Notes under the pieces: generated by a model
Databases searched by the model: none
What the model was told of the DNA's origin: nothing
The model's input: only the letters and a program-made list of their open reading frames with translations
Shown: one piece after another, positions 1 to 29,286 of the stretch
How the letters are laid out: each line of letters opens with the position of its first letter
How positions within the stretch are numbered: the stretch's first letter is position 1
Program-made: the position numbers and the translations under genes
Origin: a virus
Virus record (IMG/VR): IMGVR_UViG_3300034980_000178
Coordinates: 1-29,286 of that record
DNA length: 29,286 nt
Strand: one strand, 5' to 3'

Positions 1-111
1 GGGTATATAAGGCTTATCTACAATAAGGGTATATAAGGCTTTAACCAATACCTTAACATTAAGGGTATATAAAGGTTTCTAGAAGCACTCTCACAAGGGT
101 ATATTAAGGTT
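1..111 (-). repeat. Tandem array of four GGGTATATWAAGG elements
   Basis: Four copies of the window's recurrent element lie at 1-14, 27-40, 63-77 and 97-111, all in the same orientation; read on the minus strand each contains a TATA box (CCTTTATATACCC type). Copy 97-111 stands 12 bases from the A-run at 124-130 that follows the 74-aa gene. Copy 63-77 has a TTCTAG box upstream of it, and copy 1-14 is preceded by GTAGATAAGCC, which resembles the early promoter box. The likeliest reading is stacked promoters for a leftward gene that starts about 20 bases outside the window. No convincing ORF lies inside the array. Confidence 0.75.
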
Positions 112-123
112 CAGGTGTGTAAT

Positions 124-130
124 AAAAAAA
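124..130 (-). terminator. T-tract terminator of the 74-aa gene
   Basis: A run of seven A on the plus strand gives T7 on the minus strand just after the stop codon at 133. Archaeal transcription commonly ends at such T-tracts without a hairpin. Confidence 0.6.
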
Positions 131-132
131 GG

Positions 133-357
133 TTATTGGGTTTTTGGTAGTATATTTCTAAGCCGTGCGATCATCTCAAACAGTGTCTGAGCTTGACCAT
201 CGATCTGACCGATACTAATTTCAGAACTATTCATTGCAAGAATAACTTCTAATCTTGCTAATCTTTGTTCTGATTTTGCTATAAGCTCATCCAGATCAAT
301 TACTACTTTGAAGGCAGTTTGGCACTTGAAGCTCTCAGATTTAGTAAGTTTACTCAT
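133..357 (-). CDS. Hypothetical 74-aa early protein, helical
   Basis: The product is not recognised. It is 74 aa and dominated by charged and leucine-rich stretches (residues about 18-74) that suggest one or two helices or a short coiled coil; there is no Cys motif or membrane segment. The ATG at 357 is chosen because a TATA box starts 30 bases upstream (C at 387) with the early RTCTA box beginning at 398, so the mRNA should be leaderless. A T-tract follows the stop. It is the leftmost complete gene and is divergent from the 68-aa plus-strand gene, from which 131 bases of back-to-back promoter separate it. It is probably expressed early as a single-gene unit. Confidence 0.75.
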   Translation of the reverse strand: MSKLTKSESFKCQTAFKVVIDLDELIAKSEQRLARLEVILAMNSSEISIGQIDGQAQTLFEMIARLRNILPKTQ

Positions 358-378
358 TATCTAATATTATGTCATGTA

Positions 379-398
379 ATATATAAGATTAACTAGAT
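379..398 (-). promoter_or_regulatory. Early promoter of the 74-aa gene (RTCTA box + TATA)
   Basis: On the minus strand ATCTAGT (398-392) is followed by CTTATATAT (387-379). The box starts 41 bases, and the TATA box 30 bases, before the ATG at 357. Confidence 0.75.
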
Positions 399-405
399 GC
401 AATAA

Positions 406-420
406 GGGTATATTAAGGTT
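406..420 (-). repeat. GGGTATATWAAGG element, copy 5
   Basis: The copy GGGTATATTAAGGTT lies about 27 bases upstream of the TATA box of the 74-aa gene. Unlike most other copies it does not follow a T-tract, so here it can only be an upstream element of the divergent intergenic region. Confidence 0.7.
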
Positions 421-447
421 TAAAACTGGTATCCAATTTTAGATACT

Positions 448-467
448 ATCTAGCAAGCCTTAATAAC
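448..467 (+). promoter_or_regulatory. Early promoter of the 68-aa gene
   Basis: ATCTAGC at 448 is followed by the weak TATA box CTTAATAAC whose C is at 459, exactly 30 bases before the ATG at 489. Box register is -41, as in the minus-strand early genes. Confidence 0.65.
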
Positions 468-488
468 AACTAAAAGAAATAATACTTG

Positions 489-695
489 ATGACAAACTAT
501 GCAGAAAAAATAGATTGGCAAACTTTGGGCGTGGTTGCAGACTTAATAGAAAAGCTGCAAACAGAAGCACGAATAAACCCAAAATCAAGCGACGTACAAA
601 AAGACTTTATGCTTTGCGTTCAAGGCATGCAAATGGTCGCAGACAATTTCCTTGAATCTGAGCCCAAAATTAGACGACACGCACAACATAACTAG
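489..695 (+). CDS. Hypothetical 68-aa early protein
   Basis: The product is not recognised. It is 68 aa, soluble and mainly helical, with no Cys pair and no membrane segment; the C-terminal end is basic and His-containing (RRHAQHN). An in-frame TTG at 486 precedes the ATG at 489; the ATG is preferred because the TATA box begins exactly 30 bases upstream of it. It is the only plus-strand gene in the first 2.9 kb; it is divergent from the 74-aa gene and convergent with the 91-aa phage-family gene. A run of eight T follows the stop by five bases. It is probably a monocistronic leaderless early transcript. Confidence 0.72.
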   Translation: MTNYAEKIDWQTLGVVADLIEKLQTEARINPKSSDVQKDFMLCVQGMQMVADNFLESEPKIRRHAQHN

Positions 696-700
696 TACCC

Positions 701-708
701 TTTTTTTT
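701..708 (+). terminator. T8 terminator of the 68-aa gene
   Basis: Eight T follow the stop at 695, directly after CCC. A reversed copy of the repeat element begins exactly 12 bases further on. Confidence 0.7.
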
Positions 709-720
709 GTGTCCACTTGA

Positions 721-761
721 AACCTTTATATACCGTTATTGAACATGGGTATATTAAGGTT
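721..761. repeat. Inverted pair of GGGTATATWAAGG elements between convergent genes
   Basis: A plus-oriented copy (AACCTTTATATACC, 721-734) and a minus-oriented copy (747-761) face each other across 12 bases. They lie between the ends of two convergent genes, so neither can be the promoter of a known neighbouring gene. Each copy sits exactly 12 bases past the T-tract of its own gene. Confidence 0.75.
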
Positions 762-773
762 TAAAGCAAGTAT

Positions 774-781
774 AAAAAAAA
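774..781 (-). terminator. T8 terminator of the 91-aa gene
   Basis: Eight A on the plus strand, read as T8 on the minus strand, lie a few bases beyond the stop at 785; the repeat copy 747-761 follows 12 bases on. Confidence 0.65.
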
Positions 782-784
782 GGT

Positions 785-1060
785 TTAGACTGTTTTCCAG
801 TCTCCGTTCCATGCCTCACCATTTAAGAACCATTGAAAGTTCTTTTGATGAACACTTACACCCCTAAGACCGTTTAAACGTTCTTTAGTTGTGTTGGATG
901 ACCAGCCACCATTCGAGACCTCAAGATCTCCAGAATCATTAAACCTTGCTATCATGTTTCCATGTAGAAACAAGGCGTTCCCATCTGTATGGCTATTTGA
1001 CATAGTCATTTTTCGTCTATTTTCAAAAGCATTACAAATGCTTTCTGTTATAGCTCGCAT
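785..1060 (-). CDS. Short phage-family protein (MRAITES... type), function unknown
   Basis: The 91-aa product begins MRAITESICNAF and carries the core LHGNMIARF, then NGGWSSNTTKERLNGL, then a C-terminal FQWFLNGEAWNGDW. I recognise this pattern from a short conserved protein common in tailed phages, whose members start with a similar MRTIT segment and whose function I do not know. The ATG at 1060 is chosen over the in-frame ATGs at 1069 and 1153: it matches the usual N terminus of the family, and both TATA box (C at 1090, -30) and RTCTA box (1100, -40) are in the standard register. It is a single leaderless early gene followed by a T8 tract. Its presence links this archaeal-type virus to bacterial phages. 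Confidence 0.85.
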   Translation of the reverse strand: MRAITESICNAFENRRKMTMSNSHTDGNALFLHGNMIARFNDSGDLEVSNGGWSSNTTKERLNGLRGVSVHQKNFQWFLNGEAWNGDWKTV

Positions 1061-1080
1061 AATATACATACTTGAAATTA

Positions 1081-1100
1081 ATATAAAAGGCTTACTAGAC
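1081..1100 (-). promoter_or_regulatory. Early promoter of the 91-aa gene
   Basis: On the minus strand GTCTAGTAAG (from 1100) runs into CCTTTTATAT (from 1090). The box is at -40 and the TATA box at -30 of the ATG at 1060. Repeat copy 1108-1121 lies just upstream. Confidence 0.75.
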
Positions 1101-1107
1101 GTATTAA

Positions 1108-1121
1108 GGGTATATAAAGAT
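1108..1121 (-). repeat. GGGTATATWAAGG element, copy 8
   Basis: The copy GGGTATATAAAGAT lies about 31 bases upstream of the TATA box of the 91-aa gene. It is slightly diverged at its right end and is not preceded by a long T-tract. Confidence 0.65.
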
Positions 1122-1165
1122 ATAAAACAATAAAAATATCGAAATATCACCAAGTCTGCAAACAG

Positions 1166-1180
1166 GGGTATATAAAGGTT
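1166..1180 (-). repeat. GGGTATATWAAGG element, copy 9
   Basis: The copy GGGTATATAAAGGTT lies exactly 12 bases beyond the A-run 1193-1199 that ends the 83-aa gene. It is about 105 bases away from the next start codon (1060), well beyond promoter distance, so it tracks the upstream gene's end rather than the next start. Confidence 0.7.
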
Positions 1181-1192
1181 CTAAAGGGATCT

Positions 1193-1199
1193 AAAAAAA
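1193..1199 (-). terminator. T7 terminator of the 83-aa gene
   Basis: Seven A on the plus strand (T7 on the minus strand) directly follow the stop of the 83-aa gene at 1202. Confidence 0.6.
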
Positions 1200-1201
1200 T
1201 T

Positions 1202-1453
1202 TTAGAGTTCGTCGAGGAGATTGGCTCGGTCAAGAGCTAACTTTTTCCAAGTTAGGATTCTTTGAATCTGGTCGGATTCTCTGAGCCATGTTGATCCGTT
1301 GTCTTTTTGCAACATTGCAAAATAAGACGGATCGTCAGAATCGTTCTGACACTCACAAACGTTAAACTCATTTGTGTCATTAATTTCCTCAAAAGGCAAG
1401 TCGCATTCTGAGCATCTTAATGATGTTTCATCTGAGGTCATCAAATTAGACAT
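1202..1453 (-). CDS. Small zinc-ribbon protein, 83 aa
   Basis: The N-terminal half holds two cysteine pairs, CSEC (C14, C17) and CEC (C33, C35), spaced as in a compact zinc ribbon or knuckle; the C-terminal half is a helix-rich segment with RILTWKKLALDRANLL. The protein is acidic and soluble. No specific family is recognised; DNA, RNA or protein binding are all possible. The ATG at 1453 has the RTCTA box at -40 and a TATA box at -29, which supports a leaderless early transcript, and a T7 tract follows the stop. It is the first of several small Cys-rich proteins in the window. Confidence 0.75.
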   Translation of the reverse strand: MSNLMTSDETSLRCSECDLPFEEINDTNEFNVCECQNDSDDPSYFAMLQKDNGSTWLRESDQIQRILTWKKLALDRANLLDEL

Positions 1454-1473
1454 ACTTTATGAGGTGCGTCATG

Positions 1474-1493
1474 ATATATAAGATTAACTAGAC
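1474..1493 (-). promoter_or_regulatory. Early promoter of the 83-aa gene
   Basis: On the minus strand GTCTAGTTAAT is followed by CTTATATAT (1482-1474). The box starts 40 bases before the ATG at 1453; repeat copy 1501-1515 is 8 bases upstream of it. Confidence 0.75.
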
Positions 1494-1500
1494 GTAATAG

Positions 1501-1515
1501 GGGTATATAAAGGTT
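1501..1515 (-). repeat. GGGTATATWAAGG element, copy 10
   Basis: The copy GGGTATATAAAGGTT sits exactly 12 bases beyond the A-run 1528-1536 that ends the ncRNA candidate, and about 30 bases above the TATA box of the 83-aa gene. Confidence 0.75.
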
Positions 1516-1527
1516 TAAAATGGATCT

Positions 1528-1536
1528 AAAAAAAAA
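1528..1536 (-). terminator. T9 terminator of the ncRNA candidate
   Basis: Nine A on the plus strand give T9 on the minus strand, 8 bases beyond the closing stem of the predicted RNA, preceded by CCCCTTC. Confidence 0.65.
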
Positions 1537-1630
1537 GAAGGGGAATAGAGAGATTTTTCCTTCGTAGCCATTATACTTGACCGTCATCAAGTTGATTTCT
1601 ATCGTGGCTATTACTCTAATTTCTCTATAA
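1537..1630 (-). ncRNA. Structured small RNA candidate with early promoter
   Basis: A full early promoter (1652-1671) lies here but no ORF follows: the only ATG (1645) reads six codons to a stop. Using the -40 register of the coding genes, transcription should begin near 1630. From there the sequence folds into one long hairpin: closing stem 1545-1555/1618-1628 (11 positions, one mismatch), middle stem 1565-1570/1605-1610 (6 perfect pairs) and apical stem 1575-1580/1587-1592 (6 perfect pairs) with a 6-base loop. The closing stem begins within 2-3 bases of the predicted +1, and a T9 tract follows. The single non-canonical position is A-C in a minus-strand RNA but G-U in a plus-strand RNA, which slightly weakens the strand call. 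No known RNA family is recognised. A viral regulatory or decoy RNA is possible. Confidence 0.6.
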
Positions 1631-1651
1631 TGATTTAACTAACATGATATG

Positions 1652-1671
1652 ATATATAAATCTAACTAGAT
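1652..1671 (-). promoter_or_regulatory. Early promoter of the ncRNA candidate
   Basis: On the minus strand ATCTAGTTAGA is followed by TTTATATATC. It is the same arrangement as the protein-gene promoters, but no start codon lies 40 bases after the box. Confidence 0.7.
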
Positions 1672-1678
1672 GTAACAG

Positions 1679-1693
1679 GGGTATATAAAGGTT
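1679..1693 (-). repeat. GGGTATATWAAGG element, copy 11
   Basis: The copy GGGTATATAAAGGTT lies 13 bases beyond the A-run 1707-1714 of the metalloprotease gene and about 30 bases above the TATA box of the ncRNA promoter. Confidence 0.75.
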
Positions 1694-1706
1694 CAAAACA
1701 CATCAT

Positions 1707-1714
1707 AAAAAAAA
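1707..1714 (-). terminator. T8 terminator of the metalloprotease gene
   Basis: Eight A on the plus strand (T8 on the minus strand) lie three bases beyond the stop codon at 1718. Confidence 0.65.
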
Positions 1715-1717
1715 GAT

Positions 1718-2311
1718 TTAGACTAAGTCGTGTAATCTATTGTAGGCTTTCATGTATCGTACTAATGTTGCTTTTGATTTGTCATCATGTTCGCAGGTGT
1801 GTTCTGCATATTTGTACTCTGTTAAGATAGAGTGTATCTCATTACAGAATAACTCGTTATTCCATTTACGGATTTTTCTCTTAGAGTAGTCATCGATAAA
1901 ATATTTGTCTGTTAATACTTCATCGTTGAACTTTTGTAGCTTCTCACTGTTTTGACGTGTTAGCTTATAGTACAAAAAGTGAGCCATCTCATGAAGTACA
2001 ACTGATTTTAAACTCTTGTCGCTGTCTATCATATAGAAGTTCAATTGTAATAAACCTCTATGGTCGCCCATTCTATTTCTTTTGTGTACTGCTCTACCAG
2101 CCCAGTTAACATCTTCATATCTATAAGCCCTTATCCATTTGATATATTGTGCTGATATCATCTCTGATAGGTGCTCAGGTGCATCATAAAAAAAGTCTAA
2201 TGCTAGCTTGGCTCTTCGGCTTGGTTCAGTTCTGTCAAAATGACTGATATGATAGCCATTAATCATCATTGAACCTCTGCCGTTTGTTTCTGTGTATTGG
2301 ATATCTCCCAT
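1718..2311 (-). CDS. Zincin-type metalloprotease, 197 aa
   Basis: The protein carries the zincin signature HEMAH (H107, E108, H111) within VVLHEMAHFLYYKL. The two histidines would bind zinc and the glutamate would activate water; a downstream helix NELFCNEIHSIL (about 152-163) offers E153 or E158 as a third ligand, as in gluzincins. The N-terminal 100 residues are basic and Tyr/Arg-rich and resemble no family I know. There is no signal peptide, so it should act inside the host cell. The ATG at 2311 has the RTCTA-type box (GTCTATC) at -40 and CTTAAATATC at -29. It is transcribed alone and ends at a T8 tract. Plausible roles are cleavage of a host factor or a viral precursor; the fold could also be SprT-like. 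Protease activity is inferred from the motif only. Confidence 0.8.
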   Translation of the reverse strand: MGDIQYTETNGRGSMMINGYHISHFDRTEPSRRAKLALDFFYDAPEHLSEMISAQYIKWIRAYRYEDVNWAGRAVHKRNRMGDHRGLLQLNFYMIDSDKSLKSVVLHEMAHFLYYKLTRQNSEKLQKFNDEVLTDKYFIDDYSKRKIRKWNNELFCNEIHSILTEYKYAEHTCEHDDKSKATLVRYMKAYNRLHDLV

Positions 2312-2331
2312 GAATAGTCCACATCGTAATG

Positions 2332-2351
2332 ATATTTAAGAGTTGATAGAC
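2332..2351 (-). promoter_or_regulatory. Early promoter of the metalloprotease gene
   Basis: On the minus strand GTCTATCAACT (from 2351, -40) is followed by CTTAAATATC (2340-2331). The repeat copy that normally sits about 30 bases above the TATA box is here about 68 bases above it. Confidence 0.7.
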
Positions 2352-2397
2352 GTGATTTGAAAGCTTTAATAACCCCTAATCACCAAATGTCAAAGAG

Positions 2398-2412
2398 GGG
2401 TATATTAAGGTT
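2398..2412 (-). repeat. GGGTATATWAAGG element, copy 12
   Basis: The rightmost clear copy (GGGTATATTAAGGTT), 16 bases beyond the short A-run 2429-2434 of the 124-aa gene. No further near-perfect copy was seen in the rest of the window. Confidence 0.7.
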
Positions 2413-2428
2413 AACAAAACAGACAAAG

Positions 2429-2434
2429 AAAAAA
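2429..2434 (-). terminator. Short T-tract after the 124-aa gene
   Basis: Six A on the plus strand (T6 on the minus strand) lie about 23 bases beyond the stop at 2458. It is weaker and further from the stop than the other early T-tracts. Confidence 0.4.
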
Positions 2435-2457
2435 GATAGATTAGGCTGACCTAATCA

Positions 2458-2832
2458 TTATGCGTATTGCCATCCACGTTTCTGGTCAATTCCATCTGCT
2501 TCGAGACAGAAAGTTATTGATAGTTTTGGATCTGAGTCGGCATCACAGAATTGCTGAATGCCATGAAGGAAATAGCCCTGATCCTTCATGAACTCAATCA
2601 CACGGTCTAACCTGAAACCGTATGCATGAACGCTGTTGTACCTTGTGTTAGACCTATCACTATCCACGACCTTACCTGTGATATCTAAGTGAGCCATGTA
2701 AAATTCGCCATCCTCTGTTCCTTCGTAAGGCTTTGGAACGTGTTGAATGGTTGCTTTTACTTTGCTACTTGATTCACTCTCACCATAGAGAGACTCCATA
2801 GCAGATGTCATGTATGTGTTGTACGAATCCAT
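2458..2832 (-). CDS. Hypothetical 124-aa early protein
   Basis: The product is not recognised. It is acidic and soluble with mixed beta/alpha character: a Ser/Glu-rich N terminus (residues 1-25), a beta-like core with EFYMAHLDITGKVV, a helix DRVIEFMKDQGYFLHGI, and a Trp-containing tail. There is no obvious metal or nucleotide motif. The ATG at 2832 has the RTCTA box at -40 and GTTTAAGTA at -30, so it should be leaderless. It is divergent from the DUF7220-like membrane protein gene, sharing a 102-base intergenic region with two RTCTA boxes back to back. A small early protein that binds a host factor is one possibility. Confidence 0.72.
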   Translation of the reverse strand: MDSYNTYMTSAMESLYGESESSSKVKATIQHVPKPYEGTEDGEFYMAHLDITGKVVDSDRSNTRYNSVHAYGFRLDRVIEFMKDQGYFLHGIQQFCDADSDPKLSITFCLEADGIDQKRGWQYA

Positions 2833-2852
2833 ATAACCCCTAAAACGACATA

Positions 2853-2872
2853 GTACTTAAACCTAACTAGAC
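2853..2872 (-). promoter_or_regulatory. Early promoter of the 124-aa gene
   Basis: On the minus strand GTCTAGTTAGG (from 2872, -40) is followed by GTTTAAGTA (from 2862, -30). It is back to back with the plus-strand promoter at 2880-2899. Confidence 0.7.
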
Positions 2873-2879
2873 GCACACC

Positions 2880-2899
2880 GTCTATCAACCTTTATATAT
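2880..2899 (+). promoter_or_regulatory. Early promoter of the 97-aa membrane protein gene
   Basis: GTCTATCAAC at 2880 is followed by CTTTATATATG from 2890. The predicted +1 is about 2920, giving this gene a leader of about 15 bases, unlike its leaderless neighbours. Confidence 0.7.
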
Positions 2900-2934
2900 G
2901 ACCCAAAACATTTCCACAGTGTTGAGATTCTAGA

Positions 2935-3228
2935 ATGTACGTTCTAGGTGCACATGGAGAATATTACAAAATGAAAAAAAACACATATACAAAAGGGGAA
3001 AAAATTGATACAGATTCTAGGAAAAAATCGCTACTAGAGACACTCATAGATATAATAATAGGGTTCTTACTGTTCCTACCAGTAAACTTCTTTGTACTAC
3101 CGTTATTCGTGGATCAGATAGCAAGCCAAGATATTCTGGGGGTACTGTCTATATCAGCAATATACATGTGCATAGCACTAGTAAGAAAGTATACATTAAG
3201 GCGTATTTTTGAAAGTTTTAGGAGGTAG
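2935..3228 (+). CDS. DUF7220-like small membrane protein, 97 aa
   Basis: After a polar Lys-rich N terminus the sequence runs KKSLLETLIDIIIGFLLF, a first membrane segment with FFVLPLF (about 36-59), a short loop, a second membrane segment (about 67-83) and the basic end RKYTLRRIFESF. This order (S-ETL-N/D-I-IG..., FPLF-like, then R-Y-LRR-F) matches what I recall of the phage family DUF7220, two-helix membrane proteins of unknown role that are common in phages of many bacteria. The ATG at 2935 is the first possible start in frame, since a TGA lies at 2923-2925. It should sit in the host membrane. The end overlaps the convergent 54-aa gene by 11 bases. Confidence 0.8.
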   Translation: MYVLGAHGEYYKMKKNTYTKGEKIDTDSRKKSLLETLIDIIIGFLLFLPVNFFVLPLFVDQIASQDILGVLSISAIYMCIALVRKYTLRRIFESFRR

Positions 3229-3382
3229 GGTGTGAACTCTCGTAGGACTTTACTAGATTTGTTATAAGTTTCAATCTATAATCATACTGTGTTTTAGCAA
3301 TATCATCACTGTATACCATACCCTTCAGTATGATTTTCCAGTCATTATAGTGCTGCTTCCACGTTTTATCATCGTTATACAT
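3218..3382 (-). CDS. Micro-gene 8 of the minus operon, 54 aa
   Basis: The last gene of the eight-gene operon encodes 54 aa rich in Tyr, Asp and Lys (MYNDDKTWKQHYNDWK) with a predicted helix in the second half; it has no Cys motif. The start used here is the ATG at 3382, whose A is the last base of the previous stop codon (TAATG). An in-frame ATG two codons upstream (3388) is equally possible. It is not recognised. Its end overlaps the convergent membrane protein gene by 11 bases, and no clear T-tract follows. Confidence 0.6.
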   Translation of the reverse strand: MYNDDKTWKQHYNDWKIILKGMVYSDDIAKTQYDYRLKLITNLVKSYESSHPTS

Positions 3383-3477
3383 TACCATTTTTCATCCTCT
3401 GGGAATGGGTTCTTCTTAACAGGTACCTTCAAGTGTTTCCACTTTACCAGTTTCATAACATCATCATACGTCGTCAT
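3382..3477 (-). CDS. Micro-gene 7 of the minus operon, 31 aa
   Basis: This is a 31-aa ORF, basic in the middle (KLVKWKHLKVPVKK) and ending PFPEDEKW. It starts at the ATG 3477, overlaps the preceding zinc-ribbon gene by 14 bases and shares one base with the next gene at TAATG. The tight overlaps on both sides, unbroken through eight consecutive ORFs, are the main evidence that it is real. It could be a nucleic acid-binding or inhibitor peptide, but nothing specific is recognised. Confidence 0.5.
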   Translation of the reverse strand: MTTYDDVMKLVKWKHLKVPVKKNPFPEDEKW

Positions 3478-3562
3478 CGTATTTAACCCCATCTTTCTTG
3501 CATAAAGGACACTTCCCACTATGGGACATAAACCTAGTACAGCACTTATTACAGTAAAGCAA
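3464..3562 (-). CDS. Micro-gene 6, 32-aa zinc ribbon
   Basis: The ORF encodes 32 aa that are almost entirely one zinc ribbon: YCNKCC near the N terminus and CPLC 13 residues later (C4, C7, C19, C22), then an acidic tail. It starts with TTG at 3562, directly after the TAA stop of the upstream 72-aa gene and in the same reading frame, so stop-codon readthrough would fuse two zinc proteins. TTG starts at gene junctions recur in this window, including the capsid gene. Small zinc ribbons of this kind often bind nucleic acid or protein partners. Confidence 0.6.
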   Translation of the reverse strand: MLYCNKCCTRFMSHSGKCPLCKKDGVKYDDDV

Positions 3563-3781
3563 TTACTTAGACAACCTCAAAGCAATGTATTTTCTTTTAT
3601 TTGTATTCAATCTTGGTCTGTTTGCAACCCTTCCATTACAGCATGGACATCTTATTTTATTAATAACATCTTTGTTTTTAATCCATCTGTCACAGATTCG
3701 ACATCTACTATGAGTTAGAAATGGTAGTCTATGTGGTCTTTTTTCAACCCAACAATCACAGTTACCTTTGCATTTTATCAT
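3563..3781 (-). CDS. Micro-gene 5, 72-aa multi-Cys zinc protein
   Basis: The product has eight cysteines in clusters: KCKGNCDC at residues 3-10, CRIC at 27-30 and CPCC at 45-48, followed by a basic tail (NRPRLNTNKRK). The CRIC and CPCC pairs would form a zinc ribbon; the N-terminal cluster may bind a second metal. The basic tail suggests nucleic acid binding. The ATG at 3781 overlaps the upstream gene by 20 bases. The stop codon is followed immediately, in frame, by the TTG of the next zinc ribbon. Confidence 0.65.
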   Translation of the reverse strand: MIKCKGNCDCWVEKRPHRLPFLTHSRCRICDRWIKNKDVINKIRCPCCNGRVANRPRLNTNKRKYIALRLSK

Positions 3782-3968
3782 TTATTTTATTCTCCAATTG
3801 TCCAAGTGCACTTTCCTTATATTCCTCACCAGTTTTGTTTAGGCTGTCCGACAGCATACTGCCCTGAACCCTGAAAAGACATCTCATCAACTGCCTTTTT
3901 GAATGATCTTTCATTATATCATTACATGCAATGCATATTATTTTTTCTATCTGTTTATTCCCTATCAT
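3762..3968 (-). CDS. Micro-gene 4, 68-aa Cys-containing helical protein
   Basis: The N-terminal part reads MIGNKQIEKIICIACNDIMKDH, with a CIAC pair (C12, C15) and a further Cys at 30 next to His and Arg residues, a possible partial zinc site. The remainder is helical and polar. The ATG at 3968 is preferred because it gives a 14-base overlap typical of this operon; a GTG at 3983 would add five residues. It is not recognised. It lies between a C2H2 finger gene and a multi-Cys gene, which suggests that the group acts together. Confidence 0.6.
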   Translation of the reverse strand: MIGNKQIEKIICIACNDIMKDHSKRQLMRCLFRVQGSMLSDSLNKTGEEYKESALGQLENKINDKMQR

Positions 3969-4119
3969 CGTAAATAGACCCACCTATTATTGGTAAAAGA
4001 CCGTCATGTTCGTCTTGTGATCTATGTTCCTTATGAATGTGTTCAAGCACGTCAACATAGTCTTTAAATCCATCTTTTTTACAATACATACATACTGTTA
4101 TGTTATATTCCCTTTTCAA
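3955..4119 (-). CDS. Micro-gene 3, 54-aa C2H2 zinc finger
   Basis: The ORF encodes one classical zinc finger: VCMYCKKDGFKD...LEHIHKEH, that is C-x2-C, then a 13-residue spacer, then histidines spaced to give H-x3-H. An acidic, glycine-containing tail follows. It starts at TTG 4119, inside the end of the upstream membrane-protein gene (17-base overlap); the in-frame ATG at 4089 would remove the first cysteine of the finger, so the TTG is the better start. Single C2H2 fingers are common in archaeal viruses and often bind DNA or proteins. No homologue is recognised. Confidence 0.68.
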   Translation of the reverse strand: MKREYNITVCMYCKKDGFKDYVDVLEHIHKEHRSQDEHDGLLPIIGGSIYDDRE

Positions 4120-4276
4120 CTATTTCTCCAGAATACTCATCGATCTTATAAGCCTTTTCCTTATTAGACAGTGTTTCTTTTATGTCAGAGTATACACCAA
4201 GAAATATCATGACCAATCCAACTGGTAGGAATATTGGAAGAAATATGATACCTGCACAGATTAATATCCAGTTCAT
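4103..4276 (-). CDS. Micro-gene 2, 57-aa membrane protein
   Basis: The product begins MNWILICAGIIFLPIF and stays hydrophobic to about residue 28, forming one long or two short membrane segments, then a charged cytoplasmic tail with KETLSNKEKAYKIDEY. The ATG at 4276 overlaps the stop of the first micro-gene by four bases (ATGA). A longer reading from TTG 4348 in the same frame exists, but its extra 24 residues would lie entirely within the upstream gene, so it is not used. It could be a membrane anchor, holin-like or exclusion factor; nothing specific is recognised. Confidence 0.65.
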   Translation of the reverse strand: MNWILICAGIIFLPIFLPVGLVMIFLGVYSDIKETLSNKEKAYKIDEYSGEIVEKGI

Positions 4277-4419
4277 TTTCCACCCCTGTCCATTTTTATC
4301 TTTAGGTTCCATAGGTCGTTCTGAATCCTCGTCAAGTCTTTCATGCAAACCCCAAGTTTGTCACTGAACTGCTTGATTGTTTCATTAATCTCCCCATGAA
4401 CGTTGTTGTGTTTATCCAT
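4273..4419 (-). CDS. Micro-gene 1 of the minus operon, 48 aa
   Basis: The product is 48 aa, mostly one amphipathic helix or short coiled coil (INETIKQFSDKLGVCMKD then LTRIQNDLWNLKIKM), with one cysteine. It is the first gene of the operon. The ATG at 4419 has the RTCTA box at -40 and CTTATATAT at -29, so the operon mRNA should be leaderless and begin with this codon. The gene ends in an ATGA overlap with the membrane protein gene. Function is not recognised; a coiled-coil partner of the membrane protein is possible. Confidence 0.65.
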   Translation of the reverse strand: MDKHNNVHGEINETIKQFSDKLGVCMKDLTRIQNDLWNLKIKMDRGGK

Positions 4420-4437
4420 ACCAACTATACCTACCAC

Positions 4438-4459
4438 TCATATATAAGCCTTACTAGAC
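4438..4459 (-). promoter_or_regulatory. Early promoter of the eight-gene micro-operon
   Basis: On the minus strand GTCTAGTAAGG (from 4459, -40) is followed by CTTATATATG. It is the last RTCTA-type promoter in the early orientation going rightwards. No GGGTATATWAAGG copy lies upstream of it. Confidence 0.75.
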
Positions 4460-4478
4460 GTATATCAATACCAAAATC

Positions 4479-4498
4479 TCGCCCTTCGGGCTCGAGAA
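4479..4498 (-). terminator. GC-rich hairpin terminator after the 58-aa gene
   Basis: On the minus strand GCCC-GAA-GGGC forms a tight hairpin, flanked by CTCGA/GAG that can extend it, and ATTTTGG follows. It lies 8 bases beyond the stop at 4506. It is the only bacterial-looking intrinsic hairpin seen in the window. Confidence 0.5.
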
Positions 4499-4505
4499 TT
4501 AACTG

Positions 4506-4682
4506 TTAATCGGTGGTTGGGTTCTCTTCTTTAATTTCTTTTATTTTGTCCTCTGCTAGAAACGTTAGTTTCCAAAAAGTTCTCTTGTTTTCTAAAGTCA
4601 TGTCCTCGAGTTTAGACCTACCAAAAGCACGTTCGAACCAATGTAGTATACAATTGTAATCTTCTGGTTCCAGTTCAATCAT
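4506..4682 (-). CDS. Hypothetical 58-aa protein
   Basis: The product is 58 aa: an acidic start (MIELEPEDYNCILHWFERAF), a Lys/Glu-rich helical middle and a polar tail (EENPTTD). It is not recognised; the size and charge pattern suit a small helical regulator or inhibitor. The ATG at 4682 has GTTTATTAG starting exactly 30 bases upstream (4712) but no RTCTA box, so it belongs to the late-type promoter class although it lies next to the early block. A GC-rich hairpin follows the stop. It is divergent from the His-rich gene at 4837. Confidence 0.65.
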   Translation of the reverse strand: MIELEPEDYNCILHWFERAFGRSKLEDMTLENKRTFWKLTFLAEDKIKEIKEENPTTD

Positions 4683-4703
4683 AACAAAAGTATAACCTTT
4701 TAA

Positions 4704-4712
4704 CTAATAAAC
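4704..4712 (-). promoter_or_regulatory. TATA box of the 58-aa gene
   Basis: GTTTATTAG on the minus strand, with G exactly 30 bases before the ATG at 4682. Confidence 0.65.
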
Positions 4713-4806
4713 ATTACCGTTTATAAGTGTAGCTGGTTCGCAACGCCAGTCTTTACGTTTGGGAGGGTTTAACGTACGTGCATGCTCACACTACTACAAT
4801 AGTAAT

Positions 4807-4815
4807 CTTATTATA
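4807..4815 (+). promoter_or_regulatory. TATA box of the His-rich gene
   Basis: CTTATTATA with C exactly 30 bases before the ATG at 4837. This spacing decides the start in favour of 4837 over the upstream TTG at 4759. Confidence 0.6.
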
Positions 4816-4836
4816 CTAAGTTATATAATATTCGGT

Positions 4837-4998
4837 ATGGCTGATAAAAACGAACATACACATGATGATGGTACTACCCATACACATGCAAATGGTAATA
4901 TAGCACATGAACATGGTAAGAAAACTACAAAGTCTACAGGTTGTAAATGCAAGGGCACAAGAGAGATTGACTGCTCAAAGCATGGTGACAAAAACTGA
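4837..4998 (+). CDS. His/Cys-rich metal-binding peptide, 53 aa
   Basis: The peptide has a histidine-rich first half (HTHDDGTTHTHANG then AHEHG; eight histidines before residue 28) and a cysteine-containing end (CKCKGTREIDCSKHGDK). Alternating His-x-His runs are typical of zinc, nickel or copper binding and resemble the linker regions of metal transporters and metallochaperones. With zinc sites in the portal, the protease extension and many micro-proteins, a metal-buffer or zinc-delivery role is an attractive but untested idea. The ATG at 4837 is chosen by its TATA box at -30. It lies directly before the portal gene but has its own promoter. Confidence 0.7.
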   Translation: MADKNEHTHDDGTTHTHANGNIAHEHGKKTTKSTGCKCKGTREIDCSKHGDKN

Positions 4999-5015
4999 AC
5001 ATATTAGTTACAATT

Positions 5016-5035
5016 ACTAGACAAAGTTTATAAAC
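5016..5035 (+). promoter_or_regulatory. Portal promoter with inverted early box
   Basis: GTTTATAAA has its G exactly 30 bases before the ATG at 5056. At -40 lies ACTAGAC, the reverse complement of the early box GTCTAGT. A GGAG at 5044-5047 could act as a ribosome binding site if transcription began further upstream. Confidence 0.65.
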
Positions 5036-5055
5036 TACCTTATAGGAGTTAATAT

Positions 5056-7071
5056 ATGGGTTTTAGAGATACCATAAGCAATTTTGCACGAAATATTAGA
5101 AATTTAAATAAATCCTATACTGAGACCACTACTAGACCCAGTGTAGCCACCCCATACATGAGTACCGATACAGGTGCCAAATTACCAATTTTCCCATTTC
5201 CACTCATAATGATTTATGAGTTAGCAGACAACATAGATGCACTTAGAATACCTATTGAAACATTAAACAGAGAGATGTTTAAGAATGGATTTGAGGTTGT
5301 AGAAAAATGGAAGTTTAAATGTGACAACTGTGGAAAGGAATTTCAATACAAACCAATAAAAGGTGATCATAAAGATGAACAGCCATTTGAACAGAATCAA
5401 GATAATGAGACAAGTCAACTGCCAAGAAATCAGGCAAAGAAAGCAGTGGTACATGAATTAAACGAATCTGATAAGATGGAATGTGATACATGTGGAAGTG
5501 ATAAACTACTTAGACCAGTTCCAGAAAACAGAAAGAAACTTGAAGACTTGTTATCAAAACCAATAAATGGAAACGAGCAGACACTTGAAGACCTTTCAAG
5601 ACAACTGGAAAGAGACTTGGAGATTGCAGATAACGCATATTGTTTAGTATTAAAAAATTATAAGATTGACGACAGAACTGGCAAAATAGATCATAGTCAG
5701 TCAGAGATAAAAGAATTACTGAGGATAGATCCACCACAAGTGGCTTTAATCAGTGACTCTGATGGAAGAATTGGATATGACGATAAACGTAATAGAATTT
5801 TCGTATGTCCAAGATTTGAACATCGTGATAAAAGACTGACAGAGCCAGTATGTGACAGATGTGGTGCAGAAGCACTAAAGGCAGTTATTGAAGTTAACTC
5901 TGTATATTCCATAGGAATACCACAGCCAAAACGTGTAGTTTATGGCGAGGGTGAGATTATTTGGAAGGCAGGTAAATACAAACCATCACTGCTTTATGGA
6001 TTCAGTCCTATCTACTCCATATGGTCTAAAGCAATGGCACTATCACATATGGACGAGTATATTAGAAAATACTTCGACAAGATGAGACCACCAAGAGGTA
6101 TGTTAGTTATTGCATCAAGGAACTATGAGACATTCAGAAAGTCTTGGGATGTTCTAGAACAAAAGGCGACAGAAGATCCATACATGATACACCCATTATT
6201 GGTTGAATCAGACAAAGGAGGCAAGAATATGGCTCAATGGATTGATTTCACTGGTAGTTTGAAGGAATTAGAGTTTACGGAGATCAGAAGAGAACTCAGA
6301 ATGATAATCGGAGCAGTATTTGGGGTTTTACCATTATACTTTGGTGAATTACCAAGTGGATGGTCACAAGAAGGATTACAAGTTACAATTACAAACAGGG
6401 CAATTAAGTGGGGTCAAGACATTCTATATCAGTCTTTCTTGAAAAAGTTTGCACAACTTCTAGAGGTAGAAGACTGGGAACTAAGATTGAAAGGTGGAGA
6501 AGAGAATGATAAACTACGAGATTTGCAGATACAAGGTGTAGAGATACAGAACATGGCTGCAATGCAGGCAATGGGATTCGAGGTTACAAGAACACATACA
6601 GGTGAGTTTAAGGTATCCAAAAACCCAATCATTAATCCAACCATGATGATGTTGGAAGACAAGTCTGAAGATGAAAAGAAACCAAACACATCTGGTTCAA
6701 AGGGAAGAGGTAGAGGTACAGCAGCACCAAAGGAAGACCAGCAAGAAGTTGACGGCAAGCCAAAGAAACAGAGACCATCTGACAAGGGTGGAGTTGCACA
6801 GGGAAGTCCAGCTAGTGGTAAGGGAACATCACAGTCAAAAAAGGCTGACATGCATGCATTATTAGAACCAAGGAAATTTCCAGAGGGAATAACACCAGCA
6901 AACTTTGAAATGGTAAAAAAGACATTACAAGATTCTATTGATTTTGATTGGACAAAAAAGAAAACAGTTGAAGAGTTAAGAACAAAGGCACTAATGACTG
7001 TTAGAGATGCAAGAGATATTGTTAAACAAGAACTTGCAGACACAAAAAGATGGGAAGAGGAAGACTTTTAA
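5056..7071 (+). CDS. Portal protein with embedded zinc ribbons, 671 aa
   Basis: This is the portal, the dodecameric ring at the capsid vertex through which DNA enters and leaves. Evidence: first gene of the head block; SPR-like length; the portal core signature LLYGFSPIYSIWSKA (about 312-326); VLPLYFGELPSGWSQEGLQ in the later core. Unusually, it carries a four-Cys ribbon formed by CDNC (89-92) and CDTC (143-146), with an acidic 50-residue loop between, and a second site C251/H256/C266/C269. The end (about 510-605) is a disordered Lys/Gly/Pro-rich linker followed by a charged helical tail containing FDWTKKKTVEELRTKAL. It is transcribed from its own leaderless promoter. No terminase is seen nearby. 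Confidence 0.85.
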   Translation: MGFRDTISNFARNIRNLNKSYTETTTRPSVATPYMSTDTGAKLPIFPFPLIMIYELADNIDALRIPIETLNREMFKNGFEVVEKWKFKCDNCGKEFQYKPIKGDHKDEQPFEQNQDNETSQLPRNQAKKAVVHELNESDKMECDTCGSDKLLRPVPENRKKLEDLLSKPINGNEQTLEDLSRQLERDLEIADNAYCLVLKNYKIDDRTGKIDHSQSEIKELLRIDPPQVALISDSDGRIGYDDKRNRIFVCPRFEHRDKRLTEPVCDRCGAEALKAVIEVNSVYSIGIPQPKRVVYGEGEIIWKAGKYKPSLLYGFSPIYSIWSKAMALSHMDEYIRKYFDKMRPPRGMLVIASRNYETFRKSWDVLEQKATEDPYMIHPLLVESDKGGKNMAQWIDFTGSLKELEFTEIRRELRMIIGAVFGVLPLYFGELPSGWSQEGLQVTITNRAIKWGQDILYQSFLKKFAQLLEVEDWELRLKGGEENDKLRDLQIQGVEIQNMAAMQAMGFEVTRTHTGEFKVSKNPIINPTMMMLEDKSEDEKKPNTSGSKGRGRGTAAPKEDQQEVDGKPKKQRPSDKGGVAQGSPASGKGTSQSKKADMHALLEPRKFPEGITPANFEMVKKTLQDSIDFDWTKKKTVEELRTKALMTVRDARDIVKQELADTKRWEEEDF

Positions 7072-7079
7072 TAAATAAT

Positions 7080-7088
7080 GTTTATATA
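7080..7088 (+). promoter_or_regulatory. TATA box of the 88-aa gene
   Basis: GTTTATATA with its G exactly 30 bases before the ATG at 7110. Confidence 0.7.
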
Positions 7089-7109
7089 GTGGTGTTTGGT
7101 GGATAAAAT

Positions 7110-7376
7110 ATGGCATTTGGAAGAAAAGAAAGGAAGGTAGAAAAACCAAAAGAAAAAACCACTGCAAAAGTGCAAGTCAAGGAAGTAGTAGAACCAAAAG
7201 CAGCACCAAAACCAAAGATAACAAATGTTTATAGTGCAGATTTCTCTGTAATCGATGATACAATAGAAGAAATTAAAAAACAAACACGAAAACAGGGTGT
7301 AAGTGCATACGCTTGTAATAACATCTACATATTCCTACAAGACACATTGAAAAGAATACAACTAGCACAAAATTAA
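7110..7376 (+). CDS. Hypothetical 88-aa late protein
   Basis: The N-terminal 40 residues are basic, Lys/Pro/Ala-rich and probably disordered (GRKERKVEKPKEKTTAK, then EPKAAPKPK). The second half is a folded helical stretch (DTIEEIKKQTRKQG, then an end with YIFLQDTLKRIQLAQ) with one Cys. It is not recognised; the composition suggests DNA association or a minor head component. It is leaderless, with its TATA box at -30, and is followed after two bases by the TTG start of the zinc protein gene, so the two are co-transcribed. Confidence 0.7.
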   Translation: MAFGRKERKVEKPKEKTTAKVQVKEVVEPKAAPKPKITNVYSADFSVIDDTIEEIKKQTRKQGVSAYACNNIYIFLQDTLKRIQLAQN

Positions 7377-7378
7377 AA

Positions 7379-7819
7379 TTGGCAACTAAATTAAACGTTG
7401 ATACAGGTGGTGAAGACATCGGTAAAAAGCTTTGGGAAAGACATCAAGCTGATGAATATACACATGTAAATCATTATAAAGAGGCATTATGTATTAATTG
7501 CTTTAAAAAAGATACAGCAGCAGCAACCATTGTAACAATTTGTGGTGACTGTGCTGGTAAAAGAGGAAGAGAGCCACTTTTGGCAAAAGTTTCAGATAAA
7601 ATGTATGGTCTTTGTTATTTTTGTGGTGATCATAAGTTCCATATTGAGGAAATAAACGCAAGATTCTGTCACCCATGTCATAGAAAAATAGCAAATGTCA
7701 CAAAAGAATACAATAAGAAGGGTGGACTTTATTCAAATCCATTTTGGACTAGAATGAAGAAGAAACAGGGTAAGGATTGGAGACAGATTTTTACACAGAA
7801 CTTAGGAAACAGGCGTTAA
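7379..7819 (+). CDS. Four-CxxC zinc-finger protein, 146 aa
   Basis: Four cysteine pairs, CINC (38-41), CGDC (55-58), CYFC (79-82) and CHPC (97-100), would form two zinc-binding folds in the middle of the protein; the C-terminal part is basic and aromatic (NPFWTRMKKKQGKDWRQIF). Treble-clef or zinc-ribbon nucleic acid binding is likely. The pattern, with FCGDHK and CHPCHRKIA, reminds me of HNH-like zinc scaffolds, but no clear HNH catalytic set is visible. The start is TTG at 7379, two bases past the previous stop; there is no ATG before residue 75. The end overlaps the convergent 151-aa gene by 18 bases. Confidence 0.7.
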   Translation: MATKLNVDTGGEDIGKKLWERHQADEYTHVNHYKEALCINCFKKDTAAATIVTICGDCAGKRGREPLLAKVSDKMYGLCYFCGDHKFHIEEINARFCHPCHRKIANVTKEYNKKGGLYSNPFWTRMKKKQGKDWRQIFTQNLGNRR

Positions 7820-8257
7820 TAATATTAAATCGACTCTATTTGCTTTTAGGTTAAAGAATTTTTTAGACCAGTCTATTCTAGTTCTCTTTTTTGGTGCATC
7901 ACCCCAAAATCTACCCACCTTGAAGAATATTTGTGGTTTTCTTAATTTTTTCTTAAAAAACATTATTTTTTCACCATTTGGTTCAAATGATACGTCGTCA
8001 TACTTTACTAGTTTTTCATCACCAGTAAGATATTCTTTTATGTTGTCTTTTTGATAACATGTTATCGATCTTGATACGTCTGGTCTTACAAAAAACTTTT
8101 CACTGTCAAGCACAAGCATTATTTTATCACCATCTTTTATCCAAATATCACTGAGAGGTAGTGATGTTTCATTAACTTCAAGCTTTGGTGACACATGATC
8201 CTTATTTCGTAGAATGTATTCATCCACTGAATCATAAACATGAACACTTATACCCAT
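7802..8257 (-). CDS. Hypothetical 151-aa protein, lone minus-strand gene in the late block
   Basis: The product is not recognised. It has a beta-rich character (IWIKDGDKIMLVLDSEKFFV), a single Cys, and a basic, Phe-rich C-terminal half (FFKKKLRKPQIFFKVGRFWG). There are no membrane segments. It is the only minus-strand gene within 24 kb of late plus-strand genes, which makes it a candidate cargo gene with its own timing, for example a regulator or anti-host factor. The ATG at 8257 sits 30 bases from a TATA box that is perfectly palindromic and is shared with the zinc-ribbon gene at 8304. Its 3' end overlaps the convergent gene by 18 bases. Confidence 0.7.
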   Translation of the reverse strand: MGISVHVYDSVDEYILRNKDHVSPKLEVNETSLPLSDIWIKDGDKIMLVLDSEKFFVRPDVSRSITCYQKDNIKEYLTGDEKLVKYDDVSFEPNGEKIMFFKKKLRKPQIFFKVGRFWGDAPKKRTRIDWSKKFFNLKANRVDLILLTPVS

Positions 8258-8273
8258 ATACGTTCTAAGGTAT

Positions 8274-8287
8274 CTTTATTAATAAAG
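8274..8287. promoter_or_regulatory. Palindromic bidirectional TATA box
   Basis: CTTTATTAATAAAG is a perfect 14-base palindrome. Its first base is exactly 30 bases before the ATG at 8304 on the plus strand, and its last base is exactly 30 bases before the ATG at 8257 on the minus strand. One TATA box thus serves two divergent leaderless genes. Confidence 0.8.
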
Positions 8288-8303
8288 GTTTTGGTATATA
8301 GAT

Positions 8304-8522
8304 ATGTCGGATGAAGGGAAAGTACCATGTGAGTGTGGAAATACCATGTATGGTTATTATGCAGATGCTGGAATAGTATTCATATGTTATACCTGTGGTA
8401 AGTTTGACTGTGAGGGATTCTCAAAAAAGATAGAAAATGTGTTTTCTGAAGATCCTACAATAATATTACAACTAATACAAGATGGTAATTTAAAGCCATT
8501 GTCAGATATAAATGGCATATAA
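8304..8522 (+). CDS. Small zinc-ribbon protein, 72 aa
   Basis: The N-terminal half is a zinc ribbon: CEC at residues 9-11, CYTC at 28-31 and a further Cys at 36, with aromatic residues between (MYGYYADAGIVFI). The C-terminal half is a short amphipathic helical segment (FSEDPTIILQLIQDG). It is not assigned to a family. The start is fixed by the palindromic TATA box 30 bases upstream. Divergent transcription with the 151-aa gene from the same box suggests linked expression, perhaps competition between the two directions. Confidence 0.72.
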   Translation: MSDEGKVPCECGNTMYGYYADAGIVFICYTCGKFDCEGFSKKIENVFSEDPTIILQLIQDGNLKPLSDINGI

Positions 8523-8530
8523 ACACAATT

Positions 8531-8539
8531 CTTTAAATA
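8531..8539 (+). promoter_or_regulatory. TATA box of the 80-aa gene
   Basis: CTTTAAATA with C exactly 30 bases before the ATG at 8561. Confidence 0.7.
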
Positions 8540-8560
8540 ACTGAAAACATATCAATTATT

Positions 8561-8803
8561 ATGATTGAGTCGATATTCGAGGAGATAGTAATTGCCATCG
8601 CTTTGGCTTGTGGTGGTGTACTAATTGGGTTCTTTAGGAAGATGTCAAATACACAGAAAGACCTTTGTAATAAGGTTACTGACCTTCAGAAAGCCCTCGT
8701 TATTTTATGTACAGCCTTAGACAGACAGACTAACAGATTGCATGATGAGGCGAACAGCGACTTGCAAGACCTTGTTCGTAAGATCCTTTCAGATAAGGAA
8801 TAA
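8561..8803 (+). CDS. Membrane-anchored coiled-coil protein, 80 aa
   Basis: One N-terminal membrane segment (about residues 8-26, IVIAIALACGGVLIGFF) is followed by a heptad-like coiled coil to the end (LCNKVTDLQKALVILCTALDR...). The layout resembles small phage accessory lysis or membrane-tether proteins. The next gene encodes a multi-pass hydrophobic protein, so the pair could be a lysis or egress module; archaeal lysis genes are poorly known, so this is a guess from topology and position. It is leaderless, with its TATA box at -30. Confidence 0.68.
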   Translation: MIESIFEEIVIAIALACGGVLIGFFRKMSNTQKDLCNKVTDLQKALVILCTALDRQTNRLHDEANSDLQDLVRKILSDKE

Positions 8804-8812
8804 CTTTATATA
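8804..8812 (+). promoter_or_regulatory. TATA box of the 86-aa membrane protein gene
   Basis: CTTTATATA starts directly after the previous stop codon, and its C is exactly 30 bases before the ATG at 8834. Confidence 0.75.
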
Positions 8813-8833
8813 TTGCCATAATCGTGATACTTC

Positions 8834-9094
8834 ATGGTAGATCCAGTATTAATAACTGTTGGAGCAGCAGTAATTGGTGCAGGGTTGAACACTCTACGAG
8901 GATACCTACACAGAACAGACGAGTCTTTCTCTGCAAGGAAATTCGCAGGTGCTTTAATCATCTCTACATTCGCTGCAATAGCAATAGGTCAAACTATCGC
9001 TACTGAAGGCATTGGAGAGATTGGCTTAGCCCTAATAGGCTTAACCACTGGTTTTGCAGCCGATTTTGCAGTTACAAAAGCAAAGAAAGATTAG
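8834..9094 (+). CDS. Small multi-pass membrane protein, holin-like candidate, 86 aa
   Basis: The protein has three hydrophobic stretches: about 4-20 (VLITVGAAVIGAGLNTL), 38-54 (KFAGALIISTFAAIAIG) and 60-78 (GEIGLALIGLTTGFAADFA). A basic end (TKAKKD) follows. Size, three glycine/alanine-rich helices and short charged termini match the general look of holins, but no holin family is recognised and a structural membrane or minor head role is possible. The start is fixed by a TATA box at -30; a reading from ATG-like codons in another frame (8824-9006) is not supported. A T-tract follows at 9126-9132. Confidence 0.7.
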   Translation: MVDPVLITVGAAVIGAGLNTLRGYLHRTDESFSARKFAGALIISTFAAIAIGQTIATEGIGEIGLALIGLTTGFAADFAVTKAKKD

Positions 9095-9125
9095 GCAGGT
9101 ATTCTATTAACCTCCTATAACCCTA

Positions 9126-9132
9126 TTTTTTT
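9126..9132 (+). terminator. T7 terminator after the holin-like gene
   Basis: Seven T after CCCTA, about 30 bases past the stop at 9094 and just upstream of the protease promoter. Confidence 0.5.
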
Positions 9133-9136
9133 AAAA

Positions 9137-9147
9137 CTTTAAATATA
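9137..9147 (+). promoter_or_regulatory. TATA box of the prohead protease gene
   Basis: CTTTAAATATA with C exactly 30 bases before the ATG at 9167. A second TATA-like stretch (ATATATAAAT) lies at 9153-9162, too close to the start to be used for it. Confidence 0.7.
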
Positions 9148-9166
9148 CGGAGATATATAAATTATC

Positions 9167-11239
9167 ATGGATAAAGTTGGGAAATTAATTACAAAGTCAA
9201 TGACAATTCTCGACAGTACTAATGAAAATAGATTTTTTGAAGGTTATCTTACAGTAGAGATGAAAGATAAACAGGGTGAAATTACAATGGTTGATGAATT
9301 ATACAAAGTTTTACCAATTTGGATGGACAGAGGTGCACCAATCACAGATACACATTCAAACAGAGTTATTGGAAAGGGTATTAATTTTGCAAAGGCAAGC
9401 GTAGAATCAGAGGGTGTAACATATCCAGCAATTAAGATTACTGGAAAAATTCATAAGAACTATGAATTAGATACAGATATTTGGGATAAGATAAGAACAG
9501 GTGAATACAGAGGACTGTCATTCGGTGGTGCAACAAAGGCAGATAGAACACCAAAAGTAATGAAAGATGGTGATATTGCATATGCATTAACCGATTTGGA
9601 ACATTATGAGGTAGCAGTATGTAAAGACCCAGCAGTACCATTGGCAATTATTACAGATTATAATCCATTAGCAAAAGCAACAGTTCCATCAGAACCTAGG
9701 GGAGATGGTAAGGAAGTTATTAAATGTGATAAATTTGGCTGTTATGTAAATAAGGGTGAAGATTGGTCAAACGCTGGTGGAGACAGTCCTAATGCAACTT
9801 CAACACAAACAATAGATACTGGAGGCATGGGTAAGACTGTAAAACCAATTAAAGTTGATACAAAAGTAAGCGAAGTAAAAGACGGAATTAAAACCGAAGT
9901 TACACCATTAGAAGGTGGATTAACGAAAGAAGGTAGTTCTACAGCCACAAGTGGGACTGGTGGTGGAGTGAGAGCCCATATAGGCGATGCATATAATCAA
10001 GACGATCCAGATAAACAAACATCACAGAATACTAAAAGAATTGTGATTATAAACGCAGCGATGAAACATAATGAAGATGTAAACAAAGTATTGGGTGCAT
10101 TGGCAGCAGGTGCAGCAAGAGTTGGAGGTGCAATAGTACAGGGAGCTGGAAGAGCAGCAAGTGCTGCTGGAAGAGGTATAGCAGCAGGTGCAGAAGATGC
10201 TGGTAGTGGTTCAGAAGATTCTAGTGATGAATCTGATGGTGGTTTGGTTAGTGGTGTTGTAGAAGGTGCTACAGGTGCAACCAGTGATTTTGTGAAGGAT
10301 GAAATAGAAGAAAACGTACAACCATTAGAGCCAAAAGAAGCAAGTGCTTATCAAACAGAAGATGGAAATAACCAATTAGGTGGTCAAGCAGTACCAAAAG
10401 AGAAAAAGGACGATCATTTCTGTCCTTCGTGTGGTACACCAAAACATAGGCAGGGAGCAACTGAAGATGATCATATTAAAGTAGAAGAAGAAAGACTAGA
10501 AAAGATAGAAGAAGAGGAAAGCTGGGCAACAGATTCAAGGAACCCAAAAAATAAGGCAGAAAAGGAGTGTTCAGAATGTGGACAACCATTTGATACTGAA
10601 GGTGAACATTATGAAAAACAGGTAGAAGCCCATAAAAAACACCATAAAGATTCACCAGATAGAGCATCACATAACGTATCTGACGCAGATGTGACGTTTG
10701 TAGATAATAATGAAGGAAAAAAAGTTACATGGACTACAAGAAGTAGTGACAATATAGTAAATGAATTTTTAGATATGTTACAGACAGAAGCCAAAAAGGA
10801 ATTAAAACAGAGAAAGGGTGGAAATTATATTAGTCAAGAAGAGCAGAATCTAGGTAAAGCAAAAGTAAAACGTGGACGAAGAGTTTATCCAAACGAGGGT
10901 AGGCATATGGCTGACGGAGATAAACCAAAACAAACATCTATGGATAATCCAGAGTGGCAGGGAGAAGTAAAAACAGGTCTCTATGGTCAAAAGGTTAAAA
11001 CATGGGAAGTTTTCTTAGAAAATAAAGGTGCAAGAGAAAAATTAAGAAATCTTGTTACAGCACCAGACGTATATCCAAGTGAAATTAAAGGTATTGGTGA
11101 ATCTACATCTGATGAGGATGAAAAGTTAAAAGCATGGGAATTTTTCTTAGAAAAGAAGCATGAATGGGATCATTTATCTAAAGATCCAGAAGAAGATGAG
11201 AAAATTAAGGAAGAAATAGACGATTCTGGTAATAATTAA
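9167..11239 (+). CDS. Prohead serine protease with long zinc-finger extension, 690 aa
   Basis: Residues about 8-170 form a capsid maturation protease of the S78 / XkdF-like type: GYLTVEM, then the catalytic histidine in ITDTHSNRV (H63), the nucleophile in YRGLSFGG (S118) and the closing strand HYEVAVCKDPAVPLA. It would trim scaffold and capsid precursors in the prohead. Most relatives are about 200 aa; here 500 more residues follow: a Thr/Ser linker, a Gly/Ala-rich stretch (about 305-345), two Cys/His sites (CPSC near 421; CSEC near 468 with HKKHH about 20 residues on) and two similar C-terminal motifs, KTWEVFLENKG and KAWEFFLEKKH. The extension may be a fused scaffold that is removed during maturation. 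The start is set by a TATA box at -30. Confidence 0.82.
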   Translation: MDKVGKLITKSMTILDSTNENRFFEGYLTVEMKDKQGEITMVDELYKVLPIWMDRGAPITDTHSNRVIGKGINFAKASVESEGVTYPAIKITGKIHKNYELDTDIWDKIRTGEYRGLSFGGATKADRTPKVMKDGDIAYALTDLEHYEVAVCKDPAVPLAIITDYNPLAKATVPSEPRGDGKEVIKCDKFGCYVNKGEDWSNAGGDSPNATSTQTIDTGGMGKTVKPIKVDTKVSEVKDGIKTEVTPLEGGLTKEGSSTATSGTGGGVRAHIGDAYNQDDPDKQTSQNTKRIVIINAAMKHNEDVNKVLGALAAGAARVGGAIVQGAGRAASAAGRGIAAGAEDAGSGSEDSSDESDGGLVSGVVEGATGATSDFVKDEIEENVQPLEPKEASAYQTEDGNNQLGGQAVPKEKKDDHFCPSCGTPKHRQGATEDDHIKVEEERLEKIEEEESWATDSRNPKNKAEKECSECGQPFDTEGEHYEKQVEAHKKHHKDSPDRASHNVSDADVTFVDNNEGKKVTWTTRSSDNIVNEFLDMLQTEAKKELKQRKGGNYISQEEQNLGKAKVKRGRRVYPNEGRHMADGDKPKQTSMDNPEWQGEVKTGLYGQKVKTWEVFLENKGAREKLRNLVTAPDVYPSEIKGIGESTSDEDEKLKAWEFFLEKKHEWDHLSKDPEEDEKIKEEIDDSGNN

Positions 11240-11261
11240 CACATATAAAAAATGTGGTAAT

Positions 11262-11284
11262 CTTTATATACCCTCTTTATATAC
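11262..11284 (+). promoter_or_regulatory. Double TATA box of the scaffold-capsid operon
   Basis: CTTTATATACCC (11262-11273) is followed directly by CTTTATATAC (11275-11284). Neither starts exactly at -30 of the ATG at 11298 (they start at -36 and -23); the first would give a 6-base leader. CTTTATATACCC matches the core of the early-region repeat. Confidence 0.65.
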
Positions 11285-11297
11285 TTTAACTAATAAC

Positions 11298-11894
11298 ATG
11301 GTCAACGAAGACAATTCTAAAGAACAAATTGAAGTTACTAAAAGTAACGACAGTGAGATCGTAGAAAAATCTTTCCAAGATACTGTAAAATCAGGTTTTG
11401 ACACATTGACAGAAGTGGTACAATCTATCGCTGAAACACAAAAAGCAACGCAAGAAACTTTAGGTGGATTAGATAATAGATTGAAAGCACTCGAGACACC
11501 AACTGACTTGCCATTGTCCCCAAAAGGAACAGCAGCAAGTGACGACGTAGGTGCAAAGGTAACTGTTCCAGATACCTATCAATCAAACTCAATCCAAGCT
11601 GGATTAGACGATGATAGATCTGGAGAAAAGAAACCAGCATCAGATAAAGGTGGTCTAAAAATGCAGAAAAAATCAGATGATACAGAATTAGTTGAAAAGT
11701 CACAGCATACTTTTACAACCGAAACTCCACGTCCTAATGCAGCACTAGAAACTGTTGATAAATCTATTAAAGATGAATCAATGATTTTGAAAGATGCAAG
11801 AGCACAGGGAGCAGAAGGCTTGTCATCAGTAGCTAGAAACATTTTGGCTGGAAAGTATTACAAACCTTCAGAAGACGAAATAGGAGCATACTAA
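11298..11894 (+). CDS. Scaffold-like protein, 198 aa
   Basis: The product is acidic and largely disordered, with one coiled-coil stretch (about 24-67, SFQDTVKSGFDTLTEVVQ through LGGLDNRLKALE), Ser/Asp/Lys-rich middle and a helical C terminus (VARNILAGKYYKPSEDE). Such proteins directly upstream of the major capsid gene are usually scaffolds or assembly factors. The gene ends one base before the TTG start of the capsid gene, so the two are translationally coupled, and they share the double TATA promoter. The sequence is not recognised by itself; the role is inferred from position and composition. Confidence 0.7.
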   Translation: MVNEDNSKEQIEVTKSNDSEIVEKSFQDTVKSGFDTLTEVVQSIAETQKATQETLGGLDNRLKALETPTDLPLSPKGTAASDDVGAKVTVPDTYQSNSIQAGLDDDRSGEKKPASDKGGLKMQKKSDDTELVEKSQHTFTTETPRPNAALETVDKSIKDESMILKDARAQGAEGLSSVARNILAGKYYKPSEDEIGAY

Positions 11895-11895
11895 A

Positions 11896-13116
11896 TTGGT
11901 ACAAATCAAAACTATCGATGAGTTAGAAGCTCTCTATTATGGACACAACAGAAACCTTCTCAGAAAAGCAGATGCACCAGTAACAACCTCCACAGCAGGC
12001 ACATTTAATGCCATCTTTGGAGCATACGCATGGGCACAGCTTAACCTCGAGGCAAACGCTTTCGGTATCTTACCAAAGTATCCTTGGGATAAATCTGGAT
12101 GGAGGGTCATTACAGCAAAGCCAGTGCTAAACACCACAAACGCTAATACCGTTTTAGGTGGAACAGCAGAAGGTGGCTTAATCGCAGAGACTGTAAAACC
12201 AACATTACAAGAAATTGATGTACGACCAAAGACAGCACAACTGCCTTTCAGTGCATCAGAAGTTATGGAATGGCTGGCAACACATTCAGGCGACGATATT
12301 TGGGGAGGACTTGGTTCACTCCGATTATTTATGGCTGTACAACACAAAGAGTTCCTAAATAGAATGCTTTTAGCAGATGTTGAAGCAGAAGCAGCAAGTG
12401 CAAGTGGAGCAAACACTGGTACTAAAGACTTCGAAACACTAGACAGAATCATCTCCAGCGATGCTGAAGAGGATGCAGTAGGTGGCTCACAAACTGGATT
12501 ATATGATCCATGGGCAGCCAACGCAACAATCGACAGAGACTCTGGAACTGACTTTGATTCTACCGTAGAATCAGCTTCTGGTACATTAGGTACTAACGGT
12601 GTTCTTACCGACGATACACTAAGAACTTTCTTACGAAAGATTCGTATCGCAGCAGGTAAAGATCCAAACGTTTTCCTCGGTTCGCACGAAGTTTACTCCG
12701 AAATACAAGGCTTATACATGCCTTCAGTCCGTATTCCAAATCCATACGGTGAAGCATTAGTACAAGTTGATGTAAACGGAATCCAAACATTCAAGGGAAC
12801 TGGTGTCGGAATACACGTAGACTCCATTTATGGAATACCTTTCATTCCATCAAAAGATGCACCAAGCAATTCAGCCGACTCATCCGAGATCGGAAGATTA
12901 TTTGCTTTGGACACCTCAGATGCAGAAGGATATGGTTATCCAAGAATCGGAATCCAAATCGCAATTCCAACCGAATACTACGAAGCAACTCGAAGAACCC
13001 CTGCATACCCATTTGTCAACAATGCATTTGTTGAGAAGGGCGTATACAGAACTATGGGTGAAACTGTCTGTAGACACTTCAAATCACAAGGTAAAATTAG
13101 AGATATTAAACTTTAA
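11896..13116 (+). CDS. Major capsid protein, HK97 fold, 406 aa
   Basis: This is the shell-forming capsid protein. Evidence: position after protease and scaffold, typical length, an N-terminal arm, a beta-rich E-loop-like part (AEGGLIAETVKPTLQEID), a long spine-helix region (LGSLRLFMAVQHKEFLNRMLL), and a P/A-domain end with GIPFIPSKDAP and GIQIAIPTEYYEATRR. The start is TTG at 11896, one base past the scaffold stop; no in-frame ATG occurs until after residue 120, so the TTG must be used. C-ending codons (ATC, TTC, AAC, TAC) and CGN arginine codons are clearly more frequent than in neighbouring genes, as expected of a very highly expressed gene. A strong T-tract follows the stop. Confidence 0.88.
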   Translation: MVQIKTIDELEALYYGHNRNLLRKADAPVTTSTAGTFNAIFGAYAWAQLNLEANAFGILPKYPWDKSGWRVITAKPVLNTTNANTVLGGTAEGGLIAETVKPTLQEIDVRPKTAQLPFSASEVMEWLATHSGDDIWGGLGSLRLFMAVQHKEFLNRMLLADVEAEAASASGANTGTKDFETLDRIISSDAEEDAVGGSQTGLYDPWAANATIDRDSGTDFDSTVESASGTLGTNGVLTDDTLRTFLRKIRIAAGKDPNVFLGSHEVYSEIQGLYMPSVRIPNPYGEALVQVDVNGIQTFKGTGVGIHVDSIYGIPFIPSKDAPSNSADSSEIGRLFALDTSDAEGYGYPRIGIQIAIPTEYYEATRRTPAYPFVNNAFVEKGVYRTMGETVCRHFKSQGKIRDIKL

Positions 13117-13128
13117 TTAAACCACCCC

Positions 13129-13141
13129 TTTTTATTTTTTT
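13129..13141 (+). terminator. T-tract terminator after the capsid gene
   Basis: TTTTTATTTTTTT after CCACCCC, about 13 bases past the capsid stop. It would separate the abundant capsid mRNA from the next unit. Confidence 0.7.
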
Positions 13142-13144
13142 AAA

Positions 13145-13153
13145 CTTTATATA
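13145..13153 (+). promoter_or_regulatory. TATA box of the 118-aa gene
   Basis: CTTTATATA with C exactly 30 bases before the ATG at 13175. Confidence 0.75.
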
Positions 13154-13174
13154 TAGGTAGTTGCTACACTTTAT

Positions 13175-13531
13175 ATGGCATTAACAATCAGTACATCAGA
13201 TTGGACAAGTGCTAACGTGAGAAAAACTCTCTCATGGCAAGCAGCTTTAACATCAAAGTTGCGAGTATATGCTATCAAAGTCACCTTCGGTGGTTCTGAT
13301 GCTTATGCAACCAACGGAGTGTCTGCTGACCTCAAAGAGGGCAGAATATCTACACTAGTTGCAGTGATTCCAACATTCACGGACTCAAAACTAGTAGTAG
13401 AATACGATAAAACCAATGAAAAAATCAAATGTTTCACTGGTTCAGGCAATGGTAATGTCTTAGCAGAAGTACCAAACGCCTCAGCGTTAGTAAACTCAAA
13501 AATATTCGAGTTTCTAGTCATAGGCTACTAG
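13175..13531 (+). CDS. Capsid decoration-type structural protein, 118 aa
   Basis: The protein is beta-rich: LRVYAIKVTFGGSDAY, then a central TLVAVIP, then KLVVEYDKTNEKIKCF and the end LAEVPNASALVNSKIFEFLVIGY. I recognise this layout (VFEYD, N-KL-F, EV-N-...-L-GY) from small structural proteins encoded just after the capsid gene in many marine phages, where they are taken to be capsid decoration or minor head proteins. Codon use is C-rich like the capsid gene, which suggests abundance. The gene is monocistronic: own TATA box at -30 and a T-rich terminator after the stop. Confidence 0.75.
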   Translation: MALTISTSDWTSANVRKTLSWQAALTSKLRVYAIKVTFGGSDAYATNGVSADLKEGRISTLVAVIPTFTDSKLVVEYDKTNEKIKCFTGSGNGNVLAEVPNASALVNSKIFEFLVIGY

Positions 13532-13547
13532 AGTTCAAAAAAGCCAC

Positions 13548-13561
13548 TTTTTTTTCTTTTT
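13548..13561 (+). terminator. T-tract terminator of the 118-aa gene
   Basis: T8-C-T5 beginning 16 bases past the stop. The preceding AAAAAAG and the T-run could also pair as a weak hairpin. Confidence 0.65.
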
Positions 13562-13571
13562 ATATGAATAA

Positions 13572-13580
13572 CTTTATATA
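13572..13580 (+). promoter_or_regulatory. TATA box of the 89-aa gene
   Basis: CTTTATATA with C exactly 30 bases before the ATG at 13602. This excludes the upstream in-frame GTG at 13584. Confidence 0.75.
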
Positions 13581-13601
13581 TTCGTGAATCCTCATATAAG
13601 C

Positions 13602-13871
13602 ATGGTAGAATATAACCACAATGTAGTGTCTTTTAATTCTGATACACTAATAAAGGGAGGACATGGCGTAATTGTCAATGTTTATGTCTCAAAAGTGGGT
13701 AGTTCTGGTGCAAAATGTGTGTTTAAAAACGGAACAACAGGCTCTGGTGCTACAGAATTTACAATATTTTCAGAGGCACAGGGAACATATGTTGGTATAA
13801 ACAGACGTTTTGAAGACGGAATATATGCCGATGTCACAGGTTCAGCAGAATTTACAGTTGTATTTAAGTAA
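13602..13871 (+). CDS. Small beta-rich structural protein, 89 aa
   Basis: The protein is entirely beta-like: GGHGVIVNVYVSKVGSSGAK, KCVFKNGTTGSGATEFTIF, and the end FEDGIYADVTGSAEFTVVFK. This resembles another small head or decoration family of marine phages with the ending NGIYVDVTGTATVTVVYK-like. A capsid-surface or head-vertex role is inferred. The ATG at 13602 is preferred over GTG 13584 because of the TATA box at -30. The gene is monocistronic or read on into the connector gene, which has its own TATA box overlapping this gene's end. Confidence 0.72.
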   Translation: MVEYNHNVVSFNSDTLIKGGHGVIVNVYVSKVGSSGAKCVFKNGTTGSGATEFTIFSEAQGTYVGINRRFEDGIYADVTGSAEFTVVFK

Positions 13872-13880
13872 ATTTAAATA
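13872..13880 (+). promoter_or_regulatory. TATA box of the connector operon
   Basis: ATTTAAATA starts directly after the previous stop and exactly 30 bases before the ATG at 13902. Confidence 0.65.
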
Positions 13881-13901
13881 CTTAGCGAACTTATCACATA
13901 T

Positions 13902-14537
13902 ATGGCTACGACCTATTGTTCAGTTGGCGATGTATCGGATTTTCTCAGAGTCCCCATTAATGCTAATACTACTCCTAATACGGCACAGGTTAAAAAAATC
14001 ATCAATCGAAAGGAAGAAGAGTTAGAAAGGAGAATAGGACATGCATGGCGTTCTAAAAAAGTAACACGAGAAGTTCATGATTTAGCACTACTTTATACTT
14101 ATGGCTGGGGTACACCAGTGTTTTTACAACATAGAAATATTTATGAATTTGATTCTGATCAGGGAGATAAGATAGAAATATGGCAGGGAGCAAGTGCGAC
14201 TTGGGAGGATATTTTAGGTAATGGTCAATGGTATGATATTGAATACGAGTATGGTAGATTATTCCTTAGAGGATTTATATTCTCTATCCTAAGAAAAAAC
14301 AGAGTTAGAGTTACTTACAGATATGGTGGGCAAGAGTTTGCAGGTGATACAACAGTACCATTAGACATAGAAGACGCTGTAATAAAAATGACTGCAATAG
14401 AATTATTAAATACAAGTTTTAGAATGGACGAACTCCCAACTGGTGGTATGACTAATGTATCTGAATCCAAAAGAAAATGGGAGGAAGATATTGAAAAGTG
14501 TATAGAAAACCGTTTGGAGATATTCGTGATACCATAA
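13902..14537 (+). CDS. Head-tail connector (adaptor) protein, 211 aa
   Basis: The opening MATTYCSVGDVSDFLRVP and the following helix with INRKEEELERRIGHAWR are the classical N terminus of head-tail adaptor proteins (HK97 gp6 / SPP1 gp15 group), which bind below the portal. The middle is beta-rich (KIEIWQGASATWEDIL; WYDIEYEYGRLFLRG), then another helical block, AVIKMTAIELLNTSFRM. At 211 aa it is longer than most (about 100-150), the extra being the beta insertion. It is leaderless and heads an operon with the next two genes through TAATG overlaps. Confidence 0.75.
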   Translation: MATTYCSVGDVSDFLRVPINANTTPNTAQVKKIINRKEEELERRIGHAWRSKKVTREVHDLALLYTYGWGTPVFLQHRNIYEFDSDQGDKIEIWQGASATWEDILGNGQWYDIEYEYGRLFLRGFIFSILRKNRVRVTYRYGGQEFAGDTTVPLDIEDAVIKMTAIELLNTSFRMDELPTGGMTNVSESKRKWEEDIEKCIENRLEIFVIP

Positions 14538-15178
14538 TGCCAGTGCTAGAAAAATATTTCAGATCAAAGGCAGCAAAACTGCTAAGAGATCGTGGATTTA
14601 CTTCATATGTGTATGGTGGAAAGGTAAAAGTTAGATTACCAAAGGGGATAGAAAACTTTAGTGTTGAAACTGGTACCTCTATAATTGAATTGGTTGATAA
14701 GGTTGAAGCGATGTTCAGACCAAAGGAACAATTGTATGAAGAAGCACCAGATGCAGTAGTGATGCAAAAAAGTGGTATGTTTCCAGAAGAAAAACTTCCA
14801 GAAAACTATGAAAATTATATATTTCCAGCTACTAAAAGACCTGATATAGATAGAATAAAACAGTGGGTACAAGAAGTAAAGTTTGATGGTAAAACAAATG
14901 AAGAACTACTTAACGAATATAATGATTTAAAAGGAAGAGCCCAAGACACTTCATTAACTGCAAGACAAAAACACGATTTGGCTGATTCCACGGCATTTAA
15001 AATATCAAGGAAAATATGGTATGTTGGAAGAAGACCATCATCATTAACAGATTCAGAGTGGGATGAGATAACCAGAAGAATGAGACCACCAAAGGGAAGT
15101 TATAGTAAAAATGAAAAGTGGACTAATATGAAATTCCCATACACACAGTCATACAGATACACGAGTGGTGTGACCTAA
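14537..15178 (+). CDS. Probable head closure or neck protein, 213 aa
   Basis: The gene lies between connector and tail-completion genes, where head-closure proteins are found. The N terminus (MPVLEKYFRSKAAKLLRDRG) is helical, a short beta part KVKVRLPKG follows, and the C-terminal half is charged, helical and rich in Arg and Trp. No specific family is recognised, so the role rests on position. The ATG at 14537 shares its A with the previous stop (TAATG); a GTG at 14498 in the same frame would create a long overlap and is not favoured. Confidence 0.65.
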   Translation: MPVLEKYFRSKAAKLLRDRGFTSYVYGGKVKVRLPKGIENFSVETGTSIIELVDKVEAMFRPKEQLYEEAPDAVVMQKSGMFPEEKLPENYENYIFPATKRPDIDRIKQWVQEVKFDGKTNEELLNEYNDLKGRAQDTSLTARQKHDLADSTAFKISRKIWYVGRRPSSLTDSEWDEITRRMRPPKGSYSKNEKWTNMKFPYTQSYRYTSGVT

Positions 15179-15597
15179 TGGGAACATACTCATATGATGC
15201 AGTTGACAAACTTATCACACTATTAAACGATGGATGGAGTGCTGGAAGAGTGCCACAGATAAATAAATCTTGGGAAAGAAGGTCTGTAGGATTTATAGAT
15301 GACAGACGAGATCAGATAATTATAACACCAAAGGCAGAAAATGTAAAGTATTTTGGTCTTTATGGAGTAGATCATTGGCATGATATAACGGTGGATTTCG
15401 ATATAAGGTCATATCAAGATGATGAGAGACATAATGATATAGTAAAGGAGACTATGAGAATCATAAAGGCACAGATAAGGGGTGGTGCAGATTATACTGA
15501 TTTACGTGTGATTGCATCATATTCAAGAAACCAATATATGCGTAATATGTTTAATCACATACTTACAGTATCGATAAGAAAGATGAATCCCTCATAG
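15178..15597 (+). CDS. Tail completion / neck protein, 139 aa
   Basis: The protein shows a mixed alpha/beta pattern with HWHDITVDFDIRSYQDD, a helix DIVKETMRIIKAQIRG, and strands at the end (RNMFNHILTVSIRKM). This fits the tail-terminator or HK97 gp10-like completion proteins that cap the tail tube before it joins the head; its place directly before the tube gene supports this. It is coupled to the previous gene through TAATG. Family assignment is by fold pattern and position only. Confidence 0.65.
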   Translation: MGTYSYDAVDKLITLLNDGWSAGRVPQINKSWERRSVGFIDDRRDQIIITPKAENVKYFGLYGVDHWHDITVDFDIRSYQDDERHNDIVKETMRIIKAQIRGGADYTDLRVIASYSRNQYMRNMFNHILTVSIRKMNPS

Positions 15598-15602
15598 GTA
15601 AT

Positions 15603-15611
15603 CTTTAAATA
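15603..15611 (+). promoter_or_regulatory. TATA box of the tail tube gene
   Basis: CTTTAAATA with C exactly 30 bases before the ATG at 15633. Confidence 0.75.
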
Positions 15612-15632
15612 CAAACAAAGTGAATCAATTAT

Positions 15633-16649
15633 ATGGTTAGAACAGGCTCGTATGCATATGCAGCTTATGGCTGGGAAGATGGAGATAATCCAGACGTTTT
15701 TGCTGGAACAGCAACAGTAAACAAGTCTTTTGGTCTAAGAACGGCAATTTCTGGCTGGACTTTAAACACATCAAAAACTGCACTACATAAACTTGGTCAA
15801 GTTGAAGCATCAGAATATGCATATGGAAAGCAGACTGGAACTTTAGGACTTGGATTTGTTTTAGGTGATAAGACATCACATGAATTATTTAGATCAATAT
15901 TAAATACGGCAGCAAGTGGAAATGGAAGTATTGGAAATCCATATTTATATGGAAGCTCAACTGGAGCACAGGGCTCAGCAGCAAAGACTTGGATAGGAAA
16001 CACATTTACTACAGAAATAGGATTTAACGGAGAAACTGATTATCTAATAAGAACATTAAAGGGATGTATTATGAATAGTTTGAGTATAAGTGCATCAGTA
16101 GGAAATGTTGTAGAATGTACAGCCGATATTCAATATGGAAAAGAGGATGCACCAAGCAATTCATCAAGTGATTTCGCAGGTGTGCCAACAGAGGCATCAA
16201 ACCCATTTACATTTGCACACGGTTCATTAAAAGTTGGTGGAGATATAGTGGCAGAGATACAATCATGTGATATTAACTTTGCACAGAATGGAGAATTACT
16301 TTACGGTTTAGGATCTAATCAAGCAGTTACAGCAATTAAGAGAAAATTAGAAATAACTGGAAGATTCCAAGCATCATGGAAAGACGACAATATGATAGAT
16401 GCAGTTATTGCACAATTAAAAGGAACTGGATACAAGGAAACATATGGAGATATTGATACCGATGCACCAGAATTTGAATTAAACTTCACTAATGGACTTG
16501 CAGGCAGTGCCGAAAGAATTATTAAAATAACTGGATATGATCTTGGTATAACAGACCACAGTGTAAGTGGAATTGAACCAGCAGAACCAGTATTTGAAGA
16601 AGTTAACTGGCAACTAAAGACAGTGAAAGTAGAAGCAGCCAACTTATAA
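15633..16649 (+). CDS. Major tail tube protein, 338 aa
   Basis: This is the likely subunit of the tail tube. Position: after tail completion, before chaperone and tape measure. The sequence is beta-rich with Gly/Ser/Thr-rich loops (GSYAYAAYGWEDGDNPDVF; KQTGTLGLGFVLGDKTSHEL; LKGCIMNSLSISASVGNVVE) and EIQSCDINFAQNGELL, a pattern typical of tube proteins with a central helix and sheets. At 338 aa it is longer than siphovirus tubes such as lambda gpV (246 aa). It has its own leaderless promoter, as expected for an abundant product. No sheath gene is seen, so the tail is probably non-contractile. Confidence 0.75.
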   Translation: MVRTGSYAYAAYGWEDGDNPDVFAGTATVNKSFGLRTAISGWTLNTSKTALHKLGQVEASEYAYGKQTGTLGLGFVLGDKTSHELFRSILNTAASGNGSIGNPYLYGSSTGAQGSAAKTWIGNTFTTEIGFNGETDYLIRTLKGCIMNSLSISASVGNVVECTADIQYGKEDAPSNSSSDFAGVPTEASNPFTFAHGSLKVGGDIVAEIQSCDINFAQNGELLYGLGSNQAVTAIKRKLEITGRFQASWKDDNMIDAVIAQLKGTGYKETYGDIDTDAPEFELNFTNGLAGSAERIIKITGYDLGITDHSVSGIEPAEPVFEEVNWQLKTVKVEAANL

Positions 16650-16661
16650 ATTAACCAATAG

Positions 16662-16670
16662 GTTTATTAA
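16662..16670 (+). promoter_or_regulatory. TATA box of the tail chaperone gene
   Basis: GTTTATTAA with G exactly 30 bases before the ATG at 16692. Confidence 0.65.
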
Positions 16671-16691
16671 TTACATTATTTATTGTAATAT

Positions 16692-17063
16692 ATGACTATT
16701 CAAACCTTTGAAATAGACTGGGAAGGAGCAAAGGAGACCATTGAGTATGAAGATGATATAACATATGGTCAATTAGAGTCAATTTTATCAAATTGTATAG
16801 ATCTATCCGATGTTTCAAAACCAAAGGTAAACATACCACAATATAGATTTCAAATACTTATGAAAGTGTTGAAAAAAGCACCATTTAAAGTAGGAGATGC
16901 AGTGGCTATAAGAAACCTAAAGGCAAAAACAGCCAATGAAATCATGAAGGGGGTCATGAAAGACTACCCTTTAGCGAAATTTTTAGGGGATTGGGTGGAG
17001 ACGTTTACAGGTTCACCGATAGAGAACGAGCAAGATTCTCAATCTACTATCTCTGTGCAGTAG
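16692..17063 (+). CDS. Tail assembly chaperone, short form, 123 aa
   Basis: The position between tail tube and tape measure is that of the lambda G / HK97 gp13 group of tail assembly chaperones, which keep the tape measure soluble while the tube polymerises. The N terminus is beta-like (TIQTFEIDWEGAKETIEYE), then helical (QYRFQILMKVLKKAP). The reading frame continues to 17063, but a second ORF in the -1 frame overlaps its end. It should be produced alone and as the start of a frameshifted longer form. It is leaderless, with its TATA box at -30. Confidence 0.72.
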   Translation: MTIQTFEIDWEGAKETIEYEDDITYGQLESILSNCIDLSDVSKPKVNIPQYRFQILMKVLKKAPFKVGDAVAIRNLKAKTANEIMKGVMKDYPLAKFLGDWVETFTGSPIENEQDSQSTISVQ

Positions 17064-17197
17064 AGTTTGGATGGGACAAGTTTATAGTTGATAAACAGCC
17101 TACAAGGTATTTAAAAAGACTTATACAATTCCACACCGAGGAAAGAAGGAAGGAGCAGCAGTCTATGAGACATCAAAATGCATCAAAATCCTTTTAA
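16940..17197 (+). CDS. Frameshift extension of the tail chaperone (-1 frame)
   Basis: The -1 frame is open from 16940 to the stop at 17197 and reads well as protein: FSEIFRGLGGDVYRFTDRER, then a helical AVEFGWDKFIVD and a basic, Gln-rich end. As in lambda G-GT, ribosomes would shift -1 within the overlap. The best candidate site is the run GGGGG at 16949-16953, where the glycine codon GGG can re-pair perfectly one base back; the stretch AAATTTTTA at 16977-16985 is an alternative. The fusion would be about 168 aa. Independent initiation at TTG 16991 is possible, but the 73-base overlap is unlike the other TTG junctions here. Confidence 0.65.
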   Translation, partial: NHEGGHERLPFSEIFRGLGGDVYRFTDRERARFSIYYLCAVEFGWDKFIVDKQPTRYLKRLIQFHTEERRKEQQSMRHQNASKSF

Positions 17198-17199
17198 AC
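17191..17199 (+). promoter_or_regulatory. Possible TATA box of the tape measure gene
   Basis: TTTTAAACT starts 31 bases before the ATG at 17222; it overlaps the end of the chaperone frame. A better-looking ATTTATAAAT at 17205-17214 is only about 13 bases from the start. Confidence 0.45.
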
Positions 17200-17221
17200 T
17201 ATAACATTTATAAATAATTAT

Positions 17222-18814
17222 ATGGCTGGAGAAGATAATAGGCAAGAGGATGACATAGATCTTAAAGATATTGATAAATCATTAAAAAAGCTTGTAGATA
17301 GGCTCGATGAAGTCATTTCTAAACTAGGTGATATGGGAAAAGCCACTAAGAATAATACTGATTCAGCAAAGGACTGGCATACTACAGCAGCAATAGAGAA
17401 GAGAAAGACATCTGAGGCTTATTTTGAGAATTTGAAGGAGATGGCATTATTTAGAAAGTCGTTAAAAGACAGTGGTCATCAATTTAACTTTCTAACTAGT
17501 TTATTAACTAAGGGAACAGCAGCAGTTACAGTTATGGGTCACTTTACTAATAAATTACAAAAAATTGGAGAGAATTTTGACGCATTAGGAAAAGCCACAA
17601 GAGACGTTGAAGGCTATGAAGACAAAATTAGAAATGAAATGAAGAAAAAAAATATTACTGGTAGTGTAGAAGACAATCAAACCCTATTAAGTGATAAAGA
17701 TAGAATTAAATTTGGTCAAGCCAAAGAGAATAAGAAAAACTTAACAGAGGGTGGTGCTGGTGGATCTGCTGGTAAATATATGTCTAAGATGATGCAATTT
17801 GCAGATAAACATAAGACTGGTTTGGTTTTGGGTTCTGGTGTTGCAACTATATTATTAAAAGTATTAAAAATGGCATTTGATGCATCACCAATGTTTCAAC
17901 AGATAAAGAAATTACTTCAGTTTGGTGTTATGATGGTTCTAAGACCTATAGGTGACTTTTTCGGATTCTTGTTTAGACCTATAATGATCATGCTACTTAG
18001 AAAGTTTATCATACCTTGGTATACAAAGATGTATCCAGTTATGATGCAGATGGGTGATATAATTGGTAGAAAACTTGCTGGTGCGTTTGAGGCACTTGCA
18101 GAGGGAGATGTTATGAAGGCATTTGGAATATTATTTGCAGATGTAACATGGGAGAATGTGTTCAAGGACTCTTTTAAAGGTTTGAAACAGTGGTATGAAG
18201 ATGGATTAACAGGTATTACTACTTCGTGGGACAAGTTTTGGGACGCTACGATTTTATGGTTTGAGACTGGTATAGGAACAGCACTTGGCACATGGTCTGA
18301 GATATGGGACGGATTGATTGGATGGGTTACTGATGGAATGACAATTCTTGCAACAGCTTCATCTTGGTCAGACCTTTGGGATAAAATACTTGCATGGTTT
18401 CAAAAAGGTATAGATGGATACTTAATACAGTTTAGTGATATTTGGGGTAAAATAGTTGCATGGTTGAAAGATGTATTACCATTTGGATTGGGTAATTTTC
18501 TATTTCCAGAAGCTGGTGGTGGTGCTGATGAAGTAGTACAAAACACAGTAGAAACAGGTGCAAATGTTGTGAGTGATATAGCAACTGGAGCAACAAGTTT
18601 CTTTAAAGATCCAGTAGGAGTTTTAACAAACGCTTGGGATGACTTTTGGGGTGGAGGTGGTGATAACAATTCAACCACAACACATTCTAATACTGTTAAT
18701 GTTAATATGAACTCACCTACATCTGCATGGGACGCTGCACAAGAAATGAGTTTGAAAAGCACTATAACAGATGCATTACAAGAAATAAATACAAAGAGAC
18801 CGAGTGGTAGATAA
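17222..18814 (+). CDS. Tape measure protein, 530 aa
   Basis: The tape measure sets tail length and passes through the tube into the host envelope. The first 190 residues are helical and charged, then come two hydrophobic blocks (about 196-220, LVLGSGVATILLKVLKM; 233-262 with LRPIGDFFGFLF), and then four Trp-rich repeats (about 335-420): SWDKFWDATILW, TWSEIWDGLIGW, SWSDLWDKILAW and FSDIWGKIVAW. The end is Gly/Asn-rich with a helical tail. At about 0.15 nm per residue the tail would be near 80 nm, a short siphovirus tail. The stop overlaps the next ATG (TAATG). Confidence 0.8.
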   Translation: MAGEDNRQEDDIDLKDIDKSLKKLVDRLDEVISKLGDMGKATKNNTDSAKDWHTTAAIEKRKTSEAYFENLKEMALFRKSLKDSGHQFNFLTSLLTKGTAAVTVMGHFTNKLQKIGENFDALGKATRDVEGYEDKIRNEMKKKNITGSVEDNQTLLSDKDRIKFGQAKENKKNLTEGGAGGSAGKYMSKMMQFADKHKTGLVLGSGVATILLKVLKMAFDASPMFQQIKKLLQFGVMMVLRPIGDFFGFLFRPIMIMLLRKFIIPWYTKMYPVMMQMGDIIGRKLAGAFEALAEGDVMKAFGILFADVTWENVFKDSFKGLKQWYEDGLTGITTSWDKFWDATILWFETGIGTALGTWSEIWDGLIGWVTDGMTILATASSWSDLWDKILAWFQKGIDGYLIQFSDIWGKIVAWLKDVLPFGLGNFLFPEAGGGADEVVQNTVETGANVVSDIATGATSFFKDPVGVLTNAWDDFWGGGGDNNSTTTHSNTVNVNMNSPTSAWDAAQEMSLKSTITDALQEINTKRPSGR

Positions 18815-19641
18815 TGGCATCAATATATCTTTACAAAACAAGCACTATACCAGCAGCACACACTGTTAGGTATGAAATATCAAACTTTAATGATGTAAAT
18901 ATAACAATGGATCAACCAGTATCTCCAATGGCTCTTCCACAAGAGTCTGCGAGGGAGAATGTTCTGGTAAAAATGGAGGGAAACACAGAAACAGTTACAC
19001 TGACTTGGAGAATACCAAACTCCGATGCTACAACGTTGAAAAAAGAAGACGCTGTACTAACAACAGGTCAGATAGCAGCAGACGCTGATGGTACGACAGC
19101 AGTGTCATGGGACACAAGTCATACTTATACAGACTCTAGCAAGATAACTGCATATCTATTAGAATATGTTCAAGGTAAGAACATAAGTGATAGATACTTC
19201 TTAAAATTACCAGATCAGACTATAAGAGAGGGTTTTATTACCAAAATGAATTTCACAATATCATCAAGTTCACCAGTTGTTTGGAGTGGAAGCATAACAT
19301 TTATCACTGGTAATGTTATATCAATTTATGATGCAGATACACCAAGTGAACCAAGGAGTGTTTCAGCAGCACAAGATGGTTCAAATATAAGATTACGCTG
19401 GCAAGCACCAAGTGATACATCAACAAGTATAGCAGAGTATATAATTTATAGAAAAGATGGTGAAGATGGTGGCTTTTTAAGGACTTATGAGTTGACAGAT
19501 AGTGGTCTTGACGTTGGTGCATATAAAGAATATCAAGTAACTGGTTTAACATCTGGGGTTGTTTATAGTTTTAAAATAACAGCAGCAAATACTTCTGGAG
19601 AAGGTTTAAAGTCGTCTGAGGTACAAGCAACGTTCCCATAG
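18814..19641 (+). CDS. Distal tail protein with FN3 domain, 275 aa
   Basis: The N-terminal part (about 1-170) is beta-rich, with LLEYVQGKNISDRYFLK and VWSGSITFITGNV, and sits where distal tail (Dit-like) or tail-tip proteins are coded. The C-terminal 100 residues are a clear fibronectin type III domain: DTPSEPRSVSAAQDGSNIRL, LRWQAPSD, then IAEYIIYRKDG, YQVTGLTSGVVYSFKITAAN. FN3 domains in phage tails usually give weak, broad carbohydrate or surface contact. The gene overlaps the tape measure gene by one base and is co-transcribed with the hub gene. Confidence 0.72.
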   Translation: MASIYLYKTSTIPAAHTVRYEISNFNDVNITMDQPVSPMALPQESARENVLVKMEGNTETVTLTWRIPNSDATTLKKEDAVLTTGQIAADADGTTAVSWDTSHTYTDSSKITAYLLEYVQGKNISDRYFLKLPDQTIREGFITKMNFTISSSSPVVWSGSITFITGNVISIYDADTPSEPRSVSAAQDGSNIRLRWQAPSDTSTSIAEYIIYRKDGEDGGFLRTYELTDSGLDVGAYKEYQVTGLTSGVVYSFKITAANTSGEGLKSSEVQATFP

Positions 19642-19649
19642 GTGATTAA

Positions 19650-21737
19650 ATGAAAAATAAAGTTAGATGCTATATTAATAACAAACCAAGAAAAATACTA
19701 AGAGCAAGAGTTGAGAGAAATGGTACTAGGGCTATAGATGTAGCAACTATGATCTTACCAAGATCTACACCAGTAGTAAAAAATGACTCTGTTACATACA
19801 TACAAGACCCAGTAGACACGACAAATCTTACTGGAATATGGAATTTTTTTGATAACACCAGAGATGAGGGTGGATATGATCTTGATGCAGATGAAAGCAG
19901 TAATAATGACTGCACTACAACATATGATGATGGGTGTGATGGAAGAGTTGCAGAATTTACAAATAGTACAACAAGGGCAGCAAAAATAGCAAATGATTCA
20001 CATATAGACTTTGGTGGTCAATTTGATATTATAATATGGGCGACGGTGACTGGTTCAAGTTCACCTGCTGGGTATTTTTTCAGCAAGGGAAATTCAGATG
20101 ATCATATCAAAATATCACACACAGCAGTTAGTAGTAATGTATCTCGTGCAAAACTAGAATTAAGAATAAATGGTGGAACACAGGTTGTACTAACAGGCAC
20201 TAATGTTAATATTAGAAGTGCAAATAGTAGTTTTATAGACTCATCAGAATATCATTTTATTCGTGTAAAGAGAGATGAAAATGAATTGGTAAGTCTTATA
20301 GTTGATGGTACTGTAGAAGGAACTGCAACGGCTGCTGGAATTATTGATACAAACGACGGTGGTAATACAAATCTTTACATCGGTGGTGATATAGCTGGTG
20401 CAAACAAACCAACTGCAAGTCTTGCTCAGATAAGACTTTATTCTGGTGGGTATCTTGAAGATGATGAATATTTGGTACTAAGACAATCAAGAAGACAGCC
20501 ACTAACAATGAAATTCGGTGGTCATGTATGGAAGATTGAAGAAAAACCAACATATAAGAAAATATTCTGCAAGGGATTTGCAAAAATTCTTCATGATATA
20601 GAGGTGGACAGGTCTCATCCAGCAATAAGTTGGTCAACTACTGATAAAAACGTGTTTAAAGAAAAAAATGGGTTTGAAATAATGGAAGAGTTGATGTCTG
20701 TATTTGATTCTAATTATAAGGTGTTAAATGTTCATAATAATGTTAATTTTGATTATAATGAATACCATGGAAGGGGGTCTTTGTTTGCGAATTTATTAAT
20801 TATCTCTATAGGTGGAAAGAATGACTCTTCTTTTAGTGTGGCACCAAGAAAACTTATCAGACTCGAAGACGATGATATTGATTATCACTCTGGTGGTGCA
20901 ACATTAAATGGAGATGGAACTATAAACACTTATGTACACACTAAATTTTCACCAATAACATTTAAGCAGGGTGTTATTAGAGTGAAAGATCTTGGATTTG
21001 ATGATACAAACACTGTAACAAATTTAACGGTTATTGGACAGATTCATTCTGAAAAGAAGGAAAGAACACATGCTGTTGGTGACTTTGCATCATCTACAGA
21101 GGGTAGTGATACCGTCTATAAACTGGCTTATAACCAACAATCAACTATGAGAACTGGTTTTTCAATGAGAGTTTGGAAGCCAGATGGAACAGAACTAACT
21201 CAGGTATACAATGTCACACCATCAACAGATGAATTTAGAGCTGAGTATGATGAAAGAACTCCAGTTTTGGGGTCAATTGTGGCTTCTGGTAATTATACGG
21301 TGAGATGGGAATTTGAAAATTTAGCTGATGATAATTACTATGTTAACACTGGTGGTAATCACTCTACTTTGGGAAAATTAAGCAAGACACTTTATATTCC
21401 ACAGGTAGTTAGAGGTGGATCTGGTGGAACATCACTCCAAGATTTTCATAGTAAATATCTAGCAAGGTTTGGTGATACAGAAAGACGTTTTTCAGTAGTA
21501 GCACCAACCCTTCTTAATAATATAAGGGAGAATTATAAAGTAAAAATCATAGATTCTACACATGGTCAGGCAACATCAACTGCAATTACTGTAAAATCAA
21601 TGAAATTCTACTATCCAGAGGGTATAACCGAGGTTGATTTGGGTAGCCACACCCTTGATAATTATGATATAGACAATGCTTTGGGTTCAAAAACACAAGA
21701 ATTAAGGACTACAATAACCAAAAGTCAGCCATACTAG
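19650..21737 (+). CDS. Tail hub / baseplate protein with LamG-like insertion, 695 aa
   Basis: The first 50 residues (with RARVERNGTRAIDVATMILP) and the part after about 280 (MKFGGHVWKIEEKPTYKKIF) look like one split tail-hub (Tal/gp27-like) domain. Between them lies a concanavalin-like/LamG domain (about 55-275): a FDNT...GYDLD start, HIDFGGQFDIIIWATV, YHFIRVKRDENELVSLIVDG and the end NTNLYIGGDIAG, LAQIRLYSGGYL. Such domains bind glycans and would help adsorption. The ATG at 19650 follows the previous stop by 8 bases, with GGTGATT as a weak ribosome site. The C terminus is beta-rich. Confidence 0.72.
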   Translation: MKNKVRCYINNKPRKILRARVERNGTRAIDVATMILPRSTPVVKNDSVTYIQDPVDTTNLTGIWNFFDNTRDEGGYDLDADESSNNDCTTTYDDGCDGRVAEFTNSTTRAAKIANDSHIDFGGQFDIIIWATVTGSSSPAGYFFSKGNSDDHIKISHTAVSSNVSRAKLELRINGGTQVVLTGTNVNIRSANSSFIDSSEYHFIRVKRDENELVSLIVDGTVEGTATAAGIIDTNDGGNTNLYIGGDIAGANKPTASLAQIRLYSGGYLEDDEYLVLRQSRRQPLTMKFGGHVWKIEEKPTYKKIFCKGFAKILHDIEVDRSHPAISWSTTDKNVFKEKNGFEIMEELMSVFDSNYKVLNVHNNVNFDYNEYHGRGSLFANLLIISIGGKNDSSFSVAPRKLIRLEDDDIDYHSGGATLNGDGTINTYVHTKFSPITFKQGVIRVKDLGFDDTNTVTNLTVIGQIHSEKKERTHAVGDFASSTEGSDTVYKLAYNQQSTMRTGFSMRVWKPDGTELTQVYNVTPSTDEFRAEYDERTPVLGSIVASGNYTVRWEFENLADDNYYVNTGGNHSTLGKLSKTLYIPQVVRGGSGGTSLQDFHSKYLARFGDTERRFSVVAPTLLNNIRENYKVKIIDSTHGQATSTAITVKSMKFYYPEGITEVDLGSHTLDNYDIDNALGSKTQELRTTITKSQPY

Positions 21738-21745
21738 TTCAAAAT

Positions 21746-21754
21746 CTTTAAATA
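21746..21754 (+). promoter_or_regulatory. TATA box of the tail-fibre operon
   Basis: CTTTAAATA with C exactly 30 bases before the ATG at 21776. No other promoter in register is seen further right, so one transcript should cover all fibre genes. Confidence 0.75.
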
Positions 21755-21775
21755 GTAATAACGATACAGTTTATT

Positions 21776-22333
21776 ATGATAACACTGACCGAATCAGACA
21801 CACCTATGACTAATTGGGTAAATCCAGACCTAAATATATGCATAGTAAAGGAAAATGTCGATACTGGTAAGAAAACATGGCTTTATACACATAATATTGT
21901 AACAGATGATGGAGATTTATACTATGCTCAAATGGCAGCAGGTGATTCTTCAATAACAAGTGATTTCGGTGGAAGTAATGGTAGAATGGAATTAAGAACA
22001 GGTTCTGCAACCCCTGCAAAAGATGATGTTTATTCAGATGTAGCAACACCTGTAACAGCATCAAGAAAAGGAATTGACACAGGCTATCCAAAAACAAACG
22101 ATAGTGGAGATGCTGATAATACTGGAGACGGTCTTGATATTGTAACTTGGAGAACATATTGGGCTACAACAGACTTTAACGCAACTGGAATAGTTGGTGG
22201 TTGTATACATGTAGGTGGAGCAAGTCCAGCAAGTGGCACAAAATTATTAACACATTATAGTATAACATCTTTTGACAAGACAGCTTCAGATACACTGAAG
22301 ATATTCGTTAATCATACATTTACTGGAGTGTAG
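21776..22333 (+). CDS. Tail appendage protein of a marine phage type, 185 aa
   Basis: The order LYTHNIVTDDGDLYYAQMAA, then RMELRTGSATPAKDDVYSD, SRKGIDTGYPKTNDSGDADN, DIVTWRTYWATTDFNA and the ending ASDTLKIFVNHTFTGV is one I recognise from a small tail-associated protein common in marine phages, found near fibre genes. Its exact role is unknown; an adaptor or fibre-attachment role is likely. It opens the fibre operon and is leaderless. The stop is followed after four bases by the TTG of a 47-aa gene. Confidence 0.75.
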   Translation: MITLTESDTPMTNWVNPDLNICIVKENVDTGKKTWLYTHNIVTDDGDLYYAQMAAGDSSITSDFGGSNGRMELRTGSATPAKDDVYSDVATPVTASRKGIDTGYPKTNDSGDADNTGDGLDIVTWRTYWATTDFNATGIVGGCIHVGGASPASGTKLLTHYSITSFDKTASDTLKIFVNHTFTGV

Positions 22334-22337
22334 CATA

Positions 22338-22481
22338 TTGTCTGGAATGGGCAAAATGTTTGAGTTATTAAACAGACTTAATGGAATTATAACACCTAAC
22401 CAAGGTTCACAATTCAAAAGAGATTCTGGAATGAATGCAAAGATAAAGACTGGTGAAAATGTGGTGGTAAAACTTGGCTAA
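22338..22481 (+). CDS. 47-aa micro-protein in the fibre operon
   Basis: The ORF TTG 22338 to TAA 22481 encodes 47 aa: a helical start (MSGMGKMFELLNRLNGI) and a polar, basic end (NAKIKTGENVVVKLG). It fills exactly the gap between the tail appendage gene and the long fibre, and its last codons overlap the TTG start of the fibre by 8 bases, as expected for coupled translation. An internal ATG (22347) is possible. Not recognised; a fibre assembly or anchoring peptide fits the position. Confidence 0.6.
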   Translation: MSGMGKMFELLNRLNGIITPNQGSQFKRDSGMNAKIKTGENVVVKLG

Positions 22482-24831
22482 GCGAACATCAGGTACAGGT
22501 TGGGGTAGACACGTAAAAGTTGTCACTGTTGCTGATGACGGTACATCAGAAGTCGGTACTGATGAATGGAATGACGATTTAGATCAGAAAGGTATTTTTG
22601 GTTTCTCACCAGCTACTGCAACAATAACAATAGCAGGTGATGGTACATTAACACCAACAGACAGTATAGTTGTTTGTGCAGCAAATAGTAGTACAACAGA
22701 TACAATTACAAAACTAGTAAACACAAATACAAATGAATATGATTTCTTATACTTATTTGCAGATGCAGGTGATACAATCACATTAACACATACATCAGGC
22801 ACACCATCAAACGCTGGTGAAGTGGTTCTTTTAGGTGAAGCAAATAAAGTACTTGATGAAAAAGTACCAACAATTTTGGTACATAAAGGTGATTATTGGT
22901 ATGAATACGGTGGTTCGCCAGTAATAGCAGGTACAGGTTTAGATAAAACAGCAGCAACTTTGTCCATTGACAGTACTGTTGCAACTCTAACAGGCTCACA
23001 GGTTTTAGCAAGTAAAACATTAACAAGCCCTGTAATAAATACAGGTGTTTCAGGCTCAGCAGTTTTAGACAGTGACACAATGTCAGGTGCAAGTGCCACG
23101 ACACTCTCATCTTCAGAATCAATCAAGGCATATGTAGATGCTCAAGATCATACAATATCAAGTAATGAGATTACTCAGGCTATGTTAGCAGACGATGTGG
23201 TCGGTGCAGACGAATTAGCAACAGATGCAGTAGTAACTGCAAGTATCGTTGACTTAAACGTAACAACAGGTAAAATTGCAGCCGACGCAGTAACAGCAGC
23301 AAAACTAGCTGATGACGCAGTAGTAACAGCCAACGTGGTAGATTTAAATATAACAACAGGTAAGATCGCAGCAGACGCAATTACAGGTGCTAAATTAGCA
23401 GACGATGCAGTTGGTGCAGAACACATTGCAGCAAATGCCGTGGTTCAAGCATCATTAGCAGACGACGCAGTTGGTGCAGCCGAGTTAGCAGCAGATGCAG
23501 TAGTAAACGCAAGTGTGGCTTCAGGTGCAGCAATAGCAACTTCAAAATTATCAGGTGCAGTAACAGGCATTGCAAGTCATGGATTAGCAACAGTTGCAAC
23601 TTCAGGTTCAGCAGCAGATTTATCTGGAACACTAGCAAGTGCAAGACTACCAGATTTGGCAATATCAGACTTTGCAGTAGCAGCAGTAACATTAGAGTCA
23701 GAAGGAATAGGATCTAATGATAATGATACATCATTCCCAACTTCAGCAGCAGTAAAAGAATATGTAGATACAACAGTAGCTTCAGATATTACATTAAAAG
23801 GAAATTATGATGCAAGTGCAGACTCACCATCTTTAGATGATGGCAGTCCTATATCTGGTATTCTAAAGGGAGACCATTATGTTGTTTCAGCAGCAGGTGA
23901 TTTCTTTACAGAAACAATGCAAGTGGGAGACTCTATTATAGCAAAACAAGACAGTCCTACAACACTTGCACACTGGATTACAGTTAATAATAATATAGTA
24001 GCTGGAACAATATTAACAGCAAACCTAGCAGCAGATGCAGTAACAGCAGCTAAGTTGGCTGATGATGCAGTTGTAACAGATAACATAGTAGATTCAAACG
24101 TAACGACAGCTAAGATAGCAGCCGATGCAATTACAAGTGCTAAGATAGCCGATGATGCAATAGGTGCAGAACATGTTGCAGCAAACGCTGTAGTGCAAGC
24201 TTCATTAGCAGATGATGCAGTTGGTACTAATGAGATATTAGATTTAAATGTAACAACAGGTAAGATTGCAGCCGATGCAGTGACAGCAGCAAAGTTGGCT
24301 GATGATGCAGTTGTAACAGCAAATATAGTTGACTTAAACGTAACAACACCAAAGATCGCAGCAGACGCAATTACAAGTGCTAAGATAGCTGATGACGCAG
24401 TGACAGCAGATCATATTGCAAGCGATGCAGTAGTTCAAGCATCAATAGCAGATAACGCAGTAGGTATAGCAGAATTAGCAGGTATAGCAAGAGGTAAGAT
24501 TGTTGTAGGAGATGCAAGTGGAAACCCAGCATTATTAGCAGCAGGTGCAAATGACACCGTATTAACAATGGATGCAAATGGAGATGTTGGTTGGGAAGCA
24601 CCAGCAGGTGGTTCAGCGACATTACTTCATACTTATTCAAACTCAAGTGTAGACTCTACTTTCACAAACTCTTCACAAAATGTAGCATATGATGAAGGAA
24701 CAGCAGTTGGTACACAAGCAGCAGGTGCTGGTAATCGTGATATTTACATACGAAAAGTAGACACAAACAATGAAGGTGTGTTTGCTCTAATTCATAAAAA
24801 CGGTTCGATACAAGAAGTACAGATAGGTTAG
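22474..24831 (+). CDS. Long tail fibre with ADDAV-type repeats, 785 aa
   Basis: After a beta-rich N-terminal region (1-235, with TITIAGDGTLTPTDSIVV), residues about 239-390 and 510-668 are built of repeats such as TGKIAADAVTAAKLADDAVV and GAEHIAANAVVQASLADDAV. They are low-complexity beta-helix or trimeric-fibre repeats that I know from cyanophage and pelagiphage fibres. A unique insertion (about 390-510, with SDITLKGNYDASADSPSL) interrupts them. The C-terminal region from about 668 (GKIVVGDASGNPALLAAG) is a probable tip. The start is TTG at 22474, overlapping the 47-aa gene; no ATG occurs in frame until well into the repeats. Confidence 0.8.
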   Translation: MAKRTSGTGWGRHVKVVTVADDGTSEVGTDEWNDDLDQKGIFGFSPATATITIAGDGTLTPTDSIVVCAANSSTTDTITKLVNTNTNEYDFLYLFADAGDTITLTHTSGTPSNAGEVVLLGEANKVLDEKVPTILVHKGDYWYEYGGSPVIAGTGLDKTAATLSIDSTVATLTGSQVLASKTLTSPVINTGVSGSAVLDSDTMSGASATTLSSSESIKAYVDAQDHTISSNEITQAMLADDVVGADELATDAVVTASIVDLNVTTGKIAADAVTAAKLADDAVVTANVVDLNITTGKIAADAITGAKLADDAVGAEHIAANAVVQASLADDAVGAAELAADAVVNASVASGAAIATSKLSGAVTGIASHGLATVATSGSAADLSGTLASARLPDLAISDFAVAAVTLESEGIGSNDNDTSFPTSAAVKEYVDTTVASDITLKGNYDASADSPSLDDGSPISGILKGDHYVVSAAGDFFTETMQVGDSIIAKQDSPTTLAHWITVNNNIVAGTILTANLAADAVTAAKLADDAVVTDNIVDSNVTTAKIAADAITSAKIADDAIGAEHVAANAVVQASLADDAVGTNEILDLNVTTGKIAADAVTAAKLADDAVVTANIVDLNVTTPKIAADAITSAKIADDAVTADHIASDAVVQASIADNAVGIAELAGIARGKIVVGDASGNPALLAAGANDTVLTMDANGDVGWEAPAGGSATLLHTYSNSSVDSTFTNSSQNVAYDEGTAVGTQAAGAGNRDIYIRKVDTNNEGVFALIHKNGSIQEVQIG
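23190..24480 (+). repeat. Coding repeats of the long fibre
   Basis: Degenerate DNA repeats of about 39 and 78 bases (units such as GCAGATGCAGTAACAGCAGC) encode the fibre repeats. They occur in two blocks separated by unique sequence at about 23640-24010. They are substrates for recombination and copy-number change. Confidence 0.75.
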
Positions 24832-24841
24832 GTTTTTAGAT

Positions 24842-26446
24842 ATGGTAGAATATCTAGCTGGTAATAGGATTCAAGGGTATGGTGGAACAACATATTACCA
24901 TGAAACTACGGTAAATTCAGATACAGACATGGGAAGTGATGAGCCCTACTATGCGTATGGATCAGAAATAAGATCAACGTTTGACGGTATTGGAAAAAAA
25001 GCTGACAAATGGACTATCACTTTCAGTAACAATTCTGCCGAAGGTGTTGTTGAGGCACAGCTTTATTCAGGTGTCGAGGGTGCAACTTCAAAAACTTATG
25101 TGGCTTCATCAACAAATGATCTTACAGTCACAGGTTTATCTGGTAATGTTATAGAATACTCTTTTACATTTGCAACACCACGCACTATTACAGCAGGTGA
25201 TGTCTATGTACTTGTTTTCAAAACTGACACAGACACATCAGGGTCAAAATGTATTAAAATACGACTAGTCAATTCAAACGATCAAGCTGTCAAAGCAAAT
25301 GTGGAAAACTTAAGAAATTATTTCATAACACCTGCTAATTGGGATTCAGGCAAGGATCATACATGGTCGATTGATCCAAGTCCATATACATCAACCTATG
25401 ATCTGACTTCTAAACTTGAGCTTGTTTCTGAAAGGTATGATATAACAAAAACATATTCTAATGGTGGTAGTCGTTTAACTAATGTTACAGATGGAACAGA
25501 ATTTGAAGAAAGAAATACAGGGAGAATATTTACATACAATCCAGATGCTCCATATACAACTAGAGCTTGGACTGAACATGGTGTAGCACAGACATCAGAA
25601 TCTAGAGGAGTGTTTGGTGGAGGCTCATTATCATCAAGTCAGGTGAACACTATGGATTATGTTACAATAGCAACAGATTCTGATGCTATAAACTTTGGTG
25701 ATCTAACTGTTACAAGATCATTATTAGCAGGTGTATTTGATGCAACCAGAGGATGTTTTATGGGTGGTAGAGATGGTAGTTATAAAAACGAAATTGATTA
25801 TATTACGATAGGAACTCTAGGGAATGCTTCTGACTTTGCTGATAACAACGTAAGTCACGCATACATGGCAGGGTGTTCATCAGATGTTAGAGGTTGTTCA
25901 GGTGGAGGTTATAACAGTGGTAATAAAAATGACATATCATACATAACGATTCAGAGCAAAAGTAACGCTTCTGACTTTGGTAATCTTATATCTGCAAGAG
26001 AACAACCTGCTGCGTGTAGTGATCTTGTTAGAGGTGTGTTTTATGGTGGAAATGGAAGTTCTCACATAGATTATATTACAATAGCAACAACTGGAAACGC
26101 TGATAACTTTGGTGTAGAGCCAGCAGAAGGACAAAAGAAAGGTCATGCAGGTGTATCAAATGGTACTAGGGGTGTTTTTACAGGTCATATAGATGAAACT
26201 GATATAGATTACATAACAATACAAACCACTGGAACAGTTACTAATTTCGGTGATCAAGCAGTGCTACATGATTATGTTGGTGGTGTTCAGGGTGGTGGTA
26301 GAGGTGTTTTCGGTGGTGGAAATAATTCATCAAATAATAGAACAGATATTATTGATTATATCACAATAGACTCAACAGGTACTTCAACTGACTTTGGTGA
26401 TATGACACAGGCAAGAGATTCTATGGCAGGAGTGAGTGGAGCATGA
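24842..26446 (+). CDS. Fibre 1 with six propeller-like repeats, 534 aa
   Basis: Residues about 1-250 are beta-rich (TWTITFSNNSAEGVVEAQL-like strands, a jelly-roll candidate). From about 253 to the end come six repeats of about 45-50 residues with the unit DYITI-T-GNA-DFGDL, a variable stretch, then RGVFGGG, e.g. IDYITIATTGNADNFG and RGVFGGGNNSS. I know this repeat from receptor-binding proteins of marine phages; its spacing fits a six-bladed beta propeller. It ends exactly with a repeat (DSMAGVSGA). The stop overlaps the next gene's start (ATGA). It is a candidate receptor-binding protein. Confidence 0.8.
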   Translation: MVEYLAGNRIQGYGGTTYYHETTVNSDTDMGSDEPYYAYGSEIRSTFDGIGKKADKWTITFSNNSAEGVVEAQLYSGVEGATSKTYVASSTNDLTVTGLSGNVIEYSFTFATPRTITAGDVYVLVFKTDTDTSGSKCIKIRLVNSNDQAVKANVENLRNYFITPANWDSGKDHTWSIDPSPYTSTYDLTSKLELVSERYDITKTYSNGGSRLTNVTDGTEFEERNTGRIFTYNPDAPYTTRAWTEHGVAQTSESRGVFGGGSLSSSQVNTMDYVTIATDSDAINFGDLTVTRSLLAGVFDATRGCFMGGRDGSYKNEIDYITIGTLGNASDFADNNVSHAYMAGCSSDVRGCSGGGYNSGNKNDISYITIQSKSNASDFGNLISAREQPAACSDLVRGVFYGGNGSSHIDYITIATTGNADNFGVEPAEGQKKGHAGVSNGTRGVFTGHIDETDIDYITIQTTGTVTNFGDQAVLHDYVGGVQGGGRGVFGGGNNSSNNRTDIIDYITIDSTGTSTDFGDMTQARDSMAGVSGA

Positions 26447-26673
26447 ATAACAAGCTTTTTATTATCACAATACCAGTATTAATATTGGTGGCAGTTGGTT
26501 TGACAATAACATTAGATTATAGTAATGAAGAACAATCTGTATTTAGTGGTAGTTATACAAGAACTGATCAAGTACAACCACAGGTATTGGACAATGGTTG
26601 TTATCCAGCACTACATCTAAACGGAACATATTATGAAGTATGTTATCATAAGGAGTTAGAAAATGGCACTTAA
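26443..26673 (+). CDS. Membrane-anchored 76-aa protein between two fibres
   Basis: A hydrophobic N-terminal segment (about 5-24, FIITIPVLILVAVGLTITL) acts as signal anchor; the rest is an extracytoplasmic, polar segment with two cysteines (NGCYPALHLNGTYYEVCYH) that could form a disulfide, and an N-glycosylation-like NGT. The gene overlaps fibre 1 by 4 bases and fibre 2 by 11 bases, so it is made together with them. Not recognised. A membrane protein encoded between two receptor-binding fibres could mask the receptor or block superinfection, or be a chaperone; this is inference from position. Confidence 0.68.
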   Translation: MNNKLFIITIPVLILVAVGLTITLDYSNEEQSVFSGSYTRTDQVQPQVLDNGCYPALHLNGTYYEVCYHKELENGT

Positions 26674-28774
26674 ATATCTAGGATCAAAAAGGGTTAGTGG
26701 AAAAGCTGATGATAGACGACTTTCTCAAATAATAGGTACAAGCTCAGCAGATTTAGGAGCATCTTCAGCTAAATATAGAGGTGGTTTGAAGGTAGTTACA
26801 GGTTCAACATTAATAGGTAAAACATTAGGAAATGGTAATGCAATAGAGTTTGAATTGAAACGAACTGGATTGGCAGGTAGTGGACATTCTGTTAGTAGGT
26901 TTGAAATTTGGAAGAATGATAGCACAAGAGTTTATTCTGAAACATTCCGACCTGATACAAAAGTTGGGGAGGAATATGCTTGGGTACCATTTGAGCCTGT
27001 GTCTGGTGGTATAGAAAACAGTGAACCATTCCCAATAGTTCTAGCAAACGGTTATCGTATAATTGTTGCAACAGATGGTGGATCAACAAATAAATACACA
27101 TTCAGGTATTCAAGTAGTGGATCGGTATTTGATGGTGCAAAAACACATTGGACAGAATCAACATACGATACTAGTGGAACACCATCATGGACTGATAGTA
27201 CAGTAGGTGATCCTAATTTTAAATTTACAGGTTTTTGGTATAAACCAACTGCATCAAGTACAACACACTCACAAAATACATCTTCATCGTATAGCAGTAT
27301 GGCAACTAGTTCAAGAACATTAGTTGGTCAAAGAATAGAGGTAGGTCATCCATTGTCTGGAAAACCTATTACATCTGTTACATTATATCTAAGACAAATA
27401 AATTCACCAGCAGGTAAATTATATTGTAGAGTCTATAATGCAAGTTCAACAGGTGATCATGATCCAGACCCTGCAACATTAAAACATGAGTTTGGATCAA
27501 TTGATGCAACATCACTTGCAACAAGTGAAACAGCATATACATTTAGCCTAGGTACATATGTAATTCAACCAAACGATGTAATCTGTGCAGAGTTTGATGA
27601 TACATCTGGAACAGGTGCATTTGTTAATTTTAGTGCAGGTGAAAGTAATGCGTCCTACACAGCTTGGAATGGTAATAATAGTCCAAAGTGGGATTTTGAA
27701 AGTAGTGAGGCACTACGTTATTCTGCTGTAGTAGGTGAAACTAAAAATGAAGGAACAATATTTCAAGAGATTCTCTTCAAAGGATCAAGTTGGAATGCAA
27801 ATCCAGCAACCTTTGGCTCACTATCATCAGGTGCAGGGAAGCAAGCACATCAACCTTTAATATATAGTTCTAGATACCACATTTGGGATGGCACATCATG
27901 GGTTGGTAACACAAGGGGTATAACGGCAGGTGGTAATGCTGGTGGAAATACCAATACAATGGAATATATCACGATAGATACTACTGGTGACTCTTCTGAC
28001 TTTGGTGATTTGACAGCAGCGAGATTTGCTCTTGGAGGTTGTACGAATGGAACAAGAGGATGCTTTGGTGGTGGTGAAGGAAGTTATTTCACTGCTATAG
28101 ATTATGTTACAATAGCAACAACATCTGATGCAGCCAACTTTGGTGATCTAACCCAAGCAAGAAAAGGTATGACTGGATACACATCTTCCAGAAGCAGGGG
28201 GTTGTTTGGTGCTGGTGAAAATGGTACTACTAATATTGATTATATTACGATAGATACATTAGGTGTGTGCGATAAATTTGGTACATGTACGTCTACTTAC
28301 GGTACTGTTTTAACATCAGATATAACAAGAGCTTTAATATCAATATCAGCAGTAGTAGGGGGTGATTCATATCATGAAACTATTGAGTATGTGACAATAG
28401 ACACTCCAAGTAATACAACAGATTTTGGTGATTTAAGTGAGGGAAGAAGTAGTGTTGGATCAGCAAGTAATTTAACAAGAGCATTATTTGCAGGTGGTAA
28501 ATATACAGGTGGTGCATCAAATGTCAGAACTAGAATTGACTACCACACTATTCAAACACCAAGTAATTCAACCGACTTTGGTGATTTATCGCAAGGAAGA
28601 AGTCATCTTGCAGGCGTATCAACTGATGTGAGAGCTGTCTTTTGTGGGGGTTATAATGGAAGTGATTTTAACAATATTGATTATGTTACAATAGCAACAA
28701 GTGGAACAGCAACCAACTTTGGTGATTTGGTAATAGCACAGAGGGGTATGGGGGGTGTAAGTGATTTAACTTGA
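26663..28774 (+). CDS. Fibre 2 with six propeller-like repeats, 703 aa
   Basis: The N-terminal 420 residues hold two beta-rich domains, with RFEIWKNDSTRVYSETF and a second jelly-roll-like part VTLYLRQINSPAGKLYCRVY. From about 430 to the end six repeats follow (EYITIDTTGDSSDFGDLTAA; IDYVTIATTSDAANFGDL; others), homologous to those of fibre 1; the third and fourth are more diverged. The protein ends right after a repeat (MGGVSDLT). It is probably a duplicate receptor-binding fibre with a different N-terminal adaptor. An AGGAG site lies 8-9 bases before the ATG at 26663, within the previous gene. Confidence 0.8.
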   Translation: MALKYLGSKRVSGKADDRRLSQIIGTSSADLGASSAKYRGGLKVVTGSTLIGKTLGNGNAIEFELKRTGLAGSGHSVSRFEIWKNDSTRVYSETFRPDTKVGEEYAWVPFEPVSGGIENSEPFPIVLANGYRIIVATDGGSTNKYTFRYSSSGSVFDGAKTHWTESTYDTSGTPSWTDSTVGDPNFKFTGFWYKPTASSTTHSQNTSSSYSSMATSSRTLVGQRIEVGHPLSGKPITSVTLYLRQINSPAGKLYCRVYNASSTGDHDPDPATLKHEFGSIDATSLATSETAYTFSLGTYVIQPNDVICAEFDDTSGTGAFVNFSAGESNASYTAWNGNNSPKWDFESSEALRYSAVVGETKNEGTIFQEILFKGSSWNANPATFGSLSSGAGKQAHQPLIYSSRYHIWDGTSWVGNTRGITAGGNAGGNTNTMEYITIDTTGDSSDFGDLTAARFALGGCTNGTRGCFGGGEGSYFTAIDYVTIATTSDAANFGDLTQARKGMTGYTSSRSRGLFGAGENGTTNIDYITIDTLGVCDKFGTCTSTYGTVLTSDITRALISISAVVGGDSYHETIEYVTIDTPSNTTDFGDLSEGRSSVGSASNLTRALFAGGKYTGGASNVRTRIDYHTIQTPSNSTDFGDLSQGRSHLAGVSTDVRAVFCGGYNGSDFNNIDYVTIATSGTATNFGDLVIAQRGMGGVSDLT

Positions 28775-29286
28775 CACAAATAAAAGATGTAGTAAAATTT
28801 GAAGATGTGACCAAGTTGGTTACAATGGATGAAAAACAGGTGGCAAAGATTAATGCCAGATTACCTGAATATCATAGGGCAAGTGCAATAGTAGGTCATA
28901 GTACAAGTCAGTCTAGTTATTCACTACAAACAATGCAGATGATTACTGACAGTCCACTACAAAGAATGAAACAATGTCTTGCACAGATAGACAAGAAATA
29001 CAAAGCATTACAAGAAGCATACTTTAATGTAGAGAAGAAAAAATTACAAATACAAAACTTAGAAAAACGAAAAGATAAACAATCAATGCTTACAGTTAAT
29101 GAATACTACTCACAAGTAGCAGGTATATCAACATCAATGGAAACAACACTAAGACAGATAGGTATGTTCCAAGATATGTATGATAGTATTAAAAAGAATA
29201 ATAACATACCTGACAACTGGAGTGAGAAGGACTTTGAAGCACAAGAAATATCTCACATGGTAAGATCGTCATTTAGAATAGCGATA
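28771..29286 (+). CDS. Coiled-coil phage protein, partial (runs off the window)
   Basis: The start TTG at 28771 overlaps the TGA stop of fibre 2 (TTGA); the frame is open to the window end, giving at least 172 aa. After an acidic N terminus the part RLPEYHRASAIVGHSTSQ, then SPLQRMKQCLAQIDKKYKAL and a long coiled coil (EAYFNVEKKKLQIQNLEK) matches a pattern I recall from hypothetical proteins next to tail genes in marine phages. Role unknown; a long helical tail or internal virion protein is possible. It belongs to the fibre operon. Confidence 0.7.
   Translation, partial: MTQIKDVVKFEDVTKLVTMDEKQVAKINARLPEYHRASAIVGHSTSQSSYSLQTMQMITDSPLQRMKQCLAQIDKKYKALQEAYFNVEKKKLQIQNLEKRKDKQSMLTVNEYYSQVAGISTSMETTLRQIGMFQDMYDSIKKNNNIPDNWSEKDFEAQEISHMVRSSFRIAI

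Follow-up and report, generated by a model that had tools for sequence, protein, structure and literature searches.

The window, meaning the whole stretch of DNA analysed here, is the complete IMG/VR record IMGVR_UViG_3300034980_000178 of 29,286 bases, which is classed as linear and, given that class, is possibly a genome fragment rather than a full genome. It carries the gene set of a tailed virus, with the portal, the major capsid protein and further genes running rightward on the plus strand, and its portal is distantly related to those of haloviruses such as HCTV-5. Portal-protein relatives are encoded by 112 stretches, 80 loci were fetched, and the relatives searched amount to about 0.96 Mb. 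AmoC is present in four of 21 relatives, a Thaumarchaeota MAG encodes a distant portal homologue (37% identity), and thaumarchaeal amoC occurs in marine Thaumarchaeota viruses according to a published study (PMC8115048, citing Ahlgren et al. 2019). Together these observations suggest that the host is probably a marine ammonia-oxidising archaeon.

The left 2.5 kb of the window consists of small genes in a row, mostly on the minus strand. They include a SprT-like metalloprotease-like protein (1718-2311, minus strand), which has 55% identity to its counterpart in the relative L007, and a small protein (785-1060, minus strand) of the Kyano_Gp96/phrog_554 family, which is otherwise named from cyanophages and is present in this archaeal virus group. 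Most left-end genes follow one cassette order, with an RTCTAG element, a TATA box, a leaderless ATG 20-22 nt further on, the ORF and a run of T6-T9. The spacing of 20-22 nt between TATA box and leaderless ATG recurs in dozens of cassettes, in the window and in relatives alike; it typifies archaeal TATA promoters whose mRNAs are leaderless, and it sets where any such cassette is expected to start. Among the window's minus-strand cassettes of the RTCTAG/TATA kind, only the one at 1631-1528 is without an ORF. Its features, and those of a motif beside it, are as follows.

1679-1693, minus strand: dispersed motif AACCTTTATATACCC, which reads GGGTATATAAAGGTT on the plus strand and lies upstream of the promoter; the leftmost 2.4 kb of the window has 8 copies
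1651-1671, minus strand: core promoter ATCTAGTTAGATTTATATATC, an RTCTAG element and TATA box with motif and spacing shared by other cassettes in the window and by those in relatives
1528-1631, minus strand: predicted non-coding RNA of about 95 nt plus U-run, 5' end at A1631, from structure prediction and the lack of a leaderless ORF
1545-1628, minus strand: predicted closing stem P1, 7 pairs, a mismatch and 3 pairs, 5' arm AUAGAGA-A-AUU (1628-1618), 3' arm AAU-C-UCUCUAU (1555-1545)
1565-1610, minus strand: predicted stem P2, 6 pairs, UAGCCA (1610-1605) with UGGCUA (1570-1565), pair probability 0.85-0.99
1575-1592, minus strand: predicted stem P3, 7 pairs with loop GACG, ACUUGAU (1592-1586) with GUCAAGU (1581-1575), pair probability 0.81-1.0
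1528-1536, minus strand: T9 terminator of the archaeal U-run type; neighbouring cassettes end in T6-T9 soon after the stop codon
63-77, 97-111, 406-420, 747-761, 1166-1180, 1501-1515, 1679-1693 and 2398-2412, plus strand: copies of GGGTATATWAAGGTT

The eight plus-strand copies of the 15-bp motif GGGTATATWAAGGTT all have one orientation and are found beside most of the cassette boundaries within the leftmost 2.4 kb, and relatives such as L020 and L023 have similar arrays, each with its own version of the motif. The motif could be an additional promoter element, or a dispersed operator comparable to the mycobacteriophage L5 stoperators. A different element occupies the junction of minus- and plus-strand genes (2895-2965, plus strand), where a linear arrangement CAAAACAWTTCCACAGTGTTGAGA-N11-TACGTTCTAGGTGCACATGGAGAA is conserved in 13 aligned sequences, is kept even where portal identity is about 70%, and has its first half between the TATA box and the expected start. 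It was considered as a structured RNA and rejected; the 13 aligned sequences are devoid of two-sided covarying pairs, and for this reason it is more likely a DNA element (an origin or regulator site) than an RNA.

Applying the start spacing of neighbouring cassettes to the promoter at 1671-1651 places +1 at A1631. An earlier note on this DNA had described an RTCTA/TATA promoter followed by no ORF, a T9 end and an RNA of about 95-100 nt, and each of these points was borne out: the promoter lies on the minus strand at 1671-1651 and is of the same type as those before neighbouring genes, no usable or leaderless ORF lies between A1631 and the T9 at 1536-1528, and the predicted RNA measures 95 nt without the U run. 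Promoter, structure and terminator also agree in register as it had stated, with the first pair 3 nt past +1 and the closing stem stopping 8 nt short of T9. The promoter can be read as early in type, as it had proposed, and early expression would follow from the gene neighbourhood.

The cassette would be coding after all if translation of a very short peptide began internally or at a non-standard codon, such as the TTG at 1590 (MMTVKYNGYEGKISLFPF...). One frame is indeed open through the insert and also contains the top two genome matches of the RNA, both at chance level. Whereas dozens of neighbouring and related cassettes have their start codon at +1, this frame has none there; from the TTG it stays open across T9 and the next promoter as far as a stop at 1441, and it has no match in Pfam, phages or the relatives. 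The sole other frame near the insert has 23 codons and overlies the promoter. A peptide product is thus highly improbable.

Transcription from the opposite strand would need the GGGTATATAAAGGTT copy at 1501 to be a rightward promoter, the RNA then beginning with a 9-pair hairpin (GAAGGGGAA/UUUUCCUUC). The motif does include a TATA box in plus orientation, and the hairpin lies near the RNA start expected from the 1501 motif, in a fold with a z of -1.65. Against this, the motif adjoins most cassette boundaries and would by the same logic produce antisense RNA in many cassettes, the plus strand of the insert has no T-run terminator, and the demonstrable gene spacing belongs to the minus-strand promoter. 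A plus-strand transcript is accordingly very unlikely.

The three stems that the earlier note had drawn are predicted with high pairing probability (up to 0.91 in P1), but their sizes are 7+3, 6 and 7 pairs and not 11, 6 and 6. The minimum free energy of the RNA has a z of -1.6 against dinucleotide shuffles without the T9 and -0.9 with it, and values of -1.6 or lower were also reached by 10 of 46 control cassettes, which are protein-coding cassettes of the same viruses, folded from their start over equal length. Ten pairs closing the two ends were found in 5% of shuffles and in none of the 46 controls, while end-closing pairs and energy jointly were matched by 0.45% of shuffles (P 0.0045, for a statistic picked post hoc with the structure already seen). 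The folding energy of the window RNA is ordinary, and the closing stem alone stands out.

The closest relative of the window is L007, with 94% portal identity. Thirty bp of the window promoter are identical to L007 1614-1585 and reach precisely to the first two bases, AT, of an ATG in L007, where the ORF under this promoter is 78 aa long and resembles a zinc ribbon. Beyond these 30 bp the insert and L007 have nothing detectable in common, and an exact search for the shared promoter stretch matched only L007 and an unrelated contig (L131). That the same promoter runs into an ORF in L007 indicates that the promoter region is real and that the transcribed part has been exchanged.

This comparison also raises the possibility that the cassette is decayed or emptied, its coding part (as in L007) having been lost or swapped to leave a promoter, unconstrained filler and a terminator, with any transcript inert. 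The homologous promoter with an ORF in L007, the ordinary fold energy, an insert conserved nowhere searched and the turnover of cassettes among relatives all agree with such a remnant. Tblastn of all six frames nevertheless detected in the insert no remnant of the gene that L007 has, or of genes from other relatives, and a perfectly placed promoter and T9 have been retained around an unusual end-closing stem.

Homologues of the 104-nt RNA were absent from about 0.96 Mb of relatives by blastn, nhmmer and a covariance model that combined the sequence of the window RNA with its predicted fold; recurrence of the stems in related viruses, the lack of which the earlier note would count against the RNA, was not found there. 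No homologue was found in phage or plasmid records either, and blastn against 300 archaeal genomes of the phylum gave short weak matches only, the two best of which fall within open coding frames. A host-derived RNA was rejected on the same basis, as the RNAs of the window, L016 and L015 all gave only short weak matches to the 300 genomes. The window has no Rfam match (release 15, gathering threshold), consistent with the earlier description of the RNA as undescribed, and no tRNA or tmRNA according to ARAGORN. Ten relatives likewise have no Rfam match at the gathering threshold; permissive searches returned weak matches far under the gathering scores for L015 and L016, and nothing convincing for a stretch of L054.

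Archaeal box C/D and H/ACA guide RNAs are small, structured and similar in size to the window RNA. By inspection, 1631-1528 has a C-box-like UUGAUGA but no CUGA D box, and its internal loop is too asymmetric for a guide pocket; as far as inspected, it belongs to neither kind of guide. An RNA antisense to the virus itself was discarded, as the longest exactly complementary match elsewhere in the window is 11 nt, the same as for shuffles.

Cassettes without an ORF are also present in the relatives L015, L016 and L020 (IMG/VR 3300045738_000899, 3300006310_000770 and 3300002242_000019).

L015:2194-2410, minus strand: L015 -2445 cassette, 217 nt plus T9, with hairpins, no ORF and the same promoter layout
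L015:1-195, minus strand: L015 -233 cassette, more than 195 nt, running off the contig end, no ORF, same promoter layout
L016:112-259, minus strand: L016 -297 cassette, 148 nt plus T9, no ORF, same promoter layout
L020 +1595, plus strand: 148-nt cassette with a T8-9 end and a 9-pair closing stem (AAGUAAUAG/CUAUUACUU) joining its ends

An RTCTAG/CTAG-TATA promoter, a start about 21 nt on, no ORF and a T8-9 end occur together in window -1669, L015 -2445, L016 -297 and L020 +1595. The cassettes of L015, L016 and L020 share with the window their promoter layout, start spacing, lack of an ORF and location in an early-type region, but they are longer (148-217 nt) than the window RNA. In L020, as in the window, a stem joins both ends, and in L015 -233, L016 and L015 -2445 the predicted start or the adjoining base begins a stem. 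The window RNA has no detectable sequence similarity to the other ORF-less cassettes (P 0.036-0.77).

Alignment shows L015 -233 to be homologous to L016 (P 0/200), variable stretches lying between the conserved blocks ACATGTRGAGCACAACA, GGGACRCACGAA and TAGGYGATCTGTGCAGAC. Their 22 pairs include three two-sided and three one-sided pair-preserving changes, a count that comes from two sequences only. A model of this pair (R1) had no further members in about 0.96 Mb, only L015 and L016 scoring above noise, and it missed the window RNA. This conserved non-coding RNA is a stronger RNA candidate than the window's own, and because the two cassettes are conserved they are clearly not empty, which speaks against decay of the window cassette. 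The corresponding position in L021 has nothing equivalent to the L020 +1595 cassette, and such cassettes are therefore gained and lost.

Several other stretches were noted in the relatives. L015:585-829 (plus strand) and L054:2635-2965 (minus strand) are further non-coding stretches with hairpins in early-type regions, and at L015 plus 545 a promoter is present with no T-run ahead of the next promoter. Fourteen further viral-contig stretches matching the L015/L016 3'-end pattern were read as chance, as the flanks shown look conserved and protein-coding and there is no Rfam match, and a YACGAA motif near the 3' ends of RNA cassettes was set aside as too short to count.

The reading that best accommodates these observations is that the cassette is an early accessory gene with an RNA and not a protein as its product, in a tailed archaeal virus whose hosts are probably marine ammonia-oxidising archaea, and on balance we consider this moderately probable. 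The small structured RNA proposed by the earlier note is in this sense partly upheld, with promoter, +1 and terminator in agreement, no ORF and no Rfam match, but its stems are not statistically exceptional and do not recur in the related viruses searched. An RNA gene likely exists at this locus because relatives carry ORF-less cassettes with the same promoters, two of them homologous and with a few compensatory changes. As the window RNA is without conservation or an outstanding fold, decay or emptying of the cassette is still a rival to be taken seriously, although an unlikely one.

If the cassette is an RNA gene, TBP and TFB would recognise the RTCTAG/TATA promoter, and RNA polymerase would start at A1631 and stop in the U-run, producing an RNA of about 100 nt. 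On folding, its ends would be tied together by P1, with P2 and P3 presented inside. Such an RNA may act in trans on the host, where it would bind some host protein or RNA and serve as an accessory factor directed against the host or its defences; the regulatory or decoy role that the earlier note had suggested is likewise conjectural. The small early genes around the cassette change quickly, and even L007 has no counterpart of it. A host-directed factor is preferred to a regulator of viral mRNA because of the exchangeable early-type neighbours, the fast turnover and the lack of complementarity to the virus, and given a real RNA we put this mode forward tentatively, as somewhat less than an even prospect.

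The literature searched, which included few subscription papers, yielded no description of free-standing structured RNA genes in viruses that infect ammonia-oxidising archaea. In the MetSV transcriptome work, only coding genes are annotated for the virus (PMC9694453). The study of HFTV1, a haloarchaeal tailed virus, reports antisense RNAs with a proposed role in gene timing (PMC12542753). The HFTV1 RNAs resemble the window RNA in being non-coding and from an archaeal tailed virus, but they are antisense to viral genes, whereas the window RNA is intergenic, has its own promoter and shows no more than 11 nt of exact complementarity to its own virus. Structured RNA genes with their own promoters were not met in the portions consulted of either transcriptome study.

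More broadly, tailed viruses of marine ammonia-oxidising archaea might hold a pool of exchangeable early RNA genes of 95 to about 220 nt, placed in promoter-terminator cassettes of the type used for small early proteins, with each virus having its own fast-evolving set; these would be RNA counterparts of small anti-host or anti-defence proteins, a speculative but not far-fetched proposal. Host takeover in ammonia-oxidising archaea is largely unknown, and these archaea matter for the nitrogen cycle. Early RNA cassettes are directly checkable in existing marine metatranscriptomes, and if they are general in this virus group, they would offer a new place to seek anti-host and counter-defence factors.
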